Part shown: positions 1-64,000 of the stretch, piece after piece
How the letters are laid out: each line of letters begins with the position of its first letter
Numbering within the stretch: the first letter of the stretch is position 1
Source: Mycobacterium sp. Marseille-P9652
GTDB lineage: Bacteria > Actinomycetota > Actinomycetes > Mycobacteriales > Mycobacteriaceae
NCBI RefSeq assembly: GCF_902652685.1
Contig: NZ_CACRUY010000012.1
Location: 1-64,000 of the forward strand
Direction: 5' to 3'
Length of the DNA: 64,000 bases
Program-made: the position numbers and the translations under genes
The notes under the pieces: generated by a model
The model's input: only the letters and a program-made list of their open reading frames with translations
Databases searched by the model: none
Told to the model about the DNA's origin: nothing

Positions 1-1472
1 GCGGGGCTCGGCGCCGGCGTCGTCCTCGGGGCCGTCGTGGTGGTTGCCGGCGAGGGCGGCGCGGTGCTCGGGCGGTTGGTCGAGTGCACCGCGAAGGCGG
101 CCGCGGCGCCGGCGAGCAGAACTAACAGCGCCAGCCCGATCGCGGCCACCGTCGGCAGCCGCCGATACCACCGGGTCTTCGGTGGGGCCTCGACGTCGGG
201 CGTGGGCTGAACGGGCTGAACGGGCTGGTCGGGCTGGACGGCCGGGCGGGCCGCGGTTTCCCGCGCGGGCGCGGGCAGCACGGGCAGGGCGCCCGGCACC
301 TGCCGCGGCGCGGCGCGCCGCGGCCACGCCAGTGCCTCGGCCGCCGCGGTAGCCCCCACCTCGGCGTGCGGGGCCGGCGCGGTCGCGGGTGCGGCGGCCG
401 CCGGACCCGCCATCGTGACGGCGTCGCCGGGATGGCTCGCCGCGCGCAGGGCGGCGCCGACCGTCGGCGTCAGCTGTGGACGCGCCACCGTGATGACAGG
501 GACGCGCAGGCGTGCCGACAGCGTGGTGGTGACCGCCGGGATGTTGGCGCCGCCGCCCACCGCCACGATGCCGGACAGGTCGCCGATCCCGTTGCGGCTC
601 AACGTTTCCTGCAACACGGACACGAACCTCTCGAGCGATTCGCGGATCACCTCGTCGAGCTCGCTGCGGGTGAGGCGGAAGTCGCCGTGCAGGCCCGGCA
701 GCTCGTCGGCGAGCGCCGTCATGGTGCTCGACGACAACTGCTCCTTGGCGGTCCGGCATTCGGCCCGCAACCGGCTGAGCGAGCCGCGGGCCAGGGTGGT
801 GGCCGGGTCGAACGTGCCGGTACTCGGCAGGTTGCCCATGACGGCGGTCAGCAGCGCCTGGTCGATGAGGTTCCCGGAGAAGTCGGGGTACCGCACGGTC
901 GGCGCCAGCGCGCGGTAGTCGCCCGCGGGATCCATCAGGGTGATGCTGGTCCCGGTGCCGCCGAAGTCGCACACCGCGACGGTGCCGCCGGCCGGAATGC
1001 CGGGATTGGCGCGCACGGCGAATAGCGCGGCCGCCGCGTCCGGGATCAGCACCAGCGGCCTGGCGCGATTCGACCACTCGGACACCCGGCTCAGCGCGCC
1101 GCCCACCGCGTCCACCGCCGCCGACTCCCAGTGCGAGGGGTAGCTCACCGCCACGCTGTCGGGCAGCGCGCCGCCCCCGGTGACCGCGTAGGCCAGCGCC
1201 CGCAGCGCGTCGGCGATCAACGCCTCGCTGCGGTGTACGGAGCCGTCAGCGGCGACCACCCCATACGGGTCTCCGACCCGGTCAACGAAGTCGGCGAGCA
1301 CCGCACCGGGCGCGTTGAGTTTCGGGTTCTCCGACGGCACCCCGACCTCGGGCGGCCGTTCGCGATACAGCGTCAGGACGGGCTTGCGGGTGAGCGCGTT
1401 CTCGGCGGTGACGGCCGCGAGATTGGTGGATCCGATCGAAAGGCCCAGCGCGGGTCTCACTCCGTCGGCCAT
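1..1472 (-). CDS. Hsp70-like actin-fold protein with TM segment and Pro/Thr-rich tail (partial, 3' end off window)
   Basis: The N-terminal ~370 residues have the actin/Hsp70 ATPase fold: phosphate-1 loop (LSIGSTNLAAV near residue 10), phosphate-2 loop (VCDFGGTGTS, around residue 165) and an adenosine motif (VGGGANIP). No Hsp70 substrate-binding domain follows. Instead there is a low-complexity Ala/Pro stretch, one hydrophobic segment (GLALLVLLAGAAAAF) after a basic RWYRR, and a Pro/Thr-rich tail that runs off the left edge. The protein is therefore probably a membrane-anchored, Hsp70-related ATPase rather than a chaperone. The ATG at 1472 opens directly into the ATPase fold. From memory it matches the proline-rich protein Rv2264c of M. 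tuberculosis, and the MFS and cyp124 genes that follow fit that order. Its role is unknown. Confidence 0.85.
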   Translation of the reverse strand, partial: MADGVRPALGLSIGSTNLAAVTAENALTRKPVLTLYRERPPEVGVPSENPKLNAPGAVLADFVDRVGDPYGVVAADGSVHRSEALIADALRALAYAVTGGGALPDSVAVSYPSHWESAAVDAVGGALSRVSEWSNRARPLVLIPDAAAALFAVRANPGIPAGGTVAVCDFGGTGTSITLMDPAGDYRALAPTVRYPDFSGNLIDQALLTAVMGNLPSTGTFDPATTLARGSLSRLRAECRTAKEQLSSSTMTALADELPGLHGDFRLTRSELDEVIRESLERFVSVLQETLSRNGIGDLSGIVAVGGGANIPAVTTTLSARLRVPVITVARPQLTPTVGAALRAASHPGDAVTMAGPAAAAPATAPAPHAEVGATAAAEALAWPRRAAPRQVPGALPVLPAPARETAARPAVQPDQPVQPVQPTPDVEAPPKTRWYRRLPTVAAIGLALLVLLAGAAAAFAVHSTNRPSTAPPSPATTTTAPRTTPAPSP

Positions 1473-1590
1473 GTCGGTCAACCCCCGTCTCCCAGGTTCT
1501 GCGCAGCCGTCAATCCATAGACAATCTCAGCAATGCCTATGCGGGCGCTGTGTAAACGATGGCCCGCAGCTGTGATCGCGGGTCGCGGGC

Positions 1591-2667
1591 TCAGCGGATA
1601 GTGCCGGCGCCAGGGATGAGCGGCAGGTCCAAAGCGGTTACCCACCCGGGTCGAAGGTCATTCACCGCGGGGACGGCGTTGAGTGCCCGCATCCCGGTCG
1701 CGAGGCACCCGGCCGTCGCCGCGTCCCGGCCCGAGCCGTCGGTGAAGCGGAACGCCGTCTCCTGGAAGATGCTGGGCGTCCCCTCGATGTCGACCCGGTA
1801 CACGTCGTCGTCGTGGCCGGACGGCCAGTCGGGCGCCGCGTCGCGGCCGATGCGGTTGACGTGCTCGAGCTGGATGCGCGTCTCGCCCTGGTAGACGCCG
1901 TTGATGGTGAACCGCACGGCGGCGACGTGCCCGGGTTTGATGACGCCCTTGACGGTGTTGCGTTCGGTTGGGGTGACCCACTTGTCCCACGTGGTGGTGA
2001 TCTCGTCGAGCATGATGCCGGCGGCGTGCGCGATCATCGGCACCGTGGCGCCCCACGCGAAGATCAGCATGTTGGGGTCTTCCAGCAGCGGCGTGTACTC
2101 GGGCTCGCGGCCGATGCCCATCTCGACCTCGTAGTCGCCCTCGTAGTTGGTGTAGTCCAGCAGCTCCGAGGCGCGCACGCGGCGCACCTCGGAGCACAGG
2201 CCCATCAGCGTCATGGGGAACAGGTCGTTGGCGAAGCCCGGGTCGATGCCAGTGGTGAAGCACGACGACTCCCCCAGCTCGCAGGCCTCGGTGATGGGCG
2301 CGATCCACTGCGGCGGGTTGAGGTGCATAGTCGGCCACACCCACGGCGTCATCGCCGTCGAGCACACGTCGATCCCCGCACGCAGGAAGCGGGTGATCAG
2401 CGAGATGTTGTCCTTGGCGTGCATGGCCGTCGGGCCGTAGTGCACCAGCGCATCGGGCTTCAGCGCGACCAGGGCGTCGACGTCGTCGGTCGCGGCGATT
2501 CCGGTCGGCTCGGGCAACCCGCAGATGTCGGCGACGTCCCGCCCGACCTTGTCGGGGTTGCTGACGCCGACGCCCACCAACTCGAACAGCGGGTGCTTGA
2601 CGATCTCGGCGATCACCATCTTGCCGACGAATCCCGTGCCCCAAACCACCACACGCTTTGACGTCAT
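1591..2667 (-). CDS. DapB-fold NAD(P)-dependent dehydrogenase (dihydrodipicolinate reductase N-terminal-like)
   Basis: A 358-residue protein beginning with a Rossmann strand and glycine loop (VVVWGTGFVGKMVI) and the VALKPDALVHYGPT region typical of the 2,4-diaminopentanoate dehydrogenase / DapB-like family that is expanded in mycobacteria. The family reduces or oxidises small substrates with NAD(P)H, but the substrate here cannot be read from sequence. The ATG at 2667 was chosen because it sits immediately before the Rossmann strand; the open frame continues upstream without family similarity and crosses into the divergent MFS gene. A related gene lies at 63123, also beside a P450. The two start regions (2667 and 2737) are 69 bp apart and divergent, so a shared promoter region is likely. 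Confidence 0.85.
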   Translation of the reverse strand: MTSKRVVVWGTGFVGKMVIAEIVKHPLFELVGVGVSNPDKVGRDVADICGLPEPTGIAATDDVDALVALKPDALVHYGPTAMHAKDNISLITRFLRAGIDVCSTAMTPWVWPTMHLNPPQWIAPITEACELGESSCFTTGIDPGFANDLFPMTLMGLCSEVRRVRASELLDYTNYEGDYEVEMGIGREPEYTPLLEDPNMLIFAWGATVPMIAHAAGIMLDEITTTWDKWVTPTERNTVKGVIKPGHVAAVRFTINGVYQGETRIQLEHVNRIGRDAAPDWPSGHDDDVYRVDIEGTPSIFQETAFRFTDGSGRDAATAGCLATGMRALNAVPAVNDLRPGWVTALDLPLIPGAGTIR

Positions 2668-2736
2668 CGTCACCTTCCCGTCCGGCCCCCGCTTCACCCT
2701 AAGCGGGCGCGCCGGGCAACAGCTAGCATCTGGCGC

Positions 2737-3903
2737 GTGCGCACCCGGCCCGTCTGGCTCACCCGGAACGTGTGGGTGCTCTCCCTGGTGTCGCTGCTGC
2801 AGGACGCGGCCAGCGAATTGCTGTACCCGCTGCTGCCGATCTACCTGACCACCGTGCTGGGCGCGCCGCCCGCGGTCGTCGGGGCCGTGGAGGGCGCCGC
2901 CGAAGGCGCGGCGTCGCTCACCAAGGTGGTGTCGGGCCCGCTGGGCGACCGGTTCGCCCGGCGCCCCCTGATCGGGACCGGCTACGGCATGGCGGCGCTG
3001 GGCAAGGTCATCGTCGCCGCGGCCCGGGGCTGGCCCGGCGTGCTCGCCGGGCGGGTGGTCGACCGGCTGGGCAAGGGGCTGCGCGGCGCCGTGCGCGACG
3101 CCCTGCTGGTCGACGGCATCGAGCCGGACCAGCGCGGCCGGGTGTTCGGGTTCCACCGCACGATGGACACGCTGGGCGCGGTCATCGGGCCGCTGCTCGG
3201 GCTGGCCGGCTACGAGGCGTTTCACCACCGGATCGGCCCCGTCCTCTGGCTGTCGGTGATCCCCGCCGTGCTCAGCGTGGTGCTGATCGCCTGGGTCCGG
3301 GAACGGCCCCGCGACGTGCCGCGCGCGGAGCGGCCGTCGCTGTTCGCCGGTGCCGCCCGGCTGCCCCGCCGCTACTGGGAGGTGGTGGCCTTCCTCGTCG
3401 CGTTCAGCGTCGCCAACTTTCCCGACGCGCTGCTGCTGTTGCGGCTCAAGGAGATTGGCTTCTCCGTCGTCGGCGTCATCCTGGCCTACGTCGGGTACAA
3501 CGCCGTCTACGCGCTGACGAGCTTCCCGGCCGGGCTGTTGGCGGACCGCTTCGGCCGGCCGGTCGCCTACGGGGTGGGGTTGGCGTTCTTCGCGGTCGGC
3601 TATCTGGGCCTAGGCCTCACCACCGACACGGTGACGGCGTGCGCGCTGATCGTCGCCTACGGCATGTTCACGGCCTGTTACGACGGCGTCGGAAAGGCTT
3701 GGATCTCAACGCTTGTCGGGCCGGGCCTGCAGTCCAGCGCCCAGGGCGTGTTCCAGGGGCTGAGCGGGTTCGCGGTGCTGGCCGCGGGCCTGTGGGCCGG
3801 GTTCCTGTGGGGCGCCGATGGCCGGCTGCCGTTGCTGATCTCGGGCGGCGTCGGGGCGGCGTTCGCCTTCGTCCTGCTCGGCGCCACGGCCGTCCGCCGC
3901 TGA
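2737..3903 (+). CDS. Major facilitator superfamily transporter
   Basis: A 388-residue, very hydrophobic protein with about 11-12 membrane segments. The loop between TM2 and TM3 has the MFS signature GPLGDRFARRP (residues ~69-79), and the second half repeats it as GLLADRFGRP. The N-terminus (LQDAASELLYPLLPIYL) resembles the mycobacterial Rv2265-type exporters. It starts at a GTG. The substrate is unknown. It faces away from the DapB-like gene and lies just upstream of the MmpS-like protein and CYP124, the same order as Rv2265-Rv2266. Confidence 0.88.
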   Translation: MRTRPVWLTRNVWVLSLVSLLQDAASELLYPLLPIYLTTVLGAPPAVVGAVEGAAEGAASLTKVVSGPLGDRFARRPLIGTGYGMAALGKVIVAAARGWPGVLAGRVVDRLGKGLRGAVRDALLVDGIEPDQRGRVFGFHRTMDTLGAVIGPLLGLAGYEAFHHRIGPVLWLSVIPAVLSVVLIAWVRERPRDVPRAERPSLFAGAARLPRRYWEVVAFLVAFSVANFPDALLLLRLKEIGFSVVGVILAYVGYNAVYALTSFPAGLLADRFGRPVAYGVGLAFFAVGYLGLGLTTDTVTACALIVAYGMFTACYDGVGKAWISTLVGPGLQSSAQGVFQGLSGFAVLAAGLWAGFLWGADGRLPLLISGGVGAAFAFVLLGATAVRR

Positions 3904-3934
3904 CCACTTCCGTCGCGTGTCGCCTGGTGACACG

Positions 3935-4291
3935 ATGAGCACCATGACACGTCATCTCAGGGCACCCTCGATTTTGCTCGCGGTCGGCATCGGCGTCGCC
4001 AACGTCTGCGCCGGGGTGGCCCACGCGAACGACTTCCCTCAGGTCCGCTACGAGGTCACCGGCACCGCCCCGGTGGCCGAGTTCATCTCGTACCAGACCG
4101 ACAACGGGCAACAGCGGGTGCCCAACGTCAAGCTGCCCTGGTCGGAGCAGTTCACCGGGTTTGGCGGGCAGGTCTTCGTGATCAGCGCACAGGCGCCGGG
4201 CAGCCTCACCTGCCGGATCCTGGTCGACGGCCGGTTGGTCAAGGAGGCCACGGCGAACGGCGCCCCGGCCCGCACGGTCTGTACGCAGTGA
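3935..4291 (+). CDS. Secreted MmpS-like protein
   Basis: A 118-residue protein with an N-terminal signal peptide (hydrophobic LLAVGIGVANVCAGVAHA, cleavage likely after AHA). A beta-rich domain follows that matches the MmpS C-terminal pattern: VRYEVTGTAP, ISYQTDNG, LPWSEQF, and a conserved Cys pair (LTCRILVDG ... TVCTQ). True MmpS proteins accompany MmpL transporters and keep an N-terminal membrane anchor; here no MmpL is adjacent. The stop codon overlaps the GTG of CYP124 (GTGA), so the two are probably co-translated. Start could instead be the ATG nine bases downstream. Confidence 0.75.
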   Translation: MSTMTRHLRAPSILLAVGIGVANVCAGVAHANDFPQVRYEVTGTAPVAEFISYQTDNGQQRVPNVKLPWSEQFTGFGGQVFVISAQAPGSLTCRILVDGRLVKEATANGAPARTVCTQ

Positions 4292-5586
4292 GCACCAAGA
4301 CGGGGCTGCGGCCGCGGACGAACGGGGCACCACCGCCCGAGATCCCGCTGGCCGACATCCATCTCGACGCGCTGGATTTCTGGAAGCTCGACGACGACGT
4401 GCGCGACGGCACGTTCGCGACCCTGCGCCGCGAGGCCCCGATCTCGTTCTGGTCCCCCATCGAGTACGAGGGCTTCGAGCTGGGCAACGGGTACTGGGCG
4501 CTGACCAGGCACGAGGACGTCCACTTCGCCAGCCGCCACCCCGACATCTTCAGCTCCGCGAGCGGCATCACGATCGGCGACCAGACGCCCGAGCTGGCCG
4601 AGTACTTCGGTTCCATGATCGTCACCGACGACCCGCGCCACCAGCGGCTGCGCTCGATCGTCAGCCGCGCGTTCACCCCCAAGGTGGTGGCCCGCATCGA
4701 GGCGTCGGTGCGCGAGCGCGCGCACCGGTTGGTGGCGTCGCTGGTCGCCAACCACCCCGACGGCGAGGCCGATCTGGTCGGCGAGCTGGCCGGACCGCTG
4801 CCGCTGCAGATCATCTGCGACATGATGGGCATCCCCGAGGACGACCATCAGCGCGTATTCCACTGGACCAACGTGATTCTCGGGTTCGGCGACCCCGACC
4901 TCACCCTCGACTTCGAGGAGTTCCTCCAGGTGTCGATGGACATCGGCGCCTATGCCACCGCGCTGGCCGAAGACCGCCGCGTCAACCACCACGACGACCT
5001 GACCACCGCCCTGGTGGAGGCCGAGGTCGACGGCGAGCGCCTCTCGTCGCAGGAGATCGCGTCCTTCTTCATCCTGCTCGTGGTGGCCGGCAACGAGACC
5101 ACCCGCAACGCGATCAGCCACGGGCTGCTGGCGCTGTCGCGCTACCCCGAGCAGCGCGACAAGTGGTGGTCGGACTACGACGCGCTGGCGCCCACCGCGG
5201 TCGAGGAGATCGTGCGGTGGGCCTCGCCCGTCGTCTACATGCGCCGCACCGTGACCCGGGACATCGAGCTGGGCGGGGTCAAGATGACCGCAGGCGACAA
5301 GGCGGCGCTGTGGTACAACTCGGCCAACCGCGACGAGTCGAAGTTCGCCAATCCGTGGGCGTTCGACGTCGCGCGCAACCCCAACCCGCACCTGGGCTTC
5401 GGCGGCGGGGGGGCCCACTTTTGCCTGGGCGCCAACCTGGCGCGCCGCGAGATCCGGGTCGTCTTCGACGAGCTGCGCCGCGAGATCCCCGACATCGTCG
5501 CGGTCGACGAGCCGGCGCGGCTGCTGTCGCAGTTCATCCACGGCATCAAGCGGCTGCCGGTCGCCTGGACCCCGCCTCGCTCCTAG
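4288..5586 (+). CDS. cyp124: Cytochrome P450 CYP124 (methyl-branched lipid omega-hydroxylase)
   Basis: A 432-residue P450 with all hallmarks: I-helix oxygen-binding AGNETTRN, K-helix ExxR (EEIVR), and the heme-cysteine loop FGGGGAHFCLG. Long stretches look the same as M. tuberculosis CYP124 as I remember it, such as LPLQIICDMMGIP and HWTNVILGFGDPDL. CYP124 hydroxylates the omega position of methyl-branched lipids and cholesterol-type side chains. It is cytosolic and needs a ferredoxin partner, which is not encoded here. Translation probably couples to the upstream MmpS-like gene through a 4-base overlap. Confidence 0.93.
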   Translation: MSTKTGLRPRTNGAPPPEIPLADIHLDALDFWKLDDDVRDGTFATLRREAPISFWSPIEYEGFELGNGYWALTRHEDVHFASRHPDIFSSASGITIGDQTPELAEYFGSMIVTDDPRHQRLRSIVSRAFTPKVVARIEASVRERAHRLVASLVANHPDGEADLVGELAGPLPLQIICDMMGIPEDDHQRVFHWTNVILGFGDPDLTLDFEEFLQVSMDIGAYATALAEDRRVNHHDDLTTALVEAEVDGERLSSQEIASFFILLVVAGNETTRNAISHGLLALSRYPEQRDKWWSDYDALAPTAVEEIVRWASPVVYMRRTVTRDIELGGVKMTAGDKAALWYNSANRDESKFANPWAFDVARNPNPHLGFGGGGAHFCLGANLARREIRVVFDELRREIPDIVAVDEPARLLSQFIHGIKRLPVAWTPPRS

Positions 5587-5604
5587 CGAGGTCCTGGCGA
5601 GCCG

Positions 5605-5691
5605 CTCTCCGGGGAGGCATATCGCAGTCTCGAAAGCGATAGCGCGTGCGCTACCGCTTTCCGAACTTCGCACTACACCTGGGAGAGAGGT
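5605..5691. repeat. Palindromic intergenic repeat, copy 1 (degenerate)
   Basis: Begins CTCTCCGGGG and ends GGGAGAGAGG, with an inner inverted repeat: left arm at 5631-5645 (CGAAAGCGATAGCGC) and right arm at 5648-5663. The right arm has one substitution and one extra base relative to a perfect match. It is homologous to the copy at 5731-5815. Confidence 0.75.
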
Positions 5692-5730
5692 CGGCGTGGC
5701 GCCACGGTCCTGCGCGCCGGGCGCATCCGT

Positions 5731-5815
5731 CTCTCCGGGTAGGCACACCGCAGTCTCGAAAGCGATAGCGCCTGCGCTATCGCTTTCGAGACCCGCCCCA
5801 CAGCCCGGAGAGAGG
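5731..5815. repeat. Palindromic intergenic repeat, copy 2 (perfect hairpin)
   Basis: An 18-bp perfect inverted repeat at 5754-5771 and 5774-5791 (TCTCGAAAGCGATAGCGC and its complement) around a 2-base loop, flanked by outer arms CTCTCCGGG (5731-5739) and CCCGGAGAG (5804-5812). The nested symmetry suggests a cruciform, a small MITE/REP-like element, or a stable RNA hairpin after cyp124. It is 31 bases upstream of the next start codon. Confidence 0.8.
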
Positions 5816-5846
5816 TGAGCCGCGGAAACGGGCTTACGCTTTCCGC

Positions 5847-6386
5847 GTGACCATCCCCGCGTTTCCCCCTCCCGAGGTGCTGGCCGCGCGGGAGAAGCTC
5901 GTGCTCGACCACTTCCACGACGAGGTCCGCCACGCCTGGGACGACGTGCTCGCCACCTTCCCCCACCCGCGCTACGAGCTGATCCCGCAGATGGTCGTGC
6001 ATGACGGCGACGCGGCGGTGCGCGACTACTACGCCTACACCCGCACCGCGTTCCCCGACCAGGACCACGAGATCATCGCGCTGCGCCACAGCGCCGACGC
6101 GGTGATCGTCGAGTTCTGGCTCATGGGCACCCACCGCGGATACCTCGGCAAGGTCCCCCCGACCGGCAGCCGGTTCCGCGTCCGCATGACCGCCTACTTC
6201 GTCTTCGACGAGACCGAAACCCTTGTCTGCGAACGCATCTACTTCGACACGCTGACCATGGTGAAGCAGCTGCTCGGCGGCATCGACCTCAAGAGGCCGG
6301 GCAACTGGCTGCTGGCCGCGCGATGTGCGAGGGGGTTCCTGGCGATGTCGTCGGAAAAGCCCGACCCGGCGCTGACCTCCGCCTAG
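5847..6386 (+). CDS. SnoaL/NTF2-like protein
   Basis: A 179-residue protein with the cone-shaped NTF2-like pattern used by SnoaL-type cyclases and lyases: an N-terminal helical part, [22 protein letters not shown], a central strand [16 protein letters not shown], then [19 protein letters not shown] and an ERIYFD strand. This layout resembles ester-cyclase or ketosteroid-isomerase-like small-molecule enzymes. No catalytic set can be assigned. It starts at GTG, just after the palindromic repeats and downstream of cyp124, so lipid or sterol chemistry is possible but not shown. Confidence 0.75.
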
Positions 6387-6388
6387 CC

Positions 6389-6754
6389 ATGAGCCCCGTC
6401 GCCGGCGACAGCGCGGAACGCGAGCCCGACTACCGGTTCACCTTCGCCAACGAGCGGACCTTCCTGGCGTGGCAGCGCACCGCCCTGGGCCTGCTCGCGG
6501 CGGCGGTGGCGCTGGTGCAGCTGGTCCCTGAGCTGACGATTCCCGGCGCGCGCCGATCGCTCGCCGTGGGGCTCGCGACGCTGGCGATCCTCACCAGCGG
6601 CATGGGCCTGTTGCGCTGGCGGCAGGCCGACCGCGCCATGCGCCGCGGCGAGCCCCTGCCCCGCCACCCCACGCCGGCCTACCTGGCGGTGGGCCTGAGC
6701 GTGGTCGGGCTCGTCGCGCTCGGGCTGGTGATCGCGAAGGCGGTCATGGGGTGA
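6389..6754 (+). CDS. DUF202 family membrane protein (YidH-like)
   Basis: A 121-residue protein with the DUF202 signature [20 protein letters not shown] at residues ~15-34, followed by three membrane helices. It starts two bases after the previous stop and overlaps the next DUF202 gene by four bases (GTGA). From memory this pair corresponds to Rv2272 and Rv2273. Function is unknown; it is an inner-membrane protein. Confidence 0.88.
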
Positions 6755-7041
6755 ACGACCCGGCCGAGCGGACCACGCTGGCCTGGACGCGCACGTCGTT
6801 CGCGTTCCTGGCCAACGGCGCCCTGCTCGCGATCAAGGACCTGCACGGCCCGAAGTCCTATCTGCCCGCCGCGCTGGCCGTCACCGTGGCACTGGCCACC
6901 TACGTGATCGCGCTGCGGCGGCAGCGGACGCTACAGCAGGACCCGCTGCCGGCCCGCGTCACGCCCCGCCGGCAGGTGTACTTCATCGGGGCCGCGGTGC
7001 TCGTGCTCATCGTCGCGACGATGGCCGGCCAGCTGGCCTAG
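6751..7041 (+). CDS. DUF202 family membrane protein, second member of the pair
   Basis: A 96-residue protein with the shortened DUF202 start [20 protein letters not shown] and three predicted membrane helices (residues ~12-30, 38-56, 72-92). It starts at a GTG overlapping the stop of the preceding DUF202 gene, so the two probably form a heteromeric membrane pair. No function is known. Confidence 0.85.
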
Positions 7042-7088
7042 CGGCGTCCGAACCCGTTGCGGCGCATCACAAGCGAGAATGCCCGTAC

Positions 7089-7322
7089 TCAGCCAGCGCC
7101 CGCCCCGGCGCTCTCCAATTTCATGAGCAGTTCGTGGCAGCGCCGTGCCCGCTCGGAATCCTGGGCCATCACCTCACCGAAGAACGACGCAACGTCCTCG
7201 AGGCCCGCGTTCTTGGCATCGCGGACGTATTGGCCGTAGTCGTGCCCGGCCTTCAGCGAGTGGTACTGCAGCGAGATGAGGTCGAACGTCACATCGTCGA
7301 AACCGGTTTCACCCGTAGCCAT
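7089..7322 (-). CDS. Small helical protein, possibly ferritin/rubrerythrin-like
   Basis: A 77-residue acidic, helical protein. The spacing of LISLQYHSLKAGHDYGQYVRDA and SFFGEVMAQDSERARRCHELL recalls one half of a rubrerythrin-like four-helix bundle, but the paired ExxH metal motifs are not clearly present. It is transcribed from the strand opposite to the cutinase. It is likely a real gene because the frame is compact, has an ATG start and shows clear amphipathic helices. Function is not assigned. Confidence 0.6.
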   Translation of the reverse strand: MATGETGFDDVTFDLISLQYHSLKAGHDYGQYVRDAKNAGLEDVASFFGEVMAQDSERARRCHELLMKLESAGAGAG

Positions 7323-7693
7323 GTCGACACCTTTCCATCGAATCGTGTGGTGTCGGCCCGGCTACCCGCGCGGCATGTAACAAAACCGCGCGCGGGAGCG
7401 ATGTTCGGTACATGGCCATTCCGCCCGCCTTGCTCCCGCGCGCCGGGCGCCCGGCGGCAGTTGGGTTGCGGCCGAACGCATCCGTGCCCGGCGGCCACTG
7501 GCCAGGAAATGAATACTTAGCAGCGAACCGCGGCACTCGTTATGATCTATGCGCGTGGCCGGTCTGCAACCTCGTCGGGGCGAGCGCGCTCGGTCGGCCG
7601 CCAGCAGGTAGACCCGCTCTACACAGGAAACGGTGACGAAAGCATATGGAAACGCACAGTTTTGGGGTGGACGTGCTTGGGCACCAATGCGGC
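7323..7693. promoter_or_regulatory. Non-coding gap between divergent genes; possible cutinase promoter
   Basis: No convincing gene is seen. A possible -35 (TTAGCA, 7517-7522) and -10 (TATGAT, 7541-7546) are 18 bp apart and point towards the cutinase, which would give a leader of about 140 bases. The other side must hold the promoter of the small minus-strand gene. The assignment rests on eye inspection only. Confidence 0.3.
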
Positions 7694-8455
7694 ATGATCG
7701 CACGCCACGCCCTGTATTCCCTTGTTCCGGCGGCGTTCGCCGCGGCGGCGGCCCTGGCGGGGACCGTCGTCGCTCCTGCCCTGCCCGAAGCGGCGGCGCA
7801 GCCGTGTCCCGATGTTCAGGTGGTGTTCGCCCGAGGTACGGGTGAGGCGCCGGGCGTCGGTCCCACCGGGCAGGCGTTCATCGACGACCTGCGTTCGCGC
7901 GTCGGCGGGAAGTCGCTCGACGTCTACCCCGTCAACTATCCGGCCAGCAACGAATGGGACACCGGCCTCGACGGCGTCCGCGACGCCGGCGCCCACGTCG
8001 TGAACATGGCCCACGACTGCCCCAACACCAAGATGGTGCTCGGCGGCTACTCCCAGGGCGCGGCTGTCGTCGGCTTCGTCACGTCGGCCACGGTTCCCGA
8101 CGGGGTGGACCCGAATACGGTGCCGAAGCCGCTGGACCCCGCGATCGCCGATCACGTCTCCTCGGTGGTGCTGTTCGGGACGCCCAACGTCCGGGCGATG
8201 AACTTCCTCGGCGAGCCGCCTCTGACGATCGGTCCCCTCTACCAGGCCAAGACGATCAAGATCTGCGCCCCCGAGGACCCGGTCTGCTCCGACGGGATGA
8301 ACTTCGCCGCCCACGACACCTACGCGTCGGGCGGGGGGATGGTCGATCAGGGGGCGGCGTTCGCCGCCGGTCGCCTGGCCGCCGGGCCGGCCCCCGGACC
8401 GACCGGGCCGACCACCATGGCCAACGCGCCGGTTCAGGGCGGCTTCGGGAACTGA
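7694..8455 (+). CDS. Secreted cutinase-like serine esterase (Culp family)
   Basis: A 253-residue protein with signal peptide (LVPAAFAAAAALAGTVVAPA) and a cutinase domain: PCPDVQVVFARGTGE, nucleophile elbow GGYSQGAAV, a catalytic Asp in CAPEDPVC and a His in AAHDTYAS. Four cysteines are placed for the two usual disulphides. Mycobacterial Culp enzymes hydrolyse lipid esters outside the cell. The ATG at 7694 is favoured because it directly precedes the signal peptide; an upstream ATG at 7646 adds 16 atypical residues. The C-terminal ~30 residues are Pro/Gly-rich, slightly longer than the usual ~220-residue family size. Confidence 0.88.
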   Translation: MIARHALYSLVPAAFAAAAALAGTVVAPALPEAAAQPCPDVQVVFARGTGEAPGVGPTGQAFIDDLRSRVGGKSLDVYPVNYPASNEWDTGLDGVRDAGAHVVNMAHDCPNTKMVLGGYSQGAAVVGFVTSATVPDGVDPNTVPKPLDPAIADHVSSVVLFGTPNVRAMNFLGEPPLTIGPLYQAKTIKICAPEDPVCSDGMNFAAHDTYASGGGMVDQGAAFAAGRLAAGPAPGPTGPTTMANAPVQGGFGN

Positions 8456-8473
8456 CCGGGGTCTGATACTCAG

Positions 8474-9262
8474 CTAACGCGCGGACGCCAGCTCCGAGCG
8501 GGCCTGCCGCAGTTCCTCGGCCAGCGCCGAGATCTCGCGGCGAAGCTCCGCGACCTCGACGGCCGGCACCAGATGGTGCCCGTCGTCGGCCTCCGCCACG
8601 CGCTGGACGATCCACGACGCCAGCGACCCGGTGACCACGCCGATGAGGCTGATGCCGCCGATCATCAGCACCGCGGCGATCACGCGCCCGACAACCGTCA
8701 CCGGATAGACGTCGCCGTAGCCGACCGTCGTCACCGTCGAGACGGCCCACCAGACGGCCTTGCCGAAGGAGTTGATGGTCGCGCCCGGGTGGCCACGCTC
8801 CTGGGCCAGGATGGCCAGCGAACCCGCGTAGATCAGCAGGCCGGCGCCGGTGAACGTGTAGAGCAGGATGCGCCCGCGGACGGCGTTGCCGACGGCCTTC
8901 TGCAGCGCGCCGAGCACGATGACGACCCGGAGCAGCCGCAGCGGCCCCAACATCGGGAGCGCGACGATGGCCAGGTCGAACAGGTGGTGGGTGAACCAGT
9001 GCCGCCTGTCGGGCGCCAGCTTGAGTCGTAACAGGTAGTCGGCGACGAACAGCGCCCAGGTGCACCAGCTCGCCACCCACACGATGCGCGGCTCGAGGCC
9101 TTGCGGCCGGGCGAGGACGTGCACCGAGTACAGGGCGAGGTAGGCGACCGCGACCAGCGCCAGGAGCCACCCGGTGCGCCGCTCCCACACCTGTTCCCGG
9201 GTGCGCTTGCCCGACGGCGGGCCGCCGACGCGCCGCGCCGCGGCTCCCGAAAATCCCGTCAC
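8474..9262 (-). CDS. Potassium channel, voltage-gated-like, with C-terminal coiled coil
   Basis: A 262-residue membrane protein. The pore loop carries the K+ selectivity filter TTVGYGD, preceded by a pore helix (KAVWWAVSTV) and followed by an inner helix (VIAAVLMIGGISLIGVV). Three to four hydrophobic segments precede the pore, and the third (GPLRLLRVVIVL) carries spaced arginines like a reduced S4 voltage sensor. The C-terminus is a short charged coiled coil (AELRREISALAEELRQARSE) likely for tetramerisation. Start is a GTG. It is convergent with the cutinase. Confidence 0.85.
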   Translation of the reverse strand: MTGFSGAAARRVGGPPSGKRTREQVWERRTGWLLALVAVAYLALYSVHVLARPQGLEPRIVWVASWCTWALFVADYLLRLKLAPDRRHWFTHHLFDLAIVALPMLGPLRLLRVVIVLGALQKAVGNAVRGRILLYTFTGAGLLIYAGSLAILAQERGHPGATINSFGKAVWWAVSTVTTVGYGDVYPVTVVGRVIAAVLMIGGISLIGVVTGSLASWIVQRVAEADDGHHLVPAVEVAELRREISALAEELRQARSELASAR

Positions 9263-9285
9263 TTCGCTCTTTCCGGAGAAGCCGG

Positions 9286-10545
9286 TCAGGGCCGCCCGAA
9301 CACCAGGGCGACGTTGTGCCCGCCGAATCCGAACGAGTTGTTGATCGCGTAGTTGTAGGTGCCCGGCCGCGGCTTGCCCGCCACCACGTCGAGATCGATC
9401 TCGGGATCGAGGTTCACCAGGTTCAGCGTCGGCGGGACGACCTGGTCGCGGATAGCGAGGACGGTCAGGATCGATTCCACCGCACCGACGGCGCCCACCG
9501 AGTGGCCGAGCGCGGCCTTGGGCGCGTACACCGCGGCGTTGCCGCCGTGCGGACCCAGGGCGTTGTTGATGGCCTTGCCCTCGGCGAGGTCACCCATCGT
9601 GGTTCCGGTGGCGTGGGCGTTGACGTGGTTGATGTCGCCCGGGGTCAGGTCCGCCAACTGGATGGCGCGGGTCATCGCGTGCCCGGCGCGCTCGCCGTTG
9701 GGGTCCGGGGCCACCATGTGGTAGCCGTCGGAGGTGATGCTGGCCCCCATCAGGCGGGCCAGGATGTTCGCCCCGCGAGCCTTAGCGTGCTCCTCGGTCT
9801 CGATGACCATGATCGCGCCGGCCTCGCCGAAGACGAACCCGGTGCGGTCCTTGTCGAACGGGCGGCAGGCGCCCACCGGGTCGTCGTTCTTGGTGGACAT
9901 CACGATGCGCATCTGGGCGAACGCCGCGATCGGCACAGCCTCGATCCTGGTTTCCACCCCGCCGCAGATGGCGACGTCGGCCTCGCCGAAGACGATGTTG
10001 CGCCACGCCTGCGCGATGCCTTCCGAACCCGACGCGCACGCCGACACGAAGGTGTTCACGCCGGCCCGGGCGCGCCGTTCGAGGCCGATCGCGCTGGCCG
10101 CGCCGTCCGGCATGTACTTCTGCACGGCCAGCGGGGAGACGGCCGAGATGCCGCGGGCCCGCATGTCGTCGTAGCTGAAGACCATTTCCTCCGCGGAGCC
10201 CAGGCCCGTGCCGATCGACACCGTCAACCGGTTGGGGTCCACCTCGGGCGAGCCCGCGGTCTCCCACACCCGGCGGGTCAATACGGTCGCCATCCGCTGC
10301 AGGTAGCCCATCCGGTGCAGCTCGGCCTTCGTCATCGGGGCGTCGAAATCCTCCAGCAGGTGCCCGCCGATGCGGACCGGAAGATCGAACTGCTCGACGA
10401 ACGGGTCCTCGAGCACCCGGATGCCGCTCTGGCTGTCCAGCAGCAACTTCCAGGTGGTCTCGGCGTCGGTAGCTAACGCGGTGGTCATCGCCACACCCGT
10501 GACGACGACGTTCGGGAGCGCCTTCCCGGTTACCAGCTCAGTCAT
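9286..10545 (-). CDS. kasB: KasB-like beta-ketoacyl-ACP synthase
   Basis: A 419-residue thiolase-fold condensing enzyme. It has the active-site Cys in VSACASGSE, the two catalytic histidines in [11 protein letters not shown] and [10 protein letters not shown], and the family end [10 protein letters not shown]. From the start [17 protein letters not shown] onward it resembles M. tuberculosis KasB closely. KasB elongates meromycolate chains in FAS-II. Unlike the classical fabD-acpM-kasA-kasB-accD6 operon, this gene stands alone between a potassium channel and an amidase, so it may be a second, accessory copy. The ATG at 10545 matches the internal mature start of KasB; the longer open frame to 10641 is not supported. 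Confidence 0.88.
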
Positions 10546-10804
10546 GAGTTGTGCGCATCCTCCCTCTTTCGCTGGACGGCGCCTGCTGCCAAGCCCCGCC
10601 CGCTGTCCATATCGAAACACAACGCGGCGTTTCGACGACAATTCCGCAGGTGATGCCCGCCGGTCGGCGAAGGCAGGGGTTTCGGCGGCGGTCCAGGTGG
10701 GGAGCCGCGAAACCGTTCGTTTGGTGGCCGGCAGGTCGCCCGCGTGAGTCCCGGCCTTCCACGCTACAACCAGTGGCCGGTCCCGGTCAGCAAGGGCGCG
10801 GCCT

Positions 10805-11557
10805 CTATCCCGTCGGCGCCTTGCCGTTGAGAAACGCGACGATGCCCTGCGTGACCGCCGCGGCGTACTGCGCCCGGCCGTCCGGGCTCTGCATGCGCGC
10901 CGCGTCGCCGGCGTTCTTCATGTTGCCGAGCTCGACGAGGACGGCCGGGTACTGGGCCAGGTTGAGCCCGGCGAGGTCGGCGCGGCCGTAGAGGCCGTCG
11001 GAGCCGATGTAGTTGGACGGCGCGAACCCCGCCTGCACCAGGGCGTCGCGCATCGTGTGCGCGAGCTGGACCGCCGGGCCGGCCTGGACGTTGTTGAGCG
11101 GCGGGCTGGAGTAGTTGACATGGAAGCCCGAGCCGGACGGCGGACCGCCGTCGGCGTGGATGCTGACTATCGCGTCGGGGCGCATCGCGTTGGCGGCGGC
11201 CGCCCGCTGGTCGATGCACGGCCCGACGGAGCCGTCGTCGCCCCGCGACAGGCGGGTGGTGACGCCCATCTGGTTGAGCGAGCCGGCGATCAGCCCGACG
11301 ACCGCCCAGGTGAACGCGTGCTCGGGGTAGCCGTCGTCCGTCGCGGTGCCCGACGTCTGGCACGGCTTGGTGCCGCCGCGGCCGTTGGGCACCGGCTCGT
11401 TGATGGAGGCGTCGTTGACGGCGTTGTGCCCGGGGTCGAGGAACACCGCGGACCCGGCCACGCCGGCGCGCGCCCGCGGGGCGGGCAGCAACGCGGCCGC
11501 GCCCACGATCAGCGGCGCATACTTCAGCACCTCGCGTCGCCGCAGCCGCTCACTCAT
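10805..11557 (-). CDS. Tat-exported N-acetylmuramoyl-L-alanine amidase (Amidase_3, Rv3717-like)
   Basis: A 250-residue zinc amidase that cleaves the bond between MurNAc and L-Ala in peptidoglycan. Zinc and catalytic residues are visible: His in [11 protein letters not shown], Glu in GYPEHAFTW, His in SIHADGG and Glu in LVELGNMKN. The domain lines up with the Ami1-type enzyme Rv3717 throughout. The N-terminus has a twin-arginine signal ([19 protein letters not shown], cleavage after ARA), unlike the plain Sec signal I remember for Rv3717. It is likely involved in envelope remodelling; no operon partner is evident. Confidence 0.88.
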
Positions 11558-11582
11558 CGGCGCGATGGTAACAACCGCTTCC

Positions 11583-11918
11583 TTATTCTCTTCGATTCAG
11601 GCGCCGCACCTGACCTTGAACCGGATACAGGTAGTGCATGAGCTCGGCGCCCTCGGGACCGTAGACGCCGCGGTCGTCACCGCGCAGCACCCAGTTGTGC
11701 TGCTGGTCGGCGCGGAGGCGGACGGCGGCCCGGTGCGCCGCCCGCAGCTCGTTGCGTCGGCGGACATCCCGCGCGATCGCCCGCGCCAGGAAGAAGATGC
11801 CGACGAGCGCCGCCACGCCGGCGATCAACCAGATGAGCTTGACGACGATCCAGGTGACCACCGCCACGGCCAGGAGGGCGCCGAGCCCGCCGCCCGAGCT
11901 CGCGTTGGACCTACTCAT
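11583..11918 (-). CDS. Small conserved membrane protein
   Basis: A 111-residue protein with a Gly/Ser-rich start, two tightly spaced hydrophobic helices (LGALLAVAVVTWIVVKLIWLI and VAALVGIFFLARAI region, residues ~12-48) and a basic cytosolic half (RDVRRRNELRAAHRAAVR) ending in WVLRGDDRGVYGPEGAELMHY, which resembles a short DUF2510/SHOCT-like tail. The ATG at 11918 is preferred over one 30 bases upstream because it begins the family-like sequence. Function is unknown. Confidence 0.65.
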   Translation of the reverse strand: MSRSNASSGGGLGALLAVAVVTWIVVKLIWLIAGVAALVGIFFLARAIARDVRRRNELRAAHRAAVRLRADQQHNWVLRGDDRGVYGPEGAELMHYLYPVQGQVRRLNRRE

Positions 11919-11987
11919 ACGCGGGAACGTACGCGGGGGCTCTGACAAAAACCGGCGGCCAAACCGCGCAGCGCTTACGCTCGGCGC

Positions 11988-12395
11988 ATGATCAGGGCTT
12001 TGCTCGGGTTATTCGTGGTGGCCATCGCCATGCCGGCGACCGCGTTTGCCGACGACCGCTCGTTTCAGTCCCCGTCGGGCAACATCGCGTGCCAGCTGGG
12101 CGCCGACGGCGTCGCCTGCGACGTGAGCGACTACACCTACCAGGTGCCGCCCGGACCGCCGTGCTCGCAACACATCGCGTGGGGCAATCGGTTCACTTTG
12201 CAGAAGGGCCAGGCCGCCGCGATGGCCTGTCACGGTGACACGTTGCGGGTGCCCGGCGAGCAGACGCTCAACTACGGCCAGACCCTCTCCGCGGGAACCA
12301 TCACCTGCTCGAGCGACGCCTCAGGGGTCACGTGCACCGACGGCAGCACCGGGCACTACTTCCGCGTGTCGCGGGAGTCCTACACCCTCGGCTAG
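11988..12395 (+). CDS. Secreted DUF6636-like protein
   Basis: A 135-residue exported protein: signal peptide (LLGLFVVAIAMPATAFA), then FQSPSGNIACQLGADGVACD, the start typical of mycobacterial DUF6636 proteins. It has six cysteines in the mature part, consistent with disulphides. Its stop overlaps the stop of the convergent enoyl-CoA hydratase-family gene. No biochemical role is known. Confidence 0.75.
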   Translation: MIRALLGLFVVAIAMPATAFADDRSFQSPSGNIACQLGADGVACDVSDYTYQVPPGPPCSQHIAWGNRFTLQKGQAAAMACHGDTLRVPGEQTLNYGQTLSAGTITCSSDASGVTCTDGSTGHYFRVSRESYTLG

Positions 12396-13045
12396 GCCGT
12401 CAGGGCCTGCGCGGCGGCACGGAACATCGTCTGCTTGATGGCGCGCAGCGTGCCCGGGTCCTTGACGCCCAGCGGACGCAGGAGTTCCAGCGCCGCCTCG
12501 GTGACCGCGTCCTCCGCGGCGGTGGCGTCGACGATGCCGATCTCGGCGGCGTCGGGCCCGCCGAAGCGCCGGCCCGTGGTCATCGATGCCACGGCGGCGT
12601 GCGGCGTGAGCTTGGCCTGAATCAGCGCGGCCATGCCGTCGGTGAACGGGATGCGGATGTCGACCTCGGGGAAGCAGAAGTAGCCGCGGTCGGCGCGCAT
12701 CACGCGCACGTCGTGGGCCATGGCCAGCATGGCGCCGGCGCCGAACGCGTGCCCGGTCACCGCGGCGGCGGTGGGCGTCGGGAAGGTGAGGACGCGGGCC
12801 AGCAGCGCCTGCACCCGGCCGATGTAGGACTGCGTCTGCTCGCTGTGCGCGGCCAGCCAGTCGAGGTCGAGCCCGTTCGAGTAGAACTTGTGCCGGGCGG
12901 TGGTGACGAGGGCCTGCGCGCCCGTGGTCTCCGCCTCGTCGAGCAGGCCGTTGATCGTCTCGAGAAACTCCGGCGAGAACCGGTTTTCGTCCTCCCCCAG
13001 GTCGATGACGGCGATCTTGTCGTCCCATGCGAGTGTCGGTGTCAT
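12392..13045 (-). CDS. Enoyl-CoA hydratase/isomerase family protein (isomerase-like)
   Basis: A 217-residue crotonase-fold protein. The oxyanion-hole segment ARHKFYSNGLDL and the second one VTGHAFGAGAMLAMAHD are present. In hydratases the latter carries a catalytic Glu, which here is replaced by Met/Leu, while a Glu is kept in CFPEVDIRIPF. One acidic residue only is the pattern of delta3-delta2-enoyl-CoA isomerases, so isomerisation of unsaturated acyl-CoA is more likely than hydration. It overlaps the upstream TetR gene by four bases (ATGA), so both form one operon, probably autoregulated. Confidence 0.83.
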   Translation of the reverse strand: MTPTLAWDDKIAVIDLGEDENRFSPEFLETINGLLDEAETTGAQALVTTARHKFYSNGLDLDWLAAHSEQTQSYIGRVQALLARVLTFPTPTAAAVTGHAFGAGAMLAMAHDVRVMRADRGYFCFPEVDIRIPFTDGMAALIQAKLTPHAAVASMTTGRRFGGPDAAEIGIVDATAAEDAVTEAALELLRPLGVKDPGTLRAIKQTMFRAAAQALTA

Positions 13046-13659
13046 TGGTGTTTCCTTTCGTGGCGTCTCATCGGTGAGGGGCCGACGGCCAGGACGGCGC
13101 GGACGGCGGCTTTCAGACGTTCGCGTGCCTGCGGGTCGTCGATCCTGTTGCGCTTGAGCAGGATCGCGGTCGGCAGGTCGACGATGCAGGTGGTGATGAC
13201 GTCGACCGCGGCGGCGTCCTTGCGGTCCCACAGCGCCTGCGACAGCCGGATCATCGACCCCACCAGCAGGCGGTCGAGGGCGCGCAGCTGGTCGGCGATC
13301 TCGCCGGGCGTGTCCGGGCCCAGGAGTTCCTCGCGGCGCACCGTCAGCAGCAGTTGCGAGGAGTGCGGGTACTTCTCGGCGAACGCCGCCGGCGCGTCGG
13401 CCGCCGCCACCACCTTGTCGTCGTCGCGGGCCGCGTCGATCAGTTGCGATTGGAGATCGAGGAATCGGTGCCCGGCGCGCAGCCACGCGCGGCCCGCGAG
13501 GCCCGCGCGTGAGCCGAACGTGTGGTAGACCGCGCCGTTGGAGACGCCGATCGCGGCGCTGACGGCGCGGATCGTCACCGCGGCCGGACCCGACTGCACC
13601 GCCAGGCGCTCGACGGCATCGAGGATGTCGTCTTCGTCGTAGAGGCGGGGGCGCGGCAC
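13042..13659 (-). CDS. TetR family transcriptional regulator
   Basis: About 205 residues with an N-terminal helix-turn-helix (VTIRAVSAAIGVSNGAVYHTFGSRAGL, residues ~29-53) and a ligand-binding helical C-terminal domain. The GTG at 13659 (protein starting VPRPRLYDEDDILDA) is preferred: the ATG at 13680 lies inside the palindromic operator. It overlaps the enoyl-CoA hydratase-family gene, which it most likely controls along with itself. The ligand is probably an acyl-CoA, by inference from its partner. Confidence 0.85.
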   Translation of the reverse strand: MPRPRLYDEDDILDAVERLAVQSGPAAVTIRAVSAAIGVSNGAVYHTFGSRAGLAGRAWLRAGHRFLDLQSQLIDAARDDDKVVAAADAPAAFAEKYPHSSQLLLTVRREELLGPDTPGEIADQLRALDRLLVGSMIRLSQALWDRKDAAAVDVITTCIVDLPTAILLKRNRIDDPQARERLKAAVRAVLAVGPSPMRRHERKHQ

Positions 13660-13668
13660 CCGGGCATC

Positions 13669-13692
13669 ATAACAGAGCACATGCTCTGTTAT
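13669..13692. promoter_or_regulatory. TetR operator palindrome
   Basis: A perfect inverted repeat with 11-bp arms and a 2-base centre: ATAACAGAGCA, CA, TGCTCTGTTAT. It ends ten bases before the GTG of the TetR gene, where an autorepression site is expected, and lies after the stop of the DUF3060 gene transcribed in the same direction. Confidence 0.8.
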
Positions 13693-13695
13693 TTG

Positions 13696-14430
13696 TCAGC
13701 CCTGGTGGATGGTGTTGTCGTAGCCCGAATTGGTGACCTTGGGGGCGCCCTGGCGGTAGGTGACGTCATTGCTGTAGCCGGAGACGATGACGCTGTCGAC
13801 GCTGTCGACGGTGACGTGGTTGTCGTAGCTGCTGATCGCGATGCTGCCGCAGTGGCCGGCGCCGTTGAAGACGATGCCGTAGCTCGACAGCTTGACGGTG
13901 GCGTTGTTGCAGGCGTGGTCGGTGAGACTGTTGGAGTAGCCGGTGGATTCGAGGGTGTCGGCGCTGTCGACGGTGACGTCGTTGCTGTAGCCGCCGGCGA
14001 TGAGGCTGGCGCAGTGTCCGGTGACGATGACGTTTTCGTGGAAGCCGGCCAGCGTCAACTTGCCGTCGTTGCAGGCGACCGTCCTCGTCGAGTTGTTGTC
14101 GCTGAGCCGCAGCTCGCCGCCGTGCGGCACCTCCGTGGGACCGCTGGGCGCCGTCGCGCTGCCGCGCACCGGCGTCAGCCCGCCGCTCTGGACCATCACG
14201 CGCACGATCGCCACCACGCCGAAGAGGACCGACAACACCGTCGCGACGAGGAAGACGACGGTGTACCAGCGCAGTGCCGGCTTACGCCGCGGCGGCGCGT
14301 AGCCAGTCCCGTATGTGGGCGTCCCGAATCCTCCGCGCGGCGGGCTGCCCGGCGGCTGGGCGCCGCGCTGCACGTCGGCGAGCTCGCGCTCCAGCTCGCG
14401 GATCCGCTTCTCGGGGTCGTCGTCTTTCAT
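13696..14430 (-). CDS. DUF3060 membrane-anchored protein
   Basis: A 244-residue protein. Residues 1-18 form a charged helix (KRIRELERELADVQ), then a Pro/Gly linker, one membrane helix (YTVVFLVATVLSVLFGVVAIV, ~55-75), and an extracellular DUF3060 domain. This consists of short repeated strands with recurring GYSN, SYDN and GYDN motifs and four paired cysteines (VACND, GHCAS, HACNN, GHCGS), suggesting a small beta-helix. Function is unknown. ATG at 14430 begins the charged helix; the longer frame upstream has no support. Confidence 0.78.
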   Translation of the reverse strand: MKDDDPEKRIRELERELADVQRGAQPPGSPPRGGFGTPTYGTGYAPPRRKPALRWYTVVFLVATVLSVLFGVVAIVRVMVQSGGLTPVRGSATAPSGPTEVPHGGELRLSDNNSTRTVACNDGKLTLAGFHENVIVTGHCASLIAGGYSNDVTVDSADTLESTGYSNSLTDHACNNATVKLSSYGIVFNGAGHCGSIAISSYDNHVTVDSVDSVIVSGYSNDVTYRQGAPKVTNSGYDNTIHQG

Positions 14431-14619
14431 GGTGAAAATCTCGCATATCGGCTGGTTGGGGGCCAGCCCCGGATCGCGCCGCCCGTGCGCTGGTGAATTC
14501 CTTCCGAACATGCCGCGAACCGAAGGAGTCGTGCGGGAACACGGGTGTACGTTCGCTTACCAACCGCCAGCTCACTTTTGGCGTGCTCGACCGCACGCCG
14601 ACGAATCATTCGAGGTGCC

Positions 14620-15813
14620 GTGAGCACATCCGAGATGTTCGACACGTCGGAACTGCCGGCTGACGACGAGGTGGTGGTCTCGTTCCACGACGAGGCCCTG
14701 CTGCTCGGCGGCGAACCCGCCGCGGTCGAGTCCTACCTGGCGCGGCTGCGGACGGCCGCCGGGCAGGCGATCCGGATCGCCGGCATCGACGGCGCAACGC
14801 CCGCGACCGCGGCCAGCACGTATGTGCAGCTGCATCGCGACAGCCTCGACGCGTTGCGGGACGGCAACCTGGTTCCGTTGAGCGAGGGCCTCTTTCGCGT
14901 GGTGACGGGTGTCGACGCAGGGGAGATTCGGCTGCAGTGGCAACCGGCACTGCTCGCCCCGGAGGCGATGATCTCGGCGCAGATGATCGCGGTGCAGATG
15001 GCGTTGAAGTCCGCGGTCGCGCAGGTGGAGGACGCGGTCGCGCGCGTGGAGGACAAGGTCGAGTCGGTGCTCGAGGTCGCGCGGGCCCAGCGCGCCGGCG
15101 ACGTCCTGGGCACGAGCCTGACGGTGACGCGCATGGTCGAGTCGCTGGAGAAGTACGGGTCGCTGCCCGAGGCGTACTGGGATTCGGTGGCCGCTTTAGG
15201 GCCGGCGCTCAATGTCACGGTCGAGCAGCTGCGCGGCCACGTCGGCCGCATCCTGGCGTCCCTCGATCGCGCGCTGCCCGTGCAGCAGCGCGCCGGAAGG
15301 CTGCGAAACGCGATCAACGACAACCGGCTTGGCGACACGCTGAGCCTGCTGGTGATCGCCGAGGAGGCGCTGCACAAGTGGCAGCGCCTGAGCCTGGCCC
15401 GGGTCGAGTCGACGCAACCGGAGCAGCTGCTGCGAGCGATCGACGAGGCCCGCGAGCTCGTCCAGCACCATCTGCGTGAGGACGTCCGCATCTATCAGGA
15501 GGCGAAGGAGGCGCTCGACCGGTTCGCGAAGTCGGGGCCGATCGAGGGCTTCCGATTCTGGGCGGTGCGCGAGCTGGTCAAGCAGCGCGACGCGCTGCGC
15601 GACGAGCTCGACCGTTTCGCGGCGGCGCGCCAGCACCAGGTCGAAGCGTGGGAGGACTTCCACGTCCCGAGCCTGCTCGATGCCGCCGTCGCCGTCGTCA
15701 ACGCCGTCGGGGGTGCGACGGGCCATGCGCTTGCGGCCGTCGGCCGGGGGCTGGTCGGGGTCGGCGCGCACATGGCCTCGCCGTTGCGGTCCAAGGACAC
15801 CGAAGACGCGTGA
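14620..15813 (+). CDS. Uncharacterised helical protein with hydrophobic C-terminus
   Basis: A 397-residue protein without a recognised family. A mixed N-terminal domain (residues 1-110) is followed by a long helical, Glu/Arg/Ala-rich region with coiled-coil heptads (VAQVEDAVARVEDKVESVLEV, about 135-160; later LREDVRIYQEAKEALDRF) and an Ala/Val/Gly-rich C-terminal segment (GATGHALAAVGRGLVGVGAH) that could be membrane-associated. The GTG at 14620 follows a GAGGTG; the frame upstream is basic and atypical. It may be a structural or envelope-associated protein, which cannot be decided here. Confidence 0.65.
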   Translation: MSTSEMFDTSELPADDEVVVSFHDEALLLGGEPAAVESYLARLRTAAGQAIRIAGIDGATPATAASTYVQLHRDSLDALRDGNLVPLSEGLFRVVTGVDAGEIRLQWQPALLAPEAMISAQMIAVQMALKSAVAQVEDAVARVEDKVESVLEVARAQRAGDVLGTSLTVTRMVESLEKYGSLPEAYWDSVAALGPALNVTVEQLRGHVGRILASLDRALPVQQRAGRLRNAINDNRLGDTLSLLVIAEEALHKWQRLSLARVESTQPEQLLRAIDEARELVQHHLREDVRIYQEAKEALDRFAKSGPIEGFRFWAVRELVKQRDALRDELDRFAAARQHQVEAWEDFHVPSLLDAAVAVVNAVGGATGHALAAVGRGLVGVGAHMASPLRSKDTEDA

Positions 15814-15880
15814 TTGACAGCGCCCGGCGCTGTCTCGATACTCCAACGTACCGCCGTCGTTGGCGCGCAAGGGAGTTGAC

Positions 15881-16711
15881 GTGATCGATCTCGGACTGTC
15901 CGGTAAGCGTGCCGTCGTATCGGGTGCGGGCTACATTCCCGGGCGGGCGGGGCACGGGCGGTTCACCTCGTTGGCGTTGGCCGAGGCGGGCGCCTCCGTC
16001 GCCTGCATCGACATCGACGAGGAGCGCGCCGAAGGCGTCGCCGCCGAGATCGTCGCCCGCGGCGGTATTGCCGTTCCGATCGTCGCCGACATGACCGACC
16101 CCGAGCAGGTCGGCCGCGCGATCGACGATGTCGTCGCCGCGCTGGGCGGTGTCGACGCGTGTGTCGACATCATCGGCGGCGCGACGTGGTCTCGGGTCGA
16201 GGACTTCACGGTGCCGTTGTGGGACAAGGCGATTCACTACAACCTGAACCAGGTCTTCTACCTGTTCCAGGCGGTGGCGCGGCAGATGATCGCTCAGGGC
16301 ACCGGTGGGTCGCTGGTCGCGATCGCCTCGGTCGACGGCATCGCCGCCGCTTCTTATCACGCCGCCTACGGCGCGGCCAAGGCCGGTGTGATCTCTTTGG
16401 TCAAGACCTGCGCGGATGAGTTGGGACGGTATGGGATTCGCGCCAACGCGGTCGCGCCGGGCAATGTGGGATCGGGCAACGAGGATCTGCCGCCGAATGA
16501 GTACGGCGTCAATGTCATCAACCCGCTCGCGCCGCCGCGCGCGCACGACGTCGCCAACGCCGCCCTGTTCTTGTCGTCCGAACTGGCCGCCCGCATCACC
16601 GGACAGACGCTCGTCGTCGACGGGGGTACGACCAGCCGGCAACTCTGGGGGTTTCCCGCGTCGATCATCCCGGACGATCCGGAGGCGGCGCTTCCGGACT
16701 TCATGCGGTAG
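15881..16711 (+). CDS. Short-chain dehydrogenase/reductase
   Basis: A 276-residue SDR. The cofactor loop is unusual (VVSGAGYIPGRAGHGRFTSLAL instead of the common TGxxxGIG), then a D at the end of the second strand (CIDIDEE) suggesting NAD(H) preference, an active-site Ser in IASVDG, YGAAKAG for Tyr and Lys, and a C-terminal GQTLVVDGG. GTG at 15881 is chosen because it directly precedes LGLSGKRAVV. It is convergent with the SMP-30 gene, with stops adjacent. Confidence 0.85.
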   Translation: MIDLGLSGKRAVVSGAGYIPGRAGHGRFTSLALAEAGASVACIDIDEERAEGVAAEIVARGGIAVPIVADMTDPEQVGRAIDDVVAALGGVDACVDIIGGATWSRVEDFTVPLWDKAIHYNLNQVFYLFQAVARQMIAQGTGGSLVAIASVDGIAAASYHAAYGAAKAGVISLVKTCADELGRYGIRANAVAPGNVGSGNEDLPPNEYGVNVINPLAPPRAHDVANAALFLSSELAARITGQTLVVDGGTTSRQLWGFPASIIPDDPEAALPDFMR

Positions 16712-17671
16712 CTAGCGCTGGTGGACCAGCGGCAGGCCCGGTATCGAAGATCTGCCCTTGAGCACGTACGAGGTCTGGATCGAGCCGATGTAGATGTCGC
16801 GCATGTCGGGGCCGCCCCAGGCGATGCTGGTCGGGGCTTGCATTAGGGTGCCGTCGGGGTCGTCTATCACGGTTTGGGCCTGCCCGTCCGGGCTGATCGC
16901 CACGATTCTGTTGGCGAGGACTAGCGTCACCCAGAGGTTCCCCTCGGCGTCGAACGCGCAGCCGTCGGCCATCCCCCACCGGCGGCCGACCTCCGGGTCG
17001 GCCAGGAACCGGCCGTGGTCGGGGCCGAACTCGTGAGGTCGTCGGTCTCCTAGAGGTGGGCCGAATCTCTCTGGCGGGCCGAGTGTTTCGCTTTCGATTG
17101 GATATCTCACGATGTCGGCATTCACCGTGCGGACAACGTACAGGTAGTCCTCGTTGCGGTCCAGCGCCATGCAGTTCGGGAAGTTCACGTTGTCGGCGAC
17201 CACGTGGGCCTCTTGGCGATCCGGGGCGACGCGGAAGAGGAAGCCGTCGGCGGTGCCGTTTGCGATGGTGTCGAGGAGGTTGGCAGCCATCGTGCTGACC
17301 GAACACCACAGGGCGCCAGTGGAATCGGTGAGGACGAAGTTGAGCCACCGCAGCGAGCGTCCGTCGAAATGGCCTTGTAGTAGCGGCGTTATCGCGCCGG
17401 TTTCTGTGTCGAGGTCCTGCAGCACGCCGGAGCCGAAGTTGGCAATCAGGAAGTGGCCGTTGCGGTCCAGAGCGATGCCGTTCGGCTCGCCACCCGCGTG
17501 GCCGATGCGGCGAATGGTTTTCTCGTCGAGGAGTTCCGCGACGGCAGAGGCCTTGTCGGAGGCGAACACTCGACTGTCATGGGTGACCAGAAGGTGCTCC
17601 GGGCGGTCCACGCCGTGCCCGATGGGGTGCAGGCGATTTACCTTGATTTGAGTTTCGGCCGTTCCGCTCAT
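16712..17671 (-). CDS. SMP-30/gluconolactonase-like beta-propeller protein
   Basis: A 319-residue protein with the six-bladed propeller pattern of SMP-30/LRE lactonases: GEPNGIALDRNGHFLIAN, NFPNCMALDRNEDYLYVV and GMADGCAFDAEGNLWVT are three blades with the metal-site Asn/Asp positions. These enzymes hydrolyse lactones in a Ca2+/Zn2+-dependent way; the substrate here is unknown. It is the last core gene before the low-GC island. Confidence 0.82.
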   Translation of the reverse strand: MSGTAETQIKVNRLHPIGHGVDRPEHLLVTHDSRVFASDKASAVAELLDEKTIRRIGHAGGEPNGIALDRNGHFLIANFGSGVLQDLDTETGAITPLLQGHFDGRSLRWLNFVLTDSTGALWCSVSTMAANLLDTIANGTADGFLFRVAPDRQEAHVVADNVNFPNCMALDRNEDYLYVVRTVNADIVRYPIESETLGPPERFGPPLGDRRPHEFGPDHGRFLADPEVGRRWGMADGCAFDAEGNLWVTLVLANRIVAISPDGQAQTVIDDPDGTLMQAPTSIAWGGPDMRDIYIGSIQTSYVLKGRSSIPGLPLVHQR

Positions 17672-18165
17672 CGATTCCTTCGGACTCTTCGCAGCAGACT
17701 CTACGCGGGCCGATCAGACGAATCATAGAAGCGTGAAACTGCGTCGGAGTGTTCACGCCGCGCCACCGCAGTTCAAGCGCTGTGGTGGCGGCGGCTGCCC
17801 GCGGGCCCGCGAACACCCAATGTGAGACGTTTCTGCCGGAGGTGCTACCTGGCTCGCAACGACCCCAGGCGTTGGAAGTCGAAAGCTTCGGAGCCGGTGT
17901 TCCGGCCGGTGTTTGAAGATAATTGTGGTGCGGTTCTACGCGCGGTTTGTTGCAGCGCTCATTTGTTGAACCGTCGTCCAGCCCCGCAAGCGGGTCGGCG
18001 CGAGACTCGCATCCGCAGTCGAAAGTGCGGACTAGCCGGCAACTTCTCGGCGTATCCGCGGCGGGAATCCGAGACGGGCAGACACATAATTACAAGGAAT
18101 GTTGGGTAAAGATTGATTGCGGCGCCTGAAGCGCGCCTCCTGCAGATCCACCATCGAGGAGCAGC
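17672..18165. other. Gene-free junction between core genome and island
   Basis: No reliable gene is seen in about 490 bases. Composition shifts from core-like to lower GC within it, with an A/T-rich stretch near 18085-18115 that could hold a promoter for the small gene at 18166. No tRNA, integrase remnant or clear direct repeat matching the right junction (31564-31672) was found by eye. Confidence 0.5.
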
Positions 18166-18408
18166 ATGTCGCTTATCGTTTCGTTCGAGTACCGCGGCGA
18201 TCGCAACGCTCGGTTCCAAGCCGAACGCCACTGCGGCTGGTTCTACGCCGACATGCCTGGCGGGGGTCGAATGTTGCAGCTAGAAACGTATGCGCAGGAT
18301 GGCACTACCAGTCAGATCATGCAATTCGATCGACGCGCGGCTGGAGAGCTGCTTGCGATCATTGCCAAGGTCTTCGTGGCTCCTACGAACGAACCGCCTG
18401 AACTGTGA
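18166..18408 (+). CDS. Small conserved actinobacterial protein of unknown function
   Basis: An 80-residue protein with SD GAGGAG at 18156-18161 before its ATG. The sequence (ISIVSFEY-like start, then RMLQLETYAQDGTTSQIMQFDRRAAGELLAII) recalls a family of small actinobacterial proteins with a LQLxTxG...SQxxQxDxxAAxxLxxLI pattern found near many unrelated genes. It precedes the defence operon in the same direction with 250 bases between, so it could be either an accessory of the system or an independent island gene. Confidence 0.6.
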   Translation: MSLIVSFEYRGDRNARFQAERHCGWFYADMPGGGRMLQLETYAQDGTTSQIMQFDRRAAGELLAIIAKVFVAPTNEPPEL

Positions 18409-18648
18409 TCCGGCGTAGCGGCTCAGTTACCAGAGCGGATGCCATGCATAGTGGGTGGTTGGACTTGTTGGCATTGCCTTGCCACAGCTTTGCGCTGGCG
18501 GCGACATCGACCACCAGCGGCGCAGGGCCGCGCTGGAATCCGTTCGGCTCGGACCGTGATGCGATAGTTGGCTACCGACGTCTGAATGCTCCGGACAATA
18601 AGACTGTCGTTTTACTACGGGTTCTGCTCGGCAGGCGCAGGGGCGAGC

Positions 18649-18655
18649 AAGGAGG
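18649..18655 (+). promoter_or_regulatory. Shine-Dalgarno deciding the Z1 helicase start
   Basis: AAGGAGG ends five bases before the ATG at 18661. It favours that start over the in-frame ATG at 18586, whose 25 extra residues look like non-coding translation. Confidence 0.8.
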
Positions 18656-18660
18656 CGGGG

Positions 18661-21417
18661 ATGGCTCCTAGCAAGGAAGTCGAAGAGGCTGCTGACGACC
18701 TTCAGGCGATGGTTTCGGGAGGCAAGTCCCCTGAGCAAGCCGCGCAAGCACTGATTAGATACGGGGCATCCGAAGAGGTCATCGCTTATGCGCGTGCGCT
18801 CTACGAGGAACGCGTCGGCATCATAAGTCACCTCAAAGAACCAATCGTCGTCAGCAAACCTGACAGCGAGCGCAGCTGGTATGGCGGACCGGGACCGTCC
18901 CCCGTCTACTGGGGCGAGTTTCGCCAAAACGTCATCGCTTCATTGCCCGCAGAAGTAGCGGACGACGCGATCGACGACATTGACCGCGCAACTAGCCGCA
19001 TCCTGGACTTGGCCGGCGCACCGGGCTGGCAGACGATCAGGACAAAAGGCTTGGTCCTGGGGTATGTACAGAGCGGCAAGACGACCAACTTCATGGGCGT
19101 GATTGCCAAAGCCGCAGATGCTGGCTACCGCCTCTTTATTGTCTTATCTGGGATCACCGATAATCTTCGGTCCCAGACCCAGGAACGTATTGAGGAAGTG
19201 CTACTGGGCGACCACTTCGAACGGTGGTATCTTCTGACTCAGCTTAACCAGGACTTCGCAATGTCGGGCAACGCCGCCAACCTGCTTAATGACCCCGGGC
19301 AACGACTGATCGCCGTAGTGAAAAAGAACGGTTTCCGACTGCGCCGGCTTAAGGATTGGATCGATTCAGCGGGCTCCGAAGTGATCAAATCATTGCCGAT
19401 CATGGTCATTGATGACGAGGCCGACCAGGCGAGTCTCAATGTTGCTAACAGAGGGCACATTTCTCGTATCAACGGATTGATCGGCCAGATCATCAAGAAA
19501 CCCCGTAGTACTTACGTCGCCTACACCGCAACGCCATTTGCGAATTTGCTTACCGAGCCTCAAACCTACGAGAACCTTTATCCGTCCAACTACATCGTCG
19601 AAATGAAACAGCCAGAAGGCTACTTTGGTGCAGAGCAGCTGTTCGGAAGAGATACCCTTTCCGACGACGAACCCCGACGAGTCACCGGCGGGTTGGACGT
19701 CATCAGGATCGTCCCTGACAGCGAGGCCGTAATGGTTAAGCCGCCCACTGGCAGGGGGGCTGTGTATGAGTGGACGCCGTCGGTGACCCCCGCACTCGCT
19801 GATGCCATCGCATGGTTCCTCCTAGCGACAGCCGCTCGACGTGCTCGATGGTCCAAGACAACTCATTCGACCATGCTGATCCACACTTCCATGCTCGCGG
19901 AGGCGCACAACCGGCTCAAAGTTCCGGTCGAAAGCCACGTGGCAGTCATCGCCGAAAAACTAAGCACTGACCGTGTTCTCGGGGACCGACTCCGGCGTCT
20001 ATGGGAAGATGAAGCGTCAGCGGTGCCCGCGGAAAGTATGGGTCTTGCCGTAGTCAGCTGGGAGCAAATCGAAACGACCCTCCCGCAGGTATTAGCAGAA
20101 GTCCGAGTGATCGTAGACAATTACACCTCGCAGGACCGCCTGTACTACGCAAAGGACACTCCCGCGACAGTCATCGTGATCGGTGGCAATACATTGTCGC
20201 GAGGGCTGACGCTGGAAGGGCTGGTTAGCAGCTACTTTGTCAGAGCGGCTTCGGCATACGACACCCTGCTGCAAATGGGCCGCTGGTTTGGCTATCGAAG
20301 GGGGTACGCAGACCTACCACGGATTTGGATGACGCAGGAATTGGCGGAATGGTTCCAAGACCTTGCAACGGTGGAGGAAGAGATCCGGAGAGACATCCGG
20401 TCCTATGGTGCTGGCATCACACCGGAGGATGTCGCTGTCAGAATACGCGTTCACCCGTCGATGATCATAACGTCAGCCGCAAAAATGCGCGGCGCTGTGG
20501 CCGCCTCTATTGACTTCAGCGGAAGCCGTGAGCAAACGATTATCTTCGAGCACCGCAAGGAAAAGTGGCTCCAGAACAATATCACGGCGACGCGAAAGCT
20601 GTTCACAGACGCCATCGCCGCTGTCGGCATCGAGGATAATCGTAAAACGGGGCGTATCATCGTCAAAGGCGTACCGGGTGAGCGCGTTTTGGAATTCCTA
20701 AAAACTTACAAGATGCATCCCAAGGCGGTCCGACTGCGCGCAGACCTACTGACGCGGTACATCCGAAAACAGATGGAACAAGGCTCGCTGATGGCTTGGA
20801 ATCTGGTCCTCATCGAGAATCCCAGGCGCAGCGAGGTCGTAGGTCTCGATCTTGGTGTGGGACGCGCGATCCGTACCGTCGAGCGAAGTAGGCTCGAGCG
20901 CTACTCAGACTATGCCAATATAAAAGCTTTGGTTTCCACTATTGACCGGATCTCAGACACAGGGGTCGCTGTTAAGGAACTGCCATCCGATGTAGACCCC
21001 AACGATGATTACGATCTGCGGAAGTATCGTGAGGACATAATGGGGGGCATCGGCCTGTTGGTCGTCTATCCAATCGACCGAGATTCAAAAATGCGCGAAA
21101 TTACGTCTGATAAGGAACCTCGCGATCCGAGGACGGATCTCAATGCGGTCGACCATGTGATCGGCTTGGGGATCTTTTTTCCCGACGCGGTCGGGGAACC
21201 CGTCGTCGAGTACAAGTCGGCCAAGATCGTCGGCCCAGTGGTCGAGGACCAAGTCGACGACTTCGCTGCCTTCGAAGAGGCAGACAAACTGGCTGCACAG
21301 TCAGAGGAGAACGCGACTATGCCCAGAGACTCGGCCGAAGCTGCTGCGATGGAACGCGAGGCCAAGGTGCCGCCGTCGGCCTCCGTTCAGCGCAGTTCTT
21401 CAAAGAGGGGACGATGA
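18661..21417 (+). CDS. Z1 domain superfamily-II helicase/ATPase
   Basis: A 918-residue protein. Helicase motifs: Walker A-like GYVQSGKTTN (135-144), Walker B DDEAD (251-255), motif III YTATPFAN (288-295), the Z1 signature GGNTLSRGLTLEGL (508-521, motif V) and QMGRWFGYR (538-546, motif VI with the arginine finger). The Z1 domain is known from restriction-like operons with MORC-type ATPases, where it is presumed to translocate on or remodel DNA. The C-terminal ~300 residues are specific to the family and end in a charged low-complexity tail. Its stop overlaps the next start (ATGA), making it the first gene of a tightly coupled operon of five. Confidence 0.92.
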   Translation: MAPSKEVEEAADDLQAMVSGGKSPEQAAQALIRYGASEEVIAYARALYEERVGIISHLKEPIVVSKPDSERSWYGGPGPSPVYWGEFRQNVIASLPAEVADDAIDDIDRATSRILDLAGAPGWQTIRTKGLVLGYVQSGKTTNFMGVIAKAADAGYRLFIVLSGITDNLRSQTQERIEEVLLGDHFERWYLLTQLNQDFAMSGNAANLLNDPGQRLIAVVKKNGFRLRRLKDWIDSAGSEVIKSLPIMVIDDEADQASLNVANRGHISRINGLIGQIIKKPRSTYVAYTATPFANLLTEPQTYENLYPSNYIVEMKQPEGYFGAEQLFGRDTLSDDEPRRVTGGLDVIRIVPDSEAVMVKPPTGRGAVYEWTPSVTPALADAIAWFLLATAARRARWSKTTHSTMLIHTSMLAEAHNRLKVPVESHVAVIAEKLSTDRVLGDRLRRLWEDEASAVPAESMGLAVVSWEQIETTLPQVLAEVRVIVDNYTSQDRLYYAKDTPATVIVIGGNTLSRGLTLEGLVSSYFVRAASAYDTLLQMGRWFGYRRGYADLPRIWMTQELAEWFQDLATVEEEIRRDIRSYGAGITPEDVAVRIRVHPSMIITSAAKMRGAVAASIDFSGSREQTIIFEHRKEKWLQNNITATRKLFTDAIAAVGIEDNRKTGRIIVKGVPGERVLEFLKTYKMHPKAVRLRADLLTRYIRKQMEQGSLMAWNLVLIENPRRSEVVGLDLGVGRAIRTVERSRLERYSDYANIKALVSTIDRISDTGVAVKELPSDVDPNDDYDLRKYREDIMGGIGLLVVYPIDRDSKMREITSDKEPRDPRTDLNAVDHVIGLGIFFPDAVGEPVVEYKSAKIVGPVVEDQVDDFAAFEEADKLAAQSEENATMPRDSAEAAAMEREAKVPPSASVQRSSSKRGR

Positions 21418-22436
21418 CTCCGGCCTCGGGCGCGTCCGAAGAGGCTTGGCGGCTCCTCGAACGTGCGAAAAACGAGGATCTGACGACCCGCGAGAGTGGC
21501 GTTAGTACCACTGGAGGTTCGGTGGTCCATGCTCTGGACCCCGGGCGACACCGCCATCTCTTGTTGCCCGTAACGCCCGAACACGTCGACATTGAAGACA
21601 GTCGGTCGAGGGGCGTGTCTGTCACGATGCGAATCCTCCAGGGCGCCGAGGAGAAAGAACGGCGCTATATCGACGTTGAGTGTCGGGAGGTACCGCTAAA
21701 CGACCTCTTCTCCACCGTCTGCGACGAGATCTTAGTGTGCGTTGCAAACACACCCGATGCCGCCGGTTTGTGTGTGACCACCATTTTGGAGCGCTGGCGT
21801 GAACTGCTAGGACCGGCCAGTCAAAGACTTCTCAATGAGCAGGCGCTGAAAGGACTACTTGCCGAGTTGCATGTCTTAGAGGCTCTCGCTGCCGTCTCGC
21901 CTTCTCTGGCGATGAAGATCTGGACCGGCGTCCAACGGCGTCGCCATGATTTCACCGGTGTTCATGCCGCATGTGAGGTCAAGGCCTCGTCCCTGACAGA
22001 AGAGGTCAAAATCCATATAAACGGACTTCGACAGCTGTCGGCCCCGCCCTCCGGTTCGCTGTACTTGGCCGTTGAAAGGTTCGAGCGGGTGCCCGACGGC
22101 GGCGACTCCATAACTCAAGCAATCACGCGCATCGAAAGACTTGGAGTTGCTAGCCTCCAGCTCCTGTCGCAGCTGTCTGAGCTCGGCGTCCAGCCCGCCG
22201 ATTTAACCGTTTACCGCCAAGTGCAGTTCCGTTCCCTCGAACGACGGCTCTACCTCGTCGACCACAGTTTTCCGCGCTTGACTCCTGAACTGCTCCAAGG
22301 AAAATCAGCGGCTGATCGGATCAGCAGTGTCGAATACGTGCTTAACCTGGGCGCACAACCACCGGTACCCCTCCCATCCAAGGCTTTCGACGAGTTGCCG
22401 GGCTGGCTATTCGAGGGGAGTAAAGATCTGCTGTGA
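21414..22436 (+). CDS. PD-(D/E)XK family nuclease-like protein (DUF4420 type)
   Basis: A 340-residue protein with a restriction-endonuclease-like core: an N-terminal helix with Glu151 (GLLAELHVLEAL), Asp179 in RRRHDFTG and Glu188-x-Lys190 in HAACEVKASS, the D...ExK catalytic set. It belongs to the PD-(D/E)XK group once called DUF4420 that accompanies Z1 helicases. It is the likely effector nuclease of the operon. It overlaps both neighbours by four bases (ATGA upstream, GTGA downstream), arguing for fixed stoichiometry with the helicase. Confidence 0.88.
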   Translation: MTPASGASEEAWRLLERAKNEDLTTRESGVSTTGGSVVHALDPGRHRHLLLPVTPEHVDIEDSRSRGVSVTMRILQGAEEKERRYIDVECREVPLNDLFSTVCDEILVCVANTPDAAGLCVTTILERWRELLGPASQRLLNEQALKGLLAELHVLEALAAVSPSLAMKIWTGVQRRRHDFTGVHAACEVKASSLTEEVKIHINGLRQLSAPPSGSLYLAVERFERVPDGGDSITQAITRIERLGVASLQLLSQLSELGVQPADLTVYRQVQFRSLERRLYLVDHSFPRLTPELLQGKSAADRISSVEYVLNLGAQPPVPLPSKAFDELPGWLFEGSKDLL

Positions 22437-24292
22437 GCCTTAACCTAATCTCCGAACGGTATTCGGCGTCTGGGTCGATGGTCGCACGCACCTTGAGTCG
22501 CGCCGTGCGCAACACCGAGCTCGATGAGTGGTCCCTACTGTTAAGGGAAACCCTACAGAATTCCATCGATGCCCGGTTAGACCATCGGCGAGCGATCGAT
22601 TTCCGCGTCGGACTCAATAGCGCAACGTCATATCAACGCACGGCGCTAAGCCACGACGTCTTCGGCTATGACATTCCGAAAGAACTCGAAGCATTAGCCA
22701 CCGTGTTGAAGCGTCGAGAATTGCCCCTGCTTATCATCGCGGACTCGGGCACGCGGGGACTGGGCGGACCCACGCGCGCGGACACAGTCACCCAAGACCG
22801 CACCGACTTCAGGGACTTCTTCCTCAACGTTGGGCGCGAAGAAGCCAAGCGGTACCAGGGGGGCACCTTCGGCCTCGGCCGCGGCATCCTCTTTGAGATC
22901 AGCGAGGCCGCCACTATCGTCGTGTTCACCCGAACAACCGCAGAAGGTAAGCCCGTGGTCCGGTTGATGGGCATGTCTCTGAGCGCCACATACGACCGCG
23001 CGGGACACCGCTACACCGGCCGACATTGGTGGGGTGTCGATTCCGATGGTGGGCAACCTCGTCCAGTGACCGGCAGGCCGGCCGAGCAAATCGCCGGCCG
23101 GCTTGGCTTAGACGCAGTTCCGCCTGATTCGACCGGAACGGCCATCCTCGTAGTCGCCCCTCGAATCCCGCAGAACGATGACGACTCAGTCCGGCTGTTG
23201 GAGCCGATCGACGAGATGATTAGAGCAGCAGTGCAATTCGGCTGGCCACTTATGATCGGTCGCCATGGCCGGCGGGCCGTGAGATTTACATTTGAGCACG
23301 GCGGCGAATATTGGGAGCCCGGACCGCCCGATGCGCCCGAAAGTCCCGTCAGGCACTTCGTCGAAGCGTACCGAATCGCCGAAGCAGCCGATCCTCCCGG
23401 ATCACCCAGTTCGTGGCGATATCAAGACATTCAGTTTCGTGCAGGGCGCAGCGAACCCAAACCCCTAGGCGCCCTTGCCTTCAGGCACCTACCCCCTGTC
23501 ACGGGTCAGCCACCTGAGGAGGACGACGGATCGGGAATTCCGCCGGCCTCGATCGCGCTAATGCGCAACCCGCGCATGGTCGTTCGATACTTGCCGGTCG
23601 CAAAGCACCCAGCAGGATCTTCGACCGTCGGGGTATTTATCGTGGACGACCACTTCGATCGACAATTCGCCGAGTCGGAGCCCGTCGCACACGACGACTG
23701 GATCCCCGCCAAAATTGCGTCGGTTAAGAACCAATTTAATCCGGTCAAGCAGGCCCTCGACAAAATCAAAGCAGCGGTAAAAAACAGTTGGATCATCGAT
23801 GTGATACCCAGCGGCCCTGACTCGGGGCCCGACGGGCTAGCACCAATAATCGGCGATCTGCTCGGCGGACTGGTCGCCGACACACCCGGCTTCAGTGGCC
23901 AGCCCGGCAAGAAGGCGTCAAAGCCCCCTCCGACTTCTAGTCCCAAGAACACACGAGCCCTCGTGATGACACCCCAACTACGCGCCGGCGACAGCGGCGC
24001 TCTGCTCGCAGTTTTTCCGGTGAAAGTCGAGCGCGTCAATGCTGGATCGTCGGTAACGCTCAGAGCGGAGGCGAAGGTGGTGCTGGATCGCGGAGTGGAG
24101 AAGGAGGAAGATAGGCCTGCCGATGCCCCCGCACCCTTGGTGGCGGGATGGGAGAATTTGAACGGACAACTCTTGGATGATCGCGCTCGCCTGACCGTCG
24201 ACAGTTCAATTAAGGAGTTACGCCTCCTCGTCACGCAGCCATTGGACACCGTCATAACGGTAGAGGTGGAGGCATCGGAGTTTATAGGATGA
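22433..24292 (+). CDS. Large GHKL-type ATPase-like protein
   Basis: A 619-residue protein. Although no named family was recognised, the first 155 residues carry the GHKL nucleotide-binding boxes in order: N-box LLRETLQNSIDAR (Glu39, Asn43, Asp46), G1 IADSGTRGLGGP (Asp104) and a lid/G2-like GGTFGLGRGILF (143-152). This would make it a second ATPase besides the MORC-like one at 26150. The middle part is beta-rich, residues ~480-510 are a Pro/Ser-rich linker, and the C-terminal ~110 residues look like a separate beta-sandwich. Starts at a GTG overlapping the previous stop. Likely role: ATP-dependent clamp or switch in the system, by inference. Confidence 0.75.
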   Translation: MSLNLISERYSASGSMVARTLSRAVRNTELDEWSLLLRETLQNSIDARLDHRRAIDFRVGLNSATSYQRTALSHDVFGYDIPKELEALATVLKRRELPLLIIADSGTRGLGGPTRADTVTQDRTDFRDFFLNVGREEAKRYQGGTFGLGRGILFEISEAATIVVFTRTTAEGKPVVRLMGMSLSATYDRAGHRYTGRHWWGVDSDGGQPRPVTGRPAEQIAGRLGLDAVPPDSTGTAILVVAPRIPQNDDDSVRLLEPIDEMIRAAVQFGWPLMIGRHGRRAVRFTFEHGGEYWEPGPPDAPESPVRHFVEAYRIAEAADPPGSPSSWRYQDIQFRAGRSEPKPLGALAFRHLPPVTGQPPEEDDGSGIPPASIALMRNPRMVVRYLPVAKHPAGSSTVGVFIVDDHFDRQFAESEPVAHDDWIPAKIASVKNQFNPVKQALDKIKAAVKNSWIIDVIPSGPDSGPDGLAPIIGDLLGGLVADTPGFSGQPGKKASKPPPTSSPKNTRALVMTPQLRAGDSGALLAVFPVKVERVNAGSSVTLRAEAKVVLDRGVEKEEDRPADAPAPLVAGWENLNGQLLDDRARLTVDSSIKELRLLVTQPLDTVITVEVEASEFIG

Positions 24293-25200
24293 GCCGGACC
24301 ATTAGCCGCGGTTACCTATTGCCCTCGCCAGAGTGTTTCAACGCGTCCGAATGGCGCGTGACACCCGCAGGTCGTGAACCCCTAGCGGACCCTGATCGGA
24401 TCGACGGCTGGGACTACGCAACCGACCTATTGATAGAACGAACGCTGTCCGTAGATCTCGAAGCGGTGCGCGCCGAGGCGGGGTTGCATTCTCGTGATCA
24501 GTTGCGATGCGTCATTCAATGGACGTCGCCAGCCGAGAGCTCTACCGGATTGCAGGGATCCTCACCGGTGAAAACACTCACCGAAGGACCGCAGGACATT
24601 AGCTGTCTGGTAACAGGGTTCGAGATCGGCGGCGTTCTGCAACTCCGAACAACTGTGTCGCTGGCGATCGGATCGTCCGATGTCCGGAACCCGCTGGCCG
24701 CGCGCCGCTCCGGCTCTATCCTGTGGTCTGATGAGCACCAAATAATCCTTGAAGGTGAAGCCACACGGTTCCCAACCGAATTACTCAGCTTCAGCGCCAG
24801 CGGATTAGGCCCGACCGGCTGCGCCTGGCGTGTCATGGTGGAGACGGCCGACCTAGACGCGCCCGCGTTGTCTGCCGTTAGGGTCCTCATCAACAGTGAC
24901 CACCCAGCGTATGAGTGCTTAACGAAGAAACCAGATAGTGCGGAGGCGGCGCTTACGCGCGACTTTTTGCAATATGACGTAGCACGCCAACTTGTCCTAG
25001 CCGCGCTCGCCCAGGATGAGTTGAAAACCGTAGACTACGAACCGGGTTCAATTGGAGCGATTCTCCGCGCGCGGCTGATGACGTATTTCTCCGCCGAGGG
25101 CCGCGATATCGCTCCGCTCAGGCAGCGCTGGCGACTCGACCCTGGGGAAATCGATGCGGAACTCCAACCCTTCTTCCTGACAGGCAAGTTTGATGGCTAG
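24289..25200 (+). CDS. Unknown protein of the defence operon
   Basis: A 303-residue protein, family not recognised. The first ~200 residues alternate short beta strands (RCVIQWTSP, LQLRTTVSL, CAWRVMVETAD, AVRVLINSD) and look like a beta-sandwich. The last ~90 residues are helical (FLQYDVARQLVLAALAQDEL ... RARLMTYFSAEG). It overlaps the upstream ATPase by four bases (ATGA) and the next gene by eight. Its fixed position between the ATPase and the DUF6339-like gene suggests an adaptor or target-recognition subunit. Confidence 0.8.
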   Translation: MSRTISRGYLLPSPECFNASEWRVTPAGREPLADPDRIDGWDYATDLLIERTLSVDLEAVRAEAGLHSRDQLRCVIQWTSPAESSTGLQGSSPVKTLTEGPQDISCLVTGFEIGGVLQLRTTVSLAIGSSDVRNPLAARRSGSILWSDEHQIILEGEATRFPTELLSFSASGLGPTGCAWRVMVETADLDAPALSAVRVLINSDHPAYECLTKKPDSAEAALTRDFLQYDVARQLVLAALAQDELKTVDYEPGSIGAILRARLMTYFSAEGRDIAPLRQRWRLDPGEIDAELQPFFLTGKFDG

Positions 25201-25954
25201 CCCGCTCTACTTTCCTCGCATGCCGGGCTTAGCCGCACGCAAGCTCCTCGCCGAGTACACGAACATGAAAATCGAGGATCTTCGCTCTCGAGCCGAGCTT
25301 GAGTCCGATCAGGCGTACTACTATCCCACAGCTCCCTCGGGCCAGCGAGTCCCTACGTCGGTGCTCGACGAATTCCAGAACACGATGCGCGAAGTCGCAA
25401 AAAACTTCGGCTACCCAGAGAAGCTAAGCCCGAAAGACCGCAGACGCACTGAGTGGGACCGCGTAGTCGTCGAGCACATCCTCCAGGTCACGCCGCTCAT
25501 CCCTGCCGAAGCATCCGTGCAATCGGTGTGGTCATATCTAAGTCTGGTGGTTGTACCAGATGTCGCATTCTGGAGATGGCCGAACAGGGGCAATAAGGAC
25601 GATTACGAACGCATCTTGGGCTATCCGCGAAACGTCTTCCGCCGGTTGTGGTGGCGGGCATTCGCCTTGGGTCCAGTCGCCGCGGAGATCTTCGAGGATG
25701 AAGCCGTGGCGATCCTCGAACGAACTGCAATCGGTGGAAACCGCAAGGTGGCCCGGATCATTGCCGAGACACACCTGCGTGAACTAGGCGATGAGGGTCG
25801 ACGCACCTTGCTGATGCGCGATGCTATGAAACGACTCCGGCGACTGCACGCGTTCATCTCGTTCCATTCGCTTCAGGAGGGCGAGATCCGAGCACTGGTG
25901 GAAGAGGTCTTCAGCTCCGCTAGGTCGTCCCTGCGGATCAAAGTGGCTGGTTAG
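25193..25954 (+). CDS. DUF6339-like protein of the defence operon
   Basis: A 253-residue, mostly helical basic protein beginning MASPLYFPRMPGLAARKLLAEY. Conserved-looking features are WDRVVVEHILQVTPL, WSYLSLVVVPDVAFWRWP and the RNVFRRLWWRAFAL helix. I recognise the pattern as DUF6339, a family seen with Z1/PD-(D/E)XK operons, with moderate certainty. No catalytic motif is evident; Trp/Arg-rich helices might bind DNA. ATG at 25193 is taken rather than the adjoining TTG. Last gene of the five-gene operon; 195 bases follow before the MORC-like gene. Confidence 0.75.
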   Translation: MASPLYFPRMPGLAARKLLAEYTNMKIEDLRSRAELESDQAYYYPTAPSGQRVPTSVLDEFQNTMREVAKNFGYPEKLSPKDRRRTEWDRVVVEHILQVTPLIPAEASVQSVWSYLSLVVVPDVAFWRWPNRGNKDDYERILGYPRNVFRRLWWRAFALGPVAAEIFEDEAVAILERTAIGGNRKVARIIAETHLRELGDEGRRTLLMRDAMKRLRRLHAFISFHSLQEGEIRALVEEVFSSARSSLRIKVAG

Positions 25955-26149
25955 ACATAATTTGAGTAGCCCAACATGCCGATCCTAGGCTCGCCCATCT
26001 GGGCATCGATTGCACCGGCACTCCACGACGCCGTCAACACCGCTGAGTGATCCACAAACCAATCGGCCTGCCGCGAGTCGGTCGAAAATTGTCCGCCCTC
26101 CCTGCTTAACTATGGCCAACAGCAGCACCGATCTAGGAGCTCTAGCGCA

Positions 26150-27433
26150 ATGAAACTCTCCAGCGCCGCGCCGTCGGCGGCTCGACTCACGTCCTCTTTG
26201 CGGGACATTGGCTACGACTTCGTCAGCGCGGTCGCCGACCTTATCGACAACAGCATCGCCGCGGGTGCGACTGACGTCGCGGTGGAAATCGAGTTTGCTG
26301 CTGGAGACTCCGCAATCTACATCGCGGACAACGGTTGTGGGCTCAACGCGCGGGGAATGACCGAGGCACTCCGGTTCGGGAGCCGGCGCACTTACGGGTC
26401 CGGTGATCTTGGTCGATATGGGCTGGGCCTGAAGACTGCGTCGCTATCCCAAGCGCGTTCCTTGACTATCGTCTCGAGATCGGCTGACCGCAAGCGTCCG
26501 CTCTGGAGGTCGCTGGACTTGGATCTCATCGCTGAGTTCGATGACTGGGTACTTGCCGAAAACCCCCGAGACCACGCCGTCACCAAGAGCGAAGAGATGC
26601 TCGGGACTGGTACAGGCACTGTTGTGATCTGGCAGAACCTCGATCGAGTCCTACCCGCCTCCGGCGCGAATGGGGGATGGGCGAAACGGCGCTTCGAGGT
26701 ACTCGTGGAGAAGACCAAGCGGCATCTCGCGATGGTGTTTCACAGATTCCTGACAGGTGAGAACAAAGCTCCGCGTATCTCCATCAGCGTCAACGGCGAA
26801 AAGGTGCGCGCTTGGGACCCCTTCGTTCGCCATGAACCTGGGACACAACAGCTGTCGACGCAGCAGTTCGAACTCGAAAGCTCGACAGGAGTGGGAGCAG
26901 TCGAGCTTCGCCGCTACATTCTTCCCGGCAAGAGAACATTCAGCTCCCTCGACGCGTTCGAGAACGCAGCCGGACCACTCAATTGGAACCGGCAGCAGGG
27001 CCTATATGTTTATCGCGAAAATCGGTTGGTGCAGTGGGGAAGCTGGGGCGGCACCCGGGGTATCGACGAGCATACAAAGCTTGCCCGCGCGAGTCTCGAC
27101 TTCACGAGCACCCTCGACGAGGTCTTCAACATCAATGTTGCGAAGATGCGGGTGTCCGTGCCAGCTCAGCTGAAACAGATGTTAGAGCGGCCCGTCAGCG
27201 AGTTGTGCATTTTGGCTGACCGGGTCTACCGTCGCCACAACTCCGAAACAACCGAAGACGGCGACGAGGTTGTCGAACACGAAGACAAGGCCCCGCTCAG
27301 CGGCTCACTTTCGGAGATTGGGTTGGCGCTTAAATCAGCAGCCATCCAGTCAGGCCACTACGACGCCTTCAAAGAAGTCATCGAAGTCATGAATCGGCAG
27401 CATCCTGAACTGGCAAGAGGTCTGGGTTTCTAG
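26150..27433 (+). CDS. MORC/MutL-like GHKL ATPase
   Basis: A 427-residue protein. GHKL boxes: N-box AVADLIDNSIAAGA (Asp30, Asn34), G1 IADNGCGL (60-64) and G2 GDLGRYGLGLKTAS (85-98). Then a ribosomal-S5-like second domain with RENRLVQWGSWGG and RASLDFTSTLDEVFNINVAKMRV, as in bacterial MORC ATPases. Such proteins dimerise on ATP binding and can clamp DNA; in this setting it should be the sensor or signalling core. SD AGGAG lies at 26135-26139. It follows the five-gene operon in the same direction and its stop overlaps the stop of the convergent methylase. Confidence 0.9.
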   Translation: MKLSSAAPSAARLTSSLRDIGYDFVSAVADLIDNSIAAGATDVAVEIEFAAGDSAIYIADNGCGLNARGMTEALRFGSRRTYGSGDLGRYGLGLKTASLSQARSLTIVSRSADRKRPLWRSLDLDLIAEFDDWVLAENPRDHAVTKSEEMLGTGTGTVVIWQNLDRVLPASGANGGWAKRRFEVLVEKTKRHLAMVFHRFLTGENKAPRISISVNGEKVRAWDPFVRHEPGTQQLSTQQFELESSTGVGAVELRRYILPGKRTFSSLDAFENAAGPLNWNRQQGLYVYRENRLVQWGSWGGTRGIDEHTKLARASLDFTSTLDEVFNINVAKMRVSVPAQLKQMLERPVSELCILADRVYRRHNSETTEDGDEVVEHEDKAPLSGSLSEIGLALKSAAIQSGHYDAFKEVIEVMNRQHPELARGLGF

Positions 27434-29373
27434 CCGCTGGCGCCAACACACCACCGGTTCAACGGGCATTCCATGCACAACGGCTTATCCACGAGGCAGA
27501 TCTCGGCCGCCAGTGCGATCAGTCCTAGGTGCGCCGAGCGTGAGTGTTCGGAGAAGCCAACCATCCCCGCCACTGCAATTCTCCCGTCGGTCTGTACATT
27601 TCTCTTGTCGGCATCGTTACCTTGAAAGCGGCTTGCGACGCGCAGAACACCCTTGGTGATCAGGACTGGTTCCTCGCTTTCATGCGCCCCCACGGTGACC
27701 GGCAACGCCAGTTCAACCAGGTCTACTAGAGCCGCCGGCATAGCCGACAAGGCCGCGCGATCAATGTTCGGCTGCCATAGTGCGGTCGGAGCGGCGTTCA
27801 TCTGTTCGACGAGCTGGCGCACCGCCGAGATCCGGTGGCCACGACCGACCCCCGACATGAGCTCATCGAGCAGATCAACCGCCTCGCCGCAAGGAACGCC
27901 ACTCGGGCTAAGGTTGTGTTGCCTGTCGATGATTGGCCAAACCGCATTAATGACGGTGGGTGTGGCACGGTCAAGAAGCAACTCACCAAGGACAAACTTC
28001 CACCGATTGTCTGTCTTCAACCAGGGGACAGTCGGGATGGAGGACTGTTCGCGGAACCAGCGAGCCAGTTTCGCCGACGTCTCCCGCGTCAAAAGCCCAG
28101 CCCTACTTCCGGACGCCAACGAAGCCCTAACCTCGGTACCAATAACTTGTCCGATTAGTGGCGGTACCGCGTTTCCGATCTGTTTGAATGCCGCCGAAGG
28201 CGGGCCCGCAAATCTGAAATCATCTGGGAAAGTCTGAATTCGGGCGGCCTCCCGCACGGTGAGAGTACGTGGCTGTCGAGGGTGGATGTACCAGTAGCCG
28301 TCTTTGGCGATATGCGCGGTGATTGTCCGCGAAAGATCGTTCTCGTCCAATTTCTTATACTTGTCGTCAAAAATGTCCTTGCGATAACGCTGGTACTCCG
28401 GAGCTAAGTCGGTGTACTTGGTCTTGTGCGTCATCGATTCGAATGCCGCACGGTCATCCTCGCGCACTGGACGGGTGATGTGATCGAACAACTTGAACGC
28501 GTCAACCTGCGCCACGTTTCGTCGCATCCATTTCTGGTACTCGGTCCGCGGGCCAACGTAGTCCGCCCACCCGAACGCACCGCCCGCCGGACGCCACCCA
28601 CCCTCAACTTCGGGCATATCACCAATCGCGTTCCAAAGCGTCACCCGCTTCTCAGACTCGGCCGGCCACGCGAATTTGATCCTGTTCTTCAGGGCGACCA
28701 ACAGCAACCGCTGCCGCATCTGAGGTACCCCGTAGCGCCAAGTATCGATAACACGGGCCGAAACTGAGTAGCCGATTTGCTCGAGTTCCTCCGTCATGCT
28801 GCGCAAGATGAACATCTCACGATCCAAAGCCATGTCCGGAACGTTCTCCATGATTACGGCACGCGGGCGGGCTAGCTGGACAATCTCCAGGAAAGAACGC
28901 CACAGGTCTCGGCGTTCGTCGTGGGGATCGGCTGCTCCGGTGAGAACTCGGTGACGCAGCATCGAACGTCCCGCCCGAGAGAACGGCTGGCAGGGCGGGC
29001 CACCTGCCAAGACGTCGATTTTGTTGCGCCTCAGCATCTTTGCAACACGCGCAATCGTTGCGGGATCCGCTAAATCCTCTTGCACCGACATCCCGGCGAA
29101 GTGGTGACGGTGGGTCTCAACGGCAAAGCCGTAGTGATCGACCCCCAGAACTACACGGAAGCCGGCGTCCTCGAGTCCTAAGCTCATACCGCCTGCACCA
29201 CTGAATAGGTCGGCGGCCAACGGCAGGCCGTGACTCCGTAGATGCGAGCAAAGTGCAGCTAGCTCCTTCTCCGAGCCGGCGTGACCCAGGTGAGGTGGAA
29301 GCTCGAGGAAAGGTCCTCGAATCTGCTTAACGGCATAAAATGACCCCATAGAGGTCTTCGATCGCGAGGCCAT
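27430..29373 (-). CDS. DNA (cytosine-5) methyltransferase with C-terminal HhH-GPD/[4Fe-4S]-like domain
   Basis: A 647-residue protein in two parts. Residues ~50-415 are a complete m5C methylase: motif I DLFSGAGGMSLGL, IV GGPPCQPFSRAG with catalytic Cys128, VI ENVPDM, VIII QMRQRLLLVAL, X KQIGNAVPP. Residues ~430-647 are an extension unusual for methylases: WFREQSSIPTVPWLKTDNRW and FVLGELLLDRATPTV resemble the start of MutY/EndoIII glycosylases. The end has Cys626-x6-Cys633-x2-Cys636-x5-Cys642, exactly the EndoIII iron-sulphur spacing. The catalytic Asp and hairpin loop appear changed. It methylates host DNA, presumably protecting it; the extension may bind DNA or act on deaminated m5C. Read on the opposite strand to the operon and divergent from vsr. 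Confidence 0.9.
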   Translation of the reverse strand: MASRSKTSMGSFYAVKQIRGPFLELPPHLGHAGSEKELAALCSHLRSHGLPLAADLFSGAGGMSLGLEDAGFRVVLGVDHYGFAVETHRHHFAGMSVQEDLADPATIARVAKMLRRNKIDVLAGGPPCQPFSRAGRSMLRHRVLTGAADPHDERRDLWRSFLEIVQLARPRAVIMENVPDMALDREMFILRSMTEELEQIGYSVSARVIDTWRYGVPQMRQRLLLVALKNRIKFAWPAESEKRVTLWNAIGDMPEVEGGWRPAGGAFGWADYVGPRTEYQKWMRRNVAQVDAFKLFDHITRPVREDDRAAFESMTHKTKYTDLAPEYQRYRKDIFDDKYKKLDENDLSRTITAHIAKDGYWYIHPRQPRTLTVREAARIQTFPDDFRFAGPPSAAFKQIGNAVPPLIGQVIGTEVRASLASGSRAGLLTRETSAKLARWFREQSSIPTVPWLKTDNRWKFVLGELLLDRATPTVINAVWPIIDRQHNLSPSGVPCGEAVDLLDELMSGVGRGHRISAVRQLVEQMNAAPTALWQPNIDRAALSAMPAALVDLVELALPVTVGAHESEEPVLITKGVLRVASRFQGNDADKRNVQTDGRIAVAGMVGFSEHSRSAHLGLIALAAEICLVDKPLCMECPLNRWCVGASG

Positions 29374-29469
29374 GCTGCAAGATTAAGTGAGCGGTGTGAC
29401 ACTCGCCCGAGGCGCGCCGTCATTCTCCTAGCCATCAAGCCTCCCAGAAGCATTGCCAGGAGCACAGCA
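29374..29469. promoter_or_regulatory. Divergent intergenic region between methylase and vsr
   Basis: Ninety-six bases separate the two opposite start codons, so both promoters must lie here or inside the genes. An SD AGGAG at 29458-29462 serves the TTG of vsr. No clear -10/-35 pair was identified by eye. Such a short shared region would allow the methylase and repair gene to be regulated together. Confidence 0.5.
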
Positions 29470-29898
29470 TTGACCCAGCCTCTCACTCCCCCAAGCGACG
29501 TTGTGCGACGGCAGATGCAGGCCCAGAAAACCGCTGGCACGCGCATGGAGTTACAGGTCCGTAGGCGGTTGCACGCCTTGGGCTACCGCTACCGAGTCGA
29601 CCGCAGGCCTCTTCCCGACGAAAAATTTAGAGGTGACATCGTTTGGAGTGGTCGTCGGCTCGTTGTGTTTTTGGACGGTTGCTTCTGGCACGGGTGCTCA
29701 ATCCACGGTACGACGCCAAAGTCGAACACCGGCTGGTGGCGGAATAAGATCGAAGGCAACCGGGCCAGAGACCGACGTGTGGACGAACTCTTGCGGCGGA
29801 ACGGTTGGACTGTATTGAGATTCTGGGAACACGACGACACAGAAGCGATCGTGGAAGCAATCACACAATATCTTGAATCGACAACGGGCCGGCGCTAG
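29470..29898 (+). CDS. vsr: Very short patch repair endonuclease (Vsr)
   Basis: A 142-residue Vsr endonuclease, which nicks DNA beside T:G mismatches left by deamination of 5-methylcytosine. Seen: Glu27 in RMELQV, catalytic Asp56 in FRGDIVW, and CFWHGCSIHG (71-80) with metal-binding Cys71 and Cys76 and catalytic-type His residues, then WWRNKIEGNRARDRR and GWTVLRFWEH. The fourth zinc position is His121 rather than the Cys of E. coli Vsr. The TTG start is chosen because an SD (AGGAG) lies seven bases before it; an ATG at 29515 is the alternative. Its pairing with an m5C methylase is the classic arrangement. Confidence 0.92.
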   Translation: MTQPLTPPSDVVRRQMQAQKTAGTRMELQVRRRLHALGYRYRVDRRPLPDEKFRGDIVWSGRRLVVFLDGCFWHGCSIHGTTPKSNTGWWRNKIEGNRARDRRVDELLRRNGWTVLRFWEHDDTEAIVEAITQYLESTTGRR

Positions 29899-29997
29899 AC
29901 GTTGTCAGCGATCGACTACTCTGTTAGTTCGCGACTCAGGCGTTCGAGGCTTCGATGCCAATACGCGGACATCGAGCACTATTGAAACGCGCTGAAC

Positions 29998-30006
29998 AAA
30001 AGGAGG
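29998..30006 (+). promoter_or_regulatory. Strong Shine-Dalgarno of the HNH-DGQHR gene
   Basis: AAAAGGAGG sits six bases before the ATG at 30013 and fixes that start. Confidence 0.8.
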
Positions 30007-30012
30007 CTTCGG

Positions 30013-31563
30013 ATGAGTGGAATCACTATATCCAAAAATATGCGTGCAAAGTTACCCGAAGATCAGCGCGAGGGCCTCGAAGACTACCTATGGGCAAAGT
30101 CCCAACAACTGTGCAGCCTCTGCGAACAGCCTATGAACAAGGTCGCGGACATGATTGAGGCCGATCACGACGAACCCGAGACTGAGGGCGGACAGACTAG
30201 CCGCGACAACCTTCGTCTAGCCCACGCCTCATGTAATAAAGCCAAGAGAAACAATCCATCCGTGGATGTGCGGCCCTACCTGAAACTCAGGGCGTTTGCA
30301 CAACAAAAGTCGAATGTTATCCGCTACGACGACTGTGCCGGCCATTTTGGGATTGTCGCTGGACCAACCGCAATTGAATCCACCGATTCGACGACAAGAT
30401 TCCAATTCTCCGACGGCACGACTCGAGAGATGCCGACTTTTGAAGACTCCTGGCCGAGTGGAAAGTTGTGGCGGTACGTATACGTAGATGTGCCCAGATC
30501 CGCCCTCTACAACGATTCGGAATGCCAACCTCGCACGATCAAACTTGGACAAGCCTGGGCAATTTTCGTCGATCTACAGAAAAATCCCCTTCACGAACCG
30601 CCAAGCTGTAGAGTTGTGCCGGATCCCAGTGGAGAGAAACGCCTCGCAATGTTTGATGGCCAGCACAAAACGGTGGCGACATGGATGCGCGGAGCACAGC
30701 GCGTTACCGCGAAGGTATATCTGAATCTTTCAAAGGACGAGGCTATACATCTTGTCAACTCAATCCAGGCCAAGATTAAAAAGTTGCCATTATCGCCGTT
30801 TGAGCTATCTGCGAAAATGTCGGATGAGTGGTCTGCGAAGCTGGGGGAGTACGAATCAGCAGTCGGTTCGGACGAAGCGTCAGAGGCGGGATTCATCGAT
30901 TGGCTTCCCGCGCTCGACCGACAGCGTGCGAAAGGGGCCTTCCAAGCCGCCCTCGTGCAAGATTTGTTGTCAGCGCCCGAGCTCGCAATGCTGAAGTTTG
31001 TTCGCCGCGCCGGTCAGCCGGAGACTGATACCTCCCTTATCACGGAGAACGCCTTCAAGGAAAAGGTTCTAAAGCGGATGCTGCAAAGCAAACCTCTGAC
31101 TGAAAGGGGCGATGAAGGTCAAGGACTTCGCAATCGAGAGCGTGAGAATATTACTCAGGCTTTAAACACCTTGAACGAGCTCGCTTTCGAACCGCAAGGG
31201 GCTGGTATTCCCCTATCAGCGGATGAGACTGAGCGACGAAGAAGGATGGTTTATCAAAGCTCGCTAGCTTATATTGCCACGTTGCTCCGTTCCCTGTATC
31301 GCCAAGTTCTTGCTTTAGACCAAGAGCGAGCGATGCTTGAAAAACAGCCGAATGAAACCCAACTCCAAGCGATTCGAGAGGGCGTAGAACGGCTGGTGAA
31401 TCATCCGGTCTGGACGACTCTGTTCGACCACAGTCAAAAGATGAAGGCGATCCAAGATGCGCTATCGAAGAACCAAGATGCCAAGGCCGCTTTCGAAGCA
31501 GTCGGGCTTAAATTGGGCTATCTCGTTGGCGCCGATGAACTTCCGAATAATTGGTATTCGTAG
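30013..31563 (+). CDS. HNH endonuclease-DGQHR domain fusion protein
   Basis: A 516-residue protein. Residues 34-80 form an HNH nuclease with a zinc knuckle: CSLC (34-37), the catalytic ADHDEP (Asp51, His52), DNLRLAH (Asn66, His71) and CNKAKRNN (74-81). Residues ~150-260 contain FDGQHKTVATW (214-224), the DGQHR-type motif known from DndB/DGQHR and ParB-like proteins, where it is linked to DNA-modification or nuclease systems. The C-terminal half is helical with a possible coiled coil (LYRQVLALDQERAMLEKQ). It lies just after vsr in the same direction and is the last gene of the island. It could be the cleavage subunit or a regulator of it; which is not clear. Confidence 0.82.
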   Translation: MSGITISKNMRAKLPEDQREGLEDYLWAKSQQLCSLCEQPMNKVADMIEADHDEPETEGGQTSRDNLRLAHASCNKAKRNNPSVDVRPYLKLRAFAQQKSNVIRYDDCAGHFGIVAGPTAIESTDSTTRFQFSDGTTREMPTFEDSWPSGKLWRYVYVDVPRSALYNDSECQPRTIKLGQAWAIFVDLQKNPLHEPPSCRVVPDPSGEKRLAMFDGQHKTVATWMRGAQRVTAKVYLNLSKDEAIHLVNSIQAKIKKLPLSPFELSAKMSDEWSAKLGEYESAVGSDEASEAGFIDWLPALDRQRAKGAFQAALVQDLLSAPELAMLKFVRRAGQPETDTSLITENAFKEKVLKRMLQSKPLTERGDEGQGLRNRERENITQALNTLNELAFEPQGAGIPLSADETERRRRMVYQSSLAYIATLLRSLYRQVLALDQERAMLEKQPNETQLQAIREGVERLVNHPVWTTLFDHSQKMKAIQDALSKNQDAKAAFEAVGLKLGYLVGADELPNNWYS

Positions 31564-31672
31564 AGGTGCCTGCTTCGGATTACCTGGCGGCCCCCGTGAA
31601 GGGATCGGATCACGGCCGTTGTGGCCCTCATTGGAGTACTGCTCCAGCGGGAGTAACACGCAGGCGGGGTGA

Positions 31673-32125
31673 TTACGCGCGCTGCGGCAGAGCTGACAAC
31701 CACCCATCCGGAAGCAATTCCAACAGCTGCCCGTCCGGGTCCCGAATCATAGCCGACCCCTCCGTCACCGTCGTGTCGACCACCGATCCCCCAAACTCCG
31801 CAACGCGCCCCAGCACGCCCGGCAGATCAGACACAGAAAACGAGATGTGCGTCAAGCCCACCTGGTCCATCGTGCGTTCCGCCCCGGCGTGCACCTCGCG
31901 CTTCGAGTAATCAAGTAACTCGAGCACGAAGCCGTCCCGCACCAGGTACGTCGCATGCACACCGAGCGGCTCGGGTAGCCCCACCAGCTGCGCGGTCCTG
32001 TCGTCGGGCGGGTCAATCTCCCACCAGAACTGAAACCCGAGCAGGCCCTCGTAGAAGCGCCGCGACCTCGCACGATCGGCGACGCATAGCCCGACGTGGT
32101 TGAAAGTCGTCCGGTGACTGCTCAT
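31673..32125 (-). CDS. VOC superfamily protein (glyoxalase/dioxygenase-like)
   Basis: A 150-residue protein with two beta-alpha-beta-beta-beta units: FNHVGLCVADRARSRRFYEG (His as first metal ligand), then LTHISFSVSDLPG (second His) and DPDGQLLELLPDG (Glu). The spacing matches methylmalonyl-CoA epimerase and glyoxalase-like enzymes. ATG at 32125 begins the first strand. It is the first core-type gene right of the island and faces away from the P450 that follows. Confidence 0.85.
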   Translation of the reverse strand: MSSHRTTFNHVGLCVADRARSRRFYEGLLGFQFWWEIDPPDDRTAQLVGLPEPLGVHATYLVRDGFVLELLDYSKREVHAGAERTMDQVGLTHISFSVSDLPGVLGRVAEFGGSVVDTTVTEGSAMIRDPDGQLLELLPDGWLSALPQRA

Positions 32126-32211
32126 CGCGGCCTTCCTCGGCATGCCCAAGCGCTAATAATGCAAAGATAGTGTAGAAAGCCGAGCTCTCGTCGCGGTAGA
32201 GGACCCTGGAG

Positions 32212-33486
32212 ATGACAACCCAACCGGACATCACCCCCGACGCTGTCGTCGACTTCGACCACCACTCCGACGACTACAACCTCAACGAGCTGGCCTACAA
32301 CAAAGACGTCCGCCAGAAATGCCCCGTCGCCTGGAATACCAACTACGGCGGCTTCTGGTTCCTCACCAGCTACGCCGCCGTCAGCCAAGCGGCCAGGGAC
32401 GGCGACACGTTCGCCCACAAGTACGAGCCCAACTCCGCAGACGGCGTCGATTACCAGGGCGAGATGGGCGTCCCGCGACCGGAAGGCCAGCCGGCCCTCG
32501 GCATCGGCGAGATCGACGGCCCCTACCACCAGGCCCTACGCCACGCGCTGGCCCCGTTCCTCTCCCCCGGCGCCGTCCAACGGCTCAAGCCGTTCATGGA
32601 AGACCAGGCCCACCACTTCCTTGACCAGAAAATCGCTAAAGGCGACATGGACCTCGTCCTCGACTACGCCAGCCCGGTACCGGCAATCCTCACCATGAAG
32701 CTCATGGGCCTGCCGTACGACAACTGGCATCTCTATGCCAACCTCTTCCACTCCGTCATGGCCCTTCCGCAGGACAGCCCCGACTACCTCGAAGCCATCT
32801 CCCAAGTCCCGCAGATGATGCAAGAGGTCCTCGACTATGCGGCCGCCCGCAAAGCCAACCCGAAGGACGACCTCACCAGCTTCCTTCTCCAGTTCGAGTT
32901 CGACGGCCAACGCCTCACCGACGAGCAGCTGCTCAACATCCTCTGGAACCTCATCGCCGGTGGCGTCGACACCACCACCTCCCAGACCGCGCTCACCCTC
33001 CACCACCTCGGCACCCACCCGGAACTACGGCAGCAGCTCATCGACCACCCCGAGCTCTACCGCACCGCCACCGACGAATTCCTGCGCTACTTCTCCGTCA
33101 ACCAGACCCTGAGCCGCACAGTAACCAAGGACATTGAGCTGGAAGGCCAGCACCTCAGAAAGAACGACCGAGTCGTCATCAGCTGGCTCTCGGCCAACCA
33201 CGACGAAAATGAATTCGACTGCCCCGACGAGATCATTCTCGACCGAACACCCAACCGCCACTTGGCATTCGGTCTCGGCCCCCATCGCTGCATCGGCTCG
33301 CACCTGGCGCGGCTGATGTCCGAAGTCATGGTCAAGGCCGTCCTCGACCGCATCCCCGACTACCGCGTCGACACCGACAACGTCCAGCACTACCTCGGCA
33401 ACCCCAGCATGACCGGACTCGGCACCCTGCCGGTCACCTTCACACCGAAGGAGCCTCGATGCCCGACCGCCGCTCCAACCCCCTGA
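32212..33486 (+). CDS. Cytochrome P450
   Basis: A 424-residue P450: I-helix LIAGGVDTTTSQ, K-helix ExxR in DEFLRYF, and heme loop FGLGPHRCIGSHLAR. It is shaped like mycobacterial members outside the CYP124/125/142 group. No substrate can be assigned. It overlaps the alpha/beta hydrolase gene by 28 bases, so the two are almost certainly translated together and may act in one degradation pathway. SD GGAG precedes the ATG. Confidence 0.9.
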   Translation: MTTQPDITPDAVVDFDHHSDDYNLNELAYNKDVRQKCPVAWNTNYGGFWFLTSYAAVSQAARDGDTFAHKYEPNSADGVDYQGEMGVPRPEGQPALGIGEIDGPYHQALRHALAPFLSPGAVQRLKPFMEDQAHHFLDQKIAKGDMDLVLDYASPVPAILTMKLMGLPYDNWHLYANLFHSVMALPQDSPDYLEAISQVPQMMQEVLDYAAARKANPKDDLTSFLLQFEFDGQRLTDEQLLNILWNLIAGGVDTTTSQTALTLHHLGTHPELRQQLIDHPELYRTATDEFLRYFSVNQTLSRTVTKDIELEGQHLRKNDRVVISWLSANHDENEFDCPDEIILDRTPNRHLAFGLGPHRCIGSHLARLMSEVMVKAVLDRIPDYRVDTDNVQHYLGNPSMTGLGTLPVTFTPKEPRCPTAAPTP

Positions 33487-34637
33487 CGCAGATCCTCGGC
33501 TCCTTCACCCGCACCGGCGGCTTCTACGCCCGCTCGTGGGGCACCTACCTCGACCGCCAGCCCGACGAGCTCCCGGTCGCCCGGCCCACCATCGCCCTTG
33601 CCGCACAGGCGTTCCGCGACGAGATCCTGCTGACCGGCTTCAGCCTCCTGCGCCACGCGCCCGACGCCGCGACACTCGACAGGATCGACCGCGAAGTCCA
33701 AGCCGCGCAAGCCTTCTACCAAGACAAGGGCTGGCTCGACAGCCCGGAAGGCTTCTTCACGGCACCGCCACCACTCACCGACGTCACCGTCAAGCCCGTC
33801 AGCAACATGGGCCGGCTCTATCAGCGCTTCACCTTCGACAGCCTCTACGCGCCCCACGACGGCGAACCCGGCGGCGAACGCTGGCAAAGCTACTCATCCA
33901 ACGACCGCGTGTATGGCCTGATGTTCCGCCACCGCCGGCCCCGCCCCTGGCTCATCTGCATCCACGGCGCCGAGATGGGACGCGCGGCCCTTGACCCGAT
34001 GCTGTTCAACGCCTGGCACCTCTATCGCCACCTCGGCCTCAACGTCGTGCTGCCCGTCCTCCCCCTGCACGGACCACGTTCGGGCCCAACGCGATTCCCC
34101 AGCGAGGACGTCCTCGACGACGTCCACGGCGCCGCCCAATCGGTCTGGGACGTCAGGCGTCTCATCACGTGGATCCGCGCCGAGCAACCCGACGCCAAGG
34201 TCGGCCTCAACGGCATCTCCCTCGGCGGCCTCGTCAGCTCACTGGTCGCCAGCCTCGACGACACGCTCACCTGCGCCATCCTCGGCGTCCCCGCCGTCGA
34301 CTTGGTCAAGCTCGTCGGCCGCCACGCCGGCCTCAGCGGCCACATCCAACTCAGCCACACGATGGCCGCGGCCAAGCCCATCGGGCGGATGGTCTCCCCG
34401 CTAGCGCTGACGCCGAAGGTGCCGCCGGAAGGCCGCTTCATCTACGCCGGCCTCGCCGACCGGCTGGTGCACCCCCGCGACCAGGTCACCCGCCTCTGGG
34501 AACACTGGGGTAAGCCCGAAATCCATTGGTACGCAGGCGGACACACTGGGTTTTTCCGCTCGCGGCCCCTGCAGCGGTTCGTCGACGACGCGCTCATCCA
34601 GTCGGGGCTCGTAGACGCGGCCCGCACACGACGGTAA
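33459..34637 (+). CDS. Alpha/beta hydrolase
   Basis: A 392-residue protein. The nucleophile elbow is NGISLGGLVSS (Ser in GxSxG), followed by a late Asp region (YAGLADRLVHPRDQ) and His in GGHTGFF, giving the catalytic triad. Residues 1-150 precede the hydrolase core and contain WLICIHGAEMGRA, the oxyanion-hole strand. It overlaps the upstream P450 by 28 bases. It may be an esterase or lipase acting on the P450 product. Confidence 0.82.
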   Translation: MPDRRSNPLTQILGSFTRTGGFYARSWGTYLDRQPDELPVARPTIALAAQAFRDEILLTGFSLLRHAPDAATLDRIDREVQAAQAFYQDKGWLDSPEGFFTAPPPLTDVTVKPVSNMGRLYQRFTFDSLYAPHDGEPGGERWQSYSSNDRVYGLMFRHRRPRPWLICIHGAEMGRAALDPMLFNAWHLYRHLGLNVVLPVLPLHGPRSGPTRFPSEDVLDDVHGAAQSVWDVRRLITWIRAEQPDAKVGLNGISLGGLVSSLVASLDDTLTCAILGVPAVDLVKLVGRHAGLSGHIQLSHTMAAAKPIGRMVSPLALTPKVPPEGRFIYAGLADRLVHPRDQVTRLWEHWGKPEIHWYAGGHTGFFRSRPLQRFVDDALIQSGLVDAARTRR

Positions 34638-34663
34638 GCCTCGGCAGCTGGACAGGAAAGCCG

Positions 34664-35650
34664 TCAGGCCGAGGCGCTGCGCGAGACGTGCTGCGGATCG
34701 TGGGGGAAGTAGTGCTCCCAACTGATGGTGGGCTCCCCGTTCCATCGATAGGCGACCAGCGGCCCCTTCGCGGCGGCGCTGAAGTCCACACAGGCCGTGT
34801 AGGTCGTCCAGTCCTCCCGATGGTTCTCCCAGGAGCGCCAATAGTGCCCGTAGAACAGCGGCACCGGATCGGTGTACACGTAGGTACGCCCCTCGCCGGG
34901 GTCGATCTCCAGCGCGGGCAGTTCCGGATAGGGTTCTCCGGCCTCGGTGACGGCGCCACGCACATCGGCCAGGTCCCGCAGCGTGGCCGCATCCGGATCC
35001 CACCACCGGACCCGGGCCTCTTGGCGGCGGTGGGCCTCCTTGTCCAGATACGGCGGCTGCCCATAGCGGGTGAGGCTGAGCTCGGGGCCCTTCAGCAAAA
35101 CCTCCACCGCCCGGTAGAGATCGGTTCCCTTCCGCGCCGCGTCGACCAGGTGCTCGCCGGTCAAACGGTTGCCGCCGCAGGCGGCTTCCACCACGCGCAT
35201 TGAGTCGGTGTGCCAGCAGGCGTGCACCGCACGCACATGGCCAAGATCCAGCCAAAGCGGAAGCGTGAGAAACCATTCCAGGTAGTACGCCTGCTCCGCA
35301 GGATCCAGCTGAGTCAGAAACGCCCGATGCTGCTTATTGTTCTTCTCAGTGTGGCGCCGCATGAACTCACCGGGATGGTCCGGATCCGGGATCGCGTACG
35401 CGATCGCGTTGAACTCGTGGTTGCCCATCACGACATCGGCGCTGCCACAATCGACCATCGCCTCCACCAGCTGAAGAACCTCGCGCTGCTCGGCCCCTCG
35501 ATCGATGAGGTCGCCCACGAACAGCGCGCGACGCTGCGGGTGTCGATACGCGCCACTGCCCGGATCGACGGTGTAGCCCAAGCGCTCCAAGAGCTGGCGC
35601 AGCGGCGACGCGCAACCGTGCACGTCGCCGATGATGTCCAATCCCTCCAT
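34664..35650 (-). CDS. Calcineurin-like metallophosphoesterase
   Basis: A 328-residue protein with the three metal motifs GDVHG, VGDLIDRG and MGNHEF near the N-terminus (residues ~7-80), then a His in VHACWH. This resembles PrpE/ApaH-type bis-nucleotidyl or protein phosphatases. The ATG at 35650 directly precedes the first metal motif; the 10-residue longer GTG start is less likely. Function cannot be narrowed. Confidence 0.85.
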   Translation of the reverse strand: MEGLDIIGDVHGCASPLRQLLERLGYTVDPGSGAYRHPQRRALFVGDLIDRGAEQREVLQLVEAMVDCGSADVVMGNHEFNAIAYAIPDPDHPGEFMRRHTEKNNKQHRAFLTQLDPAEQAYYLEWFLTLPLWLDLGHVRAVHACWHTDSMRVVEAACGGNRLTGEHLVDAARKGTDLYRAVEVLLKGPELSLTRYGQPPYLDKEAHRRQEARVRWWDPDAATLRDLADVRGAVTEAGEPYPELPALEIDPGEGRTYVYTDPVPLFYGHYWRSWENHREDWTTYTACVDFSAAAKGPLVAYRWNGEPTISWEHYFPHDPQHVSRSASA

Positions 35651-35896
35651 TACCGCTACGCCTACCCCTCCTCGGGTCACGGGTAAACACCGGCTTCGAC
35701 GCCGACCGGCGCCGTCCCCGGATTTTGTCGGCGCCCGCTGCTAACCTGGTCACAGCTCACGAGCGGACGGCTGTTCGGGTACCTGGCCTGCCGTCCCGGC
35801 AACCGCGCCCCACCGCACGGTGCCCCTGGGGAAGAGCCGGCACGCAACGCGTGCAAGCGGTGGACGCCGAGGGCGGCGTCGCCAGTAAGGCGAGCA

Positions 35897-36484
35897 ATGA
35901 CCAAACCAGAGTTGAGTCCCGCCGATGCGGCGCTACGCGCACGCATCACCGAGTTGTCGGTGCACATCCCCTGCGGCGGCTTGCGCGGACCGGTACCGAG
36001 CGAGGGCCGGTGGCAGTCATGCCCCGACGAGGACACCCCGCAGCTCTGGAAAGGCTACGACGTCTCCCGCGCGCATGACTTATGCCTGGTCTGCGCCCGC
36101 GGAATAGCGGGAGGAAAGTCCCGGTGGTCCTGGCTGGCATGCGACGACTGCCGCGCCATCAACGCGGCGCTGGAACGGACGTGGGGCGTCCGGCCGTTGG
36201 CGCTTGGACGGCACAGCCTGATGAACGGCATTGGCATCCGCGGAGGCGCACCACCCGAGGACGTCGAGCGCGGCGCCGACCAGTTGGTTGCGTTCGCCAG
36301 AAGCGTTGCAGCGCTGCATAATTGGCACCATCAGGAGTATCGGCGCTTGGCCGACACATTCGATCCCCTCGCCGATATCCCGCTGCGGACCTGGCAGCAG
36401 CAATGGCCGCCGAGCCGAGAGGCCTCCGCCGACGCCATCTCACGCCTGCTCGGTCGCGAGCTGCCGCCGCATCTGCGGACGTGA
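35897..36484 (+). CDS. Unknown protein with zinc-ribbon-like cysteine pairs
   Basis: A 195-residue protein of no recognised family. Residues ~60-90 contain two CxxC pairs (LCLVCARG and LACDDCRA), spaced like a zinc knuckle, and a further Cys-Pro region (RWQSCPDEDTPQLW) precedes them. The C-terminal half is helical and ends RLLGRELPPHLRT. It may be a DNA- or RNA-binding protein. It starts at an ATG; the following PhyH gene begins 85 bases downstream. Confidence 0.6.
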   Translation: MTKPELSPADAALRARITELSVHIPCGGLRGPVPSEGRWQSCPDEDTPQLWKGYDVSRAHDLCLVCARGIAGGKSRWSWLACDDCRAINAALERTWGVRPLALGRHSLMNGIGIRGGAPPEDVERGADQLVAFARSVAALHNWHHQEYRRLADTFDPLADIPLRTWQQQWPPSREASADAISRLLGRELPPHLRT

Positions 36485-36569
36485 CGGTTGTTGTCTTTCG
36501 ACGCACGCCGAGTCGGACACGACGCGCGCAGGCTTGACCGACGGAGCTCCGGGGTCCAGTGTCGGTGAG

Positions 36570-37433
36570 ATGAGCGTCGACGACGACCCCGTCACGACCT
36601 TGGACGACCTCAAAGGCGATCTGGCGCGGCGGCACAAGTGGACACCGAGCGGCGGCGCTTCGGTGGCACCCGAACTGGTCGACGCCGACATGGCGGCCCT
36701 CGACCGCGACGGCTACCTCATCTGGGAGAACCTGCTCACGGCCGACGAGTGCAGGCAGATACGCGATATCGTCCTCCCGCTGCTGGGGCACACCGGACGC
36801 AACTCCTTCGAGGGACGGCGCACCCAGCGCATCTACAGCGTGCTGAGCAGGACCCGCGTCTGCGACCGGCTCGTCGACCACCCCCGGGTGCTCGCGGTGC
36901 TCGACCGGCTGCTGATGCCCAATTATCTCCTCTCGGCGTTGCAGGCCATCAACATCCAGCCCGGCGAGGCCGCGCAACTGCCCCACCACGACGACGGCTT
37001 CTACCCCATCCCGCGACCCCGTGCGCCCCTGGCCGCCGCGACCATCTGGGCGATCGACGACTTCACGGCCGACAACGGCGCCACCGTGGTACTGCCGGGC
37101 AGCCACCGGTGGGGCCGGCGCCCGCCCGGGCCGGACGACCCCGCCCTGCCCGTGGTGATGCCCGCCGGGTCGTGCCTGTTCTTCGTCGGCACCCTGTGGC
37201 ATGGCGGCGGCGCCAACACGACCGATCGCGCCCGGCTGGCCGTCACCGCTCAGTACTGCCAACCGTGGCTGCGGCCGATGGAAGCGTTCACCCTCTCGGT
37301 CCCCCGCGACGTCGCCCGCGATCTGTCCCCGGACATTCAACGGATGATCGGCTACAGCATCCATCCGCCGTTCGTCGGCGCGGTCGACGGCCTGCACCCG
37401 CTGCGGCTGCTGGGCGAACCTGGACGAAGCTAG
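36570..37433 (+). CDS. Phytanoyl-CoA dioxygenase (PhyH) family protein
   Basis: A 287-residue Fe(II)/2-oxoglutarate oxygenase: metal His and Asp in PHHDDGFYP, distal His in FVGTLWHGGGA and the 2-oxoglutarate Arg in TTDRARLAVT. Such enzymes hydroxylate lipids or secondary metabolites. The ATG at 36570 fits the family's length; the open frame extends upstream into the previous gene without support. Its stop overlaps the stop of the convergent acyltransferase. Confidence 0.85.
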   Translation: MSVDDDPVTTLDDLKGDLARRHKWTPSGGASVAPELVDADMAALDRDGYLIWENLLTADECRQIRDIVLPLLGHTGRNSFEGRRTQRIYSVLSRTRVCDRLVDHPRVLAVLDRLLMPNYLLSALQAINIQPGEAAQLPHHDDGFYPIPRPRAPLAAATIWAIDDFTADNGATVVLPGSHRWGRRPPGPDDPALPVVMPAGSCLFFVGTLWHGGGANTTDRARLAVTAQYCQPWLRPMEAFTLSVPRDVARDLSPDIQRMIGYSIHPPFVGAVDGLHPLRLLGEPGRS

Positions 37434-38236
37434 CCCAGTATCGGAAAGTGCCGCTGGGACGCCAGCTTCTTGAGCCCCCGCTGCATGACCCAACGCACAT
37501 GCGCGTCAAGCCTTTTGACATCGGACTCGATGCCGACCCGGTCGAGATGGATCGGCTCCAGCACCTCGGTGACGATCTTGGTGGGCAGCGGCATGTTCAT
37601 CGGCGCGAGGACGCTCAGCCCGAACGGAAAGCCGAAGGTGATGGGCAGGATGTTGGTCCGGAAGAATTTGCGCTCGAACTTGGTGAGCCGCAGCAGGCGC
37701 GACAACCACTGGCCGCGGCTCAGGAAGAGCTGGCTTTCCTGCCCGCCAATGGACACCGCCGGAACGATCGGAACCCCGGCCTCCTGCGCCGTGGTGATGT
37801 AACCGGTCCGGCCGTCGAAGTCGACCACGGTCTCGGCCAGGGTGGGCCGGTAGACGTCGAAATCGCCTCCGGGGAAGACCAATACGACGCCACCGGCGTC
37901 CAGCGCCTTGGCGGCGTTTTCGCGCGTCGCACGGATCACCCCGGTGCGCCGGAAGAAGTCCGCCGCCGGCCCGGCGAAGATCGTGTCGAACGCCAGCGCG
38001 TAGAGCGGACGGTCGTAGCCGTACGTGTCGTAGTAGTCGACCGCGAACACCGACAGGTCGAAGGTGAGCATGCCGCCGGAGTGGTTCGCCACCACCAGGG
38101 ACGGTCCCTCCGGGAGTCTGTCGAGGCCCCGCACCTCGGAACGGAAGTAGCGCTTGACGATCGGCCGGGTCAGGCCGACGATGTGCTCGGTCGTGCCCCG
38201 GTCCCACTTGTCGACGTCGGTGTCGATAACGCTCAT
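37430..38236 (-). CDS. PlsC/DGAT2-like acyltransferase
   Basis: A 268-residue lipid acyltransferase. The catalytic His motif is NHSGGMLTFD, then ATRENAAKALDAG and VFPGGDFDVYRP, a variant of the FPEG block seen in DGAT2-like enzymes. Longer spacing between His and Asp than the usual HX4D suggests a branch distinct from glycerol-phosphate acyltransferases. Acyl transfer to a glycerolipid or other lipid at the membrane is likely. The ATG at 38236 was chosen; the open frame upstream has no similarity. Confidence 0.8.
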   Translation of the reverse strand: MSVIDTDVDKWDRGTTEHIVGLTRPIVKRYFRSEVRGLDRLPEGPSLVVANHSGGMLTFDLSVFAVDYYDTYGYDRPLYALAFDTIFAGPAADFFRRTGVIRATRENAAKALDAGGVVLVFPGGDFDVYRPTLAETVVDFDGRTGYITTAQEAGVPIVPAVSIGGQESQLFLSRGQWLSRLLRLTKFERKFFRTNILPITFGFPFGLSVLAPMNMPLPTKIVTEVLEPIHLDRVGIESDVKRLDAHVRWVMQRGLKKLASQRHFPILG

Positions 38237-38362
38237 GCTCTTTCCTGACTCACCAAGAATTGCGCTGATGCTATGACGCCCCGAAAAGGCAGCGTTAGGG
38301 ACTTTTGTCATCGCGGCACGCGAACGGCTCAATCGGGCCGGCGCGTGCGAAGATGACCCTTC

Positions 38363-39742
38363 ATGAGCGACATGACGACGCGATTCGCGGACATCGTCGG
38401 GGCCCACAACCTCCTGACCGGCGACGCCATCCCCGATGACTACGGCCACGACGAGGAGCTGACGCAGCCGCACCAGAAACCGGCCTACGTCGCCAAACCG
38501 GCCACCGCCGAAGAGGTCGCGCACCTGCTGGAGGCCGCGTCCGAGGACGGGACACCGGTGACCGCCCGCGGATCGGGCACCGGCCTGTCCGGGGCCGCGA
38601 TCCCACGCCACGACGGCCTGCTCATTTCGTTCGAGCGGATGAACGCCGTCCTCGAGGTAGACACCGTCAACCAGGTCGCCATCGTCCAGCCCGGCATCAC
38701 GCTGCACGAGTTGGACGCCGCCACAGCCGAATCCGGTCTCCGCTACATGGTCCACCCGGGTGAGCTGTCGTCCAGCGTCGGCGGCAACGTCGGCACCAAC
38801 GCCGGCGGCATGCGCGCGGTCAAGTACGGCATCGCCCGCCACAACGTGCTCGGCCTGCAGGCCGCGCTGCCCACCGGCGAGATCATCCGCACCGGCGGCC
38901 GGATCGCCAAGGTCTCCACCGGCTACGACCTCACCCAGCTCATCGTCGGGTCCGAGGGCACGCTGGCCCTAGCCACCGAGGTGATCGTCAAGCTGCACCC
39001 GCGCCTCGACCACAGCGCCACCGTGCTCGCCCCGTTCGCCGACTTCGACCAGGTCATGGGCGCGGTGCCGAAGGTTCTGGCCAGCGGGCTCGGGCCCTAC
39101 ATCCTCGAGTACATCGACAACCTGACGATGGCCGCGCTGATCCACACCCAGAATCTCGAACTCGGCATCCCGGACGGCATCCGCGACAGCTGCCAGGCGT
39201 ATCTCGTTGTCGCCCTGGAGAATCGCACCGCGCAACGGCTCGACGAGGACGTCGAGCGCGCCGGCGAGCTGCTGGCCGAACTCGGCGCCGAAGACGCCTA
39301 CGTCCTCGAGGGCGGCTCGGCGCGCAAGCTCATCGAGGCCCGGGAGAAGGCGTTCTGGACGGCCAAGGCGATCGGCGCCGACGACATCATCGACACCGTC
39401 GTACCCCGCAGCGCGATGCCGAAATTCCTCGGCGCCGCGGCGGCGCTGGCGGCGCGGGCGGGCGGCGCGGCCGCCGGCTGCGGGCACGCCGGCGACGGCA
39501 ACGTGCACCTGGCCATCCTGTGCAAGGACCCGGACAAGCGCAAGAAGCTGATGCACGACATCTTCGCGCTTGCAATGGAACTGGGCGGCGCGATCTCCGG
39601 CGAGCACGGCCTCGGCCGCGCCAAGACCCCGTACTTCCTCAAGCTCGAAGACCCGGCCAAGGTCGCGCTCATGCACCGCATCAAGCGCAGCTTCGACCCC
39701 GCGGGCATCCTCAACCCCGACGTTCTGTTCGCCGAACCCTAA
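38363..39742 (+). CDS. FAD-linked oxidoreductase (GlcD / D-lactate dehydrogenase type)
   Basis: A 459-residue flavoprotein of the VAO family: FAD-binding PVTARGSGTGLSG, SVGGNVGTNAGG and GYDLTQLIVGSEGTL, then a C-terminal AGCGHAGDGNVH and ISGEHGLGRAKTPY typical of glycolate/D-lactate dehydrogenases. From memory it matches Rv2280 in length and order. It is probably a respiratory-chain-linked oxidation of a 2-hydroxy acid. The stop overlaps that of the convergent kinase. Confidence 0.88.
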   Translation: MSDMTTRFADIVGAHNLLTGDAIPDDYGHDEELTQPHQKPAYVAKPATAEEVAHLLEAASEDGTPVTARGSGTGLSGAAIPRHDGLLISFERMNAVLEVDTVNQVAIVQPGITLHELDAATAESGLRYMVHPGELSSSVGGNVGTNAGGMRAVKYGIARHNVLGLQAALPTGEIIRTGGRIAKVSTGYDLTQLIVGSEGTLALATEVIVKLHPRLDHSATVLAPFADFDQVMGAVPKVLASGLGPYILEYIDNLTMAALIHTQNLELGIPDGIRDSCQAYLVVALENRTAQRLDEDVERAGELLAELGAEDAYVLEGGSARKLIEAREKAFWTAKAIGADDIIDTVVPRSAMPKFLGAAAALAARAGGAAAGCGHAGDGNVHLAILCKDPDKRKKLMHDIFALAMELGGAISGEHGLGRAKTPYFLKLEDPAKVALMHRIKRSFDPAGILNPDVLFAEP

Positions 39743-41190
39743 GTCGCCGAAGCGTATTGCAGCGCCGGCTCCGACGAGTCGACGTGGCCGTTGCTGATGA
39801 TCCGCAGCCGATCCGGGCGCACCTCGTAGCGGACGCCGTCGCCTGGATTGGTCGCGTCGAATCCGTCGCCACTGCGCACCGCGTTGGGAACTTCGATGTG
39901 GGCGCCGTCCCTGATCCGCTCGCCGCGGTAGTAAAAGCTCCCCGGGCTCGTTTGGCATATCACCGCGAGCGACTGCGCCGTCCGGATCACGGCGGCCGGC
40001 GGGTTGCCGGGATCGCAGCGTGCGGTGTGCCCTATGAAACCGAGCCCGTCGGCGCCCGAGACGGCCTGCGACAACGTCGGCGTCGCGCTACCCGACGGGA
40101 CGGGGGCCGCAGCAGACGTCGACGGCGATGAGCCGCCGTGATTCCCGAATAGCATCGCCATCGCCGCGATGACCGCCGCCACGACCAGCACGAGGGCCCC
40201 CGCGACCGCCAGGGTCTTCAGGACACGGCCGTCGGGCACGGGCGACGGCCGCCCCTGCGGCGCGGGCGGGTAGGGACTCACCCCGGTGCCGTCCGGGGTC
40301 GGGTACTTCTCCATGAACGGCCGGGTCCCGGATCGCGGAGGCGGCGGCGGGAGCGCCGCGGCCGCCGCGCTGGCCGCCCTGGCGAGGTCGCCCGCGGTCG
40401 GGAACCGCGCCGCGGGCTGTTTGGCCATCCCCTGCGCGATGACGTCGTCGAAGTCGCGGTCGACGCCACGGCGCATGATGCTCGGCCGCGGCGGCGGCGA
40501 GTACAGGTGCGAGCTCATCACCTGCGGCGCGGCCGCCTGCTCGAAGGGCGGCGTGCCAGCGAGGCACTCGTAAAGGACGCAGGCCAGCGAGTAAACGTCG
40601 GTCCACGGGCCCACCCGGCCGTTGCTGAAGCGTTCGGGCGCCATGTAGTCGCACGAGCCGATGATCGACCCGCTCGCGGTCAGGCTCGGATCGCTTTCGA
40701 CGTGGGCGATGCCAAAGTCCACCAGGTACGCGAAGTCGTCGGCCGTGAGCAGCACGTTTTCGGGCTTGACGTCGCGGTGCACCAGGCCGTCGGCGTGTGC
40801 GGCGTCCAGCGCGGACGCCACCTGCCCGACGATCGCCGCCGCCCGCTTCGGTTCCAGCGGACCTTGCACCGCCAGCAGTTCTTTCAGGCTGCGGCCGTCG
40901 ACCAGGCGCATGTCGATGAAGAGCACGCCGTCGATCTCGCCGAAGTCGTGCACCGGGATGACGTGGGGTTCCTGCAGCCGCGCCGCCAGGTGCGATTCGC
41001 GGCGGAAGCGTTCCCGGAAGGTCGGGTCCACGGCGAACTGGCGGCGCAGCAGCTTGAGCGCCACCATCCGGCCCTTGCGGGTGTCGTAGGCCCGGTAGAC
41101 CTCGCCCATTCCGCCCGCGCCGAGCAGCGACCGCAGTTCGTACGGCCCGAATTGGGTAGCGAGGCGCGAGCCGCGCCGCGGCGATGACAC
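39739..41190 (-). CDS. Serine/threonine protein kinase (Pkn family) with extracellular sensor domain
   Basis: A 483-residue receptor-like kinase: glycine loop LLGAGGMGEVYRA, Lys in ALKLL, catalytic HRDVKPEN, activation DFGIAHV and SIIGSCDYMAPERF. Then an Ala/Pro-rich juxtamembrane linker, a membrane helix (VAGALVLVVAAVIAAMAM, ~350-367), and a ~115-residue extracellular domain with two Cys, probably a sensor. Starts at GTG 41190, taken because it directly precedes the kinase fold. Confidence 0.88.
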   Translation of the reverse strand: MSSPRRGSRLATQFGPYELRSLLGAGGMGEVYRAYDTRKGRMVALKLLRRQFAVDPTFRERFRRESHLAARLQEPHVIPVHDFGEIDGVLFIDMRLVDGRSLKELLAVQGPLEPKRAAAIVGQVASALDAAHADGLVHRDVKPENVLLTADDFAYLVDFGIAHVESDPSLTASGSIIGSCDYMAPERFSNGRVGPWTDVYSLACVLYECLAGTPPFEQAAAPQVMSSHLYSPPPRPSIMRRGVDRDFDDVIAQGMAKQPAARFPTAGDLARAASAAAAALPPPPPRSGTRPFMEKYPTPDGTGVSPYPPAPQGRPSPVPDGRVLKTLAVAGALVLVVAAVIAAMAMLFGNHGGSSPSTSAAAPVPSGSATPTLSQAVSGADGLGFIGHTARCDPGNPPAAVIRTAQSLAVICQTSPGSFYYRGERIRDGAHIEVPNAVRSGDGFDATNPGDGVRYEVRPDRLRIISNGHVDSSEPALQYASAT

Positions 41191-41272
41191 GTGATGATCC
41201 TTCCGACTAAAGAGACTCCCCGAGGGTTCCCACCCGGGGCCCGCGGGTAACGCGGCGAAGTACTGTTCGGGC

Positions 41273-42289
41273 ATGCACGTCGACGCGATGACGGTCCCGC
41301 AACCCCTTACCAGGGTCGGTGACCTGGCCCGACGCACCCAGTCGGCGGGGTTCTCGGGCCTGCTGTTCACCGAGACCGGGCGCACCGCCTACCTCAACGC
41401 CGCCGTCGCGTCGCAGGCCGCCCCCGGCCTCGAGCTGTCCACCGGCGTGGCGGTCGCCTTCCCGCGCAGCCCGTTCGTCACCGCGGCGACGGCGTGGGAA
41501 CTGCAGGAGGCCACCGGCGGGAACTTCCGCCTCGGCCTGGGCACCCAGGTCCGCACCCACGTGGTGCGCCGTTACGGCATGCCCTTCGAACGGCCCGGCC
41601 CGCGGCTGCGCGACTACGTCCGCGCGGTCAAGGCGTGCTTCGCGGCGTTCCGCACGGGCAAGCTGGACCACCACGGCGAGTTCTACGACCTCGACTTCAT
41701 CACCCCGCAGTGGAGCGCGGGACCCATCGACGCGCCCGACCCGAAAGTCGATGTGGCGGCGGTCAATCCGTGGATGCTTCGGATGGCCGGCGAGGTGGCC
41801 GACGGCGTGCACGTCCACCCGATCGGCGAGGTCGGCTACCTCCGGCGCCACGTCCTGCCCAACGTCGCCGAGGGCGCCGCCAAGGCGGGACGGTCGCCGT
41901 CGGACATCGCGGTGATCGTGCCGGCGCTGACGATCGTCGGCGACACCGATGCCGAGCGTGACGCGGAACGCGAGTCGGTGCGCGCCAGCATGGCGTTTTA
42001 CGGCAGCACCCCGAACTACGCGTTCATCTGGGACGAGGCCGGGTTCGAGGGCACCACCGCCCGCATCCGCGAGCGGCAGAAGGCCGGCGACTTCGCGGGC
42101 ATGGCGGCCCAGGTCACCGACGAGCACATCGCCGCGTTCGCCACCGAGTCGACGTGGGACGGGCTGGCCCAGGCGCTGTCGGAGAAGTACGACGGGATCG
42201 CCACGCGGCTGGTGTTGTACAACGCACTCGGCTCGCCGGAGCGCTTCGAGCGGTACGGCGAGGAGGTGGCGCGCCGGTTGCAGGGGTGA
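41273..42289 (+). CDS. LLM-class F420-dependent oxidoreductase
   Basis: A 338-residue TIM-barrel luciferase-like enzyme: GFSGLLFTETG, SPFVTAATAWELQEATGGNF and LGLGTQVRTHVVRRYGMPF are the F420/flavin-binding pattern of the TIGR03617 mycobacterial group. Substrate is unknown. It begins 82 bases from the divergent kinase. Confidence 0.87.
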   Translation: MHVDAMTVPQPLTRVGDLARRTQSAGFSGLLFTETGRTAYLNAAVASQAAPGLELSTGVAVAFPRSPFVTAATAWELQEATGGNFRLGLGTQVRTHVVRRYGMPFERPGPRLRDYVRAVKACFAAFRTGKLDHHGEFYDLDFITPQWSAGPIDAPDPKVDVAAVNPWMLRMAGEVADGVHVHPIGEVGYLRRHVLPNVAEGAAKAGRSPSDIAVIVPALTIVGDTDAERDAERESVRASMAFYGSTPNYAFIWDEAGFEGTTARIRERQKAGDFAGMAAQVTDEHIAAFATESTWDGLAQALSEKYDGIATRLVLYNALGSPERFERYGEEVARRLQG

Positions 42290-42356
42290 CAGGGGGCACA
42301 AAGGGTCTATCCCCCGGCAGAGGACGGAAGTGGCTGGTGTGACTCGAAACCGCACG

Positions 42357-42992
42357 TCACATACCAAAGTGGTTGCCCCGCACGGCTTCCACGGCCTCGG
42401 CGGGCCCGGTCACCGAAACCTCGGCCGCGTCCTGCCGGCCGAACAGATACAGCAGCAGCTCACCCGGCGCTCCGCTGATCAGAACCGCCGGTGAGCCGGG
42501 CCGGACCGGAAACCGCGAGTCCGTCCCGGCCCATTCCACTTCGAGGGCCGACCCGCCGAGCCGACGACTCAGAAACCGACCGCCGCGACACACGTTGCGC
42601 CACAACGCCGCATCCATCGCCGGGGAAAGCCGACGCGGCCCTAGCCCGTTGGCCCTGCGCAGATCCTCGTGGTGGACGAAGAACTCGTTGAGGTTCGCCA
42701 TTCCGCGCACCCACCCGAGGCGGAAGAAACCGGGGGGCGGCCCCGAACGGACCCGCGCGACGAGCCAGTCAAAGTCCCTGTCGGAAGCCAACTCGGCCCT
42801 GCGCCGCTCGGCGAACCGCCCGAACGGGCCGGGCAGGACGAGTGACGGACCGGCGAGCACGTCGCGCTCACGCAGGACGAGGTGGGCGGCGAGGTCACGC
42901 GCCGTCCAACCCGAGATCAGCGTCGGCACCGACGGGCCCATGCGCTCGAAGAGGTCGCACAGCTCACGGCGTTCCACGTCGTCCAATGACAC
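42357..42992 (-). CDS. TIGR03085-type DinB/maleylpyruvate isomerase-like protein
   Basis: A 211-residue helical bundle protein. The metal-site pattern is WTARDLAAHLVLRERD and NLNEFFVHHEDLRRAN, characteristic of the mycobacterial TIGR03085 group in the DinB/MDMPI superfamily. Enzymatic role (thiol-dependent transfer) is inferred. Starts at a GTG and is followed by the MPT64-like gene read in the same direction. Confidence 0.82.
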   Translation of the reverse strand: MSLDDVERRELCDLFERMGPSVPTLISGWTARDLAAHLVLRERDVLAGPSLVLPGPFGRFAERRRAELASDRDFDWLVARVRSGPPPGFFRLGWVRGMANLNEFFVHHEDLRRANGLGPRRLSPAMDAALWRNVCRGGRFLSRRLGGSALEVEWAGTDSRFPVRPGSPAVLISGAPGELLLYLFGRQDAAEVSVTGPAEAVEAVRGNHFGM

Positions 42993-42995
42993 CGT

Positions 42996-43649
42996 TCACA
43001 CCGCCAGCAGCGACGCCAACTCCGAGCGCGGCACCGAAACCCGTTGCGGCCCATTCACCGACGGCAACACCTGCGCCTGCGAGAAGTAGAAGACGATTGC
43101 GTCGTCGGTGATCCCGAAGTTCTGATACGCGTCGGCTCCGAGCGGGCCGAACGGCAGCGGTCCGAACTGGCGCTCGACAATCGGATTCAAGACGTCCAGC
43201 GGGCGCGCGCCCGGCTTGAACAGCGTGTCGAAGGTGATCGGCGCCCGCTTACCGAGGTCGTAGTTGAACGCCTTGTAGGACGTCACGGGGTGGGCCCCCA
43301 GGTCCTGGTTCATGTCCAGCACCAGGCTTCGCGTATTGGACACGTCGGAACCGAACGACCGGCCGGCCATGGTCAGCAGGTACGGCGGCCGGTCGTGCGG
43401 CGGGTACTGCCCCGCGTCGGCGACCCACTCGTCGCGCGTGTGCATCAGATAGTCGGCCACCGGCTGCTGGTCGGGGTAGTCCACCGGGAAACTCAGGTCG
43501 AGGGTGTAATTCGGCCCGGTGACATGGCCCCGGCAGATGTCCTCCGAATCAACCGTTCCGCCGAGGTCGGCGCACGCCGACTGCGCCCCTGCCGTCCCGC
43601 CGGCCAGGGCCCAGGCCGCCGCAAGCGCCACGCCGAGTAGCCGGATCAT
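42996..43649 (-). CDS. Secreted MPT64-family protein (RsiV/DUF3298 fold)
   Basis: A 217-residue secreted protein: signal peptide (LLGVALAAAWALAGGTAGAQ), then PNYTLDLSFPVDYPDQQPV, THPVTSYKAF-type motif (AHPVTSYKAFNYDL), PITFDTLFKPGARPL and YQNFGITDDAIVFYF, which align with MPT64 (Rv1980c) and TB22.2. Both are known secreted antigens of the RsiV-like fold. Two Cys near the N-terminus are kept. Function unknown. Confidence 0.85.
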   Translation of the reverse strand: MIRLLGVALAAAWALAGGTAGAQSACADLGGTVDSEDICRGHVTGPNYTLDLSFPVDYPDQQPVADYLMHTRDEWVADAGQYPPHDRPPYLLTMAGRSFGSDVSNTRSLVLDMNQDLGAHPVTSYKAFNYDLGKRAPITFDTLFKPGARPLDVLNPIVERQFGPLPFGPLGADAYQNFGITDDAIVFYFSQAQVLPSVNGPQRVSVPRSELASLLAV

Positions 43650-43810
43650 CGGCGCCGCTCACCTCGTCCCGGGGCGCATCGGGCGCCACCACGTGGCATC
43701 GCTGCAAGTCATCCCGAGTCCCTTCCGAAAAGGAACATACTGGGCGACCTGCCGCCCGGCTACTGATCCCAGCTGTTGGGCCAGGCAAAGGGCCGCAATA
43801 AGGTGGCCGC

Positions 43811-45085
43811 ATGCAGAGAGCGAGAACCGTCCACCTTCTCCGCCAGATCGGCTCGTTGATCGTCACGGCCGTCACCGCAGCATCCACGCTCAACGCCTAC
43901 CGGCCCCTGGCGCGCAGCGGATACCTGTCGATCTTCTCGTGGATCTTCGGCATGGTGGTCACCGAGCTGCCCCTGCAGACCCTGGCCAGCCAGCTCGGCG
44001 GCCTCGCGTTGACGGCACGGCGCCTCGACCGGCCGGTCCGGGCCCTCGCGTGGCTGGTGGCCGCCGTCTCGGCGGCCGGCCTGCTCAACTTCAGCCGCGC
44101 CGGTCACAAGGCCAACATCCCGCTCAACGCCGCCCTCGACGAGGGCCTGGGACCCGACCGGCGCACCGATGCCGGGGACCTGTGGCGGCGGCCCGAGGGC
44201 GCCGGCACCGCGAAGACGCCGGGACTGCTGCGCATGCTGCGGATCTACAGCGACTACGCGCACGACGCCGACATCAGCTACGGCGAATTCGGCGGCGCCA
44301 ACAAGCTCGACATCTGGCGGCGCCCCGACCTCGACCCGAACGGCAAGGCGCCCGTCCTCTTCCAGATCCCCGGCGGCGCCTGGACGACGGGAAACAAACG
44401 CGGACAGGCGCATCCGCTGATGAGCCACCTCGCCGAGCTCGGCTGGATCTGCGTCGCGATCAACTACCGGCACAGCCCGCGCAACACCTGGCCCGACCAC
44501 ATCGTCGACGTCAAGCGCGCCCTGGCCTGGGTCAAGCAGCACATCGCCGACTACGGCGGCGACCCCGAATTCATCGCCATCACCGGCGGATCCGCCGGCG
44601 GCCACCTCTCGTCCCTGGCGGCGCTGACGCCCAACGACCCGCAGTTCCAGCCGGGATTCGAGGACGCCGACACCCGCGTCCAGGCGGCGGTGCCGTTCTA
44701 CGGCGTCTACGACTTCACGCGCTTCAACGACGCGATGCACCCGATGATGCCCGGCCTGCTGGTCAAATCCGTGATGAAGCAACGGCCCTCGACGAACCTG
44801 CTCGTCTACCAGAACGCGTCCCCGGTAAACCACATCTCCGCTGACGCTCCCCCGTTCTTCGTCCTGCACGGCACCAACGACTCGCTCGTTCCGGTCGAAC
44901 AGGCGCGCGCCTTCGTCGCCGACCTCAAGAGGACCAGCACGCAGCCCGTCGTGTACGCCGAATTGCCGTTCACCCAGCACGCTTTCGACATCTTCGGCTC
45001 GGCGCGCGCGGCGCACACCGCGATCGCGGTCGAGCAGTTCCTGGCCGAGGTGTACGCCCACCAACGCCAGCTCACCCCGAGGTAG
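43811..45085 (+). CDS. lipM: LipM-type esterase/lipase
   Basis: A 424-residue membrane-anchored alpha/beta hydrolase. Residues ~1-100 hold two to three membrane segments (IVTAVTAASTLNAYRPLA, WIFGMVVTELPLQTLAS), and the catalytic domain has the hormone-sensitive-lipase-like oxyanion PGGAWTTGNK, nucleophile ITGGSAGGHLSS, Asp in HGTNDSLVP and His in FTQHAFD. It matches LipM (Rv2284) closely from memory. It probably acts on lipids at the membrane. The next gene, an acyl-CoA ligase, begins 13 bases after the stop, so both likely form an operon. Confidence 0.88.
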   Translation: MQRARTVHLLRQIGSLIVTAVTAASTLNAYRPLARSGYLSIFSWIFGMVVTELPLQTLASQLGGLALTARRLDRPVRALAWLVAAVSAAGLLNFSRAGHKANIPLNAALDEGLGPDRRTDAGDLWRRPEGAGTAKTPGLLRMLRIYSDYAHDADISYGEFGGANKLDIWRRPDLDPNGKAPVLFQIPGGAWTTGNKRGQAHPLMSHLAELGWICVAINYRHSPRNTWPDHIVDVKRALAWVKQHIADYGGDPEFIAITGGSAGGHLSSLAALTPNDPQFQPGFEDADTRVQAAVPFYGVYDFTRFNDAMHPMMPGLLVKSVMKQRPSTNLLVYQNASPVNHISADAPPFFVLHGTNDSLVPVEQARAFVADLKRTSTQPVVYAELPFTQHAFDIFGSARAAHTAIAVEQFLAEVYAHQRQLTPR

Positions 45086-45098
45086 AAGGAGGGCCGAC

Positions 45099-46928
<1,830 letters not shown>

Positions 46929-46933
46929 ACGGC

Positions 46934-47413
46934 TCAGGTCTTGGGACGCACGCCCGCGGCCCGATACACGAACACCGGCTCGACCCGGTATCGCAGCGAC
47001 GTCGCGGGCAGCCTCTCGAGCACTTCGTCGGGAATCGTCTTCTTGTAGTTGAGCTTCAGCGACCCGCTGAAGGCCGGGTCTACGCCGTGCAGGTCAATCT
47101 CGATCTGCAGGCCCTTGTTCGTGATCGTTGCCCGCGCCGGTCCGCGCTTGCTGTCCCATGGACAGTCGATGGCGCGCAGCTTGTTGTCCCCGCGCGCGGG
47201 GAAGGTGGCGACCACCCGCGCCTGGCTGAAGCCGAAGCCACCGGTGTATCGGGAGATGCCCGAGGCCGAATACACGCCTGGCACATGGCCGCTGAAGCGG
47301 CGGCTCACCCCCACCTTGCCCGCCGTGAAGAGGACACCCTCGGCCTCCAGCTCCTGGCGCAGGTCGGCCGGAAGTTTGCCGATCTCGGAGAGGTTGCGCA
47401 GCAAACCGAACAC
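46934..47413 (-). CDS. Conserved hypothetical protein
   Basis: A 159-residue protein, mostly beta strands, with LFTAGKVGVSRRFSGHVPG, RYTGGFGFSQARVVATFPA and ATITNKGLQIEIDLHG. I recognise it as a small actinobacterial protein of unknown role. It is convergent with the acyl-CoA ligase, five bases from its stop. Confidence 0.68.
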   Translation of the reverse strand: MFGLLRNLSEIGKLPADLRQELEAEGVLFTAGKVGVSRRFSGHVPGVYSASGISRYTGGFGFSQARVVATFPARGDNKLRAIDCPWDSKRGPARATITNKGLQIEIDLHGVDPAFSGSLKLNYKKTIPDEVLERLPATSLRYRVEPVFVYRAAGVRPKT

Positions 47414-47456
47414 GTTCCGACGTTAGCTGAGGCATCGCCGGGACGCACCAGGTGCC

Positions 47457-47897
47457 CTACTGCACCGTCACGGTCGCGGTGTAGGTGCACGTCGGCTTGG
47501 GGTCCTTCCCGACGATGCTGGCGTACGTGGTGGTGATCGTCGTCGTCCCCGGTTTCAGCGCGGTGAACGTCCACTCCTCGGTGCCGGGGGCGCCCAGCGC
47601 GTCGGTGGTGGGCTTCACGTACTGATGGCTCTCCTGCTTGAGGATCGAGCGGTCGTCGATCTTGGTGTCGGGGTTCCACCGGTAGGGCGTCGTGTAGTTG
47701 GAGCCCAGCTTGACGGTGAGCGTGTTGCCCACGGCCAGCGTGATGCTCTGCGTGATCGCGCTCTGCCGCAGCACGTCGTCCATCGAGACCTGCAGGATCT
47801 TGGCCGACGGCGGGTTACGCGACGCGAAGTGGCAGCCCGCCACCATCGACGAGGCGAGCAGCACGACTGCCACCAGCAGCCTCATCTTCACGCGCAT
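47457..47897 (-). CDS. Chagasin-like (I42) protease inhibitor lipoprotein
   Basis: A 146-residue lipoprotein: basic start, hydrophobic stretch and lipobox (SSMVAGC, Cys at ~22). The mature part has the chagasin/I42 loops: YTTPYRW (NPTTGYxW-like), GAPGTEEWTFTALKPG and TTITTTYASIVG. I42 proteins block papain-like cysteine proteases. Starts at ATG 47897. Its target is unknown; host or competitor proteases are possible by inference. Confidence 0.78.
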   Translation of the reverse strand: MRVKMRLLVAVVLLASSMVAGCHFASRNPPSAKILQVSMDDVLRQSAITQSITLAVGNTLTVKLGSNYTTPYRWNPDTKIDDRSILKQESHQYVKPTTDALGAPGTEEWTFTALKPGTTTITTTYASIVGKDPKPTCTYTATVTVQ

Positions 47898-47977
47898 CCC
47901 CCTCCCGTGCCGTATTCGTCCGCTGACGAACCTAATATTTCGGGCCGCCGCGCGCATCGTCCGGTAGCTTCCTGAGC

Positions 47978-49081
47978 ATGTTTGGCATCATTCGGCCCTG
48001 CCGGCACCGCCTCGGCGGCGAGTTGGCGGCGGCCTGGACCGCCCAGCTGTGTGGGTTGTGCCTGGCGCTGCGCGACGACTACGGGCAGGTGGCGCGGATC
48101 GCCACCAACTACGACGGGCTGGTGGTGTCCCTGCTGGTCGAGGCGCAGTCGGCCGGCGAGCCCACCCGCCGCCGGGCGGGGCCATGCCCGCTGCGCGGCA
48201 TGCGGCGGGCCGACGTCGCCACGGGCGAGTGCGTGCGCCTCGCCGCGGTGGTGTCGCTGGCGCTCGCGGCGGCCAAGGTCCGCGACCACGTCGACGACCG
48301 CGACGGCATGGTCGGCGCCGCCGGCGTGCGGCCGACGGCGCGCCGCCTCGCCGAGCGCTGGGTACGCCAGGGCACCGACGCCGGCCACACCCTCGGATTC
48401 GACGCCGGCGTACTCGTCGCCGCGATGGACCGGCAGGCCGAGCTGGAGGCGACGGCCGGCCCGGGCAGCCCCCTGTTGGCGGTGACCGAGCCCACCGAGA
48501 CCGCCGTCGCGGCGGCGTTCGCGCACACGGCCGTGCTGGCGGGCCGGCCGGACAACCAGGAGTCGCTGCGCGAGGTTGGCCAGCTGTTCGGCCGGGTGGC
48601 CCACCTGCTCGACGCGGTCGAGGACTACCGCGACGACCTGGCCCGCGGGAAGTGGAACCCCGTGGCGGCCACGCAAACCCCGATGTCCACGGTCCGCGCT
48701 CTGTGCGACGACGCGGTCCTCGGCGTCGGGCTCGCGCTGCGCGACGTCGAGTTCACCGATGACCGCCTGGTGCAGCGCCTGCTGACCGGCGAGTTGCGCC
48801 GCGCCGTCTCCCGCACGTTCACCCGCGCCGGCTACCCCGGTGGCGCCCCGGGCGAATCGGGGGACCCCAACCAGCGGGGGACGCGCCGCGGCCAGCAGGA
48901 GCCCATCAACTTCGGCGGCCAACCGGAAGCCACTGGCGGTCCCGGCGAGACACCCGACCCCGGGCCGCGCGGTCGTCGTCGCGGTGGCGACTCAACCTGC
49001 GTCTGCTGCTGCGACGGCTGCGAGTGCTGCTGCTGCGAAGAGGCGTGCTGCGAGTGCGGGGACTGCTGCGACTGCTCGTAG
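47978..49081 (+). CDS. DUF5685 family protein with cysteine-rich C-terminal tail
   Basis: A 367-residue protein. The N-terminal ~280 residues match DUF5685 (MFGIIRPCRHRL, AQLCGLCLALRDDYGQVAR, NYDGLVVSLL) with conserved Cys (PC, LCGLC, GPCPL) resembling a metal-binding helical protein. A Gly/Arg/Pro-rich linker then leads to a tail (residues ~341-367) in which 15 or more of 27 residues are Cys, in CCC and CxC runs mixed with Glu and Asp. Tail suggests metal binding. Read in the same direction as the antiporter that follows. Confidence 0.8.
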   Translation: MFGIIRPCRHRLGGELAAAWTAQLCGLCLALRDDYGQVARIATNYDGLVVSLLVEAQSAGEPTRRRAGPCPLRGMRRADVATGECVRLAAVVSLALAAAKVRDHVDDRDGMVGAAGVRPTARRLAERWVRQGTDAGHTLGFDAGVLVAAMDRQAELEATAGPGSPLLAVTEPTETAVAAAFAHTAVLAGRPDNQESLREVGQLFGRVAHLLDAVEDYRDDLARGKWNPVAATQTPMSTVRALCDDAVLGVGLALRDVEFTDDRLVQRLLTGELRRAVSRTFTRAGYPGGAPGESGDPNQRGTRRGQQEPINFGGQPEATGGPGETPDPGPRGRRRGGDSTCVCCCDGCECCCCEEACCECGDCCDCS

Positions 49082-49150
49082 CGGCAGCGCGGGCCGTCGT
49101 CATCGAATCCCCAAGACGCGCAGCCTGAGCCGGTCCGGCAGGATGGGTTG

Positions 49151-50743
49151 GTGTTTGGCCTCGTCCTGATCGTCGCGCTCGTCTCCACCGTCATCGTCGG
49201 GACGGTCATCGGTCGGCGCTACCGCGTCGGCCCGCCCGTGCTGCTGATCGTGCTCGGCACGCTGCTGGGGCTCATCCCGAGTTTCGCCCACGTCCACATC
49301 AACGGCGAGATCGTGCTGCTGCTGTTCCTGCCGGCCATCCTTTATTGGGAAGGCCTCAACACCAGCTTCCGGGAGATCCGGGCCAACCTGCGCATCATCG
49401 TCTTCCTGAGCGTCGCCCTCGTCATCGTCACCGCCCTGGCGGTGTCGTGGACGGCGCGGGCGCTCGGCATGGAGTCGCACGCCGCGGCCGTCCTCGGCGC
49501 CGTCCTCTCCCCCACCGACGCCGCCGCCGTGGCCGGCCTCGCCAAAAAACTGCCGCGCCGACAGCTGACCGTGCTGAAGGCCGAGAGTCTCATCAACGAC
49601 GGCACCGCGCTGGTGTTGTGGGCCGTGAGCGTCCACGTCGCGATCGGCGGCGCGGCCATCACCCCGGCCGACCTGACGGTCCGCTTCGTCGCCTCGTATC
49701 TCGGCGGCATCCTCGCAGGGTTGCTCGTCGGTGGGCTGGCCACGTTGGTGCGCAAGCGCATCGATGCCCCGCAGGAGGAGGGGGCCCTGAGCCTGCTGAC
49801 GCCGTTCGCGGCTTTCCTCCTGGCGCAGACGTTCGACTGCAGCGGCGTGGTGGCGGTGATGGTGTCGGCCCTTGTGCTCGCCTACGCCGGACCGGTGGTG
49901 ATCCGGGCCCGCTCACGACTGAAGGCCTACGGGTTCTGGGACATCGCCACCTTCCTGCTCAACGGTTCGCTCTGGGTGTTCGTCGGGGTGCAGATCCCGG
50001 CCGCGCTGCGCGGCGTGTCCGGCGTCGACGGCGGGCTGCGCCACGCCACCTTCATCGCGCTGGCCGTCACGGGGGTCGTGATCCTCTCGCGAATCTTCTG
50101 GGGAGAGATCACCACCGTGCTGCTCCGCCTCATCGACCGCCGCGAGGTGCAGCGCCAGCGCCGCGTCGACTGGCGTCAGCGTTTCGTCACCGTCTGGGCC
50201 GGGTTCCGCGGCGCCGTCTCGCTGGCCGCGGCGCTGGCCGTGCCGATGACGACGCTCAGCGGCGCGCCGTTTCCCGACCGCAGCCTGCTGATCTTCATCG
50301 TCGTCTTCGTCATCCTGGTGACCGTGCTCGTGCAGGGCAGCACCCTGCCGTCCGTGGTCCGCTGGGCGCGGATACCCGACGACACCGCCCACGCCGAGGA
50401 GCTGCAGCTCGCCCGCACCCGCGGCGTGCAAGCCGCCCTGAACTCCCTGCCCACCGTCGCCGACGAGGTCGGCATCAGCGACGAAATGCGCCAGCGCCTG
50501 CACAAGGAGTTCAAGGAGCGCGCCGCGCTCACGCTGGCCACCGAGAACGGGTCGTCGGACAACCACCTGGTGAAGAAGAAGGAAAAACTTCGCCAGGTGC
50601 GCCTGGGCATGCTCGAGCACAAGCGCCGCGAGATCACCGCCCTGCGCAACCAGAACCTCATCGACGACATCGTGCTGCGCGAGTTGCAGGAAGAGATGGA
50701 CCTCGAGGAGGTTCAGCTCCTCAACGCGTCGGATAACGACTAG
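49151..50743 (+). CDS. yjcE: Na+/H+ antiporter (CPA1, YjcE-like)
   Basis: A 530-residue monovalent cation:proton antiporter with about 12 membrane helices. The ion-binding helix SPTDAAAVAGLAKKLPRR carries the conserved Asp, and an ALxxGTALVLWAV-type segment (LINDGTALVLWAV) follows. The C-terminal ~110 residues are soluble and charged with a coiled-coil-like end. From memory it matches Rv2287 (YjcE). GTG at 49151 is preferred to the TTG one codon earlier. The next gene begins three bases after the stop. Confidence 0.88.
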   Translation: MFGLVLIVALVSTVIVGTVIGRRYRVGPPVLLIVLGTLLGLIPSFAHVHINGEIVLLLFLPAILYWEGLNTSFREIRANLRIIVFLSVALVIVTALAVSWTARALGMESHAAAVLGAVLSPTDAAAVAGLAKKLPRRQLTVLKAESLINDGTALVLWAVSVHVAIGGAAITPADLTVRFVASYLGGILAGLLVGGLATLVRKRIDAPQEEGALSLLTPFAAFLLAQTFDCSGVVAVMVSALVLAYAGPVVIRARSRLKAYGFWDIATFLLNGSLWVFVGVQIPAALRGVSGVDGGLRHATFIALAVTGVVILSRIFWGEITTVLLRLIDRREVQRQRRVDWRQRFVTVWAGFRGAVSLAAALAVPMTTLSGAPFPDRSLLIFIVVFVILVTVLVQGSTLPSVVRWARIPDDTAHAEELQLARTRGVQAALNSLPTVADEVGISDEMRQRLHKEFKERAALTLATENGSSDNHLVKKKEKLRQVRLGMLEHKRREITALRNQNLIDDIVLRELQEEMDLEEVQLLNASDND

Positions 50744-50746
50744 GAC

Positions 50747-51925
50747 ATGCTCCAGACGGTCGCCATCCGCGGATACCGCTCGCTGCGCGAGGTGATCCTG
50801 CCGCTGGGCCGCCTGTCGATCGTCACGGGCGCCAACGGCGCCGGGAAATCGTCGCTCTACCGCGCGCTGCGGTTGCTGGCCGACTGCGGGCGCGGCGAGG
50901 TGATCGGCTCGCTGGCGCGCGAGGGCGGGCTGCAGTCGGTGCTGTGGGCCGGCCCCGAGCAGACGAGCGGCGCGCGGAGGACCGGAAAGTCGCAGGGCAC
51001 CGTCCGGACTCGGCCCATCTCCCTCGAAATGGGTTTCGCCGCAGACGATTTCGGCTACCTCGTCGACCTCGGCATGCCGCAGTCGGCCGGGCCCGCCTCG
51101 GCGTTCGCGCGCGACCCGGAGATCAAGCGCGAGGCGGTGTTCGCCGGCCCAGTGCTGCGGGCGGCGACGACGCTGGTGCGCCGCACCCGCGACTACGCCG
51201 AGGTGAGCGCCGACGTCGGGCGCGGCTTCGACGCGCTGTGCAAGAGCCTGCCGTCGTATCGCAGCGTGCTCGCCGAATACGCCAATCCCCAGGCGCTGCC
51301 CGAACTGGCCGCGGTGCGCGAGCGGTTGCGCGGCTGGCGGTTCTACGACGGGTTCCGGGTCGACGCCCTGGCGCCCGCGCGCCACCCGCAGGTCGGCACG
51401 CGCACCCCGGTGCTCGCCGACGACGGCAGCGACCTCGCCGCCGCCATCCAGACGATCGCCGAATCCGGCTTCGACGACCTGCACCGCATCGTCGCCGACG
51501 CCTTCGACGGCGCGAGCGTCTCGGTCGCCGTGAACGACGGGATCTTCGACCTACAACTGCAGCAGCCCGGCATGCTGCGCCGGCTGCGGTCGGCCGAATT
51601 GTCCGACGGCACATTGCGATTCCTGTTGTGGGCGGCCGCGCTGCTGAGCCCGCAGCCGCCCTCGCTGATGGTGCTCAACGAGCCCGAGACCTCGCTGCAT
51701 CCCGAACTCGTCCGCCCGCTTGGCGCCCTCATCCGCGCCGCCGCCGAACAGACCCAGGTCGTGGTGGTGACGCACTCCCGCACCCTGCTCACCGAGGCGA
51801 CAGCCGGCCCGGCCGGCGAAGCCGTCGAGATCGAGTTGTACAAGGAATGGGGCGAGACCCGCGTCGCAGGCCAGGATCTCCTGACCACGCCGCGCTGGGA
51901 CTGGGGCAGCCGGTCGAGCGGATAA
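50747..51925 (+). CDS. AAA ATPase (SMC/RecF-like, AAA_21)
   Basis: A 392-residue protein: Walker A GANGAGKSSLYRAL (residues ~28-42), ABC-like signature region LRSAELSDGTLRFL and Walker B LMVLNEPETSLHPEL, with the H-loop in VVVTHSRTLL. This is the OLD/RecF-like single-chain ATPase pattern found alone or with nucleases. No nuclease partner adjoins. It begins three bases after yjcE, suggesting cotranscription. Confidence 0.85.
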   Translation: MLQTVAIRGYRSLREVILPLGRLSIVTGANGAGKSSLYRALRLLADCGRGEVIGSLAREGGLQSVLWAGPEQTSGARRTGKSQGTVRTRPISLEMGFAADDFGYLVDLGMPQSAGPASAFARDPEIKREAVFAGPVLRAATTLVRRTRDYAEVSADVGRGFDALCKSLPSYRSVLAEYANPQALPELAAVRERLRGWRFYDGFRVDALAPARHPQVGTRTPVLADDGSDLAAAIQTIAESGFDDLHRIVADAFDGASVSVAVNDGIFDLQLQQPGMLRRLRSAELSDGTLRFLLWAAALLSPQPPSLMVLNEPETSLHPELVRPLGALIRAAAEQTQVVVVTHSRTLLTEATAGPAGEAVEIELYKEWGETRVAGQDLLTTPRWDWGSRSSG

Positions 51926-52045
51926 CGGCCCCAGCGACCAGACTTGGCGCACGGCCTCTGTGCCCAAAGAGATTTCATGGAGTGTTCAGGCACGAGTCGG
52001 TTCCCCATGGTGAACTGCACACGCGAGCCGCGTGTCCTCACACGT

Positions 52046-53179
52046 ATGCGTGTTGTGCAGGTCGCCAACTTCTACGGCCCGCGGTCGGGCGGCCTTCGCA
52101 CGGCGGTGGACCGGCTGGGCGCGGAGTACTGCGCCAACGGGCACGAGGTGTTCCTGGTGGTGCCGGGCCAGCGCGCCGAGCGCACCGAGCTACCCACCGG
52201 TGTGGTGCGAATCACGTTGCCCGCGCCGCTGATTCCCCTCACCGGCGGCTATCGGGCGGTGATGCCGCGACCCGTCAAGGAACTGCTCCAGGCGCTCGAA
52301 CCCGACGCCCTCGAGGTGTCCGACCGGCTCACCCTGAGGTCACTGGGGCGGTGGGGTCGCGAATTCGGCGCCACCACCGTGATGATCTCCCACGAGCGCC
52401 TCGACCGCCTTGTGGGACAGGTTCTTCCGCGTCGGCCCGCCCAGAGATTCGCCGATTTCGCCAACGCGCGCACCGCCGCCGACTACGACACGGTGGTGTG
52501 CACCACCGCCTTCGCCCGCGAGGAATTCGACCGGATCGGCGCTACCAACACCGTCACCGTCCCGCTGGGCGTGGACCTGCAGACCTTTCACCCGCGGCGG
52601 CACTCGCATCTGGTGCGGCAGCGGTGGGCGGCACCCGGCCAGATGCTGCTGGTCCACTGCGGCCGCCTGTCGGTCGAAAAGCGGGTCGATCGCAGCATCG
52701 ACGCGCTCGGCAGGCTCTGCCACGCGGGTTTCGACGCTCGCCTCGTCGTCGTGGGTGAGGGCCCGCTGCGCGCAAGGCTGGAACGTCAGGCCGCGCGCCT
52801 GCCGATCGACTTCACCGGGTTCATCAACGACCGCCACACCGTGGCGGGCCTGCTCGCGTCGGCCGACGTCACGCTGGCCCCCGGCCCGCACGAGACCTTC
52901 GGCCTGGCCGCGCTCGAGTCGCTGGCGTGCGGAACGCCGGCCGTGGTGTCGCGCACGTCGGCGCTGACGGAGATCATCACCCCGGACAGCGGCGCGTTGG
53001 CCGACAACGACCCGGCGGACATCGCGCACGCGGTCGGCACCATCGTCAGCCGACCCGAGAACCACCGTCGCACGTCCGCCAGGCGTCGCGCGGAGCACTT
53101 CACCTGGCATCGCGCCGCCGCCGGCATGCTGGCCTCGCTGGCCGCGCCGGCGGTCGACGAATCGGAAGATTCCGCCTAG
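52046..53179 (+). CDS. Glycosyltransferase family 4
   Basis: A 377-residue GT-B glycosyltransferase: RVVQVANFYGPRSGGLRTAV as nucleotide-sugar acceptor loop, and HCGRLSVEKRVDRSIDA plus PGPHETFGLAALESLACGTPAV as the C-terminal donor site (E-x7-E). It resembles GDP-mannose-dependent mannosyltransferases of mycobacterial lipids, but the donor cannot be fixed. ATG at 52046 opens the first Rossmann strand; two earlier ATGs lengthen the protein without similarity. Confidence 0.82.
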   Translation: MRVVQVANFYGPRSGGLRTAVDRLGAEYCANGHEVFLVVPGQRAERTELPTGVVRITLPAPLIPLTGGYRAVMPRPVKELLQALEPDALEVSDRLTLRSLGRWGREFGATTVMISHERLDRLVGQVLPRRPAQRFADFANARTAADYDTVVCTTAFAREEFDRIGATNTVTVPLGVDLQTFHPRRHSHLVRQRWAAPGQMLLVHCGRLSVEKRVDRSIDALGRLCHAGFDARLVVVGEGPLRARLERQAARLPIDFTGFINDRHTVAGLLASADVTLAPGPHETFGLAALESLACGTPAVVSRTSALTEIITPDSGALADNDPADIAHAVGTIVSRPENHRRTSARRRAEHFTWHRAAAGMLASLAAPAVDESEDSA

Positions 53180-53505
53180 CTGCTGGGCTTGGTGGGGCTG
53201 TGCTTGCCCGGGCAGTATTCGGCCGTCGCGGCGCCGATGAACGTCTCGGCCTGGGCCTGGGAGAGCTTGTGGGACCCCGTCAGCTGGTCGATCTCGTCCT
53301 TCTGGCTGTAACCGGCGTCCAGGTCCTGGCACATCACGCGCGCCATGTTCACGGTCTGAGCCTGGGAGCCCAGGTTGATCCCGTGTGACTGCAGGTGCTG
53401 GTAAAAGTCCGCGTCGTCAGTCGGGTCGGCGCTCGCCAGGCCCGCAGGCACCAGCACGGCGGCCAGCAGCGCGCCGGACGCGCAGGCGGCGATCTTCTTC
53501 ATCAT
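53176..53505 (-). CDS. Secreted DUF732 protein
   Basis: A 109-residue exported protein: signal peptide (AACASGALLAAVLVPAGLASA), then the DUF732 pattern DADFYQHLQSHGINLG, ARVMCQDLDAGYS and AATAEYCPG with the conserved Cys pair. It is a common mycobacterial small secreted family without known function. ATG at 53505 follows GGTGATGAGC; an adjacent ATG is three bases on. It is convergent with the glycosyltransferase. Confidence 0.82.
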   Translation of the reverse strand: MMKKIAACASGALLAAVLVPAGLASADPTDDADFYQHLQSHGINLGSQAQTVNMARVMCQDLDAGYSQKDEIDQLTGSHKLSQAQAETFIGAATAEYCPGKHSPTKPSS

Positions 53506-53719
53506 TCGCTCATCACCCTTGTCGCTAATACTGATTGTGGCTTCATCAAGCTCGGAACAACACGAGCCTCGGAAGTAACACCCGATGCTATTAATAGTTT
53601 CGTGCAATCGGGCCGGCGGTCAATAGCGAACGGATGACCTCAAAGCGAAAAGCCAGATTAGAACCCGTCGTTCACTTTTTGTTCGGATAGAGTTCAAACG
53701 GTCAACCCGGGAGGCCAGC

Positions 53720-54556
53720 GTGGGAGCTCGCGACGAGGTGCTCATTTCGGCGGCCGAGCTCGCGGCGCTGATCGACTCCGGCGATCCGGTGACCCTCCTC
53801 GACGTGCGGTGGCGACTCGACGAGCCGGACGGACGCGCGGCCTACCTGCAGGGCCACCTGCCCGGGGCGGTGTACGCGTCGCTCGACGACGACCTGAGTG
53901 ACCACTCGGTCGCCGGCCGCGGTCGCCATCCGCTGCCGTCGGGCCGCCACCTGCAGGCGGCCGCGCGACGGTGGGGAATCGACCAGGGCTCCCCGGTGGT
54001 GGTGTATGACGACTGGAACCGGGCCGGTTCCGCGCGGGCGTGGTGGGTGCTCACCTCGGCCGGCCTCGAGCGGGTCCGGATCCTGGACGGTGGGTTGGCC
54101 GCGTGGCGGTCGGCCGGGGGCGCGCTCGAGACGGGCCCGATCGAGCCCACGCCCGGCAATGTGACTGTGCGGCACGACGATCTGTACTCCGGGGGCCGAC
54201 CGACGTTGACCGCGGAGCAAACGGGCGCCGTGACGCTGCTCGACGCGCGCGCGCCGGAACGCTTCCGCGGCGACGTCGAACCGATCGACCCGGTCGGTGG
54301 CCACATCCCCGGCGCAAGCAACCTGCCCAGCGCCGAAGTCCTCAGGGAAGACGGAACTTTCGTCGACGACGTGGGCCGCCTGCTGCCCGCGGACGGCGCC
54401 GACGGCGAGGTGGGGGTCTATTGCGGGTCCGGCGTCACCGCCGCCGTGGTGATCGCGGCGCTCGCCGCCGCCGGCCGGGATGCGGCGCTCTACCCGGGTT
54501 CGTGGTCGGAATGGTGCTCGGAGCCGGCCCGGCCGGTCGCCCGCGGCGCCGAATAG
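53720..54556 (+). CDS. sseB: Thiosulfate sulfurtransferase (rhodanese, SseB-type)
   Basis: A 278-residue protein with two rhodanese domains: an inactive N-terminal one (LLDVRWRLDEPDGRAAYLQG) and a catalytic one with VYCGSGVTAAV (Cys in the active loop). It transfers sulphane sulphur to cyanide or thiols. It matches SseB (Rv2291) from memory. Start is GTG. Confidence 0.87.
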   Translation: MGARDEVLISAAELAALIDSGDPVTLLDVRWRLDEPDGRAAYLQGHLPGAVYASLDDDLSDHSVAGRGRHPLPSGRHLQAAARRWGIDQGSPVVVYDDWNRAGSARAWWVLTSAGLERVRILDGGLAAWRSAGGALETGPIEPTPGNVTVRHDDLYSGGRPTLTAEQTGAVTLLDARAPERFRGDVEPIDPVGGHIPGASNLPSAEVLREDGTFVDDVGRLLPADGADGEVGVYCGSGVTAAVVIAALAAAGRDAALYPGSWSEWCSEPARPVARGAE

Positions 54557-54573
54557 GCGCGAAGGAGCCGGGC

Positions 54574-55371
54574 ATGCTCGAGGTGATTGACAAAGCGCCC
54601 CTACGCCAATCCGGTAAACCGCCGCTGCTGTTCGTGCACGGCGCCTGGCACGGGGCCTGGTGCTGGGATGAGCATTTCCTCGACTTCTTCGCGGCCCGGG
54701 GTTACCGATCGCTGGCGGTGAGCCTGCGCGGACACGCGAACAGCCCTGCGCCGAAGTCGATGCGGCTCTGCTCGATGGCCGACCTCGTCGACGACGTGGC
54801 GTCGGTGGCCGATTCGCTGGGCGAAAAGCCCGTTGTCATCGGCCATTCCATGGGCGGGTGCGTCGTGCAGAAGTACCTGGAATCGCATCATGCTCCGGGC
54901 GCCGTGCTGCTGGCCTCGGTTCCGCCGAGCGGAATCGCGCTGTTCCTGTTGCGCAGATTGAGGCGGCACCCCTGGCTGTTCACCCGGGAACTGGCCAAGA
55001 CGAGGTCGTTGCAGGGCATCGGCGGAACTCCGGAACTGTGCCGCGAGGCGTTCTTCTCCGGCGCCGCGCGCGAGGGCGAGGTCGCCCGCTTCACGGCGCG
55101 CCTCTGCGAGGAGTACGTGGGCCGGCACGTGGTGGACATGCTCGTGCTCAACCGCCCCCGGCCGCACCTCGTCAGCGCCCCGGTGCTGGTGCTGGGGGCC
55201 GAGCAGGACACGTGCTTCTCAGTGGACGAGGTCCATGAAACGGCCCGGGCGTATCGCACGCGGGCGGAAATCTTCCCCGGCATGGCCCACGACATGATGC
55301 TCGAGCCCGGCTGGGCCGTCGTGGCCGAGCGCATCCACGGGTGGCTGGAAAGCCGTTGTCCCCCTGGTTAA
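54574..55371 (+). CDS. Alpha/beta hydrolase
   Basis: A 265-residue hydrolase: oxyanion LLFVHGAWHGAWCWDE, nucleophile GHSMGGCVVQ, Asp in GAEQDTCF and His in GMAHDMM. It resembles mycobacterial lysophospholipase/esterase-type enzymes. SD AAGGAG precedes the ATG. It directly follows sseB and is convergent with the CYP gene; stops overlap. Confidence 0.83.
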   Translation: MLEVIDKAPLRQSGKPPLLFVHGAWHGAWCWDEHFLDFFAARGYRSLAVSLRGHANSPAPKSMRLCSMADLVDDVASVADSLGEKPVVIGHSMGGCVVQKYLESHHAPGAVLLASVPPSGIALFLLRRLRRHPWLFTRELAKTRSLQGIGGTPELCREAFFSGAAREGEVARFTARLCEEYVGRHVVDMLVLNRPRPHLVSAPVLVLGAEQDTCFSVDEVHETARAYRTRAEIFPGMAHDMMLEPGWAVVAERIHGWLESRCPPG

Positions 55372-56627
55372 CCCACGCTGCACGGCAGGCGCTTGATGCC
55401 GTGGAAGAACGAGGAGCGCAACCGGTCGGGCGGTCCCGTGACCGTCAGGCCCGGCACGCTCGCGCTCAGCTCCTCCAGCATCACCCGCAATTCGAGACGG
55501 GCCAGCTGCGCCCCGAGGCAGAAGTGCACTCCCCCGCCGCCGAACGCCGCGTGCCCGGCGTCGGGGCGGGTGACGTCGAACTGGTCGGCGCGCTCGAACA
55601 CCTCCTCGTCACGGTTGGCCGACAGGTAGTGCATGAGCACCCAATCGCCGGCCGGGATGCGCTGCCCGCGGATCTCCAGGTCGCGGGTGACCGTGCGGCG
55701 GAAGTGCATCACGGGCGTCGCCCACCGCAGCAGCTCCTCCACCGCTGGCCCGATCGCGTCGAGGTCGCGGGCCAGCAGCGCCCGCTGGTCGGGGTGGTCC
55801 GACAGCGCCAGGATGCCGTGGCTGAGCGTGTTGCGGGTGGTTTCGTTCCCCGCGATCGCGAGCAGGAGGAAGAACTCGTTGAGCTGGTCGCGGTTGAGCT
55901 TCTCGCCGTCGACTTCGGCGGCGAGCAGCGCCGACAGGATGTCGTCGGTGAGACCGTTCTTGCGCCGGTGCTCCACCAGTTCGCCGCAGTAGGCGAACAT
56001 TTCGGCCGCCGCCTGGCCGAGGGCTTGGGGCGTGGGCGCGTAGTCGGGGTCCTCGATGCCGAGGCTGCCGATCGCGTTGCTCCACCGGAAGACATCCATG
56101 CGGTCCGCGGCCGGGACGCCGAGCACGTCGGCGATCACCTGTAGCGACATCTCGGCGGAAATGTCCGTGACGGCGTCGAATTCGCCCTTCGCCGTGATCG
56201 TCGCGACGATGTCGCGGGCGACCTTGCGCATCCTCGGTTCGAGGCGCTGGACGTTGCGGGCCGTGAAGCCCTGGTTGATCAGCTTGCGGTAGTGCACGTG
56301 CCGCGGCGGATCGATGCCGGGAAGCATCGCCGAAGTGGGCGCGGCCTCGACCTCCACCAGCGTGTTGCCCTTACTACTGGTGAAGGTTTCGGTGTCTCGG
56401 CTGACCATGCGGACGTCGGCATGCCTGGTCAACAACCAGGCCCTGGGCAGCCCCGGCAGGCGCACCGGGTGCACCGGTGCGGTCGCCCGCAAGCGGGCCA
56501 GCGCGCCGAACGGGGCGCCGGCGACGAAGGTGTCGGGGTCAAGGACGGCGGCGGCGTCGCGGTCGGCCTCGCTCGCCTGGTTCTCGACAACCAGGGACCC
56601 CACCAACGTCGGCTTCGGGATGTTCAT
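55368..56627 (-). CDS. Cytochrome P450 (CYP124/125-like group)
   Basis: A 419-residue P450 with I-helix LAIAGNETTRNT, ExxR in EELLRW and heme loop FGGGGVHFCLGAQLAR, the same subgroup pattern as CYP124. ATG at 56627 is taken; frame extends far upstream without similarity. The SDR gene at 56807 is divergent, so the P450 and SDR could share a promoter and act on the same lipid or sterol. Confidence 0.9.
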   Translation of the reverse strand: MNIPKPTLVGSLVVENQASEADRDAAAVLDPDTFVAGAPFGALARLRATAPVHPVRLPGLPRAWLLTRHADVRMVSRDTETFTSSKGNTLVEVEAAPTSAMLPGIDPPRHVHYRKLINQGFTARNVQRLEPRMRKVARDIVATITAKGEFDAVTDISAEMSLQVIADVLGVPAADRMDVFRWSNAIGSLGIEDPDYAPTPQALGQAAAEMFAYCGELVEHRRKNGLTDDILSALLAAEVDGEKLNRDQLNEFFLLLAIAGNETTRNTLSHGILALSDHPDQRALLARDLDAIGPAVEELLRWATPVMHFRRTVTRDLEIRGQRIPAGDWVLMHYLSANRDEEVFERADQFDVTRPDAGHAAFGGGGVHFCLGAQLARLELRVMLEELSASVPGLTVTGPPDRLRSSFFHGIKRLPCSVG

Positions 56628-56806
56628 CGGCCCTCCCCGAACAGGGGCAGGCCCACGCGGAAGTGATTCCGCCCGTGCGCGTTTCCCGGCGCGGCGAGTC
56701 CCCTGCTTCCGGCGGTCATGTGCACTCCTGTGGGTTCGAGCGTCGTTCGAATCTACTCCGTCGCCGTTCCCCGGAAGTTTGCGGGCCTGCCGGTAACATT
56801 GCCGCA

Positions 56807-57589
56807 ATGACAGGCCGGCTGGACGGCAAGGTCGCCATCATCACGGGCGCCAGTACGGGCCTGGGTCCGGTATTGGCGTCGCTGTTCGTCCGGGAAGGCG
56901 CCAGGGTGGTGCTGGCGGCCCGGCGCGAACAGCTGGTTCGGGACGCCGCCGCGGCGGCGGGCCCCGGCGCCATCGGGATGCGCGCCGACGTGACGGACGA
57001 GAAGGACGTCGCCGCCATGGTGGCGCGGGCGGTCGACGAGTTCGGTCAGGTCGACATCCTGTGCAACAACGCGGCGGCGCCCGGCCAGGACCGGTGGGTG
57101 TGGGAGCAGACGCTGGACAACTGGAACGCCACGTTCGCGATCGACGTCACCGCGGCCATGCTGTGCACCCGGGAGGTGCTCAACCGGTCGATGCTGCAGC
57201 GCCGGCGGGGCGTCATCCTGAACTTCTCGTCGACGGTGAGCTACACGGGCATGGTCCGCAAGACGCACTACGTCGCCGCGAAGGCTTCGCTGCGCGCGTT
57301 CACCAAGGCGGTCGCGCTCGAGGTCGGCCCGTACGGAATCCGCTGCAACTGCATCGTGCCCGGGGCCATCGACACCGACCTGTTTCGGCAGTGGGTGCAA
57401 CGCACCGCCGACGAACAGGGTGTCGACGTCGCCACCGTACGCGCCCGGATGCTCAAAGGCATTGCCCTGCAGGATATCTCGTCGCCAGACGACGTCGCGA
57501 ACCTCGCGCTGTTCCTCGCAAGCGACGAGAGCCGCACCATCACAGGCCAATCCATCCCCGTCGACGCCGGGGGGTACATGCAGGGATGA
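56807..57589 (+). CDS. Short-chain dehydrogenase/reductase
   Basis: A 260-residue classical SDR: TGASTGLGPVLASLF glycine loop, NNAAAPGQ, Ser in NFSSTVSY, YVAAKASL (Tyr and Lys) and GQSIPVDAGGYMQG end. It overlaps the next gene by four bases (ATGA) and is divergent from the P450, suggesting an oxidation pathway in which an alcohol made by the P450 is dehydrogenated. Confidence 0.88.
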   Translation: MTGRLDGKVAIITGASTGLGPVLASLFVREGARVVLAARREQLVRDAAAAAGPGAIGMRADVTDEKDVAAMVARAVDEFGQVDILCNNAAAPGQDRWVWEQTLDNWNATFAIDVTAAMLCTREVLNRSMLQRRRGVILNFSSTVSYTGMVRKTHYVAAKASLRAFTKAVALEVGPYGIRCNCIVPGAIDTDLFRQWVQRTADEQGVDVATVRARMLKGIALQDISSPDDVANLALFLASDESRTITGQSIPVDAGGYMQG

Positions 57590-58317
57590 GCGCATTTCGG
57601 GTGAAGGCGGGCTTCTTCAGCCTCACGCCGCCGGCCGAGGCCGACGACGGCTACCTGCGCTGGCACCTGCTGGACCACATGCCCGAGCAGTACCAGCTGC
57701 CGGGCATCGTCTACGGGCTGCGCTGGATCGCCGACGGCGACTACCTGGACCGCCGCCTAGCGGCCGACGGGCCGCTGGGACGGATCGGGAACGTGGTGCA
57801 CTACCTCATCGCCGATCCGGTCGAGGAGACCTTCTCCGATTTCGTCGCGCTCGGCCGCACGCTGCGGGAGAACGGCCGCTTCCCCATCACCCGGCCGTCA
57901 CTGCAGGTGGCCGGGCTGCGCCTGTTGCAGTGGCACGCGTCGCCGCGCGCGCTCGTCTCGGCCGAGGCGGTGCCGTTCCGGCCGCACCGCGGCGTCCTGC
58001 TGCTCGTGGAGCGGCCGACCGGCGGGCGCCCCGACGCGTGGCTACAGTGGCTGCACGCCGAGCACTACCCCGCGCTGCTCGCTGTCCCCGGCACCGCCGG
58101 CGCGTGGACCTTCGGGTCCAGCACCGGATGGAGCCGCCTGCCCCCGGGATGGAGCACCGAGCACCAGTACGTCACCGTCGTGTACCTCGACGAGGATCCC
58201 CTGGCCACCACGGACGCGCTGGGCCCGCTGGTCGAGGAGCGGTGGCGCTCCGGCGCCGTGCGCCCCGTCTTCGCCGGACCGCTGCGCAGCATGGTCAGCT
58301 GGGAGGCGTGGCCGTGA
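57586..58317 (+). CDS. EthD-like dimeric alpha/beta-barrel protein (duplicated)
   Basis: A 243-residue protein built of two similar halves: WHLLDHMPEQYQLPGIVYGLRW and WLHAEHYPALLAVPGTAGAWTF each show the EthD/ABM pattern of a helix followed by a strand, with H and E/D residues kept. Such proteins often act in P450-linked degradation pathways. It overlaps the upstream SDR by four bases, so they are translated together. Confidence 0.75.
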   Translation: MSAFRVKAGFFSLTPPAEADDGYLRWHLLDHMPEQYQLPGIVYGLRWIADGDYLDRRLAADGPLGRIGNVVHYLIADPVEETFSDFVALGRTLRENGRFPITRPSLQVAGLRLLQWHASPRALVSAEAVPFRPHRGVLLLVERPTGGRPDAWLQWLHAEHYPALLAVPGTAGAWTFGSSTGWSRLPPGWSTEHQYVTVVYLDEDPLATTDALGPLVEERWRSGAVRPVFAGPLRSMVSWEAWP

Positions 58318-58407
58318 ACTCCTGGTTGACTCGTCGCCAGAAGAATGAGACCTTCCCGAAACGAACGGGACCTAGAGTCCCCCCGGCGTTCGAATGGCGG
58401 AGGTGAG

Positions 58408-58899
58408 ATGACGAACCGGACGATTGTCGCGGCCGTCGGCATCGCGGTGCTGGCGTTGAGCGCTTGCTCGGGCAAATCCGCGCAGCCGGCCTCGCCGCCG
58501 AGTTCGAGTCCGGCGCCGGTCAGCACGACCGTCATGATCGAGGGCAACAAGCACACGATGATCGCCAACGTCGAGTGCACCAGCGCGGCGGCGCAACCGA
58601 CCGCGACGCCGCCCGAGTCGGGCGACCTCACCACCCGCATCAGGGTCCAGGACGACACCGCGTCGGTGTCCCTGGCGGTGTCGGACGAGACGCCGCCCAG
58701 TGTGGACGGGTTCGCCATCGCCCTCAAGGTCGGCGGCGGCCAGTTCCAGCTGCCCTACCAGGCGCCGCAGTCCGCGACCCAGGTGCGGACCACCAAGGAG
58801 GGCAAGAGCTACACGGTGACGGGAACGGGCCAGGCGATCACGCCGGGACAGAGCGAGATGCGTCAGGTCACCTTCGGCATCCACGTCACCTGCCCCTGA
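58408..58899 (+). CDS. LpqH-like lipoprotein
   Basis: A 163-residue lipoprotein: signal and lipobox (VLALSACSG, Cys at residue ~20), Pro/Ser-rich linker, then a beta domain with IANVECTSAA, TKEGKSYTVTGTGQ and FGIHVTCP. The Cys pair and TKDGxxYxITGTA-like core match LpqH, the 19-kDa antigen. ATG at 58408 after GGAGGTG-like SD. Confidence 0.78.
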   Translation: MTNRTIVAAVGIAVLALSACSGKSAQPASPPSSSPAPVSTTVMIEGNKHTMIANVECTSAAAQPTATPPESGDLTTRIRVQDDTASVSLAVSDETPPSVDGFAIALKVGGGQFQLPYQAPQSATQVRTTKEGKSYTVTGTGQAITPGQSEMRQVTFGIHVTCP

Positions 58900-59031
58900 A
58901 CGAAAGCGCTTATGGCGCAACATCGGTCGTCGGCGGTTTTCGGGCAGCGATGCCGACGGTCCAGTGACTCGCATGGCGGGCGGCCGTCGCCGGTCGTTGT
59001 CTAACCCGGCCGCCTCTGCGATGCTGGCGGC

Positions 59032-60018
59032 TTGGACATCTTCGCGGAGTGGCAGCAAGGCGGGACCGAACTCCGGTGGCGGTCGACGACCGCCGCCAAC
59101 GACGGCCGCGAAGTGGCGGTGTTCAGCCGCCGCTGCGGCACCCCCGGGGCACCGCCACTGGTGCTCGTGCACGGGTTTCCGACGTCGAGCATCGATTATT
59201 TCGCCCTGGCGAACGAGCTCGGCCCGGACTTCGACATCTACGTCCTGGACTTCCCGGGTTATGGGCTGTCCGACAAGCCGCCCGAGCCGTACGTGTACTC
59301 GCTCTACGACGACGCCCGCCTGCTGGTGTACGCCATCACGCAGGTGTGGAAGCTGACGGGCTACCGGATGCTCACCCACGACCGCGGCAGCAGCGTCGGC
59401 ATGATCGCCCTGGGCATGCTCTCGGCTCTGGACCCACCCGCGGCGCCCCTGGACCTGATCCTGACCAACGCCAACATCTACCTGCCGCTGTCGAACCTCA
59501 CCGCATTCCAGACCGCGCTGCTGGACCCCGCGACCGCGCGGCCGACGGCGGCGGCGACGACGCCGGAGCTGCTGGCGGCCGGCATGGGCGCCAGCACCTT
59601 CATGCCGCGGCGCACGCTCGAGGACCCGGAGATCGCCGCGCTGGCACAATGCTTCGCCCACAACGACGGGACCCGGGTGCTGCCGGACACGATCCAGTAC
59701 CTGCATGAGCGCGCCGCCGACGAAACCGGTTGGCTGGAAGCGCTTTCCGAGAGCCACGTCAACACCACGGTGGTGTGGGGGCTGCACGACAACGTTTCGC
59801 CGTTGCGGGTCCCGAATCACGTGTGGCAGACGTACCTGAAGACCAAGCCCGGCACGAACCGCTACTGGGTGGTGCCGAACGCCGACCACTACCTCCAATG
59901 CGACGCCCCGGGGCAGTTGGCCCAGATCGTGCGCCTGACGGCCGGTGGTGGAGACCTCCCGTTACAGACGCTCGGCAACCAGCCTGACGGCGCCGTTCTG
60001 GTGGACCACAGCGCCTAA
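59032..60018 (+). CDS. Alpha/beta hydrolase (epoxide hydrolase/haloalkane dehalogenase-like)
   Basis: A 328-residue hydrolase: VHGFPTSSIDYFALANELG (HGxP oxyanion), nucleophile elbow HDRGSSVGM (Asp as nucleophile, as in GHDWGG), Asp region GLHDNVSP and His in NADHYLQCDAP. This is the epoxide hydrolase/dehalogenase group. Starts at a TTG (GGCTTGGAC); no ATG nearby begins the fold. Convergent with TetR. Confidence 0.8.
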   Translation: MDIFAEWQQGGTELRWRSTTAANDGREVAVFSRRCGTPGAPPLVLVHGFPTSSIDYFALANELGPDFDIYVLDFPGYGLSDKPPEPYVYSLYDDARLLVYAITQVWKLTGYRMLTHDRGSSVGMIALGMLSALDPPAAPLDLILTNANIYLPLSNLTAFQTALLDPATARPTAAATTPELLAAGMGASTFMPRRTLEDPEIAALAQCFAHNDGTRVLPDTIQYLHERAADETGWLEALSESHVNTTVVWGLHDNVSPLRVPNHVWQTYLKTKPGTNRYWVVPNADHYLQCDAPGQLAQIVRLTAGGGDLPLQTLGNQPDGAVLVDHSA

Positions 60019-60662
60019 TCGTTGCGGTGCAAGAACCCGTGCAGCACCGCCTGCACGAGTTCGTCGACGATGACGTCGCGCGGCGGCGGCTTCGAGCCGA
60101 AGTACGTGGAGCGCAACGCCGCCATGCCAGCGATCATCGCCACGGTCGAATCCGCCGGCAGGTCCGGGTGATCGGAGCGCAGCCCGCGCAGGTGCATTCC
60201 CTCGGCGCTGATCTGACGCAGCACCGTGAGTGCCCGCCTGACATCGGCGATCCCGGCGTCCGCCTTCTCCTCGTCGGTGAGGGAGTCGGACGCCATCAGG
60301 GTGAACAACAAACCCTGATTTTCGACGAACAGGTCGTAGAGCCGGCCGACGAACAGCCGCGCCAGTTCCTGCTCGTCGGTTTCCTCGGGCACGACCGACT
60401 GCCAGGTCTGGGCGAACTCGTCGACGAATTCCGTGAAGGGCGCAACGAGCGCCTCACGGAAAAGGGCTGCCTTGGAACCGAAGTGGCGGAACAGCAGGTG
60501 CTCCGTGACGCCCGCGGCCTGGGCGATCTCCCGGGTCGTGGTGCTGCGATAGTCCCGGCGGGCGAAGAGCGCCCGGCCGGCATCGAGCAGCAGCCCGCGC
60601 GGCGCGCCGCGGGGCCGCCGCCCCGCGACGGGCTTGTCTGCGGCGCTCTGCTTCGCGATCAT
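60015..60662 (-). CDS. TetR family transcriptional regulator
   Basis: A 215-residue regulator: basic N-terminus, HTH STTTREIAQAAGVTEHLLFRHFGSK at residues ~40-64 and a helical ligand domain. It is divergent from the small membrane protein and AveC-like gene; the intervening 53 bases hold a palindrome. It probably represses them. Confidence 0.85.
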   Translation of the reverse strand: MIAKQSAADKPVAGRRPRGAPRGLLLDAGRALFARRDYRSTTTREIAQAAGVTEHLLFRHFGSKAALFREALVAPFTEFVDEFAQTWQSVVPEETDEQELARLFVGRLYDLFVENQGLLFTLMASDSLTDEEKADAGIADVRRALTVLRQISAEGMHLRGLRSDHPDLPADSTVAMIAGMAALRSTYFGSKPPPRDVIVDELVQAVLHGFLHRND

Positions 60663-60666
60663 CTTA

Positions 60667-60677
60667 GGATAGTATCC
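60667..60677. promoter_or_regulatory. Candidate TetR operator
   Basis: GGATAGTATCC is a palindrome (GGATA, G, TATCC) five bases upstream of the ATG of the divergent TetR gene and 39 bases before the small membrane gene. Short, so assignment is tentative. Confidence 0.4.
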
Positions 60678-60715
60678 ACTACCTCAATGATTGCTGAGCC
60701 GAAAGGGGTGCCGAC

Positions 60716-60826
60716 GTGGGCGCGGTGATCATGCTGGGCACTCTATTCGGGCTCATCGTCCTGATCTTCGGGTTGGTGCTGCGCTTCGACCCGCAGGCAC
60801 GCCGGAGCCCGGGAGAGCGCCGGTGA
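60716..60826 (+). CDS. 36-residue single-pass membrane protein
   Basis: Starts GTG and reads as a short basic-tailed helix: MLGTLFGLIVLIFGLVLRF, ending ARRSPGERR. It overlaps the AveC-like gene by four bases (GTGA), showing translational coupling. Small partner proteins of this kind have not been named here; it may stabilise the membrane enzyme. Confidence 0.6.
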   Translation: MGAVIMLGTLFGLIVLIFGLVLRFDPQARRSPGERR

Positions 60827-61608
60827 GCTCCCAGATGACGCCCGTGATGCGGGCGGCCAGCGACTTCGCGCTCATCGGGGGGATCGGGTTCACCGCCCTG
60901 GGCGTGTACCTGAGCGTTCGCCGGCGCCACCTGCATCCCCTGCTGCTGCTGTGCATCTCGGCGATGTCGTTCTCGTGGATCGAGGCGCCCTACGACTGGG
61001 CGATGTACGCGCAGTTTCCGCCGGCCATTCCCCGCATGCCGTCGTGGTGGCCCCTGAACGTGACCTGGGGCGGGCTCCCCTTGTTCGTTCCCGTCGGCTA
61101 CATCTCCTACTTCGTGCTGCCGGCGGTGACGGGAACAGCGCTCGGAAGATGGCTGAGCGCGCGGTTCGGGTGGCGCAGCCCCCCGACGTTGTTGGTGGTC
61201 GGTCTCATCGTCGGCTTCTGCTGGGCACTCTTCTTCAACGGGTTCCTGGGCGCGAAGCTGGGCGTCTTCTATTACGGCCGGGTGATCCCCGGGCTCGCGA
61301 TCCGCGAGGGGACCGTGCACCAGTACCCGCTTTACGACTCCCTCGCGATGGCCATCCAGATGATGGTCTTCACGTACCTGCTCGGCCGGACCGACGCGCA
61401 GGGACGCAATGTCATCGAGATGTTGGCGGACAGGAGGGCCAGGACACCGCTGCAATCCTCAGTACTGTCGGTCATCGCGGTCGTCGTCGTCGGAAACGTG
61501 CTCTATGCCTCGGTTTTCGCGCCCCACCTGGTTACGAAGCTCGGCGGGTGGGTGACCGCGGGGCCGACGCAACAACTGTTCCCCGGCGTACCCAACCAGC
61601 CACCGTAG
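60823..61608 (+). CDS. AveC family spirocyclase-like membrane protein
   Basis: A 261-residue membrane protein with about six helices. Characteristic WIEAPYDWAMYAQFPP, WWPLNVTWGGLPLFVP and GRVIPGLAI with PLYDSLAMAIQMM are the AveC pattern. AveC is a spirocyclase/dehydratase in avermectin synthesis; mycobacterial homologues are next to P450s and TetR genes and have unknown substrate. Starts at GTG overlapping the small protein gene. Convergent with a P450. Confidence 0.83.
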   Translation: MSSQMTPVMRAASDFALIGGIGFTALGVYLSVRRRHLHPLLLLCISAMSFSWIEAPYDWAMYAQFPPAIPRMPSWWPLNVTWGGLPLFVPVGYISYFVLPAVTGTALGRWLSARFGWRSPPTLLVVGLIVGFCWALFFNGFLGAKLGVFYYGRVIPGLAIREGTVHQYPLYDSLAMAIQMMVFTYLLGRTDAQGRNVIEMLADRRARTPLQSSVLSVIAVVVVGNVLYASVFAPHLVTKLGGWVTAGPTQQLFPGVPNQPP

Positions 61609-61617
61609 GCGCCGAAC

Positions 61618-61663
61618 GTCGAGCTGTTGCGCTCAAATCGCGGGTCTGGCGCAACAACTCGAC
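61618..61663. terminator. Hairpin between convergent genes
   Basis: Arms GTCGAGCTGTTGCG (61618-61631) and CGCAACAACTCGAC (61650-61663) pair with one mismatch around an 18-base loop. It lies between the AveC-like and P450 stops, so it could end transcription both ways, though no U-tract follows. Confidence 0.5.
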
Positions 61664-61679
61664 GCTCGGCCGCAGAAAA

Positions 61680-62873
61680 TCACGTGAAGACGGGGAGCTT
61701 CGCCCAGCCGCGCACGCTCGAGGTGTGCGCCTTGCGCGCGTTGGCGTAGTCGACCTCCCAGTCCGGCCAACGCTTGAGCACTTCCTCGAGCGCCACCCGT
61801 GCCTGCATGCGCGCCAGGGCGGAACCCATGCAGAAGTGCAGCCCGTGGCCGAAGCTTAGGTGCGTGTCGCCGCGGCGGATGTCGAACTTCTCGCCGTCGG
61901 GATAGCGACGCTCGTCGCGATTGGCGGACCCGTTGAGCAGCAACATGATCGAGCCCTCGGGAACCGTGGCCCCTCGGCACTGGACGTCCCGCGCGACGTA
62001 GCGTGCCTGCACCGGCGAGGGCGCCTCGTAGCGCAACACCTCCTCGATGGCGGCCGGAATCAACGAGGGATCGGCCACAACCTGCCGCCGCTGATCGGGA
62101 TGCTCGGCCAACAGCTGACCGATGAAACCGATCAGGCGCGTGGTCGTCTCGTTACCCGCGCCGGCGATCATGCTGGTGTACATGAGCACCTCGGTGCGCT
62201 CCAGGCGCCGCGTCGACCCGCCCTCTTCGACCTCGGCGTTGAGCAGCTGGGTCATCAGGTCGTCCGCCGGATGGTCCACCCGCCAATCGATGTAGTCCGC
62301 GAACACCTCATAGCTCCGCTCGAACAGGTCCTCCGCGACCGGCCGGAACGCACCTTCGGAGAGGGTGAGGTGGCGGCCGCCGCGGTCGCGGATCGCCTCT
62401 TGGCCGTCCTCGGGGATTCCCAGCAAATAACCGATGGTGCGCATCGGAACCATTGCCCCGAGGTTCTCGATGAAGTCGAACCTGCCCGAGCCGACCAGGG
62501 GGTCGAGCGCACGCACGCAGAACGCCCGGGTCAGCGGCTCGATCGCCTCCATGCGCCGCGGGGTGAAAACCCTTGACAGCAAACGGCGGTGCAGGTCGTG
62601 TATCGGCGGGTCCTCGAAAAGAATGACCCCGGGCGGAACCTCGATACCGCTCATGATGATGTCCATGGTCGTGCCGCGGCCCGACCTGAAGTCGTCGAAG
62701 TTCATCAACCCCGGCGACACGTCCTCGTAGCGGCTCAGCGCGTAGAAGTTGTACTTCTCGTTGTGATACAGCGGCGCCTCGTCGCGCAGCCTCTTCCAGA
62801 TGGGATACGGATCGTCGTCGATGTCGAAATCGAACGGGTCGTAGTAGACATCGGCCGCATTCGCACTCGTCAT
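61680..62873 (-). CDS. Cytochrome P450
   Basis: A 397-residue P450: I-helix IAGAGNETTTRL, ExxR in EEVLRYEAP and heme loop FGHGLHFCMGSALAR. N-terminal pattern (YYDPFDFDIDDDPYPIWKRLRDEAPLY) is common in mycobacterial CYPs. ATG at 62873 after a GGAGG-like SD is chosen. It is convergent with AveC and divergent from the DapB-like gene, a cluster that may process one lipid or terpene-like substrate. Confidence 0.9.
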   Translation of the reverse strand: MTSANAADVYYDPFDFDIDDDPYPIWKRLRDEAPLYHNEKYNFYALSRYEDVSPGLMNFDDFRSGRGTTMDIIMSGIEVPPGVILFEDPPIHDLHRRLLSRVFTPRRMEAIEPLTRAFCVRALDPLVGSGRFDFIENLGAMVPMRTIGYLLGIPEDGQEAIRDRGGRHLTLSEGAFRPVAEDLFERSYEVFADYIDWRVDHPADDLMTQLLNAEVEEGGSTRRLERTEVLMYTSMIAGAGNETTTRLIGFIGQLLAEHPDQRRQVVADPSLIPAAIEEVLRYEAPSPVQARYVARDVQCRGATVPEGSIMLLLNGSANRDERRYPDGEKFDIRRGDTHLSFGHGLHFCMGSALARMQARVALEEVLKRWPDWEVDYANARKAHTSSVRGWAKLPVFT

Positions 62874-63122
62874 GGAGGCGCCTTCCTTCCCGATCCCGTC
62901 GCCGGCCACACCCGCGGCCCGAGCGCGCCACGGGTGCCCGTCAGCCTAACCTAAGATTTGTTCGCCAAGATAGTGCGCGCTTTCTTAAACCCTTGACCGC
63001 GCGCCGTCGCGGCTGTAGCTTCCGAATCGACCGTCAAGCCGCGACCAGATTCGTCCGGCGACGGAAGGGCAACGGCCGGATCGGCTTTCATGGTGTTCGC
63101 GACCTACCCGAGGAGAAGCACG

Positions 63123-64000
63123 ATGACGACTCATCGCGTGGTGGTGTGGGCGACGGGCGGCATCGGGTCGATCGCCATCCGCACTATTGCGCACCGACCC
63201 GACCTGGAACTGGTCGGCGTGTGGGTGCACTCCCCCGAAAAGGATGGCAAGGACGCAGGCGAGCTAGCCAACGGCGAGCCCATCGGCCTGGCCGCCACCA
63301 CCGATGCGGACGCGCTGGTCGCCCTGAAACCCGACTGCGTCGTCTACGCCGCAAGCGGTCCGGAGCGCGACGCACTGGCCATCCCCGACTACGTCCGACT
63401 GCTCGAGGCGGGCATCAACGTCGTCACGACGAGCACGACTCGGTTGGTCAATCCGCACGCCTACGAACCCGCGGAATGGCGCGATCAACTCGTCGCCGCG
63501 GCCAAGCAGGGGCAGGCATCGCTGTATGCATCCGGGATCGAACCGGGCTTCGCCGCCGACTACCTACCGCTCGTGCTGTCCACCCAGTCGTCGTCGATCG
63601 AAAAGATCCATTCGTTCGAGATCGGGCTGTACGACGATTACGGCGTCCCGGACATCATGAGCGACGCGTTGGGCTTCGGCCGTCCGCTCGAATATCAACC
63701 CTGGATCGGCTTTCCCGGGGCGATCGCCGGGGAGTGGCAGGGACAGCTCCGGCTGATCGCCGACGCGCTCGGAGTGGAGATCCAAGAGGTCCGCGAGAGC
63801 TTCGACCGCGCGGTCACCAACCGCACGTTGAACGTCGCGATGGGCACGGTCGAGGCCGGAACCTGCGGCGCGCTGCGCATGAAGGCGATCGGTGTGGTCG
63901 ACGGACGGGAGGCCATCGTGATCGAACACGTCACCCGGCTCGCGCACGACGTCGCGCCCGACTGGCCGATGGGGGTCGGCGACCTGTCCTACCGCGTGGT
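63123..64000 (+). CDS. DapB-fold dehydrogenase (partial, runs off right edge)
   Basis: At least 292 residues are present. It starts VVVWATGGIGSIAIRTIA, a Rossmann loop, followed by DALVALKPDCVVYAASG and ASGIEPGFAADYLPL, paralogous to the gene at 1591-2667. It is divergent from the P450 at 61680. SD GAGGAG (63109-63114) supports the ATG at 63123. Function: NAD(P)-dependent dehydrogenation of an unknown substrate. Confidence 0.82.
   Translation, partial: MTTHRVVVWATGGIGSIAIRTIAHRPDLELVGVWVHSPEKDGKDAGELANGEPIGLAATTDADALVALKPDCVVYAASGPERDALAIPDYVRLLEAGINVVTTSTTRLVNPHAYEPAEWRDQLVAAAKQGQASLYASGIEPGFAADYLPLVLSTQSSSIEKIHSFEIGLYDDYGVPDIMSDALGFGRPLEYQPWIGFPGAIAGEWQGQLRLIADALGVEIQEVRESFDRAVTNRTLNVAMGTVEAGTCGALRMKAIGVVDGREAIVIEHVTRLAHDVAPDWPMGVGDLSYRV

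What the first reader, a model, noticed from the sequence alone, without database searches (positions are those of the whole stretch)
18661..31563. Complete multi-gene restriction-like defence island (Z1 helicase, PD-(D/E)XK, two GHKL ATPases, m5C methylase, Vsr, HNH-DGQHR)
Eight or nine genes in lower-GC DNA form an intact set. Five overlap by four to eight bases, and a MORC-like ATPase follows, convergent with the methylase. The sequence shows all key motifs intact. Combinations of MORC ATPase, Z1 helicase, methylase and Vsr have been predicted as restriction-like systems (Iyer, Abhiman and Aravind 2008), but the exact complement here, with two ATPases and an HNH-DGQHR protein, may be a distinct and untested variant.
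Basis: partly seen in the sequence, partly recalled or inferred. Interest (0 to 1): 0.9.

Follow-up and report, generated by a model that had tools for sequence, protein, structure and literature searches.

The report
Restriction-like island with swappable methylase cassette
This stretch carries an intact set of genes that probably recognises and destroys DNA lacking the host's own methyl marks; most of the set was predicted before, but its methylase carries a dead DNA-repair enzyme as a tail and belongs to a three-gene cassette that relatives plug into two different attack modules.

The parts
17634..31684 (.). Variable island: cargo between an unnamed gene (16712-17671, -) and VOC-like/P450-like genes (names by eye)
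   Evidence: blastn of window 14001-36000 against the same site in four same-genus genomes aligns on the left up to 17629-17673 and on the right from 31670-31685; each genome carries different cargo there; one extra match, window 14820-15693 at 71%, lies inside the cargo of L204; low GC
18166..18408 (+). [not shown]
18661..21417 (+). [not shown]
   Evidence: PF10593 1.4e-67; MzaC 392.8 bits, cutoff 1500; motifs; ribosome-binding site
21414..22436 (+). PD-(D/E)XK nuclease, DUF4420 (MzaD-like)
   Evidence: PF14390 1.4e-45; E-D-ExK intact
22433..24292 (+). GHKL ATPase, paraMORC2-like
   Evidence: GHKL boxes and ExxxH at 416-420; weak PDC-M33A; no Pfam or NCBIfam hit
24289..25200 (+). Core protein of unknown family: Ig-like beta-sandwich plus helical C-terminus; probable scaffold or adaptor
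25193..25954 (+). DUF6339 protein (TTG start at 25190 also possible)
   Evidence: PF19866 1.5e-4, 22 bits, cutoff 23.2; gene at the same place in L188 is annotated DUF6339
26150..27433 (+). MORC ATPase of the cassette (MORC1)
   Evidence: HATPase_c_3 4.2e-26; Iyer MORC motif GLYVYRENRLV at 284; MutL 7.1e-7 and MORC2 8.8e-5 in PDB
27430..29373 (-). Tailed m5C methylase; MTase domain 28129-29214; pseudo-glycosylase FeS-type tail 27433-28086
29470..29898 (+). Vsr (T:G mismatch endonuclease family)
   Evidence: TIGR00632 7.6e-36, 123 bits, cutoff 97.85
30013..31563 (+). HNH + DGQH protein, probable passenger in the island
   Evidence: PF01844 3.8e-8; DGQH at 215; 0 of 80 loci; only own genome strong among 397

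Best explanation
[not shown]
Confidence: 0.68

Rival explanations
1. Two neighbouring but independent systems: the pentad with its own logic, and a separate MORC-methylase-Vsr modification system, side by side in a defence hotspot.
For: The cassette occurs with a different effector and moves as a unit; the site is a hotspot with varied cargo.
Against: The pentad is nearly always beside some methylase (74 of 80), although 101 genomes of the order gave only 109 methylase match pieces; some loci are one codirectional array (L077).
Confidence: 0.17
2. The set mainly handles DNA repair or epigenetic control (very-short-patch repair linked to MORC), not defence.
For: Vsr, MutL-like ATPase and a T:G-glycosylase-derived domain all belong to mismatch handling; Halomicrobium and Lujinxingia carry active-looking Mig-type glycosylase genes beside the methylase.
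Against: Patchy spread, low GC, hotspot location, nuclease plus translocase, MZA relatives reported as antiviral.
Confidence: 0.08
3. The tail is simply a target-recognition or stability domain of the methylase, without a signalling role to MORC (can hold together with the best explanation).
For: Asp lost in 38 of 38, DNA-binding fold kept.
Against: MORC above 150 bits in 21 of 21 tailed but only 2 of 59 untailed loci; weaker GHKL matches (33-142 bits) in 7 more untailed loci.
Confidence: 0.4

Closest known systems
Putative defence system 'type I' of Miller, Stern and Burstein 2022 (PMC9523054, section 11 read)
   Different: Their three extra genes could not be compared (supplement not available); the section read mentions no methylase tail and no cassette exchange; MORC is reported there for type II
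Third MORC/paraMORC operon type of Iyer, Abhiman and Aravind 2008 (PMC2292703, parts 1-3 of 4 read)
   Same: DThhQXuRhFG helicase, RE-fold nuclease, MORC with GhXhhpXXRhl, paraMORC2 with ExxxH, DCM, VSR
   Different: MORC and paraMORC2 together with a glycosylase-tailed methylase are not described in the parts read
MZA (MzaABCDE)
   Same: MzaB-, MzaC-, MzaD-like proteins
   Different: No AIPR (MzaE) or sigma factor (MzaA) found; all scores below NCBIfam cutoffs; extra paraMORC2, Ig-like and DUF6339 genes
CglI / NgoAVII restriction systems (PMC4267653, passages)
   Different: R-protein there is PLD-B3; here PD-(D/E)XK plus two GHKL ATPases
Mig.Mth T:G glycosylase and MutY
   Same: fold and C-x6-C-x2-C-x5-C loop
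   Different: catalytic Asp replaced; fused to a methylase
Corynebacterium diphtheriae BH8 island (PMC5379612, passage)
   Different: has an EcoRII-like nuclease; no MORC or tail named in the passage

Membership tests
MZA | MzaB, MzaC, MzaD over NCBIfam cutoffs | tested here: not met
   255.5 vs 850, 392.8 vs 1500, 57.7 vs 420 bits
MZA | AIPR protein MzaE | tested here: not met
   no AIPR or MzaE hit among the nine window proteins
MZA | MzaA sigma factor | tested here: inconclusive
   no MzaA among the hits shown; for P0007 only 25 of 59 PADLOC hits were shown, and I did not check that the libraries hold an MzaA model
[not shown]
Miller 2022 type I | the same three additional genes | not testable with these tools
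   their sequences are not in the text read; supplements were not available
Iyer 2008 MORC family | GhXhhpXXRhl in the S5 domain | tested here: met
   GLYVYRENRLV in P0006; the loose pattern in 21 of 22 cassette MORCs; it also matches a second place in P0006
Iyer 2008 paraMORC2 | ExxxH in the C-terminal part of S5 | tested here: met
   E416 and H420 invariant in 21 aligned sequences; motif alone, no tree made, no solved structure matched
Mig.Mth/MutY HhH-GPD glycosylases | fold and FeS cysteines | tested here: met
   cysteine pattern 37 of 38
Mig.Mth/MutY HhH-GPD glycosylases | catalytic Asp | tested here: not met
   replaced in all 38 tails examined, register from the alignment to 1kea
Restriction-modification system | cutting of DNA lacking the cognate mark | not tested
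   needs bench work

The most novel reading that the evidence does not exclude
Probability: 0.35. Interest if true: 0.78.

Novelty: new variant of a known kind. Interest (0 to 1): 0.57.

Why it matters
Bacterial MORC proteins are the kin of eukaryotic chromatin-silencing MORCs and their biochemistry is poorly known. A cassette that ties MORC to a methylase with a base-reading type of domain gives a direct way to ask what MORC senses. The natural effector swaps (same genus, same cassette, different effector) predict that self/non-self specificity sits in the cassette, which can be tested by mixing modules.

Tried and rejected
HNH-DGQHR as a component: no homologue in the 80 pentad loci, four weak partial matches besides the own in 397 genomes, no match in plasmids or phages at E 1e-5. 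Rejected as a conserved part; it may still act alone.

A dedicated restriction enzyme in loci without MORC: neighbours were clustered; the largest cluster of unassigned neighbours spans 6 of 80 loci, so no common substitute for MORC was found. Some loci carry nuclease-like or GHKL neighbours (L036, L039 by eye; L035), not followed.

Full report

The five-gene core is a real unit. A search with the GHKL protein P0003 found 26 of 397 genomes of the order, the own included. Of the others, 23 match at E below 1e-37; in their fetched neighbourhoods a methylase is seen in 22 of 23 and Vsr in 19 of 23 (read). A scan of genome contigs found 418 relatives, of which the best 80 were kept, so they lean towards near relatives. 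Of these 80, from Actinomycetota, Pseudomonadota, Chloroflexota, Myxococcota and others, 73 have all five genes in order, 74 have a methylase, 52 Vsr and none the HNH-DGQHR gene. In 101 genomes of the order 62 hold a PF00145 gene (109 match pieces in all) and 51 a Vsr; that is about one methylase per genome, so a methylase within 10 kb in nearly all loci is not chance (inference). The window's genome has one match of each and both are here.

Where it sits. In four same-genus genomes the same flanks hold different cargo, in two of them other methylase + Vsr sets; the alignments break at about 17634 and 31684. HNH-DGQHR lies inside the island but is not shared with the relatives.

Limits. 

Noticed in passing
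[not shown]
   Followed up: partly
[not shown]
   Followed up: partly
[not shown]
   Followed up: no
L180 1019-19901; L068 2197-21862: One cassette with both a pentad and an MZA effector.
   Followed up: yes
same site as window 17634-31684 in L202-L205: Hotspot with different cargo: methylase + three large genes + Vsr (L202), methylase + 275-aa gene + Vsr (L203), kinase-like gene by eye (L204), other genes (L205).
   Followed up: partly
window P0006 and relatives: MORC N-box reads ADxxDNS, Asp where MutL has Glu (recalled), in cassette MORCs and MzaB-like MORCs alike.
   Followed up: no
L083, L091, L094, L102, L106, L121, L122: Methylases of 708-736 aa beside the pentad in beta- and gammaproteobacteria; in L083, the one scanned, about 330 N-terminal residues match no Pfam family.
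   Followed up: no
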